Shown piece by piece: positions 1 through 64,000 of a stretch of 64,000 nt of DNA. This DNA is from Lachnospiraceae bacterium oral taxon 500. Its GTDB lineage: Bacteria > Bacillota > Clostridia > Lachnospirales > Vallitaleaceae. The notes beneath the pieces are model-generated. The model did no database searches and was not told where the DNA came from. It saw only the letters and a list, made by a program, of their open reading frames with translations. The DNA lies in contig CP027241.1 of NCBI GenBank assembly GCA_002999035.1, positions 2,804,195-2,868,194 of the forward strand, written 5' to 3'. Position 1 is the first letter of the stretch. Each line of letters starts with the position of its first letter. Made by a program: the position numbers and the translations under genes.

Positions 1-1066
1 GTTCGGTTAAAAAGCCGCGGACGATAGAAACCGGATTGTCCTTGTTTGACACATAGCGCGTGAATACAATCTCATTTTTCCGATTTAAAGCGACAAACTT
101 AACCGTCGTTGAACCGGCATCCACTCCCAGCCACAGCTTATTATCAGCGCCCGGCTGCGCATCCGTCGAAATATCCTTTCGCTGGTGGCGCCGTTTAAAG
201 TCAGCATACTGGGCTTCACTTTCAAATAAGGCTTTGCACTTCTTATAATCATTTTTGGAAAGATAGGCACGGGCTGAGTGGGCCAGAAAAGACAAATCCA
301 CGGCATGGCTTTCAGGATAGCGGGCCGCACCGTAAGCAACATAATAAAGAGAGTTGTCCGGACAGATACCTTGCAGCTTTAAGGCATCGTCAAACGCCGC
401 TCGTAAGCCCGAAAAAAAAGTCATCGGCCCACCCAGATACAGGATTTTACCGCTGATTTCCCGCCCCTGCGCCAGCCCCGCAATCGTCTGGCTGACAACG
501 GCATGAAAAATAGAATGAGCGATATCCTGCGGCAACGCCCCCTGATTGAGCAGCGCCTGAATATCGCTTTTGGCAAAGACTCCGCAGCGGGAGGCAATCG
601 TATAAAACTTTTCACTGCCGGCCGCCAGGCTATTCATTTCTTCCGCCGTTACGCCCAGCAGGGTTGCCATCTGGTCAATAAACGCCCCGGTCCCGCCGGC
701 GCAGCTGCCGTTCATCCGAACCTCCAGTGCCCCGGTTAAAAATAAAATTTTAGCGTCTTCACCGCCCAATTCAATGACTACATCCGTATCAGGATAAAGT
801 GCTTTCACCGCTAAGCGGCTGGCATAAACTTCCTGCACGAAAGACACGCCCAGATCCTCAGCCAGTCCCATTCCGGCTGAGCCGGAAATGCAAACCGGAC
901 ATTCCCCGATCCCCGGAAAGCGCTCCATAATCTGCTCAATCAGCGCTGCCGTCTTAGCGGCAATTTGCGATAAATGACGCTCATAATGAGTGTATACTAT
1001 ATTGTTATCGTTGTCTAAGACAACGCATTTTAAAGTCGTAGAGCCAATATCCAGTCCTACCCGCAT
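1..1066 (-). CDS. 2-hydroxyacyl-CoA dehydratase activase, long form (partial)
   Basis: The reading frame is open from the ATG at 1064-1066 to the window edge, so about 355 N-terminal residues are seen. The start MRVGLDIGSTTLK is an ASKHA phosphate-binding loop. ELGGEDAKILFL and MNGSCAGGTGAF follow; the latter Cys is the type that ligates the [4Fe-4S] cluster in BcrA/BadF/HgdC activators. After a linker a second ASKHA start appears (WLGVDAGSTTVKF, about residue 315). Two such domains are typical of the long activase family (usually over 1,000 residues), so much of the protein lies outside the window. By family it uses ATP to drive one electron into a 2-hydroxyacyl-CoA dehydratase. Its substrate cannot be told here. 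A promoter lies at 1233-1261. Confidence 0.88.
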   Translation of the reverse strand, partial: MRVGLDIGSTTLKCVVLDNDNNIVYTHYERHLSQIAAKTAALIEQIMERFPGIGECPVCISGSAGMGLAEDLGVSFVQEVYASRLAVKALYPDTDVVIELGGEDAKILFLTGALEVRMNGSCAGGTGAFIDQMATLLGVTAEEMNSLAAGSEKFYTIASRCGVFAKSDIQALLNQGALPQDIAHSIFHAVVSQTIAGLAQGREISGKILYLGGPMTFFSGLRAAFDDALKLQGICPDNSLYYVAYGAARYPESHAVDLSFLAHSARAYLSKNDYKKCKALFESEAQYADFKRRHQRKDISTDAQPGADNKLWLGVDAGSTTVKFVALNRKNEIVFTRYVSNKDNPVSIVRGFLTE

Positions 1067-1232
1067 AAACAAAGGTCCTTTCTGCACAATGACCGTCCTC
1101 CGGCACTGCCGTTTGGCTGCGGTCATTTGATTTTATCCGCCTAAGTTAAGAGTCCGCCGCAACTTCGCATAAAAAGCAAAGTTTTGGGCAAAGAAAAATA
1201 TATCTGCCGCCAAGCACGAACTTCTTTGACTG

Positions 1233-1261
1233 AAAATATCACTAAACGCAGAAATTGTCAA
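1233..1261 (-). promoter_or_regulatory. Sigma-A-type promoter for the dehydratase activase
   Basis: On the minus strand TTGACA (1256-1261) and TATTTT (1233-1238) are separated by exactly 17 bp. The start codon is at 1066, leaving a leader of about 160 nt. The rest of the 1067-1316 gap shows no gene. Confidence 0.6.
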
Positions 1262-1316
1262 CTGGTATTTGTCTCTATATTTACGTGATAAATTTCACAT
1301 GGCCGGAAAGACCCTG

Positions 1317-2309
1317 TTACTCTTTTTCCCCCGCCGCCAGCCGGTTCAGGCCGGCGGTGTTTTTTACGCCGCACAGCAAATACAGCCGCTTTAATTCCTC
1401 TTTCCAGTGTTCAACCTCGGCAATGGTTTCCGTCAGGCCTTTTTCTTTCAGCAAATACAAAATCTGCCCGGCCAGCCCGGCCGCCTTGGCGCCCAGTGCT
1501 AAGGCCTTGGCAATATGGAGCGCATTTTTAATCCCGCCGGAAGCTAAAAACTCCGCCTGCCCCTGAAAATCCCGACTGTTTTTTAAGGATTCGACCGTCG
1601 AAATGCCCAAATTCTCTAATTCGGCAAAGGGTTTGTCCCGGCGGACATTTTCAATCTTGGCAAAGTTCGTACCGCCCCGGCCGCTGATATCAATTGTTCT
1701 TACTCCGGCCGCCAAAAGCCCCGCGATATCATCCCGGCTCATACCGAAGCCGACCTGCTTCACCATCACCGGCACCGGACTTTTTCGCACAATTTCCTCA
1801 ATATGACCGAGCCAGCCCCGGAAGTTTCTTTCGCCCTCCGGCATGATTAACTCCTGCAAAGGGTTGATATGAATCTGTAAAAAATCGGCCGCCGTCTCCT
1901 CAAGCGCCTGCCAGGCCTCAGCCGGAGTTTTATCCGCCCCCAGATTAACACCCAGACAAATGTCCGGCGCTTCCCGGCGAATCACGGCAAACGACCGCTT
2001 TGCTTCCGGCCGGCGCAGGGCAATGCCGTAAGAGCCCATTACCAGCATCAAGCCGCATTCTCTGGCCAAAATCGCCAGGTTTCGGTTCCATTCCTCCGCC
2101 TGCCGGCTGCCGCCCGTCATGGCATTGATATAAAAAGGATAGTTCAGGGAAAATCCCATAATTTCCGTGTGCAGGCTGATCTCATCCAGATTTAATTCCG
2201 GCAGGGAACGCAGCGGCAGAGAAATCGAATCCCATTCCGGGTTTTGCTGATTGTGAAACTGCAGGGCATATTGTAAATGCTCGTCTTTTCTTTGCGCCGT
2301 TTTTTCCAT
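1317..2309 (-). CDS. fni: Type 2 isopentenyl-diphosphate delta-isomerase (FMN-dependent)
   Basis: At 330 residues it has the normal length for the family. It interconverts isopentenyl and dimethylallyl diphosphate using reduced FMN, in the cytoplasm. Family motifs are visible in order: NAMTGGS (about 62), MGSYG, GVNLGAD, QIHINPLQE with the catalytic Gln region, VMVKQVGFGMS and DISGRGGTNFAKIEN near residue 210 (FMN phosphate binding). The start follows AGGAG two bases upstream of ATG. It is seven bases downstream of udk and probably cotranscribed with it. The type 2 enzyme rather than the Nudix type 1 isomerase fits an anaerobic Firmicute. Confidence 0.95.
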   Translation of the reverse strand: MEKTAQRKDEHLQYALQFHNQQNPEWDSISLPLRSLPELNLDEISLHTEIMGFSLNYPFYINAMTGGSRQAEEWNRNLAILARECGLMLVMGSYGIALRRPEAKRSFAVIRREAPDICLGVNLGADKTPAEAWQALEETAADFLQIHINPLQELIMPEGERNFRGWLGHIEEIVRKSPVPVMVKQVGFGMSRDDIAGLLAAGVRTIDISGRGGTNFAKIENVRRDKPFAELENLGISTVESLKNSRDFQGQAEFLASGGIKNALHIAKALALGAKAAGLAGQILYLLKEKGLTETIAEVEHWKEELKRLYLLCGVKNTAGLNRLAAGEKE

Positions 2310-2316
2310 TTCTCCT

Positions 2317-2937
2317 CTATTCCGCCTGAATATAGCTCTTTAAATGCCTTAAAATAATTTCAATCCCGATTTTATTTTCACCGCCTCTGGGCAAAATAAT
2401 ATCGGCATACTTTTTCGACGGCTCCACGTACTGCTCATGCATCGGCTTAACCGTTTTGCGGTACTGTTCCAGCACCGACTCAACTGTCCGTCCCCGCTCA
2501 GCCATGTCTCTGGTCAGGCGGCGCATCAGCCGCTCGTCGGAATCGGTATCAACATAAATCTTAATATCCATCAACTCCCGCAGCGCTTTATCTTCTAAGA
2601 TTAAAATCCCCTCGACAATAACCACCCGCTTGGGCTCAACCAAAACCTTTTCTTTCCCTCTGGTATACTGGGTATAATCATAAGTCGGACGGTAAATTGC
2701 CTGCCCCTCTTTCAGCCGCCGGATATCCTCAACCAGCCGTTTGGTTTCATAAGCATCGGGATGGTCATAATTTTGACGATAACGCTCTTCCATCGGCATT
2801 TCTGCCTGATCGTTGTAATAATAATCATGACTCACCACCTCAACCTGTTCGCCGAATCTTCTCATAATTTCCGAAACTACGGTCGTTTTCCCCGAGGCAG
2901 AGCCGCCAGCCACCCCTACAATAATCGTTTTTTTCAT
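2317..2937 (-). CDS. udk: Uridine kinase
   Basis: 206 residues, the standard length. It phosphorylates uridine or cytidine to the monophosphate in pyrimidine salvage. The P-loop GVAGGSASGKTT lies at residues 8-19. VVSHDYYYND carries the base-binding/catalytic Asp region, and VVIVEGILIL and the lid with RRLTRDMAERGR follow. The ribosome site AAAGGAAG precedes ATG. It is followed within seven bases by fni and preceded by the rhodanese gene with about 100 bp between, so the three may share the promoter at 3447-3475. Confidence 0.95.
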   Translation of the reverse strand: MKKTIIVGVAGGSASGKTTVVSEIMRRFGEQVEVVSHDYYYNDQAEMPMEERYRQNYDHPDAYETKRLVEDIRRLKEGQAIYRPTYDYTQYTRGKEKVLVEPKRVVIVEGILILEDKALRELMDIKIYVDTDSDERLMRRLTRDMAERGRTVESVLEQYRKTVKPMHEQYVEPSKKYADIILPRGGENKIGIEIILRHLKSYIQAE

Positions 2938-3040
2938 TTCTTCCTTTCCCTGCCGCTTTCAAAACCAAGTTTTTACTGACCGCTCCTGACTTTATCACTG
3001 CTGTCTTTGATTTCCCTGTTAAAGCCTGCCTGAACTGCAA

Positions 3041-3364
3041 TTATTTTTTATTTTTCCCCTGATAATTCTTCATCCCGCCGACCACATTGACCACCCGGTA
3101 GCCCTGTCCTGCCAGTGTCTTAACCGCCATCTTGCTTCTCATCCCCGACTGGCAGAGAATATAATAGGTCTTGTCCTTAGTTAAAAACTTATCCGGCGTT
3201 TGCAGCAACACCAGCATCGGAATATTTTGCGCCGTTTTCAAACTGCCAGCCTCAAATTCATTGCCTTCGCGCACATCAATCAGCTCAATCCGGCCAATCA
3301 AATCATCCAGTTCGTTGACATTAATCTCCTCATATTTCTTCTCTTTTTTAAAAAAACGAAACAT
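3041..3364 (-). CDS. Rhodanese-like domain protein
   Basis: A single-domain rhodanese of 107 residues. The N-terminus is short and basic (MFRFFKKEKK) and not obviously a membrane anchor. The core reads LIDVREGNEFEAGSL, and the active-site loop is CQSGMRS with the catalytic Cys. By family it moves persulfide sulfur or binds anions. The partner is unknown. An AAGGAGG ribosome site lies just upstream of the ATG, and a well-formed promoter lies about 85 bp upstream (3447-3475). Confidence 0.85.
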   Translation of the reverse strand: MFRFFKKEKKYEEINVNELDDLIGRIELIDVREGNEFEAGSLKTAQNIPMLVLLQTPDKFLTKDKTYYILCQSGMRSKMAVKTLAGQGYRVVNVVGGMKNYQGKNKK

Positions 3365-3446
3365 TTTTTCCTCCTTGCCGGCCCTCTTTCCCCGCCTCCG
3401 CGGCGGCCGGTCTTTTCTGCTCTGCCTAATCTGTCACTCTCATCTT

Positions 3447-3475
3447 ATCATATATTTTAACCCTCCTCAAGTCAA
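3447..3475 (-). promoter_or_regulatory. Promoter upstream of rhodanese/udk/fni
   Basis: Minus-strand TTGACT (3470-3475) and TATGAT (3447-3452) with a 17-bp spacer. It reads toward the rhodanese gene starting at 3364. Confidence 0.55.
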
Positions 3476-3562
3476 AATATTGCAAAAATATCAGCACAAT
3501 ATCCTCTCTCACCGGCAGACAGCGACTTCCTGTTAATCGGCCTTACCCGGCCGCACATCAAA

Positions 3563-3603
3563 AGGCTGCCTTAAAATGACTTTGCATCCTTTTAAGACAG
3601 CCT
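3563..3603 (-). terminator. Intrinsic terminator after the zinc-ribbon membrane protein gene
   Basis: Fourteen-base arms at 3563-3576 and 3590-3603 pair with one G-U, around a 13-nt loop. Read on the minus strand the stem is followed by TTTT. It lies about 50 bp beyond the stop at 3656. Confidence 0.7.
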
Positions 3604-3655
3604 CTTTTGCTTTACTCTTTAAACAATCTTCGGCAGCAGCCTCGTGCGTCTGTTT

Positions 3656-5242
3656 TTAAAAATATTTGGTAATCACCCAATCATGCTCTTTCATATCCAG
3701 TTCGTTTCCGCAATACCGGCAAATTTTACCTTCTAACAGCGACAAACTGCTTCCGCATTTGCTGCATCTGAGGATAGACGGAGCACAGACTGCCTGCGTT
3801 TTGCAGTCTTCCTTTTTTTCAAGGTACATTCTCACCAGTTCTTTTCTGGTTTCAATCTTATTGTTTTTGAATTCCCTAAGCAGCAAAATGGCGCCCACAA
3901 TCGCGGTTTGCACGCCTTCTTTTATTTGGTATGCACTCAGCATCAAAGACAGCGTTTCAATATCAACGACTCCCTGATAATTTTGCAAATGTTCGGACAG
4001 ATCGCAATTTGAAAAGGCATTAACCTCATTTTTGGTATTTGCAAAATGGATGGCGTATATTTTATTTTCAAGCCCGCCAAAAAAGCTTTGAATTGAAAAC
4101 AAGGGATCCTGTTTCCGTACTTTTTCTGCCCATTTGATTTCCCGGTCCCATTCTTTGCGGGAACGATACACCAATTTTTGATTTAAATCCAATTCTTCCA
4201 GCACCGCACTAAAGACAAAAGCAAGCGGCACAAGGAAAAGCATGGCAAGGGTAGCCATCAAAAATCCACCGGCGCCGAGCATAAACGCGCTTACTAATCC
4301 GGCCAAAAACTGCACAAAAACATTCAAGTCCTTGCGATAAAAAAAGGGCATAAAAAATCCTATATTGATGAGCGGCATCATTACCCCCAAGCAAATCCAT
4401 GGGTAAATTAGTTTTCTTATCGCCTGTCGTTTCTCCTCTTTTACCTCAAAATCACGGCGGAATCCAAAATTGGCTACTCTCCCGCTTAAATCTTCAATCG
4501 TAAATTTGGTGCCGCAAAAATCACAGCCGTCAATCAAATTGCTTCTTGATGACACACTGCCGCAATTGGGACATACCACCTGATCTGCGCCGACATTTTT
4601 AGCGGACAAAAACGTATACCGGGCGACTTCCTTATCATATAGCTGTTTTATGGTCCGGTCGCCCTGCCGGTAAGTCCTGATAGCATAAATTTCTTCGTAG
4701 ACATCCGTAACATCATATCTGCCGTCAAAGTAAGTCGCCGCCCTGACGCCATTAGAGCCCTTTGAATAAGAACGTCTGCTGGACTGCAAATCTATTTGGA
4801 TACCCAGCTTTTCCAAACGCCTTTTTTGCAGGTGGATACAATGCCATAGTAACTGGGTCGCATGATTTTGCAGCGTACTGTTGTCTTTATTTCTATCTTC
4901 ATTATTCATAAATTCACTATAAGCTGTCTTAAATGAACTCATGCTCCGCGTCAATTCATCATAATCTTCTACCACAGGATACGACGGAAAAATGAGGCTC
5001 AGCGGAAAGCCTATTTTTCTGCCTAATCGATATTTTTCCTTTACCCAAGCGCTAAAAAACAGGATGGTTCCGGCACTGATCACGATATATCCTACCACCG
5101 CCCCGGCATTGATCTCCTCTGATAATTGGGCAAAAATAAAACAGATGATAAAACCGATCGCGTAAATAATAAGCGGAATGATAAACTTCTTTTTGTTATA
5201 AACTCCAGTTTTTGCAACCGTTTTTGCATTTTTTTCAATCAT
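3656..5242 (-). CDS. Membrane protein with two zinc ribbons and a Tim44-like segment
   Basis: Unnamed protein of 528 residues. The start at 5242 (MIEKNAKT) is preferred because CAGGAG lies eight bases upstream; an in-frame ATG 13 codons earlier has no such site. Two hydrophobic helices lie near residues 20-70 and two or three more near 280-350. One zinc ribbon (CPNCG then CDFCG) sits about residues 225-250. A second (CSKCG then CRYCG) is near the C-terminus. The stretch after the membrane helices, with KQDPLFSIQSFFGG, resembles Tim44-like lipid-binding domains; that match is by eye. Function is unknown. It stands alone between the terminator at 3563 and the repeat array at 5411. Confidence 0.8.
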   Translation of the reverse strand: MIEKNAKTVAKTGVYNKKKFIIPLIIYAIGFIICFIFAQLSEEINAGAVVGYIVISAGTILFFSAWVKEKYRLGRKIGFPLSLIFPSYPVVEDYDELTRSMSSFKTAYSEFMNNEDRNKDNSTLQNHATQLLWHCIHLQKRRLEKLGIQIDLQSSRRSYSKGSNGVRAATYFDGRYDVTDVYEEIYAIRTYRQGDRTIKQLYDKEVARYTFLSAKNVGADQVVCPNCGSVSSRSNLIDGCDFCGTKFTIEDLSGRVANFGFRRDFEVKEEKRQAIRKLIYPWICLGVMMPLINIGFFMPFFYRKDLNVFVQFLAGLVSAFMLGAGGFLMATLAMLFLVPLAFVFSAVLEELDLNQKLVYRSRKEWDREIKWAEKVRKQDPLFSIQSFFGGLENKIYAIHFANTKNEVNAFSNCDLSEHLQNYQGVVDIETLSLMLSAYQIKEGVQTAIVGAILLLREFKNNKIETRKELVRMYLEKKEDCKTQAVCAPSILRCSKCGSSLSLLEGKICRYCGNELDMKEHDWVITKYF

Positions 5243-5410
5243 TTTCTCTTCTCCTGAAAGACTCGACCGCGCCAAAAACAAACAGCCGTTTGTTTAAACG
5301 ACTGCTTGCTTTCTCCCTCATTTTTTATATAGCCCATAAAGCTTATCTCTTATTTGACTCCATTTTAACCCTCATCCCCGAAAAAGTCCATTGGTCAAAA
5401 GACCAGTATT

Positions 5411-5743
5411 CGAAAAAAAATCCGACGTGCGAAATAAAAATCAAGCACCTCTGCCGTGCTTGCACGAAAAGAGGTGCTTGATTTTTATTTCATAGGGATG
5501 ATTCCCTACGACGCCGAAGCCGCAGGTTTCGGCGTGCACGTCGGATTTTTTTCGAAAGCTCCTTTTCCTCCGCCCATGCTTGCATGGAAAGGAGATGTTT
5601 AGCTTTTACTTTCATAGGGATGATTCCCTATGACGCCGAAGCCGCAGGGTTCGGCGTGCACGTCGGATTTTTTTCAAAAGCTCCTTTTCCTCTGCCGTGC
5701 TTGCACGCAAGGAGATGTTTAGCTTTTACTTTCATAGGGATGC
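5411..5743. repeat. Tandem array of about 120-bp hairpin-rich units with a flanking palindrome
   Basis: Units begin at 5448, 5567 and 5689, the third truncated by the end of the phosphoesterase gene. Each unit holds small hairpins: a CGTGC-TT-GCACG stem, an AGGGA-TGAT-TCCCT stem and a CGCCGAA/TTCGGCG stem. In the middle unit the first stem reads CCATGC/GCATGG, a compensatory A-T for G-C change. In addition 5431-5451 and 5471-5491 are perfect 21-base inverted arms, and 5411-5430 is the near-exact reverse complement of 5536-5554. Forward-strand translation of the units gives a repeated peptide, but no independent gene is supported. Confidence 0.85.
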
Positions 5744-6574
5744 TCATTTTTCCGGCTCCACCTCAACCACCACATATTCCGGTCGGTTAAAAATGCGGGG
5801 CACCCGGGTTGATTCCCGCGCCAGTCCCCGGCTGACAATCATCGCCGCACCGGCAAAATCATAGCGCCCGCCGGCATAGCGGGGAAAAATCCCCTGATTC
5901 GGCGCGAAAACACCGTTAATCAGGCCCGGCACCCGCCATTGACCGCCGTGGGCGTGTCCTGCCAAAACCAAATCAAAGCCATAGACCAAATACTTTGTAA
6001 TCTCCTCCGGCCGGTGCGTTAAAAGCACCGAAAACTTGTCCTTATCTCTATTCTTACCACAACGGGCCAGTTCCTTTTCCCATTCGCCGGATGGCGCTTC
6101 CCGGTCGTTAATGCCGGCAATTTGAATGCTTTGTCCATTGACCGCCAGTAAGTCGGTATCGCCCTCTAAGACCGTAATGCCATAGCTGCGTACCATCTGC
6201 CGCAGTCGGTCGATTTCATCCGTCCAGTATTCATGATTGCCGGTCACATAATAAGTCGGATAATGGCTGCCGGCCCACTCTAAAAACTCCTTGGCTTTTT
6301 CTTCCGGCAGTTCATCGTCAATAATATCGCCGCCCAGCAAAAGCACGTCGGGCTTAGTAGCGGCAATTGCCGCCGTCAGCCGCTCCTGCTTTTCTCCGTA
6401 ATCACAGCTGTGCAGGTCAGCCACAAAGCCGATGGTGACCGGCTGCGTCACTTTGTCGGTCGACAGCTTATAGTACACCGTCTTCATCCGCACATCAAAA
6501 GCCGCCGCGCCCAGTGCCAGCAAAGCCACAAGTCCCGCCAGCCAATATATCTTTTTTCGCTTTCTCTGAATCAT
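5744..6574 (-). CDS. Membrane-anchored metallophosphoesterase (YkuE-like)
   Basis: 276 residues of the calcineurin-like phosphoesterase superfamily. A basic N-terminus and one hydrophobic segment (residues 9-24) suggest a signal anchor with the enzyme outside. All metal and catalytic motifs are present in order: DLH (about residue 52), GGDIID, GNHE, THR and GHAHGGQ. By family it hydrolyses phosphomono- or diesters with two metal ions; YkuE-type proteins act at the envelope. The substrate is unknown. Its 3' end runs directly into the repeat array at 5411-5743, so the last repeat unit forms its immediate trailer. Confidence 0.9.
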   Translation of the reverse strand: MIQRKRKKIYWLAGLVALLALGAAAFDVRMKTVYYKLSTDKVTQPVTIGFVADLHSCDYGEKQERLTAAIAATKPDVLLLGGDIIDDELPEEKAKEFLEWAGSHYPTYYVTGNHEYWTDEIDRLRQMVRSYGITVLEGDTDLLAVNGQSIQIAGINDREAPSGEWEKELARCGKNRDKDKFSVLLTHRPEEITKYLVYGFDLVLAGHAHGGQWRVPGLINGVFAPNQGIFPRYAGGRYDFAGAAMIVSRGLARESTRVPRIFNRPEYVVVEVEPEK

Positions 6575-6723
6575 TTTTGCTCCTAAATCTGTTTTCTGCT
6601 CTATCTTTCAAAAATCCCGTCCGACATTAAAATCCGCCTTGCCGGAATTTTTCGGTACTATACGACCGCCTTAGCTTTCCCAGCCGAAACGCTTCTCTTT
6701 CCGCACAGACCCATAACCCTAGT

Positions 6724-7488
6724 TTACTCGCCCCGCAGCACCTCAATTGCCAGCCGCAGCACAATCTCATGGGAATCCTTGCCAAACCTGCGCATATCAT
6801 GATTTTCCACATCAGCTAAGCTATCGGCCGTAAATAAAATCTGGCCAAAACGTTTGCCCCGAAACTCCGCTACCGCCGCCAGCGCCGCACATTCCATTTC
6901 CACCACCCGGCAGCCCTCACTGATTCGGTACGCCACTAAATCTTTTGTTTCCCTGTAAAAAGCATCCGTCGTCCAGGTTTTCACCCGCTCGTACCGGCAG
7001 CCCTGCCTGGTCAGCTCCCGTTCCATTTTATTTATCATTTCCCGGTTTAAAACTACCGTCCGGGCCGCCGGTAAATAATGATAGGATGCCCCTTCATCCC
7101 GCAGCGCTTCCTCGGGAATCAGCAATTCATTTTCCGGCAAATCCGTCAGCGTACCACAGCTGCCGACCGCGATCACCTCTTCCACCCCATAAGCATACAA
7201 AAAGTCCAGCACGCAGGCCGACAGTGCCGATCCCACCGGCGCCTGACAAAAACAAAGCTCCTCGCCCCGCCAGTTCAGCCGATAAACCGGCAAATCTTTG
7301 GTCATACTTTTAAATATAGAAATTTGTTCGGCTCCATGCCTTTCCATAAAGTCATAAAAAACTTCATTTAAAAAAGCAAAGACCGCCTTTTTTGGAAGAT
7401 TCCCGGTCAGACCCTCATGGTCGGGCATAATAACCGACTGCTGCGAAGTATCATACTCCAAAATCGGGATTTCGTTTTTGATTAACAT
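6724..7488 (-). CDS. Purine/uridine phosphorylase family protein
   Basis: 254 residues of the nucleoside phosphorylase superfamily. AVGSCGTL (phosphate/ribose site) lies near the middle and VEMECAALAAV (the Glu-Met-Glu nucleoside site) near residue 200. Enzymes of this fold split nucleosides with phosphate into base and pentose-1-phosphate; the base specificity cannot be read here. GGAGGAG five bases before the ATG fixes the start, even though the gene then overlaps the last 38 bp of the upstream DHHW gene. That overlap implies coupled translation with a cell-surface acylation pair, an odd companion. The gap down to 6574 holds a degenerate trace of the repeat family near 6690-6720. Confidence 0.85.
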   Translation of the reverse strand: MLIKNEIPILEYDTSQQSVIMPDHEGLTGNLPKKAVFAFLNEVFYDFMERHGAEQISIFKSMTKDLPVYRLNWRGEELCFCQAPVGSALSACVLDFLYAYGVEEVIAVGSCGTLTDLPENELLIPEEALRDEGASYHYLPAARTVVLNREMINKMERELTRQGCRYERVKTWTTDAFYRETKDLVAYRISEGCRVVEMECAALAAVAEFRGKRFGQILFTADSLADVENHDMRRFGKDSHEIVLRLAIEVLRGE

Positions 7489-8848
7489 AAGAACTCCTCC
7501 TTCCCTCCGCCAGTTCCTGCATCATTCCGATAAAGCTCTCCAAATCGGCGGCCATGATATAATCAAGCACCACAAAATCCGTGACCTGCTCCTTGACCAC
7601 AAGGTCATAAATATTGTCCTTGCAGGTTCTGGGGTCAATCACAATAATCTTTTGAAAGGAATGAATCAGCCACGGCACGAATGCGTTGGCGTAAGAATCC
7701 TTCACCACCATTAAAACCCGACCACCAGCTGACTCCGGGTTTTTATAAACCAGCCGCGGATAATCACCGCTTAAAAAGATTCCGTAATTTGTGCCATTCG
7801 CCACTGCCGACAAGCTGAACACCGTCTGCATATAAGAGTTCAAAGTTTCGGTTTCATCATAGAAAAAGCATTCTATTTCCGGATTTTTACCCTGATAAAT
7901 ATAATAATCAATCCGGTCGGGATGCTGACCCACCTTGCTGACTTGATTATTGCTGTATAAATAGCCTAAAAAGTTTTCCAACGAATGCCTTTCACAATCG
8001 GCAATATCCGGCATCGCCAGCCCCGCCTGCCGGGCAAACGCCTGCGCCGCGTAATATGCGCCCAGCTGCGTCCAGTGATGATCGGATCGAAAATAAAGAT
8101 ACTCCTGCCGGTGCGCAAACAACGGTGCGAACGCCTCAATCGTTTCATACCGAGGGTTTAGCAGCGAATAAATATACTCTATCGCCTTATCCTGCGGATC
8201 GCTGAAATCTTTATATTCCTCTCCGGTCAGCCCCACCTGCGTCGGCGCCAGCAAAGAATACATCCGCACATTTTCCGGCATTTTGGCAGCAAAGGTATTG
8301 AGCGCTTTGGCATAAGCGCTGACATTTTCCTCGTGAAAATGAAAAAGCTGCAGCAAAGTATCTTTCACCGCCATAATAGAAATGTTTTGCGTCTGCGTTT
8401 TATACTGTGAAAAATCCGTTTCCGCCTTCTGCCCCGGTTTCAGCGGTAAAGAGGGCGTTTCTTCTTGGCCCGGTTCTTTCTTTTCCTCCGGCTCCGGCTT
8501 TTTCTCTTTCTCCGGCTTCGGTGCTTTTGTATTGCCATCCGGATTAACCAAATTCATGCTATTTCCCTTTTCCAGCGCCATAATCTCCGGCTCAATTCCT
8601 TTTATTTTATCATACAGCGCCGTATATTCCAAAACCCGCTCGCGCAGCGGCACATGGTCATAGATATAAGCTTCCAGATCTTTAAAAAAAGTGCCGTTTA
8701 AATACGTTTGCCGGTTTAAAACCGGAAACGCCTGCAAACTCCGATTTTCTTTTTCCGAAATCAACGCCTGACTGCGAAAAGTGGCTGCCGTCAAAACGGC
8801 ACAACCGCACAATAAAACCAAAAAAACAAGAACTGTCAGCTTTTTCAT
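7451..8848 (-). CDS. DHHW-family cell-surface protein, AlgX/AlgJ-like
   Basis: 465 residues. A hydrophobic N-terminal segment with LLCGCAV resembles a signal or lipoprotein leader. A charged Lys/Glu/Pro-rich linker lies around residues 105-150. The DHHWTQLGAYYA motif near residue 254 defines the DHHW/SGNH-like fold seen in AlgJ, AlgX and PatB-type partners of MBOAT acyltransferases. Ten bases upstream in the same operon is an MBOAT gene, so the pair probably O-acetylates an exported polysaccharide, the MBOAT passing the acyl group across the membrane and this protein placing it. The target polymer is not identified. Confidence 0.88.
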   Translation of the reverse strand: MKKLTVLVFLVLLCGCAVLTAATFRSQALISEKENRSLQAFPVLNRQTYLNGTFFKDLEAYIYDHVPLRERVLEYTALYDKIKGIEPEIMALEKGNSMNLVNPDGNTKAPKPEKEKKPEPEEKKEPGQEETPSLPLKPGQKAETDFSQYKTQTQNISIMAVKDTLLQLFHFHEENVSAYAKALNTFAAKMPENVRMYSLLAPTQVGLTGEEYKDFSDPQDKAIEYIYSLLNPRYETIEAFAPLFAHRQEYLYFRSDHHWTQLGAYYAAQAFARQAGLAMPDIADCERHSLENFLGYLYSNNQVSKVGQHPDRIDYYIYQGKNPEIECFFYDETETLNSYMQTVFSLSAVANGTNYGIFLSGDYPRLVYKNPESAGGRVLMVVKDSYANAFVPWLIHSFQKIIVIDPRTCKDNIYDLVVKEQVTDFVVLDYIMAADLESFIGMMQELAEGRRSSYVNQKRNPDFGV

Positions 8849-8858
8849 ATCTCCTCCC

Positions 8859-10256
8859 TTAAAACCGAAAATATAAAAACGGATTATAAGTCTGACCGAT
8901 CAGTAAAATAACCGAAACCGTAAACACCACCAGCACAAATACGCTGCCTGCCAAATCCCTGGCCCGCTCGGTTTGAAAAATCCGCTCCGCCAACCGCTTC
9001 GGATAGGGCGTCGCTCCAATCAGATAAACCGGTAAAATCCATATATTCGATAAAAACCATGTCTTTCCGGTTAAATCCAGCCATCTCCCGCCAAAACCAA
9101 TCAGCGACCGGCTGACTGTCAGCAAAAACTCCAAATCGGTACAGTAAAAAATCACCCAACCGTAAACAAACAGCAGAACCGTCAGCATATGTCCCAGCCA
9201 TTTGCTGCGTTCCAAGTATTTCCCCCACAACGTCTTTTCCAGAATCAATAAGACTCCGTAATACAGTCCCCACAGGATAAAGTTCCAGCTGGCTCCGTGC
9301 CATAGTCCGGTCAGCAGCCAAACCACAAAAATATTCCGGTAAAGCGCCCGGCGGTTACCGCCCAACGGAATATACACATAGTCCCGAAAAAAGCTACTGA
9401 GCGAAATATGCCAGCGCCGCCAAAAATCGGTTACAGAACGGGCAATATAGGGATAATTAAAGTTTTCCTTATAGTCAAAGCCAAAAATCTTGCCCAGACC
9501 AATCGCCATATCCGAATATCCGGCAAAATCATAATAAATTTGAAAGGTATAAAAAGCTGCGCCCAGCCAAGCGTTCAGTACCGGAATCTCGATTCCGGAA
9601 GTCATGGCCGGAGTCAGCAAAGCGGCTGCCGCTTTGCCGGCGTTATTGGCCAAAATAACTTTTTTGCCTAAACCCACGCAAAAGCGAAGCGCCCCCTGAT
9701 AAAAACCTGCCTCACTTTCCTGACGGTTTTCAATCTGAGCGGCGATATCGGCATAGCGGACAATCGGCCCGGCCACCAGCTGCGGGAACATGGACACATA
9801 CATTAAATAGTAAAAAAAGTTTTTCTGCACCTTGGTTTGGCCGCGGTACACATCCAAAGTATATGACAGCGACTGGAACGTATAAAAGGAAATCCCAATC
9901 GGCATCGGCCGGTTCCAGGCCGGCAGCAGAATGCCGGTCCAACTAAAAACTTCCCGCGACAGAAAGCCGGAGTATTTAAAGATCATCAGGATTCCCAAAT
10001 CCAAAACAATTGAAAGAATCAGCGGCAGCCGCCGGTACTTGGATCCTTCCAATCGACTGATCCACCGGCCGCTCACAAAATCGACCGCCGAGGTAAAAAT
10101 CATTGCCAGCACCCACAGCGGCTCGCCCCAGGCATAAAAGAGCAAAGACGCTGCCAGCAGCACATAATTCCGCCACCGGCGAAACGGCAAGCCAAAGTAT
10201 AAAATCAATACCGCCGGCAAAAATAAACCTAAAAATACAATTCCTGAAAAAACCAT
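8859..10256 (-). CDS. MBOAT family O-acyltransferase (AlgI/PatA-like)
   Basis: 465 residues with about ten hydrophobic segments. The MBOAT core is clear: FNYPYIARSVTDFWRRWHIS, then LTGLWHGASWNFILWGLYYG near residue 315, containing the conserved His of the active site. It is predicted to move acyl groups through the membrane to an outer acceptor. It precedes the DHHW gene by ten bases. The DHHW partner argues for polysaccharide O-acetylation rather than teichoic acid D-alanylation: no dltA or dltC is nearby. Confidence 0.93.
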   Translation of the reverse strand: MVFSGIVFLGLFLPAVLILYFGLPFRRWRNYVLLAASLLFYAWGEPLWVLAMIFTSAVDFVSGRWISRLEGSKYRRLPLILSIVLDLGILMIFKYSGFLSREVFSWTGILLPAWNRPMPIGISFYTFQSLSYTLDVYRGQTKVQKNFFYYLMYVSMFPQLVAGPIVRYADIAAQIENRQESEAGFYQGALRFCVGLGKKVILANNAGKAAAALLTPAMTSGIEIPVLNAWLGAAFYTFQIYYDFAGYSDMAIGLGKIFGFDYKENFNYPYIARSVTDFWRRWHISLSSFFRDYVYIPLGGNRRALYRNIFVVWLLTGLWHGASWNFILWGLYYGVLLILEKTLWGKYLERSKWLGHMLTVLLFVYGWVIFYCTDLEFLLTVSRSLIGFGGRWLDLTGKTWFLSNIWILPVYLIGATPYPKRLAERIFQTERARDLAGSVFVLVVFTVSVILLIGQTYNPFLYFRF

Positions 10257-10398
10257 TTCTTACTCCTTCAACTTCCCTGCCGAAAGCCGCGTATTTCCTG
10301 ACAAATACACAACCTCTCCTGCCAAGCAGAAGCCAACAAAAAGACAAGCCCTTTTTGCGACCCTAAATAAGGCGCTCTGCAAATAGCTAAGTCAATAT

Positions 10399-10476
10399 CT
10401 CAACTTTCCCATGTCCGATAAAACCCTCTTTTTTAGGTAGGCCGTCCACTCGGGCAGGAATAATAGGAAAATTGCG
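10399..10476. repeat. Dispersed TIR/hairpin repeat, left-end copy
   Basis: It starts with CTCAACTTTCCCATGT and continues with the TTTTTTAGG stretch and a partial CACTCGGGCAGG module shared with the copies at 16422, 26409, 56351 and 62057. No right-hand inverted end is seen, so this copy looks truncated. It lies between the MBOAT promoter region and the end of the HAD gene. Confidence 0.75.
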
Positions 10477-10488
10477 TTACCCCTTATT

Positions 10489-11196
10489 TTACAACTCGTT
10501 CACAAACTCCAGCAGTTTATCAAAATCCCCCTGCGGATACTCCGAAATATCTTTATTTTCCTTATTAATCAGGCAGTCCGTCAATAAAAAGAAAGACATT
10601 CCCACTTTCAGCGCTGCTGCATCCTCACTGGCATCATTGCCGACCATCAAACACTCTTCCGGCTGAACCTTTAGCTTTTCCAAAAGCGCCCGGTAATAAT
10701 CCGGATTCGGCTTGCAGTAAGAGGAGTTTTCATATGTCGTGTACCATTCAAAGTCCTCCGGCGCGAGTCCCGCCCAGCCGATCCGGCTTTCGGTCGCCAC
10801 CGCCGGAAAAATCGGATTGGTGGCCAGTGCCAGCCGAAAGCCCCTCTGCTTTAAGGCTGCCACCATTTGCGCTGCTTTTGGATTGTAGCCGCAAAAATCC
10901 TTAACCTGTTGGAAATCCTTTTGATAAAACTCTTCAAACAACGATTTATCCGCCAAAACCTGCTCACCGTTTAACTCCGTAAACTTCTTCCAGAAAGCTT
11001 CCTCATTCGTTTGCTGACCGGTATTTCTAACCATGGCCGCCGTTCCCACCCAAATACTGTCAATCAGCTTTTTCGGCTCATAGCCATGCGGCAGCAGTTT
11101 TTTGGTCAACATCTTAAAATAAGCCTCAGTAAACCTGTCCTGATCCATTGGCAAGAGGGTTCCGTCCAAATCAAATAAAATCGTAGTAATCTTCAA
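10489..11196 (-). CDS. HAD superfamily hydrolase
   Basis: 235 residues. HAD motif I is FDLDGTLLPMD (residues 8-18), motif II LALATNP near 115 and motif IV VGNDASEDAAAL near 190. A helical cap sits between motifs I and II (subfamily IA type). The start is TTG, with AAAGGAG placed eight bases upstream; no ATG is better placed. The substrate is unknown; such proteins are usually small-metabolite phosphatases. It is flanked by repeat elements on both sides and reads as a single gene. Confidence 0.88.
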   Translation of the reverse strand: MKITTILFDLDGTLLPMDQDRFTEAYFKMLTKKLLPHGYEPKKLIDSIWVGTAAMVRNTGQQTNEEAFWKKFTELNGEQVLADKSLFEEFYQKDFQQVKDFCGYNPKAAQMVAALKQRGFRLALATNPIFPAVATESRIGWAGLAPEDFEWYTTYENSSYCKPNPDYYRALLEKLKVQPEECLMVGNDASEDAAALKVGMSFFLLTDCLINKENKDISEYPQGDFDKLLEFVNEL

Positions 11197-11240
11197 GTTC
11201 TCACTCCTTTTCCTATATCAATCCTCAAAACTCCGTTTTT

Positions 11241-11311
11241 CCCTGTCGAAACGCTTCGCGTTTCTGTGCGGGCGCACAGCCTGCCCTGTCGAAACACTTC
11301 GCCTTTCTGCG
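11241..11311. repeat. Two tandem hairpin modules of the dispersed repeat family
   Basis: The first module (11241-11278) is identical over 38 bases to 11881-11918 and differs at one base from the reverse complement of 26622-26659. A second, diverged module follows at 11284-11311. Each module contains the self-complementary GAAACG/CGTTTC-type stem. The outer inverted ends are missing. Confidence 0.85.
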
Positions 11312-11340
11312 TATTCCCAGAAAAATTATTCCACCCGCTT

Positions 11341-11823
11341 TTACGCCTGCCGCAAAAGTGCTTCAATCGCCTGCTCAATATCTTCCGGCTTATCAGCCGG
11401 CGCGTATCTGGCTACCACCGCGCCGCTTTGATCAATTAAAAACTTGGTAAAGTTCCACTTGATGGCGCCGCCTAAAAGTCCGCTCTTTTCTTTTTTCAGA
11501 TACTCATACAGCGGCTCGGTATTTTTGCCGTTAACGCAAATCTTGGCAAACTGCGGAAAACTAACCTGATAATTAAGCTGGCAAAAACTCTTGATTTCTG
11601 CCTCGCCCTCCGGCGCCTGCCCACCGAATTGATTGCAGGGAAAGTCCAAAATCTCAAATCCGGCCGACCGGTACTTTTCATACAATGCCTGTAAGCCTTG
11701 ATACTGCGGCGTAAAGCCGCAGCGGGTAGCGGTATTGACAATCAGCAGCACCTTGCCCCGATATGCCGATAAACTCACTTCCTGTCCACTCATGTCCTTA
11801 ACTGTAAAATCATAAATATTCAT
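11341..11823 (-). CDS. Glutathione peroxidase family (Cys type)
   Basis: 160 residues from the start MNIYDF. The peroxidatic residue is Cys (TATRCGFTPQY, codon TGC), so this is not a selenoprotein. The other tetrad parts, FPCNQFGGQ and WNFTKFL, are intact. By family it reduces hydroperoxides, in bacteria usually with thioredoxin as donor. A longer in-frame start (11856) exists, but AAAGGAG stands nearer to the chosen ATG, with a rather long spacer of 13. A promoter lies at 12037-12065. The gene is bracketed by direct repeats (11241 and 11881). Confidence 0.92.
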   Translation of the reverse strand: MNIYDFTVKDMSGQEVSLSAYRGKVLLIVNTATRCGFTPQYQGLQALYEKYRSAGFEILDFPCNQFGGQAPEGEAEIKSFCQLNYQVSFPQFAKICVNGKNTEPLYEYLKKEKSGLLGGAIKWNFTKFLIDQSGAVVARYAPADKPEDIEQAIEALLRQA

Positions 11824-11880
11824 TACTTTTTTGAAACTCCTTTTGCTCTTTTCCATCCTTTACGCTTGCCGCACGTTCTG

Positions 11881-11927
11881 CCCTGTCGAAACGCTTCGCG
11901 TTTCTGTGCGGGCGCACATCCTGCCCT
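11881..11927. repeat. Single hairpin module, direct copy of 11241-11287
   Basis: 47 positions with only one difference from 11241-11287, in the same orientation. It sits in the leader of the glutathione peroxidase gene. Confidence 0.85.
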
Positions 11928-12036
11928 AACTTTGTTATGCTTAAAATGCGAGTATATCTCTTTCCATTTTCTGACATTTTTACTGATTTTTGCCTGCCGC
12001 TAAGTAACCGGTGACAACCGCAAAAAAGTTGAATTC

Positions 12037-12065
12037 AGTATAATCGTTTTGCCGCAAAAAAGCAA
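12037..12065 (-). promoter_or_regulatory. Promoter for glutathione peroxidase
   Basis: Minus-strand TTGCTT (12060-12065) and TATACT (12037-12042) with a 17-bp spacer. The transcript leader would be about 200 nt and would include the repeat module at 11881. The rest of 11928-12183 shows no gene. Confidence 0.5.
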
Positions 12066-12183
12066 GAAAAATCCATTTTCCGGCTTAGCGGCTGCCGGCA
12101 GCAAGCTTTTAACGCTTTAATTGCGCTCAAAACCGTTACTGTTCAGGCAAACTCCTCGTAATTCGTCGAATGATAAATAAAAA

Positions 12184-12246
12184 AGGAGAAAAGTTTTTCC
12201 CAAACAGCCGCTAAACCTTGACTGCCGGTATTTTTCCTTTTCTCCT
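12184..12246 (-). terminator. Possible terminator of the beta-glucuronidase gene
   Basis: Ten-base arms (12184-12193 and 12237-12246) pair perfectly, and on the minus strand are followed by a run of six T with only the last stem base between. The loop is long (43 nt), so efficiency is uncertain. It lies about 30 bp beyond the stop. Confidence 0.45.
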
Positions 12247-12276
12247 ATCCATTATTTCCCCAAAAAACCTAATTTT

Positions 12277-14094
12277 TTACTTCTTATACCCGAAGTCCGG
12301 AATATTCGTCCAGCGCTCTCTTAAATAATGCGCGGCCAATTTGGGTTTGCGGTCTCTGGTAAAGACGCCCTTTTTATTGCCCTGTACCCGGAGCAGTCCC
12401 TGACTGGTAGCAAAATCGGCAAAGTTCCAAACCTGCTCGCCGACAAAGTTTTCCAGCTCATCCACCACCCGGTGATTGATCTTGTAATATTCCACCTGAT
12501 ATTCCTCGGTAAACATCACCTCGGTCGTATCATGCAGTCCCATGACCGTATCGGCACCGTATTCCGTATACATAAAGGGCTTGCCCTGCTTATTCCAAAA
12601 GCTCAGTTCCTCGCGGCAAAGCTGCTCCGCAGCCGCCAAATCGCCCCCGGCCGCATACCAGCCGTAATACCGATTCAGACAAAAAACGTCACTTAAGCGC
12701 AAGGTGCAGTCTTCCTGATAATTGGCCATCTGCACGCTGACGATGGTACACGGCCGTTTTTGCGGGTCTTTTTCGCGAGCTAGGTCATACAATGGCTTAA
12801 AATACTCATACGCTCCTTTGCCGCCCGAATCGGCTTCATTGGCAATGCTCCACATCACGACACAGGCATAGTTCTTGTCCCGGGCAATCATATCCCGAAC
12901 CACCTCCTTGTGATGCTCCTGTGTCCGGATTCCGCCTTCTGCAATCGGGTCAAAAGTCAATACCTTCTTTCCGTCCTTAAACGCCGCGCCGCCGCCAAAG
13001 CCCAGATGCACACCAACCGCCGGTGTTTCATCAATCACTACAATGCCTTCCTCATCACACAGCCGCATCATTTCCTCACTGTACGGATAATGACTGGTCC
13101 GGAAACTATTGGCCCCCTGCCATTTAATCAGGCTGATATCTTTGCTGTTCATCGGCAGGTTCAGGCCCCGGCCGGCCGGGAAAGTGTCTTCATGTTTGCC
13201 ATAGCCCTTAAAGTAAAAGGGCTGTCCGTTAATCAAGAACTTTCCGCCCCGGACTTCCACCGTCCGAACCCCATACGGCAAAACATACTGATCCGCGCCG
13301 TAAGAAACCGTTACTTCATAAAGATACGGCTTTAACGGCTGCCACAACTGGGGCTCCTGAATCGTTAAGGTTCCCTGTAATCCTTTTGCCTGCGCCACCA
13401 GTTCACCCTGCCGGGTGCGGACTTCGACCGCTGCTTCAGCTGCGCCTTCGACCTCAACCGCATAATCAATCAGCGCCTGTCCGTCCGCCAGCCGGCTGAC
13501 TAAAGCAACATCTTTAATATATGCATCTTTCGGCGTGGTATAGAGCTTAACCGGACGGGTAATACCGCAATAATTAAAGAAGTCAAAGTTAGGATTATTC
13601 CTCTTCTTTGACGGCGTATAGGGGAAAAAGCCGGTCGATAAGATATTGCCCGTTCCCTCACTGCCTACCGGTAAAGTGGAATGGTCAATCCGATTGTCCA
13701 CCGCCACCGTCAAAAGATTGCCGCCGGCTTTTAACAGTGACCCGACCTCCACTTCAAAGGGCAGAAAGCCGCCCTTATGCTCGCAAATCAGCTCGCCGTT
13801 TAAATAAACCTTAGCAATATGCGTCACCGCATCCAGCCGCAGCATCACTCTTTGCTCCAGCAAATACGCGGGCACATGCAGCGGTCTTTGATAAAAGACC
13901 CAACCATAATGATCCCGAAAATCCACACCTTCCTTAATATCATTATAAGAAGCCGGAACCGGCATAGTGAGAGCATCCGTTAAAGGCTTTTCCTGCCATT
14001 TTTCGGCAAAGCCATTGCCATTATCCAGCTTAAAGCTCCATAAACCGCTTAAATCAATCAATCCTCGTCCTTCTGTTAATACCGGATATAACAT
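12277..14094 (-). CDS. uidA: Beta-glucuronidase (GH2)
   Basis: 605 residues, close to the E. coli enzyme. It hydrolyses beta-D-glucuronides to D-glucuronate and aglycone. GH2 sandwich, immunoglobulin-like and TIM-barrel parts are present. VVMWSIANEAD near residue 410 holds the acid/base Glu, and YTEYGAD near 505 the nucleophile. GNKKG is the Asn-Lys carboxylate-recognition motif that separates glucuronidases from galactosidases. FVGEQVWNFADFATSQG is near identical to known GusA. An insertion of about 27 residues after ETPAVGVHL matches the position of the loop 1 region in gut GUS enzymes. No signal peptide, so it is cytoplasmic. AGGAGG precedes ATG. It is in one operon with the GPH symporter and a TM2 gene. 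Confidence 0.96.
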   Translation of the reverse strand: MLYPVLTEGRGLIDLSGLWSFKLDNGNGFAEKWQEKPLTDALTMPVPASYNDIKEGVDFRDHYGWVFYQRPLHVPAYLLEQRVMLRLDAVTHIAKVYLNGELICEHKGGFLPFEVEVGSLLKAGGNLLTVAVDNRIDHSTLPVGSEGTGNILSTGFFPYTPSKKRNNPNFDFFNYCGITRPVKLYTTPKDAYIKDVALVSRLADGQALIDYAVEVEGAAEAAVEVRTRQGELVAQAKGLQGTLTIQEPQLWQPLKPYLYEVTVSYGADQYVLPYGVRTVEVRGGKFLINGQPFYFKGYGKHEDTFPAGRGLNLPMNSKDISLIKWQGANSFRTSHYPYSEEMMRLCDEEGIVVIDETPAVGVHLGFGGGAAFKDGKKVLTFDPIAEGGIRTQEHHKEVVRDMIARDKNYACVVMWSIANEADSGGKGAYEYFKPLYDLAREKDPQKRPCTIVSVQMANYQEDCTLRLSDVFCLNRYYGWYAAGGDLAAAEQLCREELSFWNKQGKPFMYTEYGADTVMGLHDTTEVMFTEEYQVEYYKINHRVVDELENFVGEQVWNFADFATSQGLLRVQGNKKGVFTRDRKPKLAAHYLRERWTNIPDFGYKK

Positions 14095-14239
14095 TGCTAC
14101 CTCCTTTTTTATCTCATAACTATTTGCTGCTGATGGTCCGAAATTGCTCCGCTAACACCTCGGCAATCCAGCCGGCAGCATTTATAATCTGTTTCTTTCT
14201 CCCCAAAATACCTGCTCATTCCTATCCTGAACACTCCTG

Positions 14240-14602
14240 TCACTGCATTTCTATATTTCCCCGGGCGTCGGCTGCTTTAGGCAGCGCAATCATCAAATCA
14301 ATCAAAGTCATCGCCAAGGGGATTCCCGTCCAGCAAAAGAGCAAATACAAAGCGCCGGTGATGTAATGCCTGGCATAAAACCGATGTGCTCCGCAAAGCC
14401 AACCGCAAGTTAAGGCCAAACGAATATATTTGCGGCGGTTGACTATTGCTTTCTTTTTTTCCTTATAATCTGCAATCGCATCACCCACCCGCGTAAAAAG
14501 ACTGGGTTTAAGAGTCCCCTGCTGCTTTTTCAGTGCAACCAATTCTTCTTCCAGCTCCAGCCACTGTCTGGCATCAATTTCCGTCTGCTTTTCGTTTTTC
14601 AT
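14240..14602 (-). CDS. TM2 domain protein
   Basis: 120 residues. The N-terminal half is charged and helical (LEEELVALKKQQG). The C-terminal half has two hydrophobic helices around a short loop (CGWLCGAHRFYARHY, then LLFCWTGIPLAMTLID), the TM2 pattern. Function unknown; TM2 proteins are small membrane proteins of mixed context. It lies between the symporter and the beta-glucuronidase gene (gaps 74 and 145 bp), so it is probably carried along in that operon. Confidence 0.8.
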   Translation of the reverse strand: MKNEKQTEIDARQWLELEEELVALKKQQGTLKPSLFTRVGDAIADYKEKKKAIVNRRKYIRLALTCGWLCGAHRFYARHYITGALYLLFCWTGIPLAMTLIDLMIALPKAADARGNIEMQ

Positions 14603-14676
14603 CGTCTGCCCTTTCGTTTTCTTTTTCGGCCTGCGGCTATCCGCAGTTTTCCCTCATTTACGGCTGTCGCCGCTTC

Positions 14677-16149
14677 TTATGCCTCCTGCATGGCTTTTTG
14701 CTTAATAGCCGCAATCTCGCTTTGAATTTCTTCCATTTTTTCCTTGGTCAAAGGATAATATTTCATCGCCACCACATTACACAGCAGACCGATAATTAAC
14801 AAACCAAACATACTAAATACACCGACAAACTTGAGTCCATCCGTCAGCGGAGTATCAACGGTCGGAAGCTGCTCACTGAAGCCGACCATCGCACACAAAA
14901 GCCCAATAATCGTGGTGCCCAGCGAGGACACAATCTTATCCACCGAACTGAATAAAGTTCCCATTAAGCCCGGCACATAGCGGCCGCTCCGGTATACCTC
15001 ATAATCGGCACAGTCGGCAGTCATCGGAATAACGATATTGCCCGATACTCCGGTAAAACCTTTTAAGCCCAAGTTTAAAACCATAAAAGCAATCGTAAAG
15101 AAAGTCCAGCCGGTAAAGTTTTCAGCACCCGGGAGCGATAACGTCGTCGGATTACCGGTATAAAATAAAACAATCAGCAGCACGCAGCAGGTCAAAGCGC
15201 CGTAAGTACCAAACAACATCGCTTTTCTCTGCCCGAGCCGGGTCGCAATGAATCCCACCCCAAAGAATAAAAAGAGCATAGTCGGAATGGTGGTATAGGC
15301 GGCAACCATACCGCTTAACTTATAATTTCCGCAAATAATGGCGTAAATAATAACACCGACCGTGGCGTTCGCCTGCGTAGTCAGCGCCAGTTTGTCGGTA
15401 CTGGCCGACACCACCAGCATTTGAATTGCCCGGTTATGCTTTAAAACGTCCCAATAATCTTTGAAACCAACTTTAACCACTTTGCCGGTGCCGAAGTATT
15501 CACTCCGGTCTTTGGCTGCGATGGAAAAAATGGCGATAACCGTAAACACCGCGGAAATCGGAGCGGTGATCAACCAAAAAGTCATGAAAAACTGATCGTT
15601 AAATCCGCCGAACTTAGGCACCAAGACGCCGGAAATCAAAATCGGCAGCAAGGAAAATAAAATCGTATTATAAATTCCGTCAAAAATCGAAAACAGCGGC
15701 CGCTGCTTCGGATCATTGGTCATACAGGATTGAGCGGATTTAGTGACTACACATTGAAAAGTATAGCCAATGATATACACCATATAGACAATCACAAAAA
15801 AGATAAATCTTCCGCCCTCCGGCAGCCGATGGGTAACCGTAACCATAATCAGGCTGGTTGTTGCCAGAATCACATTACCAATCACGATAAACGGCCGGTT
15901 TTTACCAAATCTGCCATTGGTTTTATCCACCAAATAACCGATAAAGGGATCCGTCACGCCGTCCCATATCCGCATGGTGGTAATCAAGGTCGAAGCCAGT
16001 ACCACTCCTACTCCGACATAGCCGGTTAAATAGTAAGCAATAAAGTTCATAAAAAATAAATACAGGTTGGTGGCGGTATTATTTAAGGCAAATCCGCCAA
16101 TCTGCCATAGCTTCGCCCGGTGAATTCCGGCAGCTGCTGGTGTGCTCAT
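14677..16149 (-). CDS. GPH-type glycoside/hexuronide:cation symporter (MFS)
   Basis: 490 residues with about twelve hydrophobic segments. GVTDPFIGYLVDKTNGRFGK near residue 65 is the GPH-family loop between helices 2 and 3. Members take up glycosides, pentosides or hexuronides with Na+ or H+. Beta-glucuronidase is downstream in the same operon, so a glucuronide is the likely substrate (UidB-like), but the specificity is inferred from context. AGGAGG precedes the start. The divergent AraC gene at 16687 is the likely regulator. Confidence 0.9.
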   Translation of the reverse strand: MSTPAAAGIHRAKLWQIGGFALNNTATNLYLFFMNFIAYYLTGYVGVGVVLASTLITTMRIWDGVTDPFIGYLVDKTNGRFGKNRPFIVIGNVILATTSLIMVTVTHRLPEGGRFIFFVIVYMVYIIGYTFQCVVTKSAQSCMTNDPKQRPLFSIFDGIYNTILFSLLPILISGVLVPKFGGFNDQFFMTFWLITAPISAVFTVIAIFSIAAKDRSEYFGTGKVVKVGFKDYWDVLKHNRAIQMLVVSASTDKLALTTQANATVGVIIYAIICGNYKLSGMVAAYTTIPTMLFLFFGVGFIATRLGQRKAMLFGTYGALTCCVLLIVLFYTGNPTTLSLPGAENFTGWTFFTIAFMVLNLGLKGFTGVSGNIVIPMTADCADYEVYRSGRYVPGLMGTLFSSVDKIVSSLGTTIIGLLCAMVGFSEQLPTVDTPLTDGLKFVGVFSMFGLLIIGLLCNVVAMKYYPLTKEKMEEIQSEIAAIKQKAMQEA

Positions 16150-16377
16150 CTTTTTTCCTCCTTTTTTGCTTCGGCTGGGCCGAAAGTAAGCAGTTCAACT
16201 TTCCCCCGTTAAAAATCCTGCTGCCTGCACGACCGCGCGGTCAGCCTGCCAAACAAGGAAAATTTGAATGAATAAATGACTCAACTTTTTTACTATACCT
16301 ATTTTTTACTATTTATTCCAGTACTATTTTTATTGATAATCGCACTTTTTTGTGATATGATAATTTTAGTATAAAAT

Positions 16378-16412
16378 TTATACTGATTTTTAATAAAATT
16401 ATACTGATTTTT
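16378..16412. promoter_or_regulatory. Candidate AraC-type operator: two direct repeats 21 bp apart
   Basis: TTATACTGATTTTT occurs identically at 16378-16391 and 16399-16412. The 21-bp period is two helical turns, the spacing used by AraC-family dimers on direct half-sites. The pair lies in the AT-rich divergent region between the symporter and the AraC regulator. Confidence 0.45.
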
Positions 16413-16421
16413 CATTTATAA

Positions 16422-16556
16422 CTCAACTTTTCCATGTTCTGCAAAACTAGAACAGCCTTTTTAGGCAAATTGCGATACCGTCAGCCGAGCATAGAGTCCA
16501 TGCAGAACGCCCGTCCCGGCAAAAGTGCGCAGCACTTCAATCAGGGGAAAGTTGAG
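16422..16556. repeat. Dispersed TIR/hairpin repeat, complete copy
   Basis: It begins CTCAACTTTTCC and ends GGGGAAAGTTGAG, forming terminal inverted repeats. Inside it has the GCAAAACTAGAACAG left module and a degenerate AGTGCGCAGCACTT hairpin. It lies in the intergenic region upstream of the AraC gene and ends about 130 bp before its start. Confidence 0.85.
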
Positions 16557-16686
16557 TGTATAAGCTTAGCTTTCCCCCACTTATGAAAAAGACAGATAAG
16601 AATATCCATACACCTATACGCAAAAAGAAAAGTTTGTAACCTGATTTTTATTGGCTACAAACTTATTATACGAGGAGATATGCAAA

Positions 16687-17910
16687 ATGCAGGTTGATAT
16701 TTTGGAACTGATGAAAACACTCTTTCCGGCGCAGGGTGCACAGGTGCTCTTAGTCAGCGAACTGCCGGAGCTATCCGGCCGGATTGATTATAATCTGCGG
16801 CAGCAGCTGTTTCGAAACTTTGATTATTCCGCTTATTTAAAACAATTATCGGCTCAACTGGAAGCCGGCACGCTGCATCATATCGAAGATGATTTTCGCT
16901 TTTCTTATTCGATTTTGGCAATTCCCCAGACCGCTGAGGAATACGCCGGACAGTACCTCTTTATCGGACCGGTTCGGTTTCACAACATCACCAAAGGCGA
17001 GTTTCAAAAAGTAGCGGAAGAAAAACGGCTCCATCCTGACCTTTATCAAAAGCTGATTGACTTTTACAGCGGCCTGCCGGTTTGGTCGTCCTTTGATAAT
17101 TGGAGCGCTGTTTTGGCCATTTTCAGTTCACTGCTGATGGGCGGTGCCAACTTCCATACCAAGAGCATTTTATATAATGATACTGATGCGAAGCAGGCGG
17201 TGGCCGAGCATATTTCTCCGGAACAAATTCAGCTTTCGCGAAGCACAATTGAAGCCCGTTACCAAGCCGAAGAGCTGCTGCTGCGGGCAGTGGCAGCCGG
17301 CAATGTAGAAAAGGCACTGACTGCCGTCAGTCAAATCAAGCAATATAAAATGCTGCCCCGTACCCCTGACCCGGTGCGCAATACCAAAAATACCACCCTG
17401 ATTTTAAACACTCTTTTGCGCAAGGCCGTCCAGCAGTCCTGTGTTCATCCGATTTATATTGATGCGCTGTCCCGGGATCTGGCCGTTCAGATTGAGTCCG
17501 CCTCCAGCCTTAGCGCCCTGGATACTCTGCCGACCAATATGATCCGAAAATACTGCCTGCTGGTCCGGAATCATTCGCACGGCAAAAATTCGCCGATTAT
17601 TTGCTTCTGCCTTGATTATATTGATTTCCACTATGTAGAAGCGCTCAGCCTGTCGGTGCTGGCTGAAAAATGCGGAGTCAGCGACAGCTACCTGTCCGCC
17701 CTGTTCCGCAAGGAAATGAATATGACCCTGACCGATTATATCCTGCAAACCCGAATAACTCACGCCATTTATCTGCTGAACACAACTCAGCTGCCGATCC
17801 AGACCATTGCCTCCCAATGCGGCTTTGAAGACGGCAATTACTTTACCCGCGTTTTTAAAAGAAAGCAGGGCCAGTCACCCCGGCAATACCGGAAAAGCAT
17901 TAAGGCATAA
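16687..17910 (+). CDS. AraC-family transcriptional regulator (glucuronide operon)
   Basis: 407 residues from the ATG at 16687, which follows GAGGAG at 16672-16677; an earlier TTG (16651) has no ribosome site. Residues 1-200 are an uncharacterised sensor region. The C-terminal hundred residues carry two HTH motifs: LSVLAEKCGVSDSYLSALFR and IQTIASQCGFEDGNYFTRVF, followed by GQSPRQYRK. It is transcribed away from the symporter/beta-glucuronidase operon and probably activates it, using the direct repeats at 16378-16412. The effector is unknown, likely a glucuronide or glucuronate. Confidence 0.9.
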   Translation: MQVDILELMKTLFPAQGAQVLLVSELPELSGRIDYNLRQQLFRNFDYSAYLKQLSAQLEAGTLHHIEDDFRFSYSILAIPQTAEEYAGQYLFIGPVRFHNITKGEFQKVAEEKRLHPDLYQKLIDFYSGLPVWSSFDNWSAVLAIFSSLLMGGANFHTKSILYNDTDAKQAVAEHISPEQIQLSRSTIEARYQAEELLLRAVAAGNVEKALTAVSQIKQYKMLPRTPDPVRNTKNTTLILNTLLRKAVQQSCVHPIYIDALSRDLAVQIESASSLSALDTLPTNMIRKYCLLVRNHSHGKNSPIICFCLDYIDFHYVEALSLSVLAEKCGVSDSYLSALFRKEMNMTLTDYILQTRITHAIYLLNTTQLPIQTIASQCGFEDGNYFTRVFKRKQGQSPRQYRKSIKA

Positions 17911-17946
17911 TCAGTGCAGCTGTCAAAATAGCGATGTTAAAAAAGA

Positions 17947-17996
17947 CTCCGCTTGATAGGATATGTAAGCAAACTTACATATCCTATCAAGCGGAG
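17947..17996 (-). terminator. Strong terminator of the UvrA2 operon
   Basis: Perfect 23-base inverted arms (17947-17969 and 17974-17996) around the loop CAAA. On the minus strand the stem is followed by TC and then TTTTTT, ending the operon that stops at 18021. On the plus strand there is no T run, but the hairpin could still affect the converging AraC transcript. Confidence 0.85.
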
Positions 17997-18020
17997 CTAT
18001 CTGCTGAGTTGAACGGTATG

Positions 18021-20567
18021 TCATAAAAACCGGCCGGTCAGGCTGTCCGGATTGTTCCGAATATCGGCCGGCGTTCCGGCCGCAACAATCCGGCCGCCGG
18101 CCTCACCCCCGCCGGGGCCGAGGTCAATCACATAATCGGCGCTTCTGATTACGTCCAAATCATGTTCAATCACAATCACCGTTGCCCCCAACCGGATAAG
18201 ATTGGCAAATACCGCCAGCAATACTTTTACATCCTCTGGGTGCAAGCCAATCGTCGGCTCATCAAAGACAAATAACGAATCTTCCTGCCCTTTTCCCATC
18301 TCCGCAGCCAGCTTCAGCCGCTGCGCTTCTCCGCCGGAAAGCCCCGGCGTTTTTTCGCCCAGCGTAAGATAGCCAAGACCCAAATCATGTAAGACCTGAA
18401 GCTTTTGTCTCACCAATTTCAAATCCTCACAATCTTTAAGCACCTCATCTACGCTCATGCTCATCAAATCCGGCAGGCTGTAGCGCTTACCGCTCCCGAA
18501 CTGCCGCCGAACTTTCCCGGCCAATTTCCCATAGCGAGAGCCTCGGCAATCCGGGCAAATCATTTCCACATCCGGCAGGAACTGGATATCAAGCGATATT
18601 TCCCCGGTACCGTCACAGGTCGGGCAGCGGAGCTGACCGGTATTATAGGAGAAATCTCCGGCTTTATACTTTTGGGCTTTCGCTTCCTCCGTTTTGGCGT
18701 ATATCTTTCGAAGCTCATCATGAACCCCGGCATAGGTGGCAACGGTGGAACGAACGTTTATGCCGATGGGTGTAGCGTCAATCAGCTTAACCTGGTAAAT
18801 CCCGGCCGGGTTAATCGTTTTAATATGAGGCGGCAGCTTCACACCGGCCGCTTTTGCTTCCAACGCCGGAATCAGACTTTCTAAAATCAAAGTGGTTTTG
18901 CCCGAACCCGATACACCCGTAACGACCGTCAACCTGCCTTTGGGAATATCCGCCTGCAAAGGTTTCACCGTATGGATACTTTCGGTCGATAGCTGAATTT
19001 TGCCAATGGAAAAGATATCCGTACCGGCAGTGCTGTTCCCTTCGCCCTGCCGGCCTGTCGCCCCTCTGTTGGAGGTGTTCTGCCGGTTTTTCTCAAACTC
19101 CCTTTCCCGGCTTAAGTATGGCCCGATGATAGACTGCGTATTCTCTTCTATTTCAGAAACCGAACCGGTCGCAATGACCGTACCGCCATCCGCTCCGGCT
19201 CCCTTGCCCATTTCCACAATATAATCGGCATGCGCTAGCACCTGCGTATCATGATCGACCAGCACAACCGAATTGCCGTCCGCCGTCAAATCGTCCATCA
19301 CCTTGGTCAGCCCTTTTAAATTGTACGGATGCAGCCCGATTGACGGCTCATCCAGCACATACAGCACGCCGGTCGTTCGGTTTCGAACCGCCCTGGCCAG
19401 CTGCACTCTTTGCCGCTCACCGGTGGATAAAGTGGCAGCCGCCCGGTCTAAAGACAAATAACCCAAACCCAGCTCTATCAATCTATCTGCATTATCCATA
19501 AACGATTCGCAGATATTCTCGGCCATCAGCCGCATTTCCGCCGGCACAGTATTCGGCAAACCCTGCACCCACGGGATCAAATCATTTAAGGTCATCGCCG
19601 TGGCCTCATCCAGACCGATCCCGCGCAGCCTTGGCGCTCGGGAAGCCTCAGACAATCTGGTGCCATGACAATCCGGGCAGACCGCTTCGGTTAAAAACTT
19701 CTCAATTCGTTTCATCCCCGTATCGTCTTTTACTTTCGATAAGGCATTTTCAACCGTATATACCGCGCTGTAATAAGTAAAGTCCATCTCCGCAGCCTGA
19801 CTGGTTTTAGGATTCACATATAAAATATGCTTTTTTTCCGCCGGCCCATGATAAACGATTTCCTTTTCGGCCGGTGTCAGGTCTTTAAACGGAATATTGG
19901 TGCGTACCCCCATTTCCCGGCAAACATCCTTCATCAGCGCCCACATTAAAGTTCCCCAGACCACGACCGCTCCCTCGTCAATCGTCAGTTCTTCATTCGG
20001 AACCAACTTGGACTCATCTACCTTTCTGACATAACCCGTACCGGCGCAGGCTGTGCAGCCGCCTCGGCTGTTGAACGCCAAGTCCTCGGCTCCCGGACCG
20101 TAAAACTTTTCCCCGCATTCCGGGCAGGTGATTTCCTGCATGGCGGCCACTGCAAAAGACGGTTTGACATAATGGCCATTGGGGCAGCGATGACTGGCCA
20201 GCCGGGAAAACATCAGGCGCAGACTATTGAGCAGTTCGGTCATCGTTCCGAAAGTGCTGCGAATTCCCGGAACTCCCGGCCTTTGATGGAGCGCCAATGC
20301 GGCCGGCACATACCGGACTTCCTCCACATCAGCTCGCTCCGCATGCGTCATCCGCCTTCGGGTGTAAGTGGACAGCGACTCCAAATATCTTCTTGAACCC
20401 TCCGCATATAAAACCCCTAAAGCCAGCGAGGATTTGCCTGAGCCTGATACCCCGGCGATACCGACAATCTGATTAAGCGGGATATCAATATCTATGTTTT
20501 TTAAATTATGAACCTTCGCACCGCGAACTTCCATGTTTGCCGGCGGCATTTTTTTATTTACTCCCAT
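18021..20567 (-). CDS. UvrA2-type ABC ATPase (no UvrB-binding domain)
   Basis: 848 residues, about 90 shorter than housekeeping UvrA. Both ABC halves are complete: Walker A GVSGSGKSS and GVSGSGKTT, signatures LSTGERQRVQLARA and LSGGEAQRLKLAAE, Walker B LDEPSIGLHP and FDEPTIGLHP. Zinc modules CPECG, CTACAGTGY, CPTCDGTGE and CPDCRGSRY are present. After LRLMFSRLASHRCP the chain passes straight to CPECG, where UvrA1 has the roughly 100-residue UvrB-binding domain. This is the UvrA2 class, which is linked to DNA-damage tolerance and drug resistance and cannot load UvrB directly. It is the last gene of the operon, 12 bp after the helicase, with AAAGGATATCAA before its ATG. Confidence 0.92.
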   Translation of the reverse strand: MGVNKKMPPANMEVRGAKVHNLKNIDIDIPLNQIVGIAGVSGSGKSSLALGVLYAEGSRRYLESLSTYTRRRMTHAERADVEEVRYVPAALALHQRPGVPGIRSTFGTMTELLNSLRLMFSRLASHRCPNGHYVKPSFAVAAMQEITCPECGEKFYGPGAEDLAFNSRGGCTACAGTGYVRKVDESKLVPNEELTIDEGAVVVWGTLMWALMKDVCREMGVRTNIPFKDLTPAEKEIVYHGPAEKKHILYVNPKTSQAAEMDFTYYSAVYTVENALSKVKDDTGMKRIEKFLTEAVCPDCHGTRLSEASRAPRLRGIGLDEATAMTLNDLIPWVQGLPNTVPAEMRLMAENICESFMDNADRLIELGLGYLSLDRAAATLSTGERQRVQLARAVRNRTTGVLYVLDEPSIGLHPYNLKGLTKVMDDLTADGNSVVLVDHDTQVLAHADYIVEMGKGAGADGGTVIATGSVSEIEENTQSIIGPYLSREREFEKNRQNTSNRGATGRQGEGNSTAGTDIFSIGKIQLSTESIHTVKPLQADIPKGRLTVVTGVSGSGKTTLILESLIPALEAKAAGVKLPPHIKTINPAGIYQVKLIDATPIGINVRSTVATYAGVHDELRKIYAKTEEAKAQKYKAGDFSYNTGQLRCPTCDGTGEISLDIQFLPDVEMICPDCRGSRYGKLAGKVRRQFGSGKRYSLPDLMSMSVDEVLKDCEDLKLVRQKLQVLHDLGLGYLTLGEKTPGLSGGEAQRLKLAAEMGKGQEDSLFVFDEPTIGLHPEDVKVLLAVFANLIRLGATVIVIEHDLDVIRSADYVIDLGPGGGEAGGRIVAAGTPADIRNNPDSLTGRFL

Positions 20568-20579
20568 TTGATATCCTTT

Positions 20580-22817
20580 CTATCGCCCCTGACCCTGCCA
20601 GCCAAGGACCCGGCTTTTCATGCCTTTGATATCCAGCACACCATAGGCAAAGCCCTTTTTAATCAATTCCTCCGGCACATACTCATCATACTTTTCAAAA
20701 ACCGGAACCTCGCCCGGATAAATCAGCTCCAACGGTTCAAAGTCCTTGGCCGCTTCCTCAGCCGTAATTTGATAAAATTCCGCCTCACTGACCTGCATGG
20801 TGAACTGTAAATAATAGGGCCTGGCCGGATTCATGCCCTTAAGTCCCAGTCTTTGGCCGCAACGCAGCTTTAAAAACCTTTCCAACGCCAAAAAAGCATA
20901 ACTGCCCAGCCACGGAAAGAGAGCCCACATTTTTCCGCCCAGCGAAATCAGCGGCCGTCTTTCCATCTCCGATTTGGCAAATGTATTTCTGGCGTCTGCC
21001 AGCCGGTAAAGCGCGTGATTTAATAAATACGGGTACTGCTTTTCTTCCCGCAGAACTTGATGCATTCGCTCCAAAATCCGGGTGTGAATGTCACCGGCCA
21101 CATCACCGAAATACGCCGGAATATTACCCTTTACCAGCGAACAGTACAACTCCCGGCGCTTATGGTCAACTTCCTCTACCACCCAAACCCGACCGGCAAT
21201 AGCAATCTTATCACCTACCGGCGGAGGCATGACAATCGTTCCCAGTTCCTGCGAGCCAGCATGCACGGTATATTCTATATTTTCCTGAAACACCGCATAA
21301 AACTTATAATTATTGACAATTCTCTCGCCGCTTAGGCCGACAATCAGCCCGCCGTTTTCTGTCCGGCTGATATGGTCGATTTCCAGCAAATGCCGGAGCA
21401 GAACCCGGAAATCATCGGCCGTTATCCGGTTAAATACCGCCAGCGGTAAAATCCTGGAGGCCAGTTCACCCGGCGACATCTCACCGCCGGAAGCCAGAGT
21501 GCTCATCGTCTGATGATACAACAAAGAAAAGGGCAGCCGATCCGTCCGCGGCGGCTCAACAAAACGTTCCTCAATATAGAGCTGGATAATGGCAATTCCC
21601 TGAATCAGATACCACGGAATCATAGCCGGAAACATCGCCCGGGGCTCGGGATGGTCTTCCCGCATCACAAACCACATCTCAGACGGACTGCCGCGCCTGC
21701 CGGTTCTGCCCATTCTCTGCAAAAATCCGGAAACCGTAAACGGAGCATCAATTTGAAACGCCCGCTCCAGCCGGCCGACATCAATCCCCAGCTCCAGCGT
21801 AGCCGTTGCGCATACGCTCAGCACCGAGTCATCATCTTTCATTTCCTCTTCGGCGCTCTCCCGGTAAGATGCAGACAGATTGCCGTGATGGATCAAAAAC
21901 CGGTCCGGCTCTCCATTGGCTTCGCAATACTGCCGCAAACGCTGGCAAACCGATTCGCATTCTTCCCGGGAATTGGTAAAGACTAAACATTTCCGGCCTT
22001 TGGTATGCTCAAAGATATATCCGATACCGGGGTCGGCTGCCTGCGGCGCTTGAGCAGAGGCCGCCTCTAACGGCGGTGCGTCTTCTCTCACGGCTTTGCC
22101 TTCGCCGGCTTGGGGCGGAGTATTAAAGAAATGCTCCATTGATAAGCGCCAAACCTCTTTCCCACCATCAAATCTGGGAATAACCGTTCCCCGGCTGCTG
22201 CCCGCCGCCAAAAACTTTCCGGCTTCCGCCGGATCGCCGATGGTGGCGGACAGACCGATTCTTCTGGGATTACAGGCCGCCAGCCGGCACAGCCTTTCAA
22301 TCAGGCTAAAAGTTTGTCCGCCCCGGTCGCCCCGAAGCAGGGAATGAATCTCATCTATGATAATAAAGCGCAAATCTCCGAACAGCGAAGGAATCTCCAT
22401 ATACTTATTAATCATCAGGGATTCCAGCGACTCCGGCGTAATCTGCAAAATTCCGGCCGGTTTTTTCAGGAGCCGCCTTTTTTGCGATTGCGGCACATCG
22501 CCATGCCATCTTGTTACCGGGATGCCTTCTTCGGCGCACAGCTCATTTAACCGGCCAAATTGGTCATTGATTAAGGCTTTAAGCGGCGCAATATATAAAA
22601 CTCCGACCGAAGCCGACGGATTTTCCGCCAATAGGCTTAAAACCGGAAAAAATGCCGCCTCAGTTTTGCCGGAAGCCGTCGAAGCCGTTAAAAGGACATT
22701 GTCATCCGTATGAAAAATGGCGTCACCGGCGGCATTCTGGACAGCCCGCAGCGCCTGCCAGCCGGAACGATAAATATAATCCTGAATAAAAGCAGCATAC
22801 CTTTTAAAAACGTCCAT
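20580..22817 (-). CDS. Lhr/BrxH-like DEAD/DEAH-box helicase
   Basis: 745 residues, superfamily 2. Walker A is TASTASGKTEAAF (about 45), motif II IIIDEIHSLL (about 155), motif III GLSATIGDP and motif VI LQRMGRTGRRGSPSEM (about 375). A long C-terminal region (residues 450-745) follows the two RecA cores, as in Lhr-type helicases and the BrxHI helicase of type 2 BREX. A proline- and alanine-rich insert (about 235-265) breaks the first core. It is the third gene of the TerB/BrxD/helicase/UvrA2 operon. By family it unwinds DNA or RNA-DNA duplexes 3' to 5'. AAAGGAGAG precedes the start. Confidence 0.9.
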   Translation of the reverse strand: MDVFKRYAAFIQDYIYRSGWQALRAVQNAAGDAIFHTDDNVLLTASTASGKTEAAFFPVLSLLAENPSASVGVLYIAPLKALINDQFGRLNELCAEEGIPVTRWHGDVPQSQKRRLLKKPAGILQITPESLESLMINKYMEIPSLFGDLRFIIIDEIHSLLRGDRGGQTFSLIERLCRLAACNPRRIGLSATIGDPAEAGKFLAAGSSRGTVIPRFDGGKEVWRLSMEHFFNTPPQAGEGKAVREDAPPLEAASAQAPQAADPGIGYIFEHTKGRKCLVFTNSREECESVCQRLRQYCEANGEPDRFLIHHGNLSASYRESAEEEMKDDDSVLSVCATATLELGIDVGRLERAFQIDAPFTVSGFLQRMGRTGRRGSPSEMWFVMREDHPEPRAMFPAMIPWYLIQGIAIIQLYIEERFVEPPRTDRLPFSLLYHQTMSTLASGGEMSPGELASRILPLAVFNRITADDFRVLLRHLLEIDHISRTENGGLIVGLSGERIVNNYKFYAVFQENIEYTVHAGSQELGTIVMPPPVGDKIAIAGRVWVVEEVDHKRRELYCSLVKGNIPAYFGDVAGDIHTRILERMHQVLREEKQYPYLLNHALYRLADARNTFAKSEMERRPLISLGGKMWALFPWLGSYAFLALERFLKLRCGQRLGLKGMNPARPYYLQFTMQVSEAEFYQITAEEAAKDFEPLELIYPGEVPVFEKYDEYVPEELIKKGFAYGVLDIKGMKSRVLGWQGQGR

Positions 22818-22820
22818 TCC

Positions 22821-22929
22821 CTCTCCTTTAAGCTATTTTAATTTATATCCATAGTTTTAAGACATAACCCTAACAACCGACAGTTGTCCTCTCCTTTAAG
22901 CTATATTCGTTTACACCCTCAGTTTTAAG
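22821..22929. repeat. Duplicated 41-bp leader between the BrxD-like and helicase genes
   Basis: 22821-22861 and 22889-22929 are diverged copies that share a 5' CTCTCCTTTAAGCTAT block and a 3' AGTTTTAAG block. On the minus strand the first holds the helicase ribosome site AAAGGAGAG. The second repeats that site with no start codon at a useful distance. Confidence 0.65.
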
Positions 22930-22937
22930 CTATCGGT

Positions 22938-24269
22938 TTAAATGGTAAACTCGGCATAGCTCCCCTCCGCCCGGTCCGATACGGCATCCGACTTAGCAAA
23001 AGTAAATTCATCCGAGGCCAATAACTCGCTAACTGACAGCCCCGGGTGCTGGTACAGCAAATCTAAAAGCTCAATAAAATCCCGGATCACTTCACGCGGT
23101 GTTATATTGATGTCCGCCCCGACCCTCTCAAACTCCAGTTTAACAAAAGCCGCCAACTCTTCGGTTGAAAGCGCTTGCGGATATTCATACAAATCCGCGT
23201 GAATGACCGCCAGCTTTTCACATAAAATCAACATTTCTTCCGCAGTCAGAGCTTCCAGCCGAATCACCGGCGCCAGTAAATCTCTGGCACCGGGCTGGGA
23301 AAAGCGCCCCTCAGCCAAGCGTGAACGCAATGCCTCGTAGCTGTAAAGCCCGCGCCGTTTATCTTCTATTGTCTGCGGTGTCGCCCCCATAATAATTCCG
23401 ATATATTGGGCTTTTCCCTGCAAAGCATCATTATACATGGTCAGTATTTTTTCGTAATTATACTGCCGGGTAATGGAATTGGAAATTTTAAAAATATTAA
23501 CCAACTCGTCAATCATGATAATCATGCCGGCATAGCCGGCCCGTCTGAAAAATACGGCAAACAGCTTTAAGTAATCATACCAGTCGTCATCACTGATGAT
23601 GATATTAACTCCCAGCTCCTCTCTCGCCTCCCGCTTCAGGTGATATTCGCCGCGAAACCAGCGAATCACCCTCGCTTTCATTTCATCATCGCCATTAATA
23701 TAGGCATGATAATACGTCGACAGAAGCCTGGCGAACTCAAAGCCATGTACCAGTTCGCTTAAAGAGGCGGTTACCTCATAAATTTTTTTATCAACCAAAG
23801 TCGTTAAGCCAGGATCGCCGGGAGTTAAACCGCTTTCCGCCGCCGCTCCTGTTTGCACGCCGCTGATCCAACGATCCAATATCAATGTCAGCGCTCCGCC
23901 TTCCGGTTTGGTTTTGGTGGAAAGGTTCCCCATCAACTCCCGGTAAGTGGCCAGTCCCTGGCCCTGCGTCCCCTGAAGCCGCCGTTCCGGCGAGAGGTCG
24001 GCATCGGCGACAATAAAGCCCCGATCCATGACATGATTGCGAATCGTTTGCAGCAGAAAACTTTTGCCCGAACCATACCGGCCAACCAGAAAGCGAAAGG
24101 CCGCCCCGCCCTCGGAAATAATATCAACATCCCGCAACAGCGCCTGAATTTCATTTTTCCGACCGACCGTAATATAGGGCAGCCCGATTCGAGGTACTAC
24201 CCCGCCTTTTAAAGAATTGATAACGGTCTGAGCAATTCGCCTCGGCACTTTTTTGTTTATTTCACTCAT
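22938..24269 (-). CDS. BrxD-like BREX-family P-loop ATPase
   Basis: 443 residues. Walker A is VGRYGSGKSFLL (about 62-73). Walker B is MIIMIDELVNIFK near 255. The N-terminus RRIAQTVINSLKGGVVPRIG and the overall layout match the DUF2791/BREX ATP-binding family, represented by BrxD in type 2 BREX. Such ATPases are thought to power DNA processing, but the exact job is not established. Its start overlaps the end of the TerB-domain gene by eight bases, so translation is coupled. No PglZ phosphatase or PglX methylase is in the window, so this is not a standard BREX locus. Confidence 0.88.
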   Translation of the reverse strand: MSEINKKVPRRIAQTVINSLKGGVVPRIGLPYITVGRKNEIQALLRDVDIISEGGAAFRFLVGRYGSGKSFLLQTIRNHVMDRGFIVADADLSPERRLQGTQGQGLATYRELMGNLSTKTKPEGGALTLILDRWISGVQTGAAAESGLTPGDPGLTTLVDKKIYEVTASLSELVHGFEFARLLSTYYHAYINGDDEMKARVIRWFRGEYHLKREAREELGVNIIISDDDWYDYLKLFAVFFRRAGYAGMIIMIDELVNIFKISNSITRQYNYEKILTMYNDALQGKAQYIGIIMGATPQTIEDKRRGLYSYEALRSRLAEGRFSQPGARDLLAPVIRLEALTAEEMLILCEKLAVIHADLYEYPQALSTEELAAFVKLEFERVGADINITPREVIRDFIELLDLLYQHPGLSVSELLASDEFTFAKSDAVSDRAEGSYAEFTI

Positions 24270-26223
24270 AATTTTCCCCTTCCATTAGCCTGCGGACATC
24301 TTCCCGGTATTCGGAAACAAGTGTGATAGTTCCCGCCTCACACGCGGCCACCGTGTCGCCGACTTCCTCAAAAAAGGCTTCATTTAACCGGTCGGCAACC
24401 ACCTCCGGCAGACTATGCCGCTCAGCCAGGAGCGCCTTGACCGGTTTATCTGCCAAAAGCAGGTTAAGCACCTGAAACTCGGTTTCATTCAAATTAAGCC
24501 TATCTGCCTTGGCCGCATTATCACTGTCCGCATTGCCGCTATCCGCGCTATCCGCGCTTTCCCCGCCTGCGGCCATTTCTCCCTTTAGAGCCTGCTTTTC
24601 CCCGAAATCAACCGTTTCTTGCTCTAAAGCCTGCCTTATCTCTTTGCCTGCAGACTCTTTGCCTTCGGTTTCTACCGCCAGCACTCGCTTTTCTTCCTCA
24701 GACAAAAGACTGTCCATGGTTTCCCGCGCATCCTGCCGGATTTGATCCAAATCAGCAAAGCGAATCAAGACCTTTGGTTTGGCCGCTTCGGCCTTATTTC
24801 TTTGATCTGCCTCAATTACCGCATTGATATAAGGCACCGCCCAGGCTTCCTCGCTTCTTTCCCGCAGAAAATAACCGGTCTTTAAATACTCCCGTAATTT
24901 TCTGTCCGCTGCCCGAATCAGTCCGGCAAACTTGGATTTATTAAAATGCAGCTGATGATATGCCTTTTCGTTCCACTCTCCGTCTTGAAAACTGTATTCC
25001 CGGCATGCGTTCAATGCGTAAACGATAGGTTCAGGGCTTTTCGTATCTAAAAAAACAGCATTAGCCAGCGGATACCAGCGGTAAGCGCGTAAGTCTCCAA
25101 AACATTCTTTAAATAAATTCCTCCCCCGCTCCTGATGCCGGGCTGATGCCACCCGCCAGACCTCGGCAAATAAAGAAGCACCTTCGCTTTCATGCTTTTT
25201 TATGACAACAGAGGCCGATAATTTATGACCGGACAAGATATCTAAGGCTTTAAAAGTTTCCTGCTCATTATGCGCCGCCGGAGCGCGCAGCACCGCCAAG
25301 GCTTCATCCTGCTCCAGCATTTCGGGATCGGCGCATTCTCTGGCTGTCTCCGGATGAATCCCGTTTAGTACTGCCAGTTCAAGCATCCAGCGCCGCAGGT
25401 TTTGGCGAATGCCCGAATCGCCGATACCCGAATCAATATAATTCGTTTCAAACTCTTTCATCCGGTGCAGACTGTCCTCGACCGAAGCCGTTCCGATTCC
25501 GTTGAGCAGCTCATATAAATAAATATAGGCCAGCGAAGTCGCAATCCGCTGATAATTTCCTTTCCGGATTTCCGCCCGCCAGGCAAAATATCCCCGCAAC
25601 TGACCAAGGCTCAAATCTTGATACGTCGGAAAATAATGCCGAAATTCACCCTCCCAGCCGGCGTTATCTTCATAATCCTCCATAAACTTGCCCTGCCGGT
25701 AAAAGTTCTCAGCCTTTTGCCGAAGCGAACCGTCTCCCCGCCGATAAAGTCTGCGCATATCCCGTATTTTGGCCGGTATATCCGGCTCTTGGCCGTCCGC
25801 ACCGACCTCAAAACGAAGCGGTGTATCCTGATACTTTGACTCCGGTATATTAAAATTATTATCTAAGGTAATGGTCACGCCGGTTTGATGATTCCGCTCA
25901 ACCGCCTGATCAAACAGCCGGTAAACAACTTCCTGCTCGGTCGCTTCATGAAACTGAATGCCGATCCAATCCCGACCGCGCATCCGGTAAGGCGCTGACA
26001 AATAGGACGCCGAAACTTTTAAAATATTTTCCTGCCCGCATTTCATATCGCAAAACTCCGTCATCCTGCCCGTCTCCCGGCTCCACTTTCGGATTAACAG
26101 CGCTACCCATTGGTTGGTTCCGCGATCAGCCAAGACCGAAAAGCCGGAAAACTCCTTCCATTTTTTCTGCTCCAGAATATTAAATTTTTCCGCCGCATAG
26201 GTGATCAGTTCCGATAAGCGCAT
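24262..26223 (-). CDS. TerB-N/TerB-C domain protein, first gene of the operon
   Basis: 653 residues. Residues about 190-330 hold a TerB-N-like domain: FRHYFPTYQDLSLGQLRGYF, WRAEIRKGNYQ, then YIYLYELLNG. The C-terminal third resembles TerB-C: LIRFADLDQIRQDARETMDS, and a final segment with LNEAFFEEVGDTV. Between them is a low-complexity Ser/Ala/Asp/Gly linker (about 540-570). The first 170 residues are unassigned. TerB-type domains belong to tellurite/stress-response systems, and TerB-N/TerB-C proteins have been linked by comparative genomics to DNA-processing genes. No enzymatic motif is visible; a scaffold or regulatory role is inference. Confidence 0.85.
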   Translation of the reverse strand: MRLSELITYAAEKFNILEQKKWKEFSGFSVLADRGTNQWVALLIRKWSRETGRMTEFCDMKCGQENILKVSASYLSAPYRMRGRDWIGIQFHEATEQEVVYRLFDQAVERNHQTGVTITLDNNFNIPESKYQDTPLRFEVGADGQEPDIPAKIRDMRRLYRRGDGSLRQKAENFYRQGKFMEDYEDNAGWEGEFRHYFPTYQDLSLGQLRGYFAWRAEIRKGNYQRIATSLAYIYLYELLNGIGTASVEDSLHRMKEFETNYIDSGIGDSGIRQNLRRWMLELAVLNGIHPETARECADPEMLEQDEALAVLRAPAAHNEQETFKALDILSGHKLSASVVIKKHESEGASLFAEVWRVASARHQERGRNLFKECFGDLRAYRWYPLANAVFLDTKSPEPIVYALNACREYSFQDGEWNEKAYHQLHFNKSKFAGLIRAADRKLREYLKTGYFLRERSEEAWAVPYINAVIEADQRNKAEAAKPKVLIRFADLDQIRQDARETMDSLLSEEEKRVLAVETEGKESAGKEIRQALEQETVDFGEKQALKGEMAAGGESADSADSGNADSDNAAKADRLNLNETEFQVLNLLLADKPVKALLAERHSLPEVVADRLNEAFFEEVGDTVAACEAGTITLVSEYREDVRRLMEGENYE

Positions 26224-26276
26224 AATTTCTCCGTTCTATTTTTAAACCGCCTTTTTCGTTTTTCCTTATTGCTTTA

Positions 26277-26305
26277 ATTATATTCGAAAATCGGCGTCAA
26301 GCCAA
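26277..26305 (-). promoter_or_regulatory. Promoter of the TerB/BrxD/helicase/UvrA2 operon
   Basis: Minus-strand TTGGCT (26300-26305) and TATAAT (26277-26282) with a 17-bp spacer, about 54 bp before the TerB start. It gives the operon its own transcription start after the uxaC terminator. Confidence 0.55.
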
Positions 26306-26363
26306 TAGGATAATCGCTAAAACTGCCATAAAATTTGACTGCTTAATATCCACCAATGCAAAA

Positions 26364-26383
26364 GCTCCGGCAAAAGCCGGAGC
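26364..26383 (-). terminator. Terminator of the uxuA-uxuB-uxaC operon
   Basis: Perfect GCTCCGGC/GCCGGAGC stem with loop AAAA (plus-strand reading). On the minus strand TTTT follows the stem. It lies about 300 bp beyond the uxaC stop, past the repeat element. On the plus strand a TTTTTT run occurs about 10 bp after the stem. Confidence 0.6.
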
Positions 26384-26408
26384 CTTAACGAGTTTTTTAG
26401 CTTAATTC

Positions 26409-26680
26409 CTCAACTTTCCCATATTCTGCAAAACTAGAACAGTCTTTTTTAGGCAGATTGCCCGCCCGGGCAGAAAGCGGAGCTTTCGATCAGGTAGGTC
26501 GCCCACCCGGGCAGAAACGCATAGTGTTTCGACCAGGGGCAGGTTGCTTCCAGAAAGGCTACGCCTTTCGACGACGGGCGGGAACGATAGGCAAATTGCC
26601 AAAAGTGGAGTCCATGTAGGTTGTGCACCCGCACAGAAACGCGAAGCGTTTCGACAGGGCACCCGCTCTCTCAGCGGAAT
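26409..26680. repeat. Dispersed TIR/hairpin repeat, multi-module copy
   Basis: It starts CTCAACTTTCCCATATTCTG and continues with GCAAAACTAGAACAG and TTTTTTAGGCAGA, nearly as in the copy at 16422. At least four hairpin modules follow (CCGGGCAGAAA... TTTCGA type), the last of which (26622-26659) matches 11241-11278 in reverse orientation with one change. A CGCTCTCTCAGCGG hairpin, also found near 44690, closes it. No right terminal repeat is visible. The whole lies downstream of uxaC. Confidence 0.85.
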
Positions 26681-26689
26681 AGAGCCAAT

Positions 26690-28093
26690 TTAGCACTCAA
26701 ATCCAAAATAGCGTTTGACGTTCCCATAGCAAATGCCCTCAATGATTTTGCGCAGCGCCTGCTGATCGGCCGGATATTCGCCATTTTCCACCCAGCCGCC
26801 AATCAAATCACATAAAATCCGGCGGAAATATTCATGCCGGGCATAGGACAAAAAGCTGCGCGAGTCGGTCAGCATACCGACAAAGTTTCCCAAAAGGCCA
26901 AGATTAGCCAATTCCGTCATTTGCTCCCGCATACCGGTCTGATGGTCGTTAAACCACCAGGCACTGCCATGCTGAAGTTTACCGACGGCATCGCTGCTTT
27001 GAAAACAGCCCATGACCGAACCAATCACCGCATTATCAATGGGATTGAGCGAATATAGGATTGTTTTTGGCAGCTGATCTGTAATCGTCAGCGCATTTAA
27101 AAACTGCCCCAATTCCTTAGCCGGGGCGTAATTATTTATGGCATCAATTCCGGCATCCGGCCCCAAAGCCTGAAAAATCTTAGTATTCAGGTCGCGAATC
27201 GCGCCAAAATGCAGCTGCATGACCCAGCCTCGATCGGCATATTCCCGGCCCAGCGCAACCAGCAGCGCCGTTTTATACCGGGCCTGTTCTTCACCGGTCA
27301 GCGTCTCGCCCCGGCGCCGGCGCGCGAAAATGTCCTCAATCTCTGCTTCTGTCGCCGGTGCATACATCACATATTCTAAGCCGTGATCGGATACCACACA
27401 GCCGTTTTCAGCAAAAAAGTCCATCCGCCGGTGCAAAGCCTGCTTCAAGTCAGCAAAGCTGTCGATTTTGACACCGCTGACTGCTTCCAGCTGGGCCAAA
27501 TAGGGGAGATAGCCCTCTTTTTCCAAATGAACCGCTTTATCCGGCCGCCATGCCGGCAAAACCTTAACTGCAAAGCCGTCCTCTTTCAGCAAACGATGCC
27601 ACTCTAAGGAATCAACCGGGTCATCGGTCGTGCAAAGCAGCTTAACCTTACTGTCTTTAATCAGGCTGCGCGCCGACATTGAGCCATTTTCCAGCTTTTG
27701 ACAGCAAAACTGCCAAACCTCCTCGGCGGTTCTCCCGTTTAAATGCCCCTCATAACCAAAATACCTTTGCAGTTCCAGATGACTCCAATGATAGAGCGGA
27801 TTACCGATGGCCATTTCCAAGGTTTCTGCCCATTTTTGAAACTTTTCCCGGTCGGACGCCGCCCCGGTAATATAGTATTCCTCCACGCCGTTTGACCGCA
27901 TCTGCCGCCATTTGTAATGATCGCCGGCCAGCCACATCTGCGTGATATTGGTAAACTTAATATCCTCATAAATCTCCTGCGGACTTAAATGGCAGTGATA
28001 ATCAATAATCGGCTGATGCACCGCATAATCATGATACAAATGTTTGGCCATATTTGTGGATAATAAAAAATCCCGATCCATAAATTGCTTCAT
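26690..28093 (-). CDS. uxaC: Glucuronate isomerase
   Basis: 467 residues, normal for UxaC. It converts D-glucuronate to D-fructuronate (and galacturonate to tagaturonate). The amidohydrolase-type metal site IIDYHCHLSPQEIYED lies near residue 30. SLEWHRLLKEDGF and GMLTDSRSFLSYARHEYFRR are characteristic of the family. The start at 28093 (MKQFMDRDF) is chosen because its ATG overlaps the TGA of uxuB (ATGA) with AAAGGGG upstream; the frame extends 33 codons further up without support. It is the last gene of uxuA-uxuB-uxaC. Confidence 0.96.
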   Translation of the reverse strand: MKQFMDRDFLLSTNMAKHLYHDYAVHQPIIDYHCHLSPQEIYEDIKFTNITQMWLAGDHYKWRQMRSNGVEEYYITGAASDREKFQKWAETLEMAIGNPLYHWSHLELQRYFGYEGHLNGRTAEEVWQFCCQKLENGSMSARSLIKDSKVKLLCTTDDPVDSLEWHRLLKEDGFAVKVLPAWRPDKAVHLEKEGYLPYLAQLEAVSGVKIDSFADLKQALHRRMDFFAENGCVVSDHGLEYVMYAPATEAEIEDIFARRRRGETLTGEEQARYKTALLVALGREYADRGWVMQLHFGAIRDLNTKIFQALGPDAGIDAINNYAPAKELGQFLNALTITDQLPKTILYSLNPIDNAVIGSVMGCFQSSDAVGKLQHGSAWWFNDHQTGMREQMTELANLGLLGNFVGMLTDSRSFLSYARHEYFRRILCDLIGGWVENGEYPADQQALRKIIEGICYGNVKRYFGFEC

Positions 28094-29724
28094 CTTTTTC
28101 CCCTTTCTGCGTGTTGCCACTCTTTCCCATATTTTTGCAAACTGCGGCGAACGGCTCCCGGGCCGGTCAGCATTTCCTGCAAATAACGGCAAACCGTTTC
28201 CGCCATTCCGACTGCAGCCAAGTTAACGCCAAAAACTTTCTCGTCCTCCAGCAGCGGTCGCAGGGCCGGTAACAGCTCTGTTTCCGCCGTCAAATCCTTA
28301 ACATAAGGACAAACCTTGTCCAGCAGCGGATCCGGACTTAATTCAAAAGACTTGCCCTGATCGTCAACGCCTTGCAGGTAGCGGAGCCAACCGGCAAATA
28401 CGAGCGGAATCGCCTGCAAATCCGCCAGCGGTAAGCCCTGTTTTTGATAATTTTTAATTGTTTCCCCAAACCGAATGGCCAGCTTTTGCGAGGTATCGGT
28501 CGCAATCCGCTGCGGCGTATCCGGCATAAAGGGATTCGGCACCCGTACCTTCAGCACTGTATCAATAAACTCTTTCGGGTCAAGAATTCCGGGATGCACC
28601 ACCACCGGTAAGCCTTCCCGGTAACCAATCCGCTCGACCAGCCTGACCAAATCCTCATCCTTCATTTCATCCGAAATCTTTTGATAGCCCAGCAGGCAGC
28701 CAAATACCGCCAGTGCTGTATGCAGCGGATTTAAACAGGTGCAGACCTTCATACGCTCAACTTTATCCACCGTCGCCGCATCGGTAAAGAAAAAGCCTGC
28801 CTTTTCCAGCGGCGGCCGCCCAGCCGGAAAAGTATCTTCAATCACCAGATATTCACATTCTTCGGCATTGACAAACGGTGCGACATAGGTTTTTTTACCG
28901 GTCGTCACCGGTGCCAGCTCCAAAATCCCGTCCGCTTTCAGTATTTCCTCAACCGAGGCATCCGGCCGGGGGGTAATTTTATCAATCATTGTCCATGGGA
29001 ACGAAACCTTCTTTTTATCCTCTACATATTGTAAAAAGCCGGGCTTAGCCAGTCCTGCCTGCTCCCAGGCCTGGGCAAAAGCATGAATCGCCGCATACAG
29101 CTTATCACCGTTATGCGAGCAGTTATCCATACTGACCATGGCCAGCGGATGCGCTCCCCGGCAAAAACGATGGTGCAAAAGCCCCGCCACTTTGCCCATA
29201 TAACTCTGCGGCTGATCCGGGCCGGCCGCCATATCGGCCGCCACTTCCGGAAAACGCTCTCCCCGGCTGTTTTCTAAACTATAACCCTTTTCGGTAATCG
29301 TAAAAGTGGTCATCTGGAGCGAAGGTGCGGCAAAAATTGTTTTCAACCGCGCAAACTCCGCCGGCCGGCCGCTGTCTAAAATACAGGACTCCGTAATACT
29401 GCCAATCACCGTTTTTTCAATGCTGCCGTCGGCTTTTAGCGTTACCAGAATCGAATAGTCATCATGCGGCCGGTTCATTTTCTCAACAATCTCATAATCA
29501 TAGCCCTCGGCCACAACAATCCCGGTCTTTAAATCCCCGCTGTTTAACAGCTTTTGGGCGGCATTTGCCAAAAAAGCCCGAAAAATATTGCCCGCGCCGA
29601 AGTGCAGCCAAACCGGAGCCTCCGCCGTCGCCGCTTTGACCTGCTCCCGGTCAAACTCCGGCAAAGCGTAGCCCTTTTCTATCCACTGCTGTTTCTCTTT
29701 TAATCCCGCTTCATTTAAAATCAT
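28090..29724 (-). CDS. uxuB: Fructuronate reductase (mannonate oxidoreductase)
   Basis: 544 residues of the long-chain mannitol dehydrogenase family. VWLHFGAGNIFRAFLAN near residue 40 is the NAD-binding start. VSMDNCSHNGDKL carries the conserved Asn/Asp, and the C-terminal domain contains KVRVPNPFMPDTPQRIATD. Together with uxaC and uxuA it reduces D-fructuronate to D-mannonate; without that context mannitol or tagaturonate activity would also be possible. The start at 29724 (MILNEAG) follows GGAG; a start 14 codons upstream is unsupported. Its stop overlaps uxaC by four bases. Confidence 0.93.
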   Translation of the reverse strand: MILNEAGLKEKQQWIEKGYALPEFDREQVKAATAEAPVWLHFGAGNIFRAFLANAAQKLLNSGDLKTGIVVAEGYDYEIVEKMNRPHDDYSILVTLKADGSIEKTVIGSITESCILDSGRPAEFARLKTIFAAPSLQMTTFTITEKGYSLENSRGERFPEVAADMAAGPDQPQSYMGKVAGLLHHRFCRGAHPLAMVSMDNCSHNGDKLYAAIHAFAQAWEQAGLAKPGFLQYVEDKKKVSFPWTMIDKITPRPDASVEEILKADGILELAPVTTGKKTYVAPFVNAEECEYLVIEDTFPAGRPPLEKAGFFFTDAATVDKVERMKVCTCLNPLHTALAVFGCLLGYQKISDEMKDEDLVRLVERIGYREGLPVVVHPGILDPKEFIDTVLKVRVPNPFMPDTPQRIATDTSQKLAIRFGETIKNYQKQGLPLADLQAIPLVFAGWLRYLQGVDDQGKSFELSPDPLLDKVCPYVKDLTAETELLPALRPLLEDEKVFGVNLAAVGMAETVCRYLQEMLTGPGAVRRSLQKYGKEWQHAERGKR

Positions 29725-29870
29725 ACGCTTCTCCTTCGTCCTTTCACTCTGTTTCTTTTGCCGCACTGCCCTTGGCCCGGCCTCTTGCTCTGTTCCGGCG
29801 CGCCGTTTTTTCCGCCACCGGCATCCTTTTCTCCCTGTCCGGCTGCAAACCGGCCGGCCGAAAAACCATA

Positions 29871-30944
29871 TTATTTTGCCCGGTGGGCCTTATCAATAGC
29901 TTCCCATAAGCCGTTTAAATATGTTGCTCCCAGCGCCCGGTCATATAAACCGTAGCCGGGCATCGCCACTTCATCCCAAATCATCCGGCCATGGTCGGGC
30001 CGAATCGGGCCGGTAAAGCCAGTCTCATATAAAGCCCGCATGATTTCATACATATCAAAATCACCGTCACTGGATAAGTGCGCCGCTTCCTCAAAATTGG
30101 TCGGGCTGTGGAACTTGAGATTGCGGACATGAGCAAAGTGAATCCGCCCCTTCAGCGCCCGAATCATTTCCGGCAGATTATTTTCTAAATTGGTACCGTA
30201 AGAACCGGAGCAGAAAGTAACGCCGTTATGCGGATCATCCACCATTTTCATCAAACGCAGAATATTTTCCTTATTGATAATAATCCGCGGCAGACCAAAG
30301 ACACTCCAAGCCGGGTCATCGGGATGAATTGCCATTTTGATATCATATTCATTGCACACCGGCATAATCCGCTCTAGGAAATACTGAAGATTGGTAAACA
30401 ACTTTTCATCATCTACCTCTTTGTACATAGCAAACAATTCTTTAACTCTGGCCATGCGCTCCGGCTCCCAACCCGGCATAATCGTGCCGTTGGTATCGCC
30501 GGCAATCGAAGCGAACATTTTTTCCGGGTCAAGTGCATCCACCGCGGCCTGCGTGTAAGCCAGCACCGTCGAGCCGTCCGGCCGCACTCTGGCTAACTCC
30601 GTTCTCGTCCAGTCAAAGACCGGCATGAAATTATAGCAGACCAAATGAATATCCTCCTGCCCCAAATGACGGAGCGTTTCAATATAGTTATCAATATATT
30701 GATCCCGATCGGCACTTCCAATCTTAATCGCGTCGTGCACATTGACACTCTCAATGCCCGCGATATGCATCCCAGCCGCCGCTACTTCTTCCTTCAGCGC
30801 CCGAATCCGTTCCCGGCTCCAGACCTCGCCCGGTGTTGTATCGTATAAAGTCGTAATCACACCAGTTACCCCCGGAATCTGGCGGATTTGTTTGAGTGTA
30901 ACTGTGTCAAATTTGCTCCCGTACCATCTCAGCGTCATTTCCAT
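29871..30944 (-). CDS. uxuA: Mannonate dehydratase
   Basis: 357 residues, the Firmicute length for UxuA. It dehydrates D-mannonate to 2-keto-3-deoxygluconate with Mn2+ in a xylose isomerase-like barrel. MTLRWYGSKFDTVTLKQIRQ opens the protein. KMAIHPDDPAW, FCSGSYG, IHFAHVRNLK and IRPDHGR supply the metal His/Asp residues. It is the first gene of the hexuronate operon and faces the AraC gene at 31449 across a 500-bp divergent region. Confidence 0.96.
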   Translation of the reverse strand: MEMTLRWYGSKFDTVTLKQIRQIPGVTGVITTLYDTTPGEVWSRERIRALKEEVAAAGMHIAGIESVNVHDAIKIGSADRDQYIDNYIETLRHLGQEDIHLVCYNFMPVFDWTRTELARVRPDGSTVLAYTQAAVDALDPEKMFASIAGDTNGTIMPGWEPERMARVKELFAMYKEVDDEKLFTNLQYFLERIMPVCNEYDIKMAIHPDDPAWSVFGLPRIIINKENILRLMKMVDDPHNGVTFCSGSYGTNLENNLPEMIRALKGRIHFAHVRNLKFHSPTNFEEAAHLSSDGDFDMYEIMRALYETGFTGPIRPDHGRMIWDEVAMPGYGLYDRALGATYLNGLWEAIDKAHRAK

Positions 30945-31111
30945 ACTGCTGTTCCTCTCTTTCCCGGCGTTTCCCGCCGCTGGCTTCTACTTGTTGTGCA
31001 GCAAAGTTAGCAGATATTTAGCTTAATACCACCGGAAAGCTCGCTTTCATGGAAAGCAGCAAGCATAAATATCCATTTGTTTAAGGCTCACACTTATAAT
31101 CCATTGACATT

Positions 31112-31313
31112 TCAGCGAATTACAAATGACTTACCGAAACTGCTGCTGTTTATTAAAATCAGGAATCCTGCATAGCGGAATTCCATTTTCCTACTGCTTT
31201 CAGTATATCGCTTTCCTTGAAAAAAACCATTGATTATATTGTGATTCACATTGCAAAAGTTGCGGTTTTATGATATTGTTGTTACATTAAGAAAATCACT
31301 TGTAATTCGCCGA
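31112..31313. promoter_or_regulatory. Inverted operator-like pair between uxuA and its AraC regulator
   Basis: 31112-31132 (TCAGCGAATTACAAATGACTT) and the reverse complement of 31294-31313 agree at all but three or four positions (core GCGAATTACAA). The copies are about 180 bp apart and inverted, one on each side of the AT-rich centre. Also between them is the palindrome TGTGATTCACA (31240-31250). The rest of 30945-31448 has no gene. Confidence 0.45.
31251..31279 (+). promoter_or_regulatory. Probable promoter of the second AraC regulator
   Basis: TTGCAA (31251-31256) and TATTGT (31274-31279) with a 17-bp spacer, just upstream of the right operator-like copy at 31294. Confidence 0.4.
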
Positions 31314-31448
31314 AAATCAAGAGATTACTGATCAGGTGTTTGCGGCTTTTGTTTGGCCGGCGGTGGGCAAAAGGCAAACGGCAGGAAAAAGCTGCGTTAA
31401 AAAGATTGGCCCGGTAACAGAAATCACCGGCCGGCAGAAAGGAGTCGT

Positions 31449-32342
31449 ATGAAAAAGAAATTACAGACTGTTTTCAGTCCACGGCAGTATATGATCTCTC
31501 AGGACTTTGAAATTTTTTATTACAGCGATAAAGACGTTAAAAGCGTACCGGGACACCGTCATGATTATTATGAGTTTTATTTTTTCCTGGGCGGGGAAAT
31601 CCTGATGGATATCGACGGCCGTTCTTTTTCTCCTTATTCCGGCGATATGATTCTGATTCCGCCGGGAATCCCGCATCATGTCAGGATTTTAAACTCCGAC
31701 CTTTTTTATCAGCGCTTTATCTTTTGGATCAGCCGCGAATATTATCAGCAGCTGATTCAGCTTTCGCCGGATTACGGCTATCTCGCCCGTCAGGCCGAAC
31801 AAACCGGCAAATATTTATACCATTTTGATATCTTCAGTTTTTACGCAATCCAGTCCCGACTTTTTCAGCTGATTGAAGAGCGAACCTCGGATCGCTTTGG
31901 CAAGGCCACCAAACTCACTCTAACGGTGTGTGATCTGCTCCTTTTTTTGAACCGGAGTGTATACGAAGCGGAAGCCCTGCCCCGACCCAAGTCAGAAAAC
32001 AATTTGTATCAAAACCTTTTAACCTATATTCAGGAACATTTAGAAGATGATCTTTCCCTGGAACGGCTGTCCAAAATATTTTTTGTCAGCAAATATCATA
32101 TTTCCCATATTTTTAAGCAAAATCTCGGCATTTCTCTGCATCAGTATATCCTAAAAAAACGCCTCGCCATGTCGCGCGATGCCATTTTAGGGCGCTGCGA
32201 AATCAGCGAGGCCGCTCTGCTCTATGGTTTTAAGGATTATTCCAGTTTTTACAAGGCTTTTTGCAAAGAATACGGCCTGTCGCCCAAAGAATACCGGCAG
32301 CAATATGTCGGCTGCCCGCAGGCTTCACCGGGAAAAGATTAA
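31449..32342 (+). CDS. AraC-family transcriptional regulator (hexuronate operon)
   Basis: 297 residues. An N-terminal cupin (residues about 25-85: PGHRHDYYEFYFFLGGEI, LIPPGIPHHVRI) is the probable sugar sensor. The C-terminal HTH pair is LERLSKIFFVSKYHISHIFK and ISEAALLYGFKDYSSFYKAF, followed by GLSPKEYRQQY. AGAAAGGAG precedes ATG. It is divergent from uxuA and likely controls uxuA-uxuB-uxaC. Its stop codon overlaps the stop of the convergent lipoate ligase gene by three bases, so no terminator separates the two. Confidence 0.92.
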   Translation: MKKKLQTVFSPRQYMISQDFEIFYYSDKDVKSVPGHRHDYYEFYFFLGGEILMDIDGRSFSPYSGDMILIPPGIPHHVRILNSDLFYQRFIFWISREYYQQLIQLSPDYGYLARQAEQTGKYLYHFDIFSFYAIQSRLFQLIEERTSDRFGKATKLTLTVCDLLLFLNRSVYEAEALPRPKSENNLYQNLLTYIQEHLEDDLSLERLSKIFFVSKYHISHIFKQNLGISLHQYILKKRLAMSRDAILGRCEISEAALLYGFKDYSSFYKAFCKEYGLSPKEYRQQYVGCPQASPGKD

Positions 32343-33289
32343 GGCTGCTGCGGAAAAAGGGAATCTCTCCGGCCTAAAACCTCATCTAAAATCTCTGCAA
32401 AATCACTTTCCGTATATTTCGCACCAATCAGCCGCTCTTTCAACCGCGCTAACGGCAAAACGTCTACACTGTCGGTAAAGATTTCCGCTCCGGTAATCGT
32501 ATTTTCCCGGACGGTCAGGTTTAGCTGCACCAGCTCCCCCTGCCGTTTATATTCCAGTAAAATATTGCCGCTGGCATTCTTATTATAAATCCACTCCGGC
32601 GCCGCCAGCCGCGCCGCGTCTGCTTCCAGTTCCGCTTTTTGTTCTATTTTTAAACATTCCGGCTGGCCATACTCCTCCGCAAAACTGCTGACAATCGCCG
32701 CCGCCAGGGCTTCGCTTTGCAGCTTAGGACTGCATTCCCGCAAATTGACAACCCGGCTTCTGACCGAAGCAATCGCCTTGCCTTCAAACTTTAAAAAACT
32801 GGGCGTTAAACTGCGCTCCATCCGCGCGATATCAACGTCAACCATCAAAGTACCGTGAAAAAGAATCTTGTCATCTTCTTCCAGCCAAGCCGTGCCGCCA
32901 AATTTCCGGCCGCCGACCGTCAAATCATTCCGACCGCTCAAATCAGCCGTTAAGCCAAACCGATTCACGGCATTTAATATAATATTCAGCCATTTTTCCA
33001 CTGCCTTATGCTCCAGCCTGGAAATAAAGCTGTAATTTAAGTTGCCTCTGTCCTGATACACGCAGCCGCCGCCGGTCAACCGCCGAACCGGATAAATCCC
33101 TTCTTTCTTCAAAAAGTTATTATCCCACTCCAGCAGCACATTCTGATGGCAGCCGGCAATTACGCAGGGATCATTGACCCATAAATATAAAAGAATTTCG
33201 TCCTGGCGGCAATGGTCAAACAGATATTTCTCCAAAGCAATATTGTAATAAGGAAGATATCCGGTATTTTCAATCAAAGCATATCTCAT
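32339..33289 (-). CDS. lplA: Lipoate-protein ligase
   Basis: 316 residues. It activates free lipoate with ATP and attaches it to lipoyl-domain lysines. PVRRLTGGGCVYQDRGNLNY is the RRxxGGG substrate motif, and FGGTAWLEEDDKILFHGTLM carries the rest of the active site. A C-terminal accessory domain (about residues 240-316) matches bacterial LplA/LplJ. Its ATG overlaps the TGA of the lipoamide dehydrogenase gene (ATGA), so the two are translationally coupled. Confidence 0.94.
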   Translation of the reverse strand: MRYALIENTGYLPYYNIALEKYLFDHCRQDEILLYLWVNDPCVIAGCHQNVLLEWDNNFLKKEGIYPVRRLTGGGCVYQDRGNLNYSFISRLEHKAVEKWLNIILNAVNRFGLTADLSGRNDLTVGGRKFGGTAWLEEDDKILFHGTLMVDVDIARMERSLTPSFLKFEGKAIASVRSRVVNLRECSPKLQSEALAAAIVSSFAEEYGQPECLKIEQKAELEADAARLAAPEWIYNKNASGNILLEYKRQGELVQLNLTVRENTITGAEIFTDSVDVLPLARLKERLIGAKYTESDFAEILDEVLGRRDSLFPQQP

Positions 33290-34941
33290 TGATGCAGCGC
33301 TCCGATCGACAGCCCCATCGCCGCCTCATGCAGTGCTTCTCCGGTAGTCGGGTGCGGAAAAATCATGGATGACAGTTCCTGCTCCCTCATTTTTTCCTTG
33401 ACTGCCAAAGTCAATGTATTGATCATAACGGAAGCATCCGGGCCTATGATCACACCGCCGACAATCCGGCCGCTCTCTTTTTCCTTGATCAATTTAACAA
33501 AGCCTTCGGTTTCGCCTTTCACCAAAGCCTTGCCGTTAGCGGCAAAATCGAAACGGGAAACCATATGTTTATCCGGATCCGCCTGCGACAGACCGACCGC
33601 TGCAATTTCCGGACGGGTAAAAATCACTGCCGGAACCGCATCATAGGCCATAATATGATTTTTGCCTAATATATGATCAACCGCCGCTATCGCCTGATGG
33701 CTGGCTACATGCGCTAACTGCATGATATTAGTTACATCGCCGATGGCATAAATATGGCTGACCGCCGTCCGCAAACACTGATCGGTTTTAACTGCGCCTT
33801 TCACCACTTCCACACCGGTCTTGTCCAAACCCAGCCCCTCCGTATTCGGCACCCGGCCAACTGCCGCCAAGACTTTCTCGCTGACGGTATAATGCAGCTC
33901 GCCATCCTTACGGTAAGCCACTATCGCCATATTATTTTCGGCCTTTTTAATGCTTTCCACCTTGGCGGCCGTACTAAACCGGATTCCCTTTCGGCCGGCA
34001 ATTTCCCGAAGCAGCCGGGAGGCTTCCGGGTCAATGCCGGATAAAATACTGTCCATAAATTCTATGACATGAACCTCCACCCCAAAGCTACGGAAAATAA
34101 AAGCAAACTCCATGCCGATGACTCCGCCGCCAATGATGGTCACAGACTGCGGCAGTTTTTTTAGTGCCAGTGCTTCCCGGCTGGTCATCACGCAGTCAAG
34201 ATCAATCCCTTCAATCGGCAGCACTGCCTGCCTCGCCCCCGTTGCTATGATTATCTGTTGACAAGTCAACAAATAATTTTCCTGCCCATAAACCGCCACT
34301 GTCCGGTCATCCCGAAACTCCGCCCGGCCGGTCAAAACCTCAACCCCACGGCTGTTCAGCAAAGACACAATCCCATTTTTCAAATCAGCCACAATCCGGT
34401 CTTTTCTGTCGGCTATCTGCTTAAAATCATAAGCGACATGGTCGGCCGATAAGCCAAATTCCGATAAATGGTGAAGCCGGTCATAAAGCTCGGCTGATTC
34501 AATAAAACTTTTTGTCGGAATACAGCCTTCGTTTAAGCAAGTCCCGCCTAAATCGGCCTGCTCCGCCAAAACCACTTTTGTCCCCTGCATGGCCGCGTAA
34601 ATTGCCGCTACATAACCGCCCGGTCCGCCGCCGATAATCAATAATTCTGCGTCCTTAGCAATCCATTGCTTATTTTCGACTGCCGGCGCATCGGCCGCCG
34701 GCGCTTCTGCTTCCGCCTCTATCTCCACCAAGGTCTGACCGGTCGTCACAACATCTCCGACCGCGACCTTGATCGCCGCCACAATGCCTGACCAGCCGCT
34801 TTTTATCGTCCGCTTGCCTTTGGCCGTTTCAATCGTCAGCAAAACCTGATCTTTTTCGACCTTATCCTGAAGTTTTACCTCAATGCTGCCGACCAGATTC
34901 GGCTTATTGCCGGCCACCGCCATCATTTTTATCTCATACAT
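33286..34941 (-). CDS. lpdA: Dihydrolipoyl dehydrogenase with N-terminal lipoyl domain
   Basis: 551 residues. Residues 1-77 form a biotinyl/lipoyl domain with ETAKGKRTIKSG, whose Lys would carry lipoate. An Ala/Glu-rich linker leads to the E3 part: LLIIGGGPGGYVAAI (FAD), GGTCLNEGCIPTKSF (redox disulfide), VTIIGGGVIGMEFAF (NAD) and HPTTGEALHEAAMGL with the catalytic His-Glu. It oxidises dihydrolipoyl groups with NAD+. No E1/E2 or glycine-cleavage genes are in the window, so the complex it serves is unknown. lplA follows directly. Confidence 0.95.
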   Translation of the reverse strand: MYEIKMMAVAGNKPNLVGSIEVKLQDKVEKDQVLLTIETAKGKRTIKSGWSGIVAAIKVAVGDVVTTGQTLVEIEAEAEAPAADAPAVENKQWIAKDAELLIIGGGPGGYVAAIYAAMQGTKVVLAEQADLGGTCLNEGCIPTKSFIESAELYDRLHHLSEFGLSADHVAYDFKQIADRKDRIVADLKNGIVSLLNSRGVEVLTGRAEFRDDRTVAVYGQENYLLTCQQIIIATGARQAVLPIEGIDLDCVMTSREALALKKLPQSVTIIGGGVIGMEFAFIFRSFGVEVHVIEFMDSILSGIDPEASRLLREIAGRKGIRFSTAAKVESIKKAENNMAIVAYRKDGELHYTVSEKVLAAVGRVPNTEGLGLDKTGVEVVKGAVKTDQCLRTAVSHIYAIGDVTNIMQLAHVASHQAIAAVDHILGKNHIMAYDAVPAVIFTRPEIAAVGLSQADPDKHMVSRFDFAANGKALVKGETEGFVKLIKEKESGRIVGGVIIGPDASVMINTLTLAVKEKMREQELSSMIFPHPTTGEALHEAAMGLSIGALHQ

Positions 34942-35110
34942 TTTATTCCTTCCTATTCTGTCAAGCCTTCCTCAGACATTTATGGTTTATCTTTTCTCCG
35001 CCTAAAGTTTTGCTTTCCGCTATAACAGGCGGCTAACCCTACTTTTTGAGAGTACGAATCTCCCGCAAACCGCCATTCCCGGCTGCCGCTTTCTAAACCG
35101 ACATATGAAA

Positions 35111-35135
35111 ATAGGAAAGCCAATGACTTTCCTAT
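35111..35135 (-). terminator. Terminator after osmC-like gene
   Basis: Perfect nine-base arms ATAGGAAAG/CTTTCCTAT around a seven-base loop. On the minus strand TTTT follows. It lies 26 bp beyond the OsmC stop at 35161. Confidence 0.65.
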
Positions 35136-35160
35136 CTTATTATCCGGTTACGGCACCGCC

Positions 35161-35601
35161 TTAATATCTTTTTACTCCGCTTTTAACCAGCTTAACGCCA
35201 TTCGCCAGACAATCGCCAACCGGACAGGTCTTTTCGATAAACTCGGCAAACTGCTCCGTTTTTTCCTGCGATTCCTGGGTTTTAAAGTTCATGGTAAAAC
35301 GAATCTCCTGAAAACCGTTTCTTACATCAGCCAGCCCCATAAAGCCATCCGGATCCAAATCGCCCTCCAGCTCAACATGAAACTCTTCAAAGGTAAAATC
35401 ATTGGCCTGAGCAAAGGCACTTGCCACAATTGTCTGACAAGCTCCCAAGGCGCACAAAACCGCTTCCACCGGATTCATGGCCGCATTGGTACCGCCCAAC
35501 TCTTCCGGTTCATCCATCAGGATTTTAAATCCTCTTGACTCTGTTTCTACCTGCAAACCTGCTGGTAATTTTTTCGCTGTTGCCTTAAAAGTTGTAAGCA
35601 T
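35161..35601 (-). CDS. OsmC/Ohr family peroxiredoxin-like protein
   Basis: 146 residues. The two family cysteines are in GACQTIVASAF (about residue 53) and TCPVGDCLANG (about 125). Members reduce organic hydroperoxides, often with lipoylated proteins as electron donor. That makes the nearby lpdA with its lipoyl domain an interesting neighbour, though the link is inference. Monocistronic: it has its own promoter (35641-35669) and terminator (35111-35135). Confidence 0.9.
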   Translation of the reverse strand: MLTTFKATAKKLPAGLQVETESRGFKILMDEPEELGGTNAAMNPVEAVLCALGACQTIVASAFAQANDFTFEEFHVELEGDLDPDGFMGLADVRNGFQEIRFTMNFKTQESQEKTEQFAEFIEKTCPVGDCLANGVKLVKSGVKRY

Positions 35602-35640
35602 GATATTTCCTCCTTTTTTATCATTTATTTGTCTGTTTAT

Positions 35641-35669
35641 ATTTTAGTATAGTTTGAATCAAAAGTCAA
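35641..35669 (-). promoter_or_regulatory. Promoter of the osmC-like gene
   Basis: Minus-strand TTGACT (35664-35669) and TAAAAT (35641-35646), spacer 17 bp. The start codon is about 40 bp further on. Confidence 0.55.
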
Positions 35670-35739
35670 TTGATTGATTTTTTCTTAAATTTACAGTAAA
35701 AAAGTCGAAAATCGCTTGTCCGCCTTTTTCATGCCCATT

Positions 35740-38469
35740 TTATTTTCCCGGCAAAAGCTCATAAAAGTTTTTCAATTCCAGCGGTCTGTAAAAATAATAG
35801 CCCTGAATCAAGTCACAGCCCGAAGCCTTGATAACAGAAAACTCCTCCTCCGTTTCCACTCCCTCGGCACAGACTTTTTTGCCAAACCTATGGCAGGCAT
35901 AAACGATACTGGCAATAAAATTGATATTGTCATCCGAAGCGGCCATTTCATTAATCAGGCTCCGGTCAAGCTTAACAACTGCCGCCGGATATTTGATTAA
36001 AAAGGCAAGCGAAGCATAGCCGTCGCCAAAGTCATCAATCGCCACCCTGATACCGAGCTCCCGGCAATTTTCCACAAACTGGCGAACCTTAGCCGGCGCT
36101 TCATCATAATGCGTTTCTGTCATCTCCAGTACCAGATGCTTTCCGGAAAAATTATATTTTTTCAGAGTTTCTTCCACAAACGGCAAAAAGCCGGGATCCA
36201 TAATCTGATAGTAGCTGGCATTGACTGCCAAATAAAAATCCGGCAAATATGTCAAGACCCGGTTACAGGTACGAACCGCCTGTTCCAGCACCCATTGACC
36301 GACCTTTAAAATCAAGCGGCTGTTTTCCAGCATCGGCACAAAAATGCTCGGCGAAACGTCTTTGCCTTCATAGCTCCAGCGCAGCAGCACCTCACCGGAA
36401 ATAACCTTCATATCCTGCGTGGAAACCACCGGCTGAATCGCAATCCGAAAGTTTTTAAATCCGTCCAGCACATTTTTGTTCAGCTCCATCATCATTTGCG
36501 CCTTGGCTTTTTTGAAATACACGTCCTCGCGCGAATATGTCAGGTATTCTTTTTCCGGTGTATTCTTAGCCTGTGTCAAAAGCGCCATCATATTGACCAG
36601 AATATCCTGCGGCAGATTCTCCTCACCGTTTTCGGAAATCACCGCAAAAGAGCAGGGCGCCTGAACCATGATATTACTCCCGTAATAAACTTCACTGACA
36701 GCTTCCCTGATCTGCCGAACCAATTCTTCCGGTGAATCCGGACAGCCCGGCAAAACAATCGCCAAAAAGCGCATTCCGTCCAGCCGATAAAACATCAGCC
36801 GATTATCAAAACTCTTTGCTAAGCTTTTGGCCGCTTTGCCTAAAAAAAGATTGGCGGCATGACGGCCCCGCAGCTCATTGATCTCCGAAAAATTATTTAA
36901 AGTAAAACCGATAGTGATCAGCTTTTCCTTCTGTTCCTGTAATTCCCTGATTTTTTGCAGCGCTGCATACTCCTTAGGAAAATTAGTCATGCTGTCAACT
37001 GTAAAATCTTTCTTCTGGTGAGCGATTCCACCGGCGAAAAACAAGGGCTTTGTCCTATCCTGATTCCATTTGATCAAACCGTGACAGTGAACCCATATAT
37101 CATCGCCCTTCTTGTCCCTGATTCGATAATACAAATCATGAACGTCTTTTTCCCCCCGCAGAATCTGGGCAATATCCTCCCGAAAGATTTCGGCATCCTT
37201 CGGGTCGGTAATCCGGCTGCCCCAAACACTGACTAAATCAGACACGATATTGCTTGAAAGCCCGAAAACATCCCGCATTTCATCGGAAACGTAAAATAAA
37301 TTAGACTGCAAATCGCCGATGTACGGGTAATACTCCGACAATGACAGCGCTTTAAAAAAGAGAAGCGGATCAAAATAATTATTATGCAGATATTGAGCCA
37401 GCTCTTCGCTTCCGTCCCGATTTATCTTCTCCGGCAAAGAATTGTAAACCACCGGCTGCCGCCGGTCTCTGGACTGCCCGGTAACCGGATTGATTTGGTG
37501 GTAATGCAGCGCTTTATCGGCATACATCTGCTGTTCGGCTTTAGCCAGCAATGACCGCAGATCGGCCGGAGCCTCTGCCTCCCACACGCTGCCGGTCGCC
37601 AGATGATTTTCATTGTTAAAAATAAACGCCTGCAATTTGGAAACTGCTTCTTTAAAATCCTTCTCCCGGCTGCCGACGCAAATGACCGCAAATTCATCGC
37701 CGCCGACCCGGTAAATCGGAGCGGTCGGAAATGTTTCTTTCAGGACTTTATACCAAAAGCAGATCATTTGGTCTCCCTGCTGGTATCCGCTGTCGGCATT
37801 GACCTGCTTTAAGCCGGAAATATCGCTGTATAAAAGACCGACGGACGCATTGCCCGGAAAATCATCTAAAAAATCACGGTAGGCCTGCCGATTATACGCT
37901 CCTGTCAGCTGATCGTGATCGCTGACATACTCCAATTGGTCATTTAAGCTCCGCCGTTCCAACTCAAAAGAAGCAAAATAGCTGATTTTTGATAAAAACA
38001 GCATAATTTTGTCAATCCTGTCTAAATCGGGAGCATCCACCCCGATAAAACCAACCAGTTCTCCCTTAATCCGCACCGGCGCGGCCGCCAAAGAATCAAT
38101 ATCCTCCGATTTTAAGGTAGCATAAAGCTGAGGATAGTCGGCTTTGATATCCTCGGTATTTTTGATAACCACCGTTTGATTCTGCTCAAACAATTCCAAC
38201 CACCCGCTGATCATATCCAGAGATTCGTTCTGAAGCAGCATTTTTTTGGTGGCAGTTCCCGGCGCACACCATTCATAAGTATTGCTGAAGGTATGATTCT
38301 CACTCTTTTCAAAAATATAGGCTCGCCGGGCAAAACATTTTTCACCTAAAAATGCCAGCAAATCTGCGATTGCTTCATTCGGGTCATTGATTGCCGCCAT
38401 TCGCTTCAAACATTCGGTCAGCCCTTTTTCTCCATAATATTCATCCGTTTTATCCCAGGTTCCGTCCAT
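35740..38469 (-). CDS. GAF-GGDEF-PAS-(degenerate GGDEF)-EAL cyclic-di-GMP protein
   Basis: 909 residues, no membrane helices. A GAF-like sensor (about 20-170) is followed by GGDEF with intact YRVGGDEFAVIC near 258, so cyclase activity is possible. A PAS domain (about 380-490) is followed by a second GGDEF-like fold in which the motif is RLDGMRF (about 565), hence inactive. The EAL domain (about 665-905) has EVLLRW in place of EALLRW but keeps the N, E, DDFG, K, E and Q positions (VNASYYQ, LEMTET, IDDFGDGYASL, VKLDRS, CAEGVET, QGYYFYRPL), so phosphodiesterase activity is plausible. It begins 17 bp after the giant helicase gene and is probably in its operon. Confidence 0.92.
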   Translation of the reverse strand: MDGTWDKTDEYYGEKGLTECLKRMAAINDPNEAIADLLAFLGEKCFARRAYIFEKSENHTFSNTYEWCAPGTATKKMLLQNESLDMISGWLELFEQNQTVVIKNTEDIKADYPQLYATLKSEDIDSLAAAPVRIKGELVGFIGVDAPDLDRIDKIMLFLSKISYFASFELERRSLNDQLEYVSDHDQLTGAYNRQAYRDFLDDFPGNASVGLLYSDISGLKQVNADSGYQQGDQMICFWYKVLKETFPTAPIYRVGGDEFAVICVGSREKDFKEAVSKLQAFIFNNENHLATGSVWEAEAPADLRSLLAKAEQQMYADKALHYHQINPVTGQSRDRRQPVVYNSLPEKINRDGSEELAQYLHNNYFDPLLFFKALSLSEYYPYIGDLQSNLFYVSDEMRDVFGLSSNIVSDLVSVWGSRITDPKDAEIFREDIAQILRGEKDVHDLYYRIRDKKGDDIWVHCHGLIKWNQDRTKPLFFAGGIAHQKKDFTVDSMTNFPKEYAALQKIRELQEQKEKLITIGFTLNNFSEINELRGRHAANLFLGKAAKSLAKSFDNRLMFYRLDGMRFLAIVLPGCPDSPEELVRQIREAVSEVYYGSNIMVQAPCSFAVISENGEENLPQDILVNMMALLTQAKNTPEKEYLTYSREDVYFKKAKAQMMMELNKNVLDGFKNFRIAIQPVVSTQDMKVISGEVLLRWSYEGKDVSPSIFVPMLENSRLILKVGQWVLEQAVRTCNRVLTYLPDFYLAVNASYYQIMDPGFLPFVEETLKKYNFSGKHLVLEMTETHYDEAPAKVRQFVENCRELGIRVAIDDFGDGYASLAFLIKYPAAVVKLDRSLINEMAASDDNINFIASIVYACHRFGKKVCAEGVETEEEFSVIKASGCDLIQGYYFYRPLELKNFYELLPGK

Positions 38470-38486
38470 CCCTTTTCCTTCCGTTT

Positions 38487-41400
38487 CTATTGCAATGGTT
38501 CTGTTGCCTTGATATAACGCCCATCCTCCTCTATTACCTTATCTCCTGCAATCAATCCGCCTAAACAGCCATAAACTCTATTTTGTGCTTCTTCACCCAG
38601 CATATTATAGCCGTGGAACTTAAACACTTCCCGGCAGAGATTTTTAAAGTCCAAACTAATCTGCTCCGACAAAATCTCCAAAATGGTAGCCGCAATTTCA
38701 TCATCGCAGACATAAGGAAACTTACGCCGGTCCGTCCGGCAGCGCCGGGGAGAAATCCCGGCTTCATATTGCTCCCGGCTTCGCCAGTATGTATTTTGCT
38801 CATCATCCAGCAAATAAAACGCTCCGGTCTGTGCCGCTGCCTGTTTTAAGACCTCCGTCAGCTTTGCGCCTAACTGACTAATTCCCCAGACACTTAAAAT
38901 CCGCCGGAATAAATCATCCTCCACGATCGGCGCCTCCCACTCGATGATATCGCTCATCAGCCGAACCATCAGCCCAGTCGCCGCACCGGTGTAAAACGCT
39001 TCTTTGGGGTACTGCTCCGGCGCCAGCGGATAAGCTTCATAATAAATCTGTTCCTTGACCGGTGCCGGTTCATATTCAATCGCAAAGCTTTCCTTGGAAA
39101 ATGCCGCTGCATCTGCTTTAACCGGTGCAGCTGAAACGCTTGGCTCCGCTTCTGCTGCGGCCGCTTTTTCCTGTTCTTTCTCTGCTGCAATCTCCGCCAG
39201 CCGCCCCAGAATCATTTCCAGCACTGCCGCTTTATTTTTAAACCAGTCCAAAGTCCAAACCGGAATCACTTTCCACTTCAGCCGCCCCAGCATGGTCGGC
39301 TGCACAATCGTTCGGTCTCTGACCGTCGGCGTTTCATAATACTGATAGCCATCCAGTACAATCGCCGCCATAAACTCCTGCGGCCGGTCTTTATCAACCA
39401 CGCCGATATCAATCCGGTAATTGGAATGGCCAACCTGTTTGACCACCGAAAATCCGGCGCTTTCCAGTTCCGCCGCAATCGTATCAATCAGCTCATCTTT
39501 TTTCAGACGAACCGTCTGCACATCGACTGTCAGCGTATTCTTATTGCGGGCAAACTCCAAAAAGCGCTTTAGGCCCGCTACCCCCAGCGAATCTGTCCGG
39601 GACAGGTCAATTTGCTCGGGCTTTAACACCGCATAGACAATCATTTCCTCCCGTGAACGGGAAACCACAACATTCAGCCGCTTCCAGCCTTCGCTTTGAT
39701 TGAGCGGCCCAAAGTTCATCGTGACTTTGCCCTTTTGATCCGGCCCGTAGCCAACGGAAAACAGGATCACATCCCGCTCGTCGCCCTGAACATTCTCCAG
39801 ATTCTTCACAAAAATTTCCTCTCCGGAAGCCCCGGCGTATTCCTCTAATTCCGGATGCGCCGCAAACAGCTCATCCAGTTTAACCTGAATCAGCTTTTGT
39901 TGCACCGAGCTAAAGGTAACAACGCCCAGCGACTGCCGCCGGAGCCGTTCATCCAAAAGCCGCCGCCGGATTTCGGCAATCACCGCTTCCGCTTCGGCTT
40001 CATTCTGCTTGGTACCGCTCCGGTCATAAAAACCTTCCACCTGTACTAAGCTGACCTTAGACTCCAAATCATTGTAGGACGGAAAAGTGTACAGCTTATT
40101 TTCATAATACTGCGAATTGGAAAACGCAATCAGGCTTTCATGCTTGGAGCGATAATGCCACTTTAAGTGCAGCTCCGGGAAAAGAATGGCCTGACATTCA
40201 TCCAAAACACTGTCCTGATCGGCTTCTTCAAACTCGATGTCTTCCTCGTCAAAATTGCCTTTGAAGAAAGAGGTCGGCGGCAGCTGATTGGGGTCGCCCA
40301 CCACGATCAGCTGACTGCCCCGGGCAATCGCCCCCACCGCTTCGTGGGTATTGACCTGCGATGCCTCATCAAAGATGACCAAATCAAACTTGGGGAACGA
40401 CGGGTCAATATACTGGGCAATGGAAATCGGGCTCATCAGCATACAGGGCGCAAGCCGGCGCAAAACATTCGGCGTCATATCAAAGAGCCGGCGAAGCGAC
40501 AGGCCGCGGCCGCTGTTTTTAATTGCTTTTTTCAGTACACCCAGTTCCGAACCGGCGTTAATATCGCCAAAAGGCTGCGGAATATTGGCAGTCAGCTTTT
40601 CAATCAACTCCAGCCGGGTCATTTCCGTTACCAGTTTTAATTCCTGCCGGTACTCAGCCAGCAAATATTCAAAATTATGATGATTAAAGGCCGTCAGCTC
40701 CTTTTCCCGCTCCAGCGCCTCAATCACACCGTAATACATAAGTGAGCGCAGAGCCGCCGCTTTCAGTTCCTCCGGCCGGATTTTACCGTTTTCCGTTTTT
40801 TGGCTGAAAATGCCCGCACCCAGCCTCTCAATCTCTGTCCGTATCCGTACATAAGCTAACCATTGATCCAGTCGGGTATAAGCCGCCAAAGCGGCTTCCG
40901 CCTCCTGTTTGGCTCCGACCAGGTCAAAGTTTTCCGCCAGAAAACTGCCCTGCGCCAGTTCCTCCAGCCGCCGCTGCTTTTCGGCGATTTCGGCTGCCAA
41001 AGCCGATAACCCGGAGGCTGCCGGCTTTTTATCTTCCTTATAAAAAAGCCAGCCCTGTTTTTGTACGCTCTCCAGCCATGCCGACAAGTTTAAAGTCCGG
41101 TCACCCCGGTACAGCCGCCTTAAGGCTTCCGTTATCCGGCGCGCCGCTGCCGCTGCTGCTTCAATCTGCTCCCAGTCCGTTTCTTCTACCCGCCATAAAC
41201 CGGCAAAGCGTTCGGCCTGCGGAGTCATAAAGGAACTGATTTTTGCCGTCAGTTCGGCATATTCCGATAAAAGCGCCAGTTTCCCCTCTATTTCCGCTTG
41301 ATTTAAAGCTTCTGCCGACGTCCGGTACAGCATCAAACTTTTCTTAATCTTATTTTGTTCCAGCCATTTGCCTAAAAACCATTTCTGTCCGGCTTGTTTC

Positions 41401-44312
41401 CAAGCCAGCAAAAGCCCGGCAGCGTCCAACTGCAAAACTGCCGGCTGAAACTCAGCCAATATCACCTGCCGCAGCTCTCTCTGCCTTTTGCCCCAAGCAA
41501 TCGTTTCCGCTGTCCGGTCGTCTGCTTCCGGCTGATTCCAGTTTAAAATATCCGGCCACAGCAAAACTTCCGCCGCTGTCATATCGGCAATCAAAGCAAT
41601 AAAGCCGCTGACCGTTAAAAAATCGTTCTTATCCGCTAAAATATCGTCCAGTCCGCCTTTTTGCTCCGTCAACTGCTGTAAATCCGGAACCAGACTCATC
41701 AAAATCGTCCGCAGTTCTTCTCTTTCCTTAAAACTCAAGGCAAAGTTCTGAATAAAGCGGAGCGGATTAACCGGCACGGGCTCCACCTCCGCAAACAGTG
41801 GTAAATAGCGCTCTATCGCCTGTTTGATCTGCTGCACCTGCTCCTTTGTTAAGCCGGCGGCCAGCTCCCCAATCGGATAGGTTTCGCCTGCTCCCTGTGC
41901 TTCATAAAGGGCAATCATTTCATAAATGCTGTATCCATTTTGACCGGTCCGGTGCAGGGCTTCTGTCGTGGCTGCAATCGTATCGCGAAGCTTTGACAGG
42001 CTTTCCCTCTTTTGCCGGATTTCCTTAATTTCACCATTTTTCTGCCTGTCCAATATCCGGCCCAGCTTGGCTAAAACTTCGCCTTTTTTGGCTTTATTGG
42101 AATGAAGCTCCAAAGCAAAGTCACCCAGTCCGATTTTTTCCAGCCGGGACTGAACCACATTTAAGGCTGCCATTTTCTCGGCCACGAACAACACAGATTT
42201 ATTATTATACAGCGCCGAAGCAATAATATTGGTAATTGTCTGTGATTTTCCGGTACCGGGCGGCCCATGCAGCACAAAGCTGCTCCCGCCCGCTGCTGAA
42301 TAAACCGCCACTAACTGCGATGAATCGGCGTCCATCAGGACGGCATTATTAAAAAATAAATCGGTTTGGTCAATTTCCTTGCCGTCAATCAGCGGCGGCG
42401 TGACAAAGTTCATTTTGCCCTGCATCAGGCTCCCGACAATCGGGTTTTCCATCAGTTCCTCGCTTCGGCTGTGAATATCGTTCCACATCACAAACTGATT
42501 AAAGGAAAAAAGTGCAATATAGCTGGCGTCAATCACATCCCAGCCCTTTTTATTTAAAATTCCTGTCCGGATCGTATTTAAAATCTTTTTGACATCCACG
42601 CCATGCTCGTCCATCGGCAGCGGAACTAATCCAGGAAATTCCAGGTTTAAATCCATCCGCAGTTTCTCCAAAAGCGTGGTATTAACCTGCACTTCTTCAT
42701 CGCGGTAACGAATGACATAACCCTTGGCGGACGATTTGCGAATCATTTCAATCGGATACAGCAAAATCGGCGCATAGCGCGCTTGCTTGGACAAATCGGT
42801 TTCAAACCACTGCAAAAAGCCCATAGCTACAAATAGGGTATTGGCGCCGTTCTCTTCCAATTCTGTCCGGGCTGTATAATACAGAGCCTTGATAGCAAAA
42901 TCAAGGTCATCCTCACCGAGCAGCGTTACCAGCCGCCGGCTTTTCATTTCCGCATTCATGTATTCGCGGTATTCGTCTTTTAAGCTGCGGGTATAGGAAT
43001 ATTCCTTGTCCTTGCGCCTTTCCGCCTCTATTTCCGCCGGGCACGGCATCAATGAAAACTCCTGCCCGCTGGACAGATTGTCTTCCAGCAGGTTCAGATC
43101 GCCCTCCAAAATTGAAATGCTGCGCCGAGTTGGTCTAAAATTCAACAAATTATTACGCAGTGTCAGATTCAGCAGCTTCGATTCCCAAACTTTCAGCTTG
43201 GAACGCTTCCGGCTGGTAATCACTTCAATATCACCACCGGCTTCCAGCGCCTCAGGCTGTGCGGCCAATATGCCGGCTTCTCCCGCCTGACCCACTGCCG
43301 CTGTTTCCAGGGCCTCGGCTGCAGGCAATAATTCCATTCTCTGCGGCAGCGGCCTTACCCCCAAAGAGCGAGCCTTAGCCACATCCAAAAGATATTCAAA
43401 CTCCTGTTCTTTGAGTAACTCTTCTTCCGCCTTAACCGCCGCGTCCTCATAACTAACTGGCTGCGGGCTGGTAAGCAAAGTCGTTTCCACCAGTTCAATC
43501 CTTTGGATTCCTTTCGCCAGCCGCTTCGTCAAAGCAGCAATATCATCGTCAACACTGCCGGGAAAGGTTTGATCTTCCAGCCAGCAGCCGGCAAAGGCAT
43601 GCTCTCTGAATAAAATAATCAACGGATTTAAGCCAATATATTCCAGACAGGCGGCAAACAGCACCGCCAATTCAATACAGTTGCCCAATTTGCCGGTCAG
43701 CACTTCATCGGCCAGCCGAATCCGCTGCCCAAGCTGCTCAAAAGCAGGCGGCGCGCTGATATAGTTGATTCCCTCCGCCTGCAGCGCCAGATAAACGGCT
43801 TTCATCTGCGCCCGAACATCATTTTTATCCTGCGTTTGATAGCCGGTCAGCGCCAGATTCCAATTTTTTAAAATTTCCCCGGCCCGGCGAACAACTCCGG
43901 CAATCAGCGGGTGATTCGGGGTAACAAAAGAAGCAATCAAAGTCGGATGATAATTACTGCCCAACCACTGATCATAGGCTAAGATCTGAACGGCACAGCT
44001 TTCCTGATACAGCAGTTCTTCCCCGCTTTTTACTACAACTTGAAAGGCCGTGTTATAGCCCTCAGTCATAGCCGCAAACTCTTTGCCGAAAAGCTTAACC
44101 ACCAGATTCAGCTTCAGGCTTTGCCCCGGCTCTAAGCGGATCCCGGTCTGCCGCCACTGCTCACCGACCGGCTGCTCCCAAAAAATATGTACTTCCACCT
44201 GCTCCAGCGCTTCTTCTCCGTCATTTTGCAAAAGAATAGACCGGATCACCGGCACCTTATTCAAATAGGTGACGTAACTCAGTATTTTATTGTACTCAAT
44301 GACTGCTTTCAT
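38487..44312 (-). CDS. Giant DUF4011-type SF1 helicase with transglutaminase-like and nuclease-like domains
   Basis: 1,941 residues. Around residue 210 GNCIELAVLFAACLEYIG followed by EHAFAGCW looks like a transglutaminase-type Cys/His core. KVWESKLLNLTLRNNLLNFR (about 390) marks the DUF4011 region. The helicase core has Walker A HGPPGTGKSQTITNII (about 686), Walker B LVIFDEASQVN (about 1312), VGDPNQLPPTSFF and RLNVVVSRSREEMIV (about 1545). A coiled or helical insert separates the two halves. YRIDIGVVDKD and IVLDGYQYYETPTVRDR (about 1630-1660) resemble the restriction-endonuclease-like tail of this family, followed by a DUF3320-like end. Relatives of this architecture often occur in defence contexts; the function of this one is unproven. 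Confidence 0.88.
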   Translation of the reverse strand: MKAVIEYNKILSYVTYLNKVPVIRSILLQNDGEEALEQVEVHIFWEQPVGEQWRQTGIRLEPGQSLKLNLVVKLFGKEFAAMTEGYNTAFQVVVKSGEELLYQESCAVQILAYDQWLGSNYHPTLIASFVTPNHPLIAGVVRRAGEILKNWNLALTGYQTQDKNDVRAQMKAVYLALQAEGINYISAPPAFEQLGQRIRLADEVLTGKLGNCIELAVLFAACLEYIGLNPLIILFREHAFAGCWLEDQTFPGSVDDDIAALTKRLAKGIQRIELVETTLLTSPQPVSYEDAAVKAEEELLKEQEFEYLLDVAKARSLGVRPLPQRMELLPAAEALETAAVGQAGEAGILAAQPEALEAGGDIEVITSRKRSKLKVWESKLLNLTLRNNLLNFRPTRRSISILEGDLNLLEDNLSSGQEFSLMPCPAEIEAERRKDKEYSYTRSLKDEYREYMNAEMKSRRLVTLLGEDDLDFAIKALYYTARTELEENGANTLFVAMGFLQWFETDLSKQARYAPILLYPIEMIRKSSAKGYVIRYRDEEVQVNTTLLEKLRMDLNLEFPGLVPLPMDEHGVDVKKILNTIRTGILNKKGWDVIDASYIALFSFNQFVMWNDIHSRSEELMENPIVGSLMQGKMNFVTPPLIDGKEIDQTDLFFNNAVLMDADSSQLVAVYSAAGGSSFVLHGPPGTGKSQTITNIIASALYNNKSVLFVAEKMAALNVVQSRLEKIGLGDFALELHSNKAKKGEVLAKLGRILDRQKNGEIKEIRQKRESLSKLRDTIAATTEALHRTGQNGYSIYEMIALYEAQGAGETYPIGELAAGLTKEQVQQIKQAIERYLPLFAEVEPVPVNPLRFIQNFALSFKEREELRTILMSLVPDLQQLTEQKGGLDDILADKNDFLTVSGFIALIADMTAAEVLLWPDILNWNQPEADDRTAETIAWGKRQRELRQVILAEFQPAVLQLDAAGLLLAWKQAGQKWFLGKWLEQNKIKKSLMLYRTSAEALNQAEIEGKLALLSEYAELTAKISSFMTPQAERFAGLWRVEETDWEQIEAAAAAARRITEALRRLYRGDRTLNLSAWLESVQKQGWLFYKEDKKPAASGLSALAAEIAEKQRRLEELAQGSFLAENFDLVGAKQEAEAALAAYTRLDQWLAYVRIRTEIERLGAGIFSQKTENGKIRPEELKAAALRSLMYYGVIEALEREKELTAFNHHNFEYLLAEYRQELKLVTEMTRLELIEKLTANIPQPFGDINAGSELGVLKKAIKNSGRGLSLRRLFDMTPNVLRRLAPCMLMSPISIAQYIDPSFPKFDLVIFDEASQVNTHEAVGAIARGSQLIVVGDPNQLPPTSFFKGNFDEEDIEFEEADQDSVLDECQAILFPELHLKWHYRSKHESLIAFSNSQYYENKLYTFPSYNDLESKVSLVQVEGFYDRSGTKQNEAEAEAVIAEIRRRLLDERLRRQSLGVVTFSSVQQKLIQVKLDELFAAHPELEEYAGASGEEIFVKNLENVQGDERDVILFSVGYGPDQKGKVTMNFGPLNQSEGWKRLNVVVSRSREEMIVYAVLKPEQIDLSRTDSLGVAGLKRFLEFARNKNTLTVDVQTVRLKKDELIDTIAAELESAGFSVVKQVGHSNYRIDIGVVDKDRPQEFMAAIVLDGYQYYETPTVRDRTIVQPTMLGRLKWKVIPVWTLDWFKNKAAVLEMILGRLAEIAAEKEQEKAAAAEAEPSVSAAPVKADAAAFSKESFAIEYEPAPVKEQIYYEAYPLAPEQYPKEAFYTGAATGLMVRLMSDIIEWEAPIVEDDLFRRILSVWGISQLGAKLTEVLKQAAAQTGAFYLLDDEQNTYWRSREQYEAGISPRRCRTDRRKFPYVCDDEIAATILEILSEQISLDFKNLCREVFKFHGYNMLGEEAQNRVYGCLGGLIAGDKVIEEDGRYIKATEPLQ

Positions 44313-44445
44313 TTTTGCTCCCTTTGACTGCCGCGCTCATTTTTCTTTATCAACAGGCCTTGTGCCTGACATAGATAAACAAGGTCATAAACATAATAAA
44401 TAAGTGCTGTTGATACGCACCGAAAAGCGAAATAAAACACACAAG

Positions 44446-44477
44446 ATTATAATACAATTAAAAAGAAAATTTTCAAG
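44446..44477 (-). promoter_or_regulatory. Probable promoter of the giant helicase/c-di-GMP operon
   Basis: Minus-strand TTGAAA (44472-44477) with TATAAT (44446-44451) 20 bp away, or TATTAT, which overlaps it, at a better 16-17 bp. AT-rich surroundings support it. It is about 135 bp before the helicase start. Confidence 0.4.
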
Positions 44478-44502
44478 ATTTTTTGATGTTTTTTTATTTT
44501 TG

Positions 44503-44566
44503 GTAAAGTGAAAAAGTAATTTCCACTTAGAAGTGGGAGAAGTGGAAATTACTTTTTCACTTTACC
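44503..44566. repeat. Long inverted repeat between divergent helicase and queH genes
   Basis: Arms 44503-44528 and 44540-44566 are complementary over 26 bases with one single-base bulge, loop about 11 nt. No gene ends here, so a normal terminator role is not expected. On the minus strand a T-rich tract follows the stem. Confidence 0.75.
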
Positions 44567-44649
44567 GCCCGAAAATGCGGAATAACGGGACATCAAATTT
44601 TACTCGCTAATTTTTAAAAATCGTGATATACTTATCCTGATATCGGGGG

Positions 44650-44782
44650 AGATGGTGTATCCGCCCGGAAACGAAAAGCCTTTCGACAGGGCGCTCGCTC
44701 TCTGAGCGGGAGAGGGACAAAAAAGACTGTGGCCGCTCAACCGGGCAGAAAACGGAGTTTTCAATTAGGGGAAATGGAGTTA
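44650..44782. repeat. Dispersed hairpin repeat, module copy near queH
   Basis: It contains TTTCGACAGGGCGCTCGCTC and the CGCTCTCTGAGCGG hairpin (cf. 26655-26675), AAAAAAGACTGT, a CCGGGCAGAAAACGGAGTTTTC module, and an end AGGGGAAATGGAGTT resembling the right terminal repeat. No clear left terminal repeat. It occupies the leader of queH. Confidence 0.7.
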
Positions 44783-44855
44783 GTAAACGCAGGCGGATGT
44801 GTTTTTAAGCGAAAAAGACTTGAAGCGGAAAAAGATTGCTTGGCGGAGGAACGTT

Positions 44856-45500
44856 ATGAAAATAAATTATCAGGCGGAAATGGATAAGCTCCTGCTGCGG
44901 CTGGAGCAGGAGGGGAAGGTGCCGAGCCTTCTGCTGCATAGCTGCTGCGGGCCGTGCAGTTCGTATGTGCTGGAATATTTATCGGAATATTTTGCCATTA
45001 CCGTGTTTTATTATAATCCCAATATTTATCCTGAACAGGAATACTGGTTTCGGGTCGATGAGCAGGATCGACTGATTAAAAAGTTATCGCTTCGCTATCC
45101 GATTCATCTGGTTTCCGGGCAGTATGAGTCGGAACGGTTTTATGCGGCAGTGCGGGGCTTGAAGCAGGAGCGGGAAGGAGGCGACCGCTGTCAGGCCTGT
45201 TACCGGCTGCGCCTTACGGAGGCGGCGATTTTAGCAAAAGAGAATAATTTTGACTTTTTTACGACAACGCTGACCATCAGCCCGCATAAGAACTCGCAGC
45301 AGCTAAACGAAATCGGTGCGGAAATTGCAGCCAAGTATGGGGCTGTTTACCTGCCGTCGGACTTTAAAAAACGGGGCGGCTATCAGCGGTCGGTTGAACT
45401 GTCCAAGCAGTTTGATATGTACCGTCAGGACTATTGCGGCTGCGTTTTTTCTATGAAGGAAATGGAGAGCAAGAGAAACGGCAAAGATGTTTCGGCGTAA
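44856..45500 (+). CDS. queH: Epoxyqueuosine reductase QueH
   Basis: 214 residues. It carries out the last step of queuosine synthesis in tRNA, reducing epoxyqueuosine, and replaces QueG in many Firmicutes. LLHSCCGPCSSYVLEYL (about residue 25) gives CC and CxxC cysteines, GDRCQACYRLRL a further pair, and DYCGC the C-terminal ones; together they ligate the Fe-S cluster and metal. YYNPNIYPEQEYWFR is family-typical. The ATG at 44856 is preceded by GGAGGA at a good distance; an upstream in-frame start at 44799 is not. It is followed by the tRNA-Leu pair but has a separate promoter. Confidence 0.93.
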   Translation: MKINYQAEMDKLLLRLEQEGKVPSLLLHSCCGPCSSYVLEYLSEYFAITVFYYNPNIYPEQEYWFRVDEQDRLIKKLSLRYPIHLVSGQYESERFYAAVRGLKQEREGGDRCQACYRLRLTEAAILAKENNFDFFTTTLTISPHKNSQQLNEIGAEIAAKYGAVYLPSDFKKRGGYQRSVELSKQFDMYRQDYCGCVFSMKEMESKRNGKDVSA

Positions 45501-45565
45501 GAGGAGCAGTTATAAAAGCAAATTCCGGTTGCCGCTGAAAAATTGAAAAACTGTAAAAAAAATGA

Positions 45566-45594
45566 TTGACATTTCTTCCCGGATGTTTTATAAT
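45566..45594 (+). promoter_or_regulatory. Consensus promoter of the tRNA-Leu pair
   Basis: TTGACA (45566-45571), 17-bp spacer, TATAAT (45589-45594): a perfect match to the sigma-A consensus. The first tRNA begins 26 bp after the -10 box. Confidence 0.85.
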
Positions 45595-45619
45595 TATTTT
45601 TGTTGTTCGCAGAGTATCT

Positions 45620-45704
45620 GCAGTCGTGGCGGAATTGGTATACGCGTTAGACTAAGGATCTAATGGATATTATTTCCTTGGGGGTTCGAGTCCCCCCGAC
45701 TGCA
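45620..45704 (+). tRNA. tRNA-Leu (anticodon AAG)
   Basis: 85 nt. Acceptor stem GCAGTCG/CGACTGC pairs fully. The anticodon stem is TTAGA/TCTAA with loop CTAAGGA, so the anticodon is AAG at 45654-45656. A long variable arm and the T arm GGGGG-TTCGAGT-CCCCC are typical of tRNA-Leu. The discriminator is A at 45704 and CCA is not encoded. A34 would need deamination to inosine to read CUC and CUU well. Bacteria rarely have A34 outside tRNA-Arg(ACG); the usual Leu counterparts have GAG or TAG. Confidence 0.9.
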
Positions 45705-45727
45705 TCTGATGATACAATATAAATTAC

Positions 45728-45810
45728 GCAGCTGTGGCGGAATGGCAGACGCGCTAGATTCAGGATCTAGTGGTTGCAAAACCATAGGGGTTCAAGTCCC
45801 CTCAGCTGTA
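45728..45810 (+). tRNA. tRNA-Leu (anticodon CAG)
   Basis: 83 nt, 23 bp after the first tRNA. The anticodon stem is CTAGA/TCTAG, loop TTCAGGA, anticodon CAG at 45761-45763. T arm AGGGG-TTCAAGT-CCCCT. The acceptor stem GCAGCTG/CAGCTGT pairs with a terminal G-U. Discriminator A, no encoded CCA. Confidence 0.92.
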
Positions 45811-45812
45811 TT

Positions 45813-45851
45813 GAAAAAGGACATACTTCCAAAGGGGGTATGTCCTTTTTC
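45813..45851 (+). terminator. Terminator of the tRNA-Leu operon
   Basis: Perfect 14-base arms (45813-45826, 45838-45851) around an 11-nt loop, with TTTTT within the 3' arm. Symmetric A/T flanks also allow use from the opposite strand, where the bglA transcript arrives. Confidence 0.85.
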
Positions 45852-45867
45852 AATGAATGCGAAGAAA

Positions 45868-45916
45868 AGGGGACTTGAACGGAGGCGGCCAGGGAGTGCC
45901 GGCGGCACTCTCTGGC

Positions 45917-45917
<1 letters not shown>
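45868..45917. other. Inverted tRNA T-arm remnant and GC hairpin at the island edge
   Basis: 45868-45880 is the exact reverse complement of 13 bases of the T arm of the tRNA-Leu at 45790-45802. Immediately beyond, 45887-45900 and 45904-45917 form a 14-bp stem with one mismatch, reaching into the bglA stop codon. This may mark an old recombination boundary; no integrase is nearby. Confidence 0.5.
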
Positions 45918-48735
<2,818 letters not shown>

Positions 48736-48742
48736 AATTCCC

Positions 48743-49048
48743 TCACTTTCTCCCGAACAGATCCTCGGCCTGCTTCAACACGGCGGCCCCATCGCAGCGG
48801 CCATAAGATGGTCCGTCAATAATATCCACCACCGCTTGATCGCCCACCAATTTTGTTACACGGCGCAGGATGTGACGAACCTGAGGCCCTAACAGCAAAA
48901 CATCAAAATTACCCTGTTCATTTTGAATTTCGCCCTGCTCCACCGCCCAAATTTTATAATCTTTCCCCTGTTCCTTTGCCGCATCCTGCATTTTAGCAAC
49001 CACCAGACTGGTAGACATACCAGCGTTACACGCCAACATAATTCTCAT
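48743..49048 (-). CDS. PTS lactose/cellobiose-type EIIB
   Basis: 101 residues. MLACNAGMSTSLVVAKM carries the phosphorylated Cys at residue 7. VLLLGPQVRHILRRV and the length are typical. It takes phosphate from EIIA and passes it to the incoming sugar. Its start overlaps the EIIA stop by four bases, and EIIC follows seven bases later. Confidence 0.93.
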   Translation of the reverse strand: MRIMLACNAGMSTSLVVAKMQDAAKEQGKDYKIWAVEQGEIQNEQGNFDVLLLGPQVRHILRRVTKLVGDQAVVDIIDGPSYGRCDGAAVLKQAEDLFGRK

Positions 49049-49401
49049 TTCCCATTTCCTCCTTTCAGTTCGTTTACCGTCTCTTGCAATTCCTTCACTA
49101 AACGGTAAAGATTAATAAATTCCTGCGCGTTGTCTTGCGCCATTGTCGCCATCGTTAAATGATCCTGGGCATGAACCAAAATGATATTCAGCTCAACGGA
49201 CTGCCCTTTTGCTTCGCCTTGAATCATATCTGATTGAGCCTGATGCGCTTGATGAAATTCTTTTGCAGCTTCCTTGAGATTTTTTTCCGCCTCTTCAAAG
49301 TCAAATTCTCGCGCGGCCTCTACCGCCATCAGGGCTAAAGATTTGGCGTTGCCGGCGTTTATAATCAAGTTAAACGCTTTTTCATATTTTGTTTCGTCCA
49401 T
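49045..49401 (-). CDS. PTS lactose/cellobiose-type EIIA
   Basis: 118 residues from ATG at 49401. It is helical, with the active His in NIILVHAQDHLTMATMAQD near residue 75-90. It takes phosphate from HPr. The start MDETKYEKAF comes one base after the regulator's stop, with GGAAAGGA inside the regulator's 3' end as ribosome site; an alternative start 11 codons upstream lies within that gene and is less likely. Confidence 0.92.
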   Translation of the reverse strand: MDETKYEKAFNLIINAGNAKSLALMAVEAAREFDFEEAEKNLKEAAKEFHQAHQAQSDMIQGEAKGQSVELNIILVHAQDHLTMATMAQDNAQEFINLYRLVKELQETVNELKGGNGK

Positions 49402-49402
49402 A

Positions 49403-51292
49403 CTATTCCATCCTTTCCTTTTCCACAGTTTCAAGACATTCTACCAGAGCTTGGTACGTTCGTTTTTGAATTAATCGGCTAATCCGCTGCTCATCCAGCA
49501 ATAACCGGGCCGTAGTCGAGTAGAATTCCTGTAGTTGCTTATTTTTTTGCCGTGATACCGATACCAGAAAAATCGCCTGTACCTCACGCGCTTCATCCCA
49601 CTGAATAGGCTCTTTTAAAATCGCCACGCTTACAAAGGTATCATCCGTCATTACCTGATAGGGATGCGGCATGGCCACACGATTTCCCATGCAAGTATGC
49701 GCCATTTTCTCACGCTTTAATATGGCTTCATAAAAATCTTGCGGCAAGGAATAAAACTGTCCTATTCGCTGGACTAATTTAGACAAAGCTTCTTCTTTTG
49801 TCGCCGCGCTCAACTCTGAGAAAAATAGTTGTTCCGGATAATACCTTAAGACTTCCTCCAGGTTTCCTTTTAGAAAACCACGGATTACACCATTTCTTTT
49901 CCCGTCCAGAAATTGCCTGACCTCACAAATTGGGACAGGAACGTGTTCCTGAATGGGTACAGTGGTAAACACATAATCTATTTTTGAAAAATCCTGGCGC
50001 TTGATATTTCGTTGGTCGCACACCGTGATTTTATCGATCCAGTTTCCAAATTGTTCCTGTATCTTATAGGCCATTAACCGGGCTGTGCCCGCTCCTGAGG
50101 CACAGACCAGCAATATATTTTTTTTCTTAACATCCGAGCGTTTTCGTTCCAGCGAAAGTTGAATCGGTAAGGCAAGATAGGCGATTTCGTCGGAGTCCAA
50201 AACACAGCCGTAACGTCTTTCCAATACGGCGCTTGCCTGTACCGCGATTATATAAGCGAGACTATAACGATGTTGGATTTCCTTTAACAGCGGGTTTTTA
50301 AGCTTCATACCATATTTTATCCGAATCGTCAGCGGCACCAGATGAGTGCTGAGAAACAAAATTAATTCCAGATCATCCCGGAAATCTATCTGAAAAATCT
50401 GATCAATCTCCTCCAGCATTTCAATCACTGTTTCCTGGATGTCGCTGCCAATTACAAAATTTTTATTTGTTTGCTTACTGGCCAGATGGATGGCTAAATA
50501 GCGAATTTCTGATTCCGGGTAGGGTACATTTGTTAATTGAGTGATACATTGCGCGCATTTTCGCGCCAAAACATAGTTTTCTCCGGCAGACCATTTTTCA
50601 TTTTCAGCCGGCGGCAGCTGAATATACTGCCCCGCGCGGATGCGCTGGATGGCAACTGCAATATGAGTTACTAAGCTGTTTAAACCTACATCTGTAATAT
50701 GATAATTTTCTTGTTCCAGAAGTTCTACGAGAGCTTGCGCAACGCGGTACTCTTGCGATTTTTTATCCTGTGCGGCGCCAAGCGCGCCTTGACTTTGCTG
50801 CTGCCGGCAGTATGACAAGCATTGCCGCTTCCGAAACTCATCTCCCATTAATCGTATTCCATAATGAGGTTTGCGTTCCAGTACAAGGTTAAAACGCTGA
50901 AAGACATCTTCCGCTTGCTTCAGATCTAAAGTTAAAGTTTTCCGGCTGATATAGAGTTTTTCGCATAATACGTCGGCTTTGGTGTAACGCTCATCTTTTA
51001 AAAAATACTCAATTAAAAACCGGACACGGCTATCGGCGTCCTCAAAAGTATTTTTGGCCGGCTCCAGAAACAGCGTCTGAAATTGGTTGATATCCTTGAC
51101 CAATAAAAGATATCCCTTCCCTCGTTCCAGAGAAATCTTGGCGCCATGCATTTCAAGCTGCTCATTTAACTCGCGCAGCAGGCCGCGCAATGTTTTCGTA
51201 CTCAAATTCAGCTTCTGCGAAAGTACATGGATCGTTTGGTATTCGTCTTGCGACAGCAGACTCAAAAGCCTTGTCAGCCACTTACTCAGCAT
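49403..51292 (-). CDS. LicR/ManR-type PRD transcriptional activator with EIIB- and EIIA-like domains
   Basis: 629 residues. Two HTH segments (LSQKLNLSTKTLRGLLREL, and ADVLCEKLYISRKTLTLDL) begin the protein. Two PRD domains follow (about 180-380), with conserved His such as LVTHIAVAIQRI. An EIIB-like domain (ILLVCASGAGTARLMAYKI, Cys about 394) and an EIIA-fructose-like domain (GNRVAMPHPYQV, His about 541) end it. Phosphorylation at these sites couples activity to sugar flux and HPr. The start at 51292 follows GGAG; six codons upstream is an alternative. It heads the PTS operon and probably activates it. Confidence 0.92.
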   Translation of the reverse strand: MLSKWLTRLLSLLSQDEYQTIHVLSQKLNLSTKTLRGLLRELNEQLEMHGAKISLERGKGYLLLVKDINQFQTLFLEPAKNTFEDADSRVRFLIEYFLKDERYTKADVLCEKLYISRKTLTLDLKQAEDVFQRFNLVLERKPHYGIRLMGDEFRKRQCLSYCRQQQSQGALGAAQDKKSQEYRVAQALVELLEQENYHITDVGLNSLVTHIAVAIQRIRAGQYIQLPPAENEKWSAGENYVLARKCAQCITQLTNVPYPESEIRYLAIHLASKQTNKNFVIGSDIQETVIEMLEEIDQIFQIDFRDDLELILFLSTHLVPLTIRIKYGMKLKNPLLKEIQHRYSLAYIIAVQASAVLERRYGCVLDSDEIAYLALPIQLSLERKRSDVKKKNILLVCASGAGTARLMAYKIQEQFGNWIDKITVCDQRNIKRQDFSKIDYVFTTVPIQEHVPVPICEVRQFLDGKRNGVIRGFLKGNLEEVLRYYPEQLFFSELSAATKEEALSKLVQRIGQFYSLPQDFYEAILKREKMAHTCMGNRVAMPHPYQVMTDDTFVSVAILKEPIQWDEAREVQAIFLVSVSRQKNKQLQEFYSTTARLLLDEQRISRLIQKRTYQALVECLETVEKERME

Positions 51293-51310
51293 TTGACCTT
51301 CTCCTTTCAA

Positions 51311-51789
51311 GGCACAAAGTTTTGCGGTTTCTTTATGGTTTTACTGTACCACGGCTTCAGCCAAAATTCCAGAACCACTATTTCCGAATCACGAGAGAAA
51401 ACCAGTTCCCTAAACCGGCTTTTTTAAACTTTTATGCAGTAATAACCGAAAAGCTCCGTACCATATAATTCTGCTTCCCGGCAAAAGGCTTGGCTGTACC
51501 CGGTGCGCCGCTTGCCAAGCAGCGTACTTATCGCATTTTCAGGCACACGAATAAGGCATTTTGCGAGCAGAGCGAGCAGAAAATGCCAAAAGCTTCGTGT
51601 TTTCGCCTGAAAAAGGCAGTTTTATCAAATAGGGAAAAGTGGAATAGAAAACCAAGCAAATACAAAAAAATTGATCGCCTTAGCATGAAATCAAAAGAAA
51701 TAGCAAGGATTAGAGATGACAATACCGCGCTCCCTTTACCGCCCTTTCAGCGCCGGCAAACCAATCTGCCGCCAGTTCCAGCGCTTCCA
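51311..51789. other. Gene-free gap between LicR-type regulator and ABC exporter
   Basis: No gene is supported. It contains degenerate repeat-like palindromic stretches around 51480-51600 (GGCATTTT/AAAATGCC arms at 51555-51587 region). Open frames here have no ribosome site or family motif. Confidence 0.5.
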
Positions 51790-53583
51790 TCATTCCGGCT
51801 GCCCGCTTTCATTGCTTTCAAACTGCGCCTGATACATTTCCCGGTAATAGCCGCCCCTATCCATCAATTCCTGATGCGTGCCGCTTTCTGCCACCTCTCC
51901 ATGATGCAGCACAATGATTCGGTCGGCATTTTTAATCGTTGACAGCCGATGAGCAATGACAATACAGGTGCGGGAGCGCATCAGATTCAGCATCGCTTCC
52001 TGAATCTGCCTTTCCGTCTGTGTATCGACATTAGAAGTTGCTTCATCCAATATCAGCATCGGGGCGTCCAAAAGCATCGCCCGGGCAATGGTCAAAAGCT
52101 GCTTCTGTCCCTTGGAAATGCTGCTGCCTCCGTCTTTTAAAACCGTATCATAGCCCTGCGGCAGGGATTCAATAAAATTGTCAATCTTCGCCGCTCTGGC
52201 CGCGGCCTTGACTTCTTCCAAGCTGGCGTCTGCCCGCCCGTAAGCGAGGTTTTCGTAAACCGTCCCGGAAAACAGCCAAGTGTCCTGCAAGACCATAGAA
52301 AACGCCTGACGCAGGCTGCGCCGGGAAATCCGGCACAGTTCCTTGCCGTCAATCGTAATACTGCCTGAATTCACATCATAAAAGCGCATCAATAAATTGA
52401 TAATCGTTGTTTTCCCGGAACCGGTCTGGCCGACAATGGCAATCGTCTGCCCCGCTCCGGCAGTTAAGTCAACCTGCTTCAGCACCGGCTGACTGTCGTA
52501 TCCAAAATCCACTTTTTGCAGCTGGATCTCGCCGGCCGTTACCACCAGCTCCTCGGCATCTGCACTGTCCGGCGTTTCCGTTGGCTCATCCAACAGACGG
52601 AACAGGCGCTCGGCCGCCGCCAAAGCCGACTGTAAATCAGCAATGATATTAGCCAACTCGTTAATCGGCCCGGAAAACTTACGGGAATACAGAACAAAGG
52701 ACGACACGCTGCCCAGAGAAATACCGCCGCTCATATACAGCATTGCTCCAAACATACTAATCAGCGCCAGTGAAATATTATTGATAAAGCTGACTGACGG
52801 CCCGGTTGAGCTGGAGTAGCTTTCTGCTTCATAATTGGCGGCGCAGGCCTGTTGATTTAATTTCTCAAACTCCGAAATAAAATACTCCTCCCGGTGATAG
52901 GCTTTAATCGTCTTGGTGCCGGTTACGATTTCTTCGACAAAACCATTCATATCACCTAATTTTTGCGAACGCCGCCGGTATTTGGGGCGAACTCGGCGCG
53001 ACCGGTAATTCGTATAAATAAAGGACATCGGAATCGTTACCGTAAACACCAGCACCAGCCGCGGCGAAATCGTCAGCATCATCACCAGTGAACCGGCCAC
53101 CGTTACCATACTGGCCACAATCTGCACAAAATCACCGGACAGCGACGTATTAATCACATCAATATCATAGGACATCGTACTTAAAATATCGCCCGCCAAA
53201 TGCCGGTCATAAAAACTAACCGGCAGCTGCAGCAAATGTTCAAACACATCCTTGCGCATTTGATACACGATGTTCCGGCTGATATGAACCATCAGTGCCG
53301 CTAAAATATAGTTCAGTACCGCTGCCGTCAAATAAAACAGCAGCATCCAGCCGGCATAATAAAATACCCGTGGGAAATTAACCCGACCGCTGACCGTACC
53401 AATCGCGTCAATCGCCTGTCCGGACAACTTTGGCCCCAGCAGGGCCAAAAGGTTGCTGGCAATCGTCAAGCCGATGGCCAGCGCCAGAAGCCACCTATAC
53501 TGCGCCAAGTAGTGCCACAGCCGTTTTAAAATCATACTTTTTGCTTGGCTGGGTTTTTCAAAAGAAGTCGCCTCTCTCTTCAT
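51790..53583 (-). CDS. Heterodimeric ABC exporter subunit (catalytic-site half)
   Basis: 597 residues: six membrane helices (about 20-320) and an ATPase. Walker A VGQTGSGKTTIINLL (about 385), Walker B MLILDEATSNVD with the catalytic Glu, and H-loop VIAHRLSTI are intact. The signature is SISKGQKQLL, deviating from LSGGQ. It pairs with the preceding gene, whose stop codon directly abuts this ATG. BmrC/BmrD- and LmrCD-type exporters show this split of one canonical and one degenerate site. Substrate unknown, probably a drug or lipid. Confidence 0.93.
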   Translation of the reverse strand: MKREATSFEKPSQAKSMILKRLWHYLAQYRWLLALAIGLTIASNLLALLGPKLSGQAIDAIGTVSGRVNFPRVFYYAGWMLLFYLTAAVLNYILAALMVHISRNIVYQMRKDVFEHLLQLPVSFYDRHLAGDILSTMSYDIDVINTSLSGDFVQIVASMVTVAGSLVMMLTISPRLVLVFTVTIPMSFIYTNYRSRRVRPKYRRRSQKLGDMNGFVEEIVTGTKTIKAYHREEYFISEFEKLNQQACAANYEAESYSSSTGPSVSFINNISLALISMFGAMLYMSGGISLGSVSSFVLYSRKFSGPINELANIIADLQSALAAAERLFRLLDEPTETPDSADAEELVVTAGEIQLQKVDFGYDSQPVLKQVDLTAGAGQTIAIVGQTGSGKTTIINLLMRFYDVNSGSITIDGKELCRISRRSLRQAFSMVLQDTWLFSGTVYENLAYGRADASLEEVKAAARAAKIDNFIESLPQGYDTVLKDGGSSISKGQKQLLTIARAMLLDAPMLILDEATSNVDTQTERQIQEAMLNLMRSRTCIVIAHRLSTIKNADRIIVLHHGEVAESGTHQELMDRGGYYREMYQAQFESNESGQPE

Positions 53584-55287
53584 TTACTCTTCCCCCATTT
53601 GAATCGCCGCCGCTTCCCGATAATAGGCACAGCTTTTCATCAACTGACTGTGACTGCCTTGGCCGATCACCCGGCCATCCTGCAAAACTAAAATTTGGTC
53701 AGCATGTTTAATCGAACTGATCCGCTGCGCCACAATAATCTTGGTCGCTGCCGCAAAATGCTCCGCCAGAGCCGAGCGCAGGCAGGCATCGGTCTTAAAA
53801 TCAAGTGCTGAGGAACTATCATCCAGCAGCAAAATCGGCGGTTTCGCCGCCAGTGCCCGCGCCAGCAGCAGTCTTTGTTTTTGCCCGCCGCTGATATCAT
53901 GGCCTCTGGCCGCGATTTCATAGGCCAGCCCGCCTTCTTTTTCCCGGATAAAATCCGCCTGTGCCGTCTGCAGCGCCAGCTGCAAATCTTCTTCCTTCAG
54001 CCGGCGGCCTAAACTGATATTATCTTTCATCGCCGCAGCATACAAAAAATCATTTTGCAGCACCGTTCCGAACCGGGCATATAATTCCTGCGCCGGCATT
54101 GCCTGAATATCCCGGCCGTCCAGCCGAATACAACCACTATCCGGCACATAAAAACGCAAAAGAAGCCGGAGCAATGTACTTTTTCCGCTCCCGGTCGGCC
54201 CGATAATCCCCAGCGTCTGTCCCGGCTCTATGACAAAGCTAATCTCCGTTAAATTATTCCGAACCTTATCATACGAAAAGCTAACCGCTTCAAACACAAT
54301 CTGCCCACTTTCCCCCGGCCGGTCATCGGCCGCCGGCATCGGAATTTCCTCGGCCGCTAACACCTCGGCAATCCGCCGGGCGCTGGCCGCTCCCTTAGAA
54401 TACATGGTAAACAACCGAGAGACTGCCATCAGTGCAATTAAAATCAAAGTAAAATAACTTAAAAAAGCAATTATCGTTCCGGTTTGGGTCAAGCCCCGGT
54501 TCACCCGAAAGGCGCCGACCACGACCACTAAAGTAAGCCCTGCATTCAGCAAAAAGTTCATGACCGGGCCGGTAATATTCATCAGCAGCGTTGCCTGTTT
54601 TTCGGTTTGGACAACTTCCTTATTGATTTTATCAAAACAGCTTTTCTCATATTCATCCTTAGACAGCGCCTTAATTACCCGAATTCCGGCCATACTCTCC
54701 TGTGCCCGCCGAATCAGGCCGTCCAGCGCCTCCTGTGTTTTTTCATAGCGCCTGGTTCCCCGCCGGGAAACCTGCCAAACCACAGTCGCTAAAATCGGCA
54801 AAATAGCCAAAAGTATCAGGGTCAAAACCGGCTCAATCACCATCGTAATCGCCACGCCGCCAAACAACATAATCGGCGCTCGGACACCCATGCGCTGCAT
54901 TCGGTCAAGCATCCGGTAAACATTATAAGTATCACTGGTTATGCGGGAAATCAAAGACGGCTCGGTCAGTTCATCCGCCTGCCGGCAGGACAGCTTTAAT
55001 ACCTTGCTGAACAGATCCTGCCGCAGCCGGTAAATAATATCTCTGGCAGTTTTTGTCGCCAGCCGGTTAGCGGTCACATTGGCTGCCAGCGCAAGCCCCG
55101 AACAAAGCAGCATCAAAAGCCCCAGCCGCCGGGTCATATCCCAGTCCCCGGCCGGTGCGTACCTATTTAAAATGATCGCCAAAATCCACGGCAGTAAAAG
55201 CTCAATCACTGTGCCGATAAACTTAATGCCAAAGCCAAGGCCTATCATTTTTATTTTTGGTTTGATATAAGTCCAAAGCGTTTTCAC
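53584..55287 (-). CDS. Heterodimeric ABC exporter subunit (degenerate-site half)
   Basis: 567 residues: six membrane helices then an ATPase. Walker A GPTGSGKSTLLRLL, signature DISGGQKQRLLLARA. Walker B reads ILLLDDSSSALD with Asp in place of the catalytic Glu, and the H-loop His is Gln (IIVAQRISSI). These two losses define the degenerate site of asymmetric exporters. It is the first gene of the pair and has a consensus-like promoter at 55348-55376. Confidence 0.93.
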   Translation of the reverse strand: MKTLWTYIKPKIKMIGLGFGIKFIGTVIELLLPWILAIILNRYAPAGDWDMTRRLGLLMLLCSGLALAANVTANRLATKTARDIIYRLRQDLFSKVLKLSCRQADELTEPSLISRITSDTYNVYRMLDRMQRMGVRAPIMLFGGVAITMVIEPVLTLILLAILPILATVVWQVSRRGTRRYEKTQEALDGLIRRAQESMAGIRVIKALSKDEYEKSCFDKINKEVVQTEKQATLLMNITGPVMNFLLNAGLTLVVVVGAFRVNRGLTQTGTIIAFLSYFTLILIALMAVSRLFTMYSKGAASARRIAEVLAAEEIPMPAADDRPGESGQIVFEAVSFSYDKVRNNLTEISFVIEPGQTLGIIGPTGSGKSTLLRLLLRFYVPDSGCIRLDGRDIQAMPAQELYARFGTVLQNDFLYAAAMKDNISLGRRLKEEDLQLALQTAQADFIREKEGGLAYEIAARGHDISGGQKQRLLLARALAAKPPILLLDDSSSALDFKTDACLRSALAEHFAAATKIIVAQRISSIKHADQILVLQDGRVIGQGSHSQLMKSCAYYREAAAIQMGEE

Positions 55288-55347
55288 CGCATTTTCCTTT
55301 CCTGCTGCGACTTAGCAATCTGCCGCTATTTTAAAACTTTTAATTTC

Positions 55348-55376
55348 ACTATACTCTTTTTCCCAAAAGCTGTCAA
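55348..55376 (-). promoter_or_regulatory. Promoter of the ABC exporter pair
   Basis: Minus-strand TTGACA (55371-55376), 17-bp spacer, TATAGT (55348-55353), about 60 bp before the start codon. Confidence 0.65.
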
Positions 55377-55533
55377 TCCTGTCGACATTTCTCCGCTGCT
55401 GCCAGTTTTCCTTCCCATCGGATGAAAACCGCAGTTCTTTATGCCATCTCTGCAGCCTTTTTTCACTTTAGCCTTTCTTTGCGGAAATAACCTTTCCACT
55501 TTACCCCTCCACTTTTGGCGGGACAAAATTTAC

Positions 55534-55562
55534 TTGCTTTTTTCCCCGATTTACAGTAAAAT
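55534..55562 (+). promoter_or_regulatory. Promoter of the DUF4282 gene
   Basis: TTGCTT (55534-55539), 17-bp spacer, TAAAAT (55557-55562), about 70 bp before the ATG at 55635. Confidence 0.5.
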
Positions 55563-55634
55563 AAAATTGGGAGCGGATGTCGACACATCCGTTCTGTTAT
55601 GCTTCATAGAAATAATGCAAAAGAGGAGGAAAGT

Positions 55635-56225
55635 ATGAAGAAATTTTTAAACTTTGAAACTTTAATCACTCCGGCTATTATTAAGATTTTATATCCGGTA
55701 CTGGTGATTTTATTCGCCATTCGCTACTTTTGGCAAATGATTGCCGGACTACTGGCCTTTGCTTTCGGCGGTCTCAGTACTTCTTTTACCGCGCTGGCCA
55801 GCTTTATTGCTATGCCCTTTGTACTTCGGATTGCATTTGAACTGGTTCTGGTCCTGTTCCGTATTTATGAGTACACCTTTAAACTAGCCAATCCCGACCA
55901 GGAACTGACCGGCGTATTAAACAGTACAGACGAACTGAAAAAAGAAGTGAACGCTGGCCGCCCGCAGCAGCCGAACTTCCAGCAGCAGCCCGGCTATAAT
56001 TACGGGCAAAATCCGTATCCGCCGCAGCAACCCGGATATCCGCAGCCCGGCCCGAATCAACCGGGTTACCCCAATCAGGGAAATCAGGGACAGCCAAATC
56101 CTTATCCTAATCAGGGCTTTGCTCCGCAACAGCAGGCTCCGCAGCAACAAGCGCCGCAAGCACAGCCGCAGCAGCCACAACCCGCTGCTCCAAATGCTCC
56201 GGCAAATCCCAATAATCCGCAGTAA
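55635..56225 (+). CDS. DUF4282 membrane protein with Pro/Gln-rich tail
   Basis: 196 residues. The first 85 are a DUF4282 domain with two long hydrophobic helices (KILYPVLVILFAIRYFW and FIAMPFVLRIAFELVLVLF). From about residue 105 the tail is disordered and rich in Q, P, N, G and Y, with repeated QPGY and QQAPQ units. Function unknown; related tails are common on surface or scaffold proteins. AGGAGG lies five bases before the chosen ATG, 12 codons inside the longest frame. Single gene with its own promoter and terminator. Confidence 0.85.
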   Translation: MKKFLNFETLITPAIIKILYPVLVILFAIRYFWQMIAGLLAFAFGGLSTSFTALASFIAMPFVLRIAFELVLVLFRIYEYTFKLANPDQELTGVLNSTDELKKEVNAGRPQQPNFQQQPGYNYGQNPYPPQQPGYPQPGPNQPGYPNQGNQGQPNPYPNQGFAPQQQAPQQQAPQAQPQQPQPAAPNAPANPNNPQ

Positions 56226-56296
56226 TAAGTTTATTTTACCCATTGGTCGGGTTTTGAAAAACCGGTTTATTGATTTTCTGAACCAAACTAAAAGTC

Positions 56297-56338
56297 AGGA
56301 GCTGTGAAGAAACGAGATTCCATTTCTTCACAGCTCCT
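56297..56338 (+). terminator. Terminator of the DUF4282 gene
   Basis: Perfect 16-base arms (56297-56312, 56323-56338) with a 10-nt loop, followed by TTTT counting the last stem base. Confidence 0.8.
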
Positions 56339-56350
56339 TTTAGCTTGCAG

Positions 56351-56490
56351 TTCAAATTTCCCTTAATCGAAAGCTTCGTTTTCTGCCCGGGCGGGCGGCC
56401 TACCCTGATCGAAGCGCTTCGGCTTCTGCCCGGGCGGGCGTTCTGCCTAAAAAAGGATGTTATAGTTTGGCAGAACATGGGAAAATTGAG
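56351..56490. repeat. Dispersed TIR/hairpin repeat, two-module copy (reverse orientation)
   Basis: On the minus strand it starts CTCAATTTTCCCATGTTCTG, has TTTTTTAGGCAGA, then two CCGCCCGGGCAGAA hairpin modules, and ends AAGGGAAATTTGAA. The terminal repeats are imperfect. It lies just downstream of the class II aldolase gene. Confidence 0.85.
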
Positions 56491-56501
56491 CTTATACCTG
56501 T

Positions 56502-57143
56502 TTACTTATACGGATTGGTCCCGAACTTATCGGCAACAATCGCAATCTGTTCATCCGTCAAAAGGTTGGGTTTGCCCATACTTTTGGTAATGCAGACGAG
56601 CTTGGCGACAAACTCTAAATGCTCGGCAATGGCAAACGCCCGCTCTAAGCTTGGACCGGCGGTCAGCACGCCATGATTCCCCAACAGGCAGGCGCCGTTA
56701 TCACCCATCGCTTCCAGCGCATACTGTGCCAGCTCCGGCGTACCATAAGTTGCGTACTTTGAGCATTTTGCCCCTCTTCCGGCAATGGCCAGCATATAAT
56801 GTACCGGCTCAAGATCCCAGCCCATGCAGGCAATCGCCGTGCAGTAAATCGAATGGGTATGGACGATCGCGTTCACATCCGGCCGATTCCGATAAACCAA
56901 CAAATGCATATTGATCTCGGTAGACGGACGGCGAATCCCATCTTTAATATTGCCGTCCAAATCCATGATAACCACATCCTCCGGCCGGATATCGGCATAG
57001 TCCATACTGCTTGGCGTCAGCGCCACCAGCCCCTGCTCGCGGTCATAAATACTGATATTACCGCCGCTGCCGGTAGTCAGCCCCCGCTCAATCATCCGTT
57101 TACCGTATTCAACAATATCTTTTCTTTCTCTTTCCAATAACAT
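56502..57143 (-). CDS. Class II aldolase (FucA/DrdA-like)
   Basis: 213 residues, the length of L-fuculose-1-phosphate aldolase. GLTTGSGGNISIYD (about 25-38) binds phosphate. NAIVHTHSIYCTA (about 90) gives two Zn ligands and LLGNHGVLTAG (about 150) the third. It splits a ketose-1-phosphate into DHAP and an aldehyde. Neighbours are a nucleoside ABC importer and two nucleoside phosphorylases, with no fucose genes, so a 5-deoxyribulose- or ribulose-type phosphate from nucleoside salvage is a reasonable substrate guess. It is last in the operon, 37 bp after a permease. Confidence 0.88.
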   Translation of the reverse strand: MLLERERKDIVEYGKRMIERGLTTGSGGNISIYDREQGLVALTPSSMDYADIRPEDVVIMDLDGNIKDGIRRPSTEINMHLLVYRNRPDVNAIVHTHSIYCTAIACMGWDLEPVHYMLAIAGRGAKCSKYATYGTPELAQYALEAMGDNGACLLGNHGVLTAGPSLERAFAIAEHLEFVAKLVCITKSMGKPNLLTDEQIAIVADKFGTNPYK

Positions 57144-57180
57144 AATTCTACTCCTTATCCATAGAAAATCATTTATTCTC

Positions 57181-58083
57181 TTATTGCTTCACTGTTCTCT
57201 TTTGTCTTTTCCGGCTGAAAACAATCAAAGCCAGAATCGTGGAAATATACGGAACCGATTGGGTCAGCTGGGCCGGAATTCGGTTTTGCATAATGGAAGC
57301 AAAGGTATCGCAAAAACCAAAAAACATACTGGCAATCACGATTAGAACCGGATTATTCTGCCCCAGGTTACAAGCCGCCATGCCGATAAAACCGCGGCCG
57401 GCCGTCATATTTTCCGTAAACAGCGTAACCTGCCCCATACTGAGCGCCACGCCGCCGAAGCCGCATAAGCAGCCAGAAACAATGACTGAAATAATCCGCA
57501 GCCGCAGCGCCGAAATACCCATCGACTCGGCTGCTTCCCGCTTCACGCCGACCGACAGCATATGATAACCACTGACGGTTTTAAACAAATAAATGAACAT
57601 CACGACGGCAATTCCATACGCCAAATAATCCAGCAAAGACAAATTGCCAAACAGCGTGGACAAATACGGAATCTGGCTGATAACCGGCAATTTTACCTTG
57701 TGAAGCGGAATCAGTGCCGGATTTTTAAAACTGCCCTTGACCCCAAATATCACAAACAGCAAAATAGAAGTCAGCGCTCCCACTAAGAGATTGACCGACG
57801 TCCCGATAACGATATCGGCCGCATTAAAGCGCACCTGTAAGACTGCCACCAGCACACCGACCAATCCGCCGGCCACTACCGCCGCCAGCACCGCCAGCAC
57901 TGTACTGTGGGTAAGCCAGTTGACTGCTATTCCTACAAAGGAACCAATCAGCATCTGACCTTCCAGCGCGACATTAAATACGCCCGCCCGAGTGCAGATG
58001 GCGCTGGCCAAAGCCGCCATCATAATCGGCGTGGTCGAACGCAGCGCGGAATTGACCACCGTTAAAATAAAGTTTAAGTCCAT
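57181..58083 (-). CDS. nupQ: Nucleoside ABC transporter permease (NupQ-like)
   Basis: 300 residues with about eight to ten membrane segments, BPD_transp_2 family. TPIMMAALASAICTRAGVFN and ALEGQMLIGSFVG near the start and GRGFIGMAACNLGQNNPVL near residue 230 are typical of the Nup/YufQ permeases that pair with BMP lipoproteins. Its start overlaps the other permease gene by ten bases. Confidence 0.9.
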   Translation of the reverse strand: MDLNFILTVVNSALRSTTPIMMAALASAICTRAGVFNVALEGQMLIGSFVGIAVNWLTHSTVLAVLAAVVAGGLVGVLVAVLQVRFNAADIVIGTSVNLLVGALTSILLFVIFGVKGSFKNPALIPLHKVKLPVISQIPYLSTLFGNLSLLDYLAYGIAVVMFIYLFKTVSGYHMLSVGVKREAAESMGISALRLRIISVIVSGCLCGFGGVALSMGQVTLFTENMTAGRGFIGMAACNLGQNNPVLIVIASMFFGFCDTFASIMQNRIPAQLTQSVPYISTILALIVFSRKRQKRTVKQ

Positions 58084-59171
58084 GAACCATCACCTGCCTT
58101 TTTGGAAGCAGCCAGCGCTTTGCGCTTGCGTTTTTTTCGAAAATCTGCAAATAAATGCACCGATACAAAGAGCATAATCGTTGACTGAATCAGCGTTGCC
58201 ACCTGTACCGGGATTCCGGTCGACAACTGAATGTTTTGGCCGCCAACCTGCATGCCCGCTAAAAAAATGGAAGTAAAGAAAGCACCCACCGGATGAAGGG
58301 CAGAAATAAGTCCCGCCATCAGCCCCGTCCAGGCATAGCTGGTCGACGTAAACATGCTTTCGGCAAAGCGGAACTTAATGCCAAAAATCTCCAACATTCC
58401 AGCCATCGCCGCAATCGCCCCGCTCAATGCCATGGTCGCATACATCACACGTCCCTTATTCACACCGCCATACTGCGCAAAGACCGGATTCAGGCCGGTC
58501 ATTTTCGACTCATAGCCAAACTTTGTTTTGGAAATAACAAACATCAGTGCTATGACCAAACCAATGACCAAAAAAAAGCCTAAATTGAAGGGCTTATCCG
58601 GTAAAATCCGAGGCAGATGCATGGCTGCCGGTATTTCCTTCGTTTGAATGGCATAGCTGTTAGCCGTATCCCGCAGCGGAAAATTAATAAAGTATGAAGT
58701 AATATAAGTGGCAATATAGTTCATCATCAAAGTGGAAATGACAATTGACACATTAAACTTATCGTAAATAAAGGCAGCAAACATGGCATAGAGCGCACCA
58801 GCCGCCATACCGCAGGCGGCAGCAACAATCACTACCAAAAAGGTAGGGCCCGGCATATAGACCGCTACCAAAGTTCCGGCAAAAGCGCCGAATGTCATTT
58901 GCCCCTCTACGCCGAGATTGATATAACCGGCCCGCCAAGCCGCCACAATCGCCAGCGAACAGGCAATGATCGGCACACTCCTGGTCAGCGACTGCAAAAG
59001 ATAATGCAGCGTAAAAAAAGATTTTTGAAACATGGTAATATAAATGGACACCGGATTATATCCGACAACCACAATCACGCCCGCACCGACCAAAAGCCCT
59101 AAAACAATGGCCAACAACGGCTGCCACAGGACGTTTTTTAAGTAGACAATCATTTTTTTTATTTCAGCCAT
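58074..59171 (-). CDS. nupP: Nucleoside ABC transporter permease (NupP-like)
   Basis: 365 residues, about ten membrane segments. AAWRAGYINLGVEGQMTFGA (residues about 80-100) is the family signature. It forms the membrane channel with the second permease. It overlaps the ATPase gene by eight bases upstream and NupQ by ten downstream. The C-terminus is strongly basic (RKKRKRKALAASKK), consistent with a cytoplasmic end. Confidence 0.9.
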   Translation of the reverse strand: MAEIKKMIVYLKNVLWQPLLAIVLGLLVGAGVIVVVGYNPVSIYITMFQKSFFTLHYLLQSLTRSVPIIACSLAIVAAWRAGYINLGVEGQMTFGAFAGTLVAVYMPGPTFLVVIVAAACGMAAGALYAMFAAFIYDKFNVSIVISTLMMNYIATYITSYFINFPLRDTANSYAIQTKEIPAAMHLPRILPDKPFNLGFFLVIGLVIALMFVISKTKFGYESKMTGLNPVFAQYGGVNKGRVMYATMALSGAIAAMAGMLEIFGIKFRFAESMFTSTSYAWTGLMAGLISALHPVGAFFTSIFLAGMQVGGQNIQLSTGIPVQVATLIQSTIMLFVSVHLFADFRKKRKRKALAASKKAGDGSWT

Positions 59172-60681
59172 CCAGGGTTCCTCCCATCATTAAAATTCCG
59201 ACCTTATCCGGCGCCGCTTCCGCTCTGGTCAGTTCGCCGTTGATCCGGCCGTCATACATCACATACACGCGGTCGGAGAGCTTTAAAAGTTCCGACAAAT
59301 CAGAAGAAACCAACAGAATTGCCTCGCCCGCCGCCCGCTGTGCCAGTACCTGATTATGGATGAACTCCATAGCGCCGATATCAACGCCCCGGGTTGGCTC
59401 GGAAATAATCAAAAGATTGGCATTATGACTGATTTCCCGTGCCACGATCAGCTTCTGCAAATTACCGCCTGACAGCTCGCCCGCCGCCTGCTGCTGGGAA
59501 GAATATTTAACATCATATTGCTTCAGCAAATCACCGAAGCATTCCGCCATGGTTTTGTGCTGCAAAATGCCGCCGCGGTTAAAACAGGCTTCGTTTTGAT
59601 GTGCCATCAACATGGTTTCGCTTAAAGAAGCTTTTAAAGCGCAGCCCATGGTATTGCGATCCTCCGGCACATACGCACAGCCAGCCTCGCGAATAGTGCG
59701 AACGTCAAGTCCCTGAATTTCCCGGCCGGATAAGCGAATCCGTCCGCTGTCGGCGCAAGTCAATCCGACAATGGCATGCAAAAGTTCCGTCTGCCCGTTA
59801 CCGGACACCCCGGCAATGCCGACAATCTCGCCCGCGCTGACATGCAGGCTGCAATCTTTCAAAATCGGCTTGCCCGCTTCGCCGTTCATGACCAGGTGTT
59901 CTACTTCCAGCACCCTTTCTCCGATTTCGGCCGGTGAAATCTGCGTTTCTGCAATCTCCCGGCCAACCATCATGGCCGACAGCTCTTTGACACTGGTTTC
60001 AGCCGTTTTGACCGTAGCAATGTGCCGTCCGCCGCGCATCACCACGCAGCGGTCACTGACCGCCATGACTTCATTTAATTTATGCGTAATCAAAATAATG
60101 CTTTTGCCCATTTTAGCCAAATGTCGGAGTGTATCCAAAAGCCCTTCCACTTCCTGCGGCGTCAGCACCGCCGAAGGCTCGTCAAAAATAATAATATCGG
60201 CACTTTGATAGAGCACCTTCAGAATTTCGCAGCGCTGCTGCAGACCAACCGGACAGTCGTGCACCAGTAAATCCGGATCAATCGCCAGACCATAGCGCTT
60301 ACTCAGCGTCGCCACCTCTTCCCGAGCCTTTTTTCGGTCAAAAAACAAACGTGACCGCCGGGGTTCATTGCCAAAAACAACATTTTCCGCCACAGTAAAG
60401 GGCGGCAGCAGCATAAAGTTTTGCTGTACCATGCCGATTCCGTTTTTCATAGCATCCTGCGGCGTTTTAAAAACCTTTTTTTCACCGCGCAGGATAATTT
60501 CCCCGGCCGTCGGCTGCTCCAGGCCGTATAAGATTTTCATAATAGTTGATTTGCCGGCACCGTTCTCGCCGACAACCGCCAAAATCTCCGATTCAGCCAA
60601 TTCCAGTCCCATATCGTCATTGGCCAGTACGCCATTACCGTATATCTTAGTGATATGCTTCATTTCCAGTAACAGTTCCAA
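59164..60681 (-). CDS. nupO: Nucleoside ABC transporter ATPase, double domain (NupO-like)
   Basis: 505 residues: two ABC domains in one chain. The first has Walker A GENGAGKSTIMKIL and Walker B IIIFDEPSAVLTP. The second has a degenerate Walker A (GVSGNGQTELL) and a good signature (LSGGNLQKLIVARE), as usual in the sugar/nucleoside class. The longest frame starts at TTG very close to GAGGTG; an internal ATG six codons later (MKHITKIYG) is a possible true start. It powers uptake with BmpA-like protein and the two permeases. Confidence 0.92.
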   Translation of the reverse strand: MELLLEMKHITKIYGNGVLANDDMGLELAESEILAVVGENGAGKSTIMKILYGLEQPTAGEIILRGEKKVFKTPQDAMKNGIGMVQQNFMLLPPFTVAENVVFGNEPRRSRLFFDRKKAREEVATLSKRYGLAIDPDLLVHDCPVGLQQRCEILKVLYQSADIIIFDEPSAVLTPQEVEGLLDTLRHLAKMGKSIILITHKLNEVMAVSDRCVVMRGGRHIATVKTAETSVKELSAMMVGREIAETQISPAEIGERVLEVEHLVMNGEAGKPILKDCSLHVSAGEIVGIAGVSGNGQTELLHAIVGLTCADSGRIRLSGREIQGLDVRTIREAGCAYVPEDRNTMGCALKASLSETMLMAHQNEACFNRGGILQHKTMAECFGDLLKQYDVKYSSQQQAAGELSGGNLQKLIVAREISHNANLLIISEPTRGVDIGAMEFIHNQVLAQRAAGEAILLVSSDLSELLKLSDRVYVMYDGRINGELTRAEAAPDKVGILMMGGTLDG

Positions 60682-60719
60682 TCACCTCAATCCCTTGTCA
60701 TGCCGTTACAGGCAGCAAA

Positions 60720-60757
60720 CGGCAGAAGAATACTGTTAAAACCTTATTCTTCTGCCG
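60720..60757 (-). promoter_or_regulatory. Intercistronic hairpin between bmpA-like gene and ATPase gene
   Basis: Perfect 13-base arms (60720-60732, 60745-60757) with a 12-nt loop. On the minus strand only TTT follows, so it is a weak terminator or mRNA-stabilising stem. This would let the binding protein be made in excess over the transporter core. Confidence 0.6.
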
Positions 60758-60786
60758 CGTCTGCCGTTTTGCTTACCTATCGTTTC

Positions 60787-61872
60787 CTATTTACCGTACT
60801 CTTCTTCGGTCGGGAAATTCCTCATGTCCAGCTTGCCGGTCCGGATGTCTTCCGCTGCCGCTTTGATGGCCTTCAGGGATTCCTCGCTGATTTTATCGCT
60901 CATCGGATTCTTGCTGTCGTGCGTGATGTAAACCGCGCCAATCGTACCCTCGGCAATACCCCATTCCTCGTTATCAGCCGACCACTTATCTTCCATGTAT
61001 AACTGGCAGACATATTCCAGCGTTGCTTTCGTATCTTTAATCTGACAGCTGACAACATAGGGATTATCCGGTGTGGTCAAATCCACGTCCTGACCGGAAG
61101 TACAAAAGCCTTTTTCCAAAGCCGCTTCAAATACACCGCTGTCGCCGCCGGCTGCTGCCGCATTAATGAACCGGGCACCGGCCGCGTATTGCTGCAAAGC
61201 GTATTCCTTGGCCTTGGCCGGATCATTGTAGTTACCAGTATAGTTAAAGGTAAAGGTCGCCTCCGGATCAATAGCTTTTACGCCTTCTTGATAGCCGTAG
61301 CGCCATTTCCAAGAACCCGGACCCTGATTGACGTGAACTGCACCATACATATGCTCACCCTTATCCATAACCGAAGCCGCAATCATGCCGATCAAATATG
61401 CGCCTTCCTGCTCACGGTAAGAAATACATTTAACATTGGCCGCATCAACAGTTGAGTCAACCAAAGCATAGTCGCATTTGTCTGGGAACTCCTGCGCAAT
61501 CTTATTCAGCGCTTCGCCGCCCTGCCATCCGCCAACGATAATCAGGTCATAGTTTTCTTCAACCAGCGACCGGATCGCGTCTTCGTAAGCAGCGCTGTCG
61601 GCACATTCGGCTACCGTCTTTTCAAAACCGTACTTTTCGGCCGCCGCGTTTAAGCCGTCAATCATGCTCAGCACAAAAACCTGTGTACCGGCCACGTCAC
61701 AAACCAGCGCGATTTTCTTTTTGGCCGCATCGGTCTGTGTTTCTTTGCCGGAAGCCTCCTTGGATGTGTCCTTGGCTGTGTCCTTGGCTGAATTATCAGC
61801 CGGAGCCTTTGCCGCCTCGCCGCAGCCTACTAACAGCAGCAGTGCTAATACCAGTGCAATTAACTTTTTCAT
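60787..61872 (-). CDS. bmpA: BMP-family nucleoside-binding lipoprotein
   Basis: 361 residues. Residues 1-17 are a lipoprotein signal (LALVLALLLLVGCGEAAK; lipid-bearing Cys at 17). A low-complexity Asp/Lys/Thr linker follows to about residue 50. KKIALVCDVAGTQVFVLSMIDG starts the binding domain, and VGGWQGGEALNKIA, GMIAASVM and NAAAAGGDSG are typical of BMP proteins that bind purine nucleosides. It delivers substrate to the NupO/P/Q-like transporter. AGGAGG precedes ATG. A large branched palindrome lies just upstream in the leader. Confidence 0.93.
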   Translation of the reverse strand: MKKLIALVLALLLLVGCGEAAKAPADNSAKDTAKDTSKEASGKETQTDAAKKKIALVCDVAGTQVFVLSMIDGLNAAAEKYGFEKTVAECADSAAYEDAIRSLVEENYDLIIVGGWQGGEALNKIAQEFPDKCDYALVDSTVDAANVKCISYREQEGAYLIGMIAASVMDKGEHMYGAVHVNQGPGSWKWRYGYQEGVKAIDPEATFTFNYTGNYNDPAKAKEYALQQYAAGARFINAAAAGGDSGVFEAALEKGFCTSGQDVDLTTPDNPYVVSCQIKDTKATLEYVCQLYMEDKWSADNEEWGIAEGTIGAVYITHDSKNPMSDKISEESLKAIKAAAEDIRTGKLDMRNFPTEEEYGK

Positions 61873-61899
61873 AAAAATTTCCTCCTTTTATTTGGTTAC

Positions 61900-62038
61900 A
61901 GTTCAGACAAGCAGGTATTTCGGAACGATAGGACAGAAGAGCTTGCTCCTTATTGTCCTATCGTTCCGAAATACCTATTTGCTTAACGCTTTCACATGTC
62001 ATTCGCTTTCTGTGAATGACAAGTGGCTTGTCTGAACT
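61900..62038. repeat. Branched palindrome in the bmpA leader
   Basis: Outer arms 61900-61912 and 62026-62038 (AGTTCAGACAAGC and its complement) are perfect. Inside are a perfect 23-base hairpin (61913-61935 with 61954-61976) and a 12-base hairpin with one mismatch (61993-62004 with 62014-62025). The hairpins abut the outer stem, so DNA or RNA could fold into a three-way junction. It ends 28 bp before the bmpA start. Confidence 0.85.
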
Positions 62039-62056
62039 ATAGATTTACCTTATTTA

Positions 62057-62149
62057 CTCAACTTTCCCCTGATCGAAGTGCTTCGCACTTCTGCCCGGGT
62101 GGGCGGTCTGCCTAAAAAAGACTGTTCTGACTAACATGGGAAAGTTGAA
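62057..62149. repeat. Dispersed TIR/hairpin repeat, compact complete copy
   Basis: Ends CTCAACTTTCCC and GGGAAAGTTGA form inverted repeats. Inside, in reverse orientation to the 16422 copy, are one GAAGTGC/GCACTTC hairpin module with CCCGGGTGGGC and the TTTTTTAGGCAGA-type stretch. At 93 bp it is the clearest minimal copy. It lies just beyond the purine nucleoside phosphorylase stop. Confidence 0.9.
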
Positions 62150-62159
62150 TTATTTATTT

Positions 62160-62987
62160 TCACAGATTGTGCACAATAGAAAGCATCAATTTTTGAAACT
62201 TTCCGGCCGAAAGCTGCGCTGTTTCATCCACTTCCTCGGTGGTCAAGGGAACTCCCAGCACACCGGCTGCCATGTTGCTGATCAGCGACAGCCCCAGCAC
62301 CTTCATACCGCAGTGAGCCGCTGTCAAAGCTTCCGTCACCGTTGACATACCCACCGCATCGGCACCCAAAATCCGATATGCCTTAATCTCCGCCGGCGTT
62401 TCAAACTGCGGGCCGGGTGCGTAAACATAAACACCCTCGCGCAAAGCAACCCCACATTCCTTCGCCGCCTGCCGGGCTACCTCCTGCAAGGCCTTGGTAT
62501 ACATATCACTGACATCAAAGAAGCGCGGCCCCAACTCTTTCACATTCGGTCCGCGCAAGGGGCTCGCACCCATCAGCTTGATATGATCGCGAATCAGCAT
62601 AATATCGCCGGCACAAAAATCTTCATTAATTCCGCCGGCGGCATTGGTCAAAATAATTGTTTCCACACCCAGCAGCTTAAAGACCCGCACCGGAATAACC
62701 AATTGCTCAAAATCATAGCCCTCATAATAGTGGAAACGGCCGGACATACAAACCACTTCCCGCCCAGCTAATTTGCCGAATATCAATTTTCCGGCATGGG
62801 ACTCAACCGTAGACAACAGGAAGTTCGGGATATCCTGATAGTCAATCACCACCTGCTCCTCAATTAAATCGGATAAGTCGCCCAGGCAGCTTCCCAATAC
62901 AATCGCAACTTTAGGGCGAATCGTCACCTTCGAGCGTAAAAAATCAGCACTCTTCTGAAAAAACTCGACCGTATAAGTTTGTTTCAC
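62160..62987 (-). CDS. punA: Purine nucleoside phosphorylase
   Basis: 275 residues, trimeric PNP family. It phosphorolyses inosine, guanosine and relatives to base and ribose-1-phosphate. VAIVLGSCLGDLSDLIE (phosphate loop, Cys where Gly is usual), AGGINEDFCAGDIMLI, GPQFETPAEI and VGMSTVTEALTA (base site) are present. The start is GTG with AAAGGAG six bases upstream, inside the end of the preceding gene (44-bp overlap), implying coupling. It feeds on nucleosides brought in by the downstream importer. Confidence 0.93.
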   Translation of the reverse strand: MKQTYTVEFFQKSADFLRSKVTIRPKVAIVLGSCLGDLSDLIEEQVVIDYQDIPNFLLSTVESHAGKLIFGKLAGREVVCMSGRFHYYEGYDFEQLVIPVRVFKLLGVETIILTNAAGGINEDFCAGDIMLIRDHIKLMGASPLRGPNVKELGPRFFDVSDMYTKALQEVARQAAKECGVALREGVYVYAPGPQFETPAEIKAYRILGADAVGMSTVTEALTAAHCGMKVLGLSLISNMAAGVLGVPLTTEEVDETAQLSAGKFQKLMLSIVHNL

Positions 62988-63786
62988 GCCTTACTCCTTT
63001 CTTTTCCTCATTTATCAGACTGCGGACAGCGCCGATCACCGTCCGGATGGAAGCTGCCATATCACGGCTGACTTCCACCGGCAATCCCGCCTTTTCCCTC
63101 TCTTTATTCCAAATAACATTCAGCACCGCACCACTGCGCATACCCAATACCTGAGCGGTCACAAACACCGCCGCGCACTCCATTTCGCTGGCAAGCGCCC
63201 CGGAGCGGAGCCATGACTCATATTTGGCATTCAGTTCGATATGCACCGGCATTCGGTCGGGGCTATGCTGGCCGTACAAAGAATCCTTGCTTTGCACAAC
63301 TCCCAGCCAAGTACTGCCTGACTCCCCAAGCGAGGCCTGACGAAGTGCCGCCGTCACCTCAAAATCCGGGACTGCCGGAAATTCCGGGTATACATATTGA
63401 CCGGTCGTTCCTTCCTGCCGAATCGCTCCGGTCGGAATGATTCGGTCGCCGCTTTTAACCGACAGCTGCATTCCGCCGCAGGTACCAATCCGGATAACCG
63501 TATGCACCCCGATCATATTTAATTCCTCAACACAAATCGCCGTTGACGGGCCGCCCATACCGGTAGAAATAACCAATATTTTCTCACCGTCAATCTCACC
63601 GGTGTAACTGGTATATTCCCGTTTCGCCGCCAGCGGTTTGGGATTTTGCAAATAACCGGCAATCAACTCAACCCGATCCGGATCGCCCGGCAAGATGGCA
63701 TAGCGGGCGCCGATGTCCTCGCCGATACCAATACTGGAACTGCCGGCAAATGATATTTTTCCGTTTGTTTCCAATTCCTTTTTCAT
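62944..63786 (-). CDS. Uridine phosphorylase-like nucleoside phosphorylase
   Basis: 280 residues, NP-I hexameric family. ARYAILPGDPDRVELIAGYL binds phosphate, VIRIGTCGGMQ is the ribose/phosphate loop, and ASEMECAAVFVTAQ the nucleoside site. Length and PGDPDR pattern fit uridine phosphorylase best, but purine members look similar. It is translated before punA with overlap. Together they cover pyrimidine and purine nucleosides. Confidence 0.88.
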   Translation of the reverse strand: MKKELETNGKISFAGSSSIGIGEDIGARYAILPGDPDRVELIAGYLQNPKPLAAKREYTSYTGEIDGEKILVISTGMGGPSTAICVEELNMIGVHTVIRIGTCGGMQLSVKSGDRIIPTGAIRQEGTTGQYVYPEFPAVPDFEVTAALRQASLGESGSTWLGVVQSKDSLYGQHSPDRMPVHIELNAKYESWLRSGALASEMECAAVFVTAQVLGMRSGAVLNVIWNKEREKAGLPVEVSRDMAASIRTVIGAVRSLINEEKKGVRRETNLYGRVFSEEC

Positions 63787-63936
63787 GGCTCAATTTTCCT
63801 CTGTCAAGCTCCGCTTTTCGCACGGAGGCGCACCCGTTCTCCTCTTTTTCAAGAATCCCGCCGCGCCGCTTCATACTTTTTGCCAAGCCACTGGCAAGTA
63901 CCGATTGCTCCCCTTTTCCGGGATATCAATCTTATT

Positions 63937-64000
63937 TTACGGCGTAGTGTCAATCGCTTTTTCCTTAAAATAAGATGCCAAATCATAAGGTGAAAAGATT
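63937..64000 (-). CDS. Possible C-terminal end of an upstream gene (partial)
   Basis: A minus-strand frame is open from the right edge to a TAA at 63937-63939, giving IFSPYDLASYFKEKAIDTTP. It is only 20 codons long, so the frame could be open by chance. The spacing to the uridine phosphorylase-like gene (150 bp) would fit an operon neighbour. No family is recognised. Confidence 0.3.
   Translation of the reverse strand, partial: IFSPYDLASYFKEKAIDTTP

What the first reader, a model, noticed from the sequence alone, without database searches (positions are those of the whole stretch)
5411..5743. Tandem structured repeats with compensatory change downstream of the phosphoesterase gene
Three units of about 120 bp each fold into several small hairpins. 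One stem differs as CGTGC/GCACG versus CATGC/GCATG, a paired change that keeps pairing. A perfect 21-bp inverted repeat and a second long-range inverted copy flank the array. Between the first two units, the three substitutions in the best-conserved stretch are all at third codon positions of a plus-strand frame (MIPYDAEAAGFGVHVGFF), so a coding origin cannot be excluded.
Basis: seen in the sequence. Interest (0 to 1): 0.52.

Follow-up and report, generated by a model that had tools for sequence, protein, structure and literature searches.

The report
Tandem Clostridiales-1-like palindromic repeat element
A short non-coding stretch behind a bacterial gene is a three-unit tandem array of a strongly folding palindromic repeat that shares its branched architecture, but not its sequence, with a repeat family spread through the same genome and with a described but unexplained RNA motif.

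Summary
The repeat array is real (5411-5743; units spaced 122 and 120 nt) and lies between a metallophosphoesterase stop codon and a promoter-like region conserved in the genus. Unit A folds as a four-way junction: closing stem, long arm capped by GCTTGC, small hairpin, third arm (z -15.6). The array has no other sequence copy in its genome or in the collections searched, and both congener genomes lack it at this locus. Its architecture is not alone. The genome holds 158 near-matches to a terminal repeat, ACAGTTCAGGCAAGC (4 for the reversed control), marking ~140-nt elements with the same order of arms, heavy covariation and tandem arrays, plus 16 matches to Rfam RF01699 (Clostridiales-1 RNA), several in tandem. 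A covariance model built from 12 such elements, without the array, scores unit A at 59.2 bits (background at most 19.4 bits in another 100 kb); a sequence-only model misses it, and RF01699 itself does not report it. In RF01699 tandems, as here, the 5'-most unit is complete and downstream units lack the 5' strand. I read the array as a divergent, non-coding, probably mobile Clostridiales-1-like repeat that may also act as a two-way terminator. A coding origin is not supported.

The parts
5411..5430 (+). 5' strand of the closing stem (outer inverted repeat, CGAAAAAAAATCCGACGTGC); present once in the array
   Evidence: 5414-5430 is a perfect 17-nt complement of 5536-5552 and 5658-5674; closes the fold
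5431..5491 (+). unit A long arm: 22-bp perfect hairpin with an inner apical stem capped GCTTGC (5458-5463)
5493..5508 (+). unit A small hairpin TAGGGATGATTCCCTA
   Evidence: fold
5511..5535 (+). unit A third arm ACGCCGAAGCCGCAGGTTTCGGCGT
   Evidence: fold
5536..5555 (+). unit A 3' strand of the closing stem, with T7; on the minus strand the mirror strand 5430-5411 also holds a T run
5416..5550 (+). unit A as matched by covariance model R1 (built without it), full length 1-143
   Evidence: 59.2 bits, E 1.1e-15 in 64 kb, second best in the window
5556..5677 (+). unit B: degenerate long arm (apex CATGCTTGCATG), small hairpin, third arm, 3' closing strand; no 5' closing strand of its own
5678..5743 (+). 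unit C: degenerate long arm (apex CGTGCTTGCACG) and start of the small hairpin, cut off at the gene's stop codon
5744..6574 (-). calcineurin-like metallophosphoesterase gene ending at the array
   Evidence: Pfam PF00149, E 9.6e-16
5275..5404 (-). genus-conserved stretch downstream of the array: palindrome TGGTCAAAAGACCA, promoter-like TGGACT/TAAAAT, conserved AGCTTT..GCTATATAAA, terminator-like hairpin (possible small RNA gene)
   Evidence: promoter scan; alignment of 3 species; distribution
61898..62040 (+). element of the ACAGTTCAGGCAAGC family in the same window (one of the 12 used to build R1)
31003..31143 (+). second family element, not in the training set
   Evidence: R1 49.8 bits; sequence HMM E 2e-16
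17870..18017 (-). possible third, diverged element with a 23-bp perfect hairpin
   Evidence: R1 35.9 bits; sequence HMM E 0.0098

Best explanation
The array is a non-coding palindromic repeat element of the Clostridiales-1 architecture, grown into a tandem. One unit is a closing stem, a long arm capped by GCUUGC, a small hairpin and a third arm. The complete unit is the 5'-most one on the plus strand; units B and C are later-type copies that lack their own 5' closing strand. The single 5' strand can therefore pair with the 3' strand of A or of B, so extra units only add arms inside one closing stem. SHOWN: the anatomy, the absence of the array at this locus in both congeners, a genome-wide population of elements with the same architecture, and tandem arrays of those elements with the same polarity. 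INFERRED: common descent with Clostridiales-1 elements although the sequence has diverged beyond recognition; spread as a non-autonomous mobile repeat (MITE- or BOX-like); tandem growth by duplication, after which the unstable abutting 3'/5' closing strands lose the 5' copy. At this locus the most likely effect is at the 3' end of the phosphoesterase transcript. Both strands read GUCGGA followed by U7-8 after a very stable stem, so the element can work as a two-way intrinsic terminator and insulate the downstream promoter.
For: Fold of unit A. R1, built from 12 own-genome elements without the array, finds unit A full length at 59.2 bits on the plus strand and 27.9 on the minus. The GCUUGC cap aligns to the model's cap. 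Controls: plain strong hairpins in the window reach 13-24 bits, and the best of another 100 kb is 19.4. R1 also finds the 5'-most RF01699 unit of the L140 array at 40.2 bits. RF01699 has the same order of arms and cap (alignment), and the own genome has 16 RF01699 matches, 9 over the cut-off. Caps GCTTGC/GCAAGC: array 3 of 3, own family 10 of 12, RF01699 matches 18 of 22. Tandem polarity: in RF01699 tandems the 5'-most unit scores best in 5 of 5 groups, and identity of downstream units to it is lowest at its 5' end, as in this array. Both congener loci lack the array and R1 reports nothing there. Family covariation: 31 of 52 pairs with changes on both sides, 0 of 500 shuffles as high.
Against: A sequence-only HMM of the same 12 elements does not find the array at E <= 10. 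RF01699 does not report it at E <= 5. With default filters R1 misses it. Most of the 59 bits must be base pairs, since the sequence model is silent and the model's effective sequence number is 1.3, so the score shows shared architecture, not descent; a convergent four-way palindrome could score similarly. The array lacks the ATGAG..CGAAT motif that is nearly invariant in RF01699. The middle hairpin is not a modelled pair in R1. No target-site duplication is evident in the flanks of 9 family elements read by eye. No expression data; no transposase was sought.
Confidence: 0.62

Rival explanations
1. An orphan: the local terminator of the phosphoesterase gene expanded by duplication and by template switching that turned imperfect palindromes into perfect ones, converging by chance on the four-arm layout. 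Unit A's left half is exactly the reverse complement of its right long-arm strand plus its right closing strand with the two small hairpins skipped, as fold-back copying would make.
For: No sequence copy elsewhere in the genome; congener G001 has only a short stretch with a T run between stop codon and palindrome; left half of unit A is unlike B's left half but perfectly complementary to its own right half.
Against: Cap GCTTGC, order of arms, and 5'-complete/3'-degenerate tandem polarity all match elements that are abundant in this very genome and, for RF01699, absent from the 21 other family members searched.
Confidence: 0.25
2. A gene for a trans-acting structured small RNA present in three copies, selected for its RNA fold.
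For: Extreme fold, compensatory change, U-run at the 3' end on both strands; RF01699 was described as an RNA.
Against: No promoter-like site was found inside the array; folding is nearly as good on both strands, as for a DNA palindrome; units B and C lack the closing stem.
Confidence: 0.1
3. A decayed or living small coding repeat (frame MIPYDAEAAGFGVHVGFFSKAPFPPPMLAWKGDV).
For: Three adjacent substitutions at third positions.
Against: Next substitution changes the residue and unit B loses the frame; no relatives.
Confidence: 0.02

Closest known systems
Clostridiales-1 RNA (Rfam RF01699; Weinberg et al. 2010, PMC2864571, table passage read)
   Same: Closing stem, long arm with GUGCUUGCAC-type cap first, then middle hairpin, then third arm; tandem arrays in this genome whose 5'-most unit is complete.
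   Different: Array is not reported by the RF01699 model; its middle hairpin and third arm are short and lack the ATGAG..CGAAT motif; closing-stem sequence differs.
Own-genome ACAGTTCAGGCAAGC palindromic elements (no description found in the paper searches)
   Same: Same order of arms, same cap, same tandem habit, mainly intergenic position.
   Different: No recognisable shared sequence; inverted ends are ACAGTTCAGGCAAGC instead of AAAAAAATCCGACGTGC.
Pneumococcal BOX elements (PMC3049150, passages read)
   Same: Modular interspersed repeat with paired ends, a variable tandem array of middle modules, strong fold, thought to be mobilised in trans.
   Different: Different sequence and arms; in BOX the middle boxB module repeats between boxA and boxC, here all but the 5' closing strand is repeated.
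REP palindromes (PMC3733652, abstract read)
   Same: Intergenic palindromes near gene ends, possibly terminators.
   Different: REPs are 20-40 bp with GTAG or CGTC tags; these are 120-150 nt four-arm elements; tags were not looked for.

Membership tests
Clostridiales-1 RNA (RF01699) | match to the family covariance model at or above the gathering score of 48 bits | tested here: not met
   no RF01699 match in 351 nt at E <= 5; own-genome list of 16 does not contain the array
Clostridiales-1 RNA (RF01699) | order of parts: closing stem, long arm, middle hairpin, third arm | tested here: met
   fold of unit A against the RF01699 structure line; units B and C lack the 5' closing strand
Clostridiales-1 RNA (RF01699) | GCUUGC cap on the long arm | tested here: met
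   array 3 of 3; RF01699 matches 18 of 22
Clostridiales-1 RNA (RF01699) | nearly invariant ATGAG..CGAAT motif in the middle arm | tested here: not met
   present in alignment A3, absent from the array as read
own-genome ACAGTTCAGGCAAGC elements | terminal inverted repeat ACAGTTCAGGCAAGC | tested here: not met
   array ends are AAAAAAATCCGACGTGC; sequence HMM silent
own-genome ACAGTTCAGGCAAGC elements | match to covariance model R1 of sequence and structure | tested here: met
   59.2 bits full length, filters off; missed with default filters
MITE-type mobile element | terminal inverted repeats and target-site duplication | tested here: inconclusive
   inverted ends present; no duplication seen by eye in 9 family elements
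MITE-type mobile element | matching transposase | not tested
BOX element | boxA/boxB/boxC sequences | not tested
   no BOX model at hand; comparison is of organisation only
intrinsic terminator | GC-rich stem directly followed by a T run | tested here: met
   scan finds + 5528-5545 and - 5462-5442; 2 found against 1.5 expected, so the scan alone is weak; both strands carry T7-8 at the 3' strand of the closing stem

The most novel reading that the evidence does not exclude
Clostridiales-1 is not a single RNA gene but the visible tip of a fast-evolving class of mobile four-arm palindromes that inherit architecture, cap and tandem polarity while arms and ends are replaced wholesale. They invaded this species but not its sampled relatives, and they grow by adding units behind one complete 5' unit that alone keeps the 5' closing strand. 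The window's array is a sub-family diverged beyond sequence recognition.
Probability: 0.3. Interest if true: 0.7.

Novelty: new variant of a known kind. Interest (0 to 1): 0.5.

Why it matters
If right, it gives a context to an RNA motif listed since 2010 without function: in this genome it is a repeat that multiplies and forms polar tandem arrays. It also offers a testable population (over a hundred end repeats in one 3.2-Mb genome, one or none in each congener) for asking whether such motifs are selected RNAs or mobile DNA. It warns that covariation alone does not show an RNA function, since palindromic DNA repeats covary too.

Tried and rejected
Sequence homologs of the array: own genome, relatives, family, order, phylum, plasmids, phages, viral contigs, GTDB contigs. 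All hits outside the array were chance-like: G011 inside a gene, G344 26 nt, G483 46 nt. In some searches only two candidates per genome were scored. Rfam hits of the array itself (MIR447, sau-5971 and others) are far below their gathering scores and were discarded. Peptide reading: no relatives. Alignment A1 mixed strands, because loci are in contig orientation, and was dropped for A3. Model R2 from A3 had only 18 base pairs and was not used. One search timed out and was rewritten. Alignment A4 holds both strands of many elements and was not used for pair counts. A note in my notebook gives 10 RF01699 matches over cut-off in the own genome; the list shows 9.

Full report
What was checked. The array is at 5411-5743, immediately after the stop codon of a metallophosphoesterase gene read on the minus strand (5744-6574; PF00149). 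Three units are spaced 122 and 120 nt apart. Unit A has a 22-nt perfect inverted repeat (5431-5452/5470-5491). A 17-nt end repeat (5414-5430) is perfectly complementary to both 5536-5552 and 5658-5674. Unit A folds as a closed four-way junction with z -15.6 on plus and -13.3 on minus and is the best folder among 4258 windows of 150 nt. Folded as a whole on the plus strand, the 5' closing strand pairs with the 3' strand of unit B and encloses the arms of A and B. The compensatory change is real: CATGCTTGCATG in B against CGTGCTTGCACG in A and C.

Is it coding? Between units A and B there are six substitutions in 93 nt, at codon phases 1,2,3,3,3,2. Three consecutive third-position changes are weak evidence, and the following change is non-synonymous before unit B loses the frame. 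The 54-aa frame has no Pfam match, no plasmid relative, and none of 582 candidate stretches in 84,980 genomes was confirmed as a relative.

Is it repeated elsewhere by sequence? No. Own genome: only itself. Relatives: 1 chance hit in 58 others; family: 0 of 21 others; order: 1 chance hit in 391 others; phylum: 1 chance hit in 397 others. The last two scored only two candidates per genome. Plasmids and phages gave no match; an exact 21-mer gave 0 in GTDB contigs (records close to the window's genome may be left out). In two congener genomes the locus has no array. In G001 (L017) the palindrome TTGGTCAAAAGACCAA lies about 35 nt from the end of a phosphoesterase copy that is itself broken; in G002 (L015) the conserved stretch is inverted relative to the gene. 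So the array was gained in this lineage, or lost twice.

What else is in the genome. A survey of 464 kb (400-kb sample plus window) for inverted repeats led to recurrent ends ACAGTTCAGGCAAGC. The whole genome has 158 places within two mismatches against 4 for the reversed pattern. At one mismatch of a 14-mer it has 105 against 0; the two congeners have 1 each (controls 0 and 3), and 22 of the other 93 genomes have scattered matches, at most 5 each. Seventeen end pairs were extracted, of which 12 full elements were aligned; five short or incomplete ones were left out. Each of the 12 has a closing stem and a long arm, usually capped GCTTGC, followed by a third arm; most also fold a small middle hairpin. 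Covariation is strong: 31 of 52 pairs change on both sides, 93.6% of cells paired against 80.4% in shuffles, 0 of 500 shuffles as high.

Link to a known motif. Rfam search of four such loci gave RF01699, Clostridiales-1 RNA, on one element at 28.8 bits, below the cut-off of 48. The RF01699 structure line shows the same order of arms and a GUGCUUGCAC-like cap. The own genome has 16 RF01699 matches at E <= 0.1, 9 over the cut-off; 11 of 96 genomes have any and 8 have one over the cut-off; 0 of the 21 other members of the same family have one. Several lie in tandem. Three of the 12 family elements (L076, L091, L147) carry the ATGAGCAA..TTGCGAAT motif that is nearly invariant in 22 aligned RF01699 matches. 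This ties the ACAGTTCAGGCAAGC family to RF01699 by sequence.

Does the array belong? Model R1, built from the 12 family elements and not from the array, scores unit A at 59.2 bits over its full length on the plus strand and 27.9 on the minus. In the 64-kb window this is second only to a training element. A family element outside the training set scores 49.8 (31003-31143), a possible diverged one 35.9, and plain strong hairpins 13-24 (44500, 45792, 56277). In 100 kb of other sample the best is 19.4. R1 scores the complete unit of an RF01699 tandem at 40.2 and reports nothing at the congener loci at E <= 0.1. Against membership: a sequence-only HMM of the same alignment is silent on the array, R1 with default filters misses it, and RF01699 does not report it. 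The match is therefore one of architecture plus the cap, not of sequence. Caps: array 3 of 3, family 10 of 12, RF01699 18 of 22; this was counted as GCTTGC or GCAAGC with at least two further pairs. In the 464 kb, hairpins capped this way number 13 against a mean of 3.1 over all G-loop-C caps, and 3 of the 13 are this array. That CUUG is a common stable tetraloop is recalled, not tested.

Tandem polarity. In the five RF01699 groups with neighbouring matches (four in the own genome, one in G038) the 5'-most unit scores best, 5 of 5. In the four own-genome groups, identity of downstream units to the 5' unit is low in the first eighth (0.00 to 0.73); in the L136, L137 and L140 groups it is mostly above 0.85 elsewhere, and in the L138 group it is low over much of the unit. 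Seven groups of the ACAGTTCAGGCAAGC family show the same order by R1 score, with two cautions: R1 was trained on the complete units, and in L147 a further copy lies 161 nt upstream of the best one. The array behaves alike: unit A is complete, and units B and C share a different 5' part, with identity of B to A 0.00 and 0.05 in the first two eighths and 0.72-0.95 after.

Position. Of 23 elements or arrays examined for neighbouring ORFs (this array included), 15 overlap no ORF of at least 90 codons and 8 overlap one by more than 20 nt under a crude ORF caller. They are thus mainly intergenic.

How it probably works. The best account is a non-autonomous, palindromic, non-coding repeat that spreads in this lineage and grows in tandem. 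Abutting 3' and 5' closing strands of neighbouring units would make an unstable palindrome, so downstream units lose the 5' strand; this is inference. Locally, both strands carry U7-8 at the 3' strand of the closing stem, so a two-way terminator role behind the phosphoesterase and before the conserved downstream promoter-like stretch is plausible; it is untested. BOX elements of pneumococcus are the closest parallel in organisation (PMC3049150, passages read); REPs are shorter and tagged (PMC3733652, abstract read). Weinberg et al. 2010 list Clostridiales-1 with only a table entry in the main text (PMC2864571, passage read). A search for 'Clostridiales-1' or RF01699 found 5 papers, none with it in title or abstract (listing seen only). 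Searches for the end repeat and for this kind of element found nothing matching (listings seen only, apart from the two papers named).

Noticed in passing
window 5275-5404, minus strand; L017 1265-1415; L015 2332-2480: Genus-conserved intergenic stretch (3 of 3 genus genomes; only three short weak matches in the other 193 of 196 order genomes): palindrome TGGTCNNNNGACCA, promoter-like hexamers, AGCTTT..GCTATATAAA and GAGGGAGA, terminator-like hairpin. It looks like an undescribed regulated small RNA gene; in G002 it is inverted relative to the phosphoesterase.
   Followed up: partly
L042 6459-6612; L057 10249-10447; L017 about 1090: Another inverted-end family, ACTCAACTTTCCC, with large nested hairpins; the end also occurs in the congener G001.
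   Followed up: no
L029 about 1475-1545 (own genome near 2447878): Tandem quasi-palindromes GGTACGGATTTTTTTCCGTACC / TGTCGGATTTTTTTCCG, sharing GTCGGATTTTTTT with the array's closing strand.
   Followed up: no
L058 11979-12087: Two adjacent long near-perfect hairpins, the second capped GCAAGC.
   Followed up: no
window 3656-5242, minus strand: 528-aa reading with zinc-ribbon-like cysteine pairs and no Pfam match, next to the array; not seen between the conserved stretch and the rhodanese-like gene in L017.
   Followed up: no
L017 1441-1740: G001 holds a second, broken copy of the phosphoesterase gene about 2.4 kb from the full one, next to the conserved stretch.
   Followed up: no
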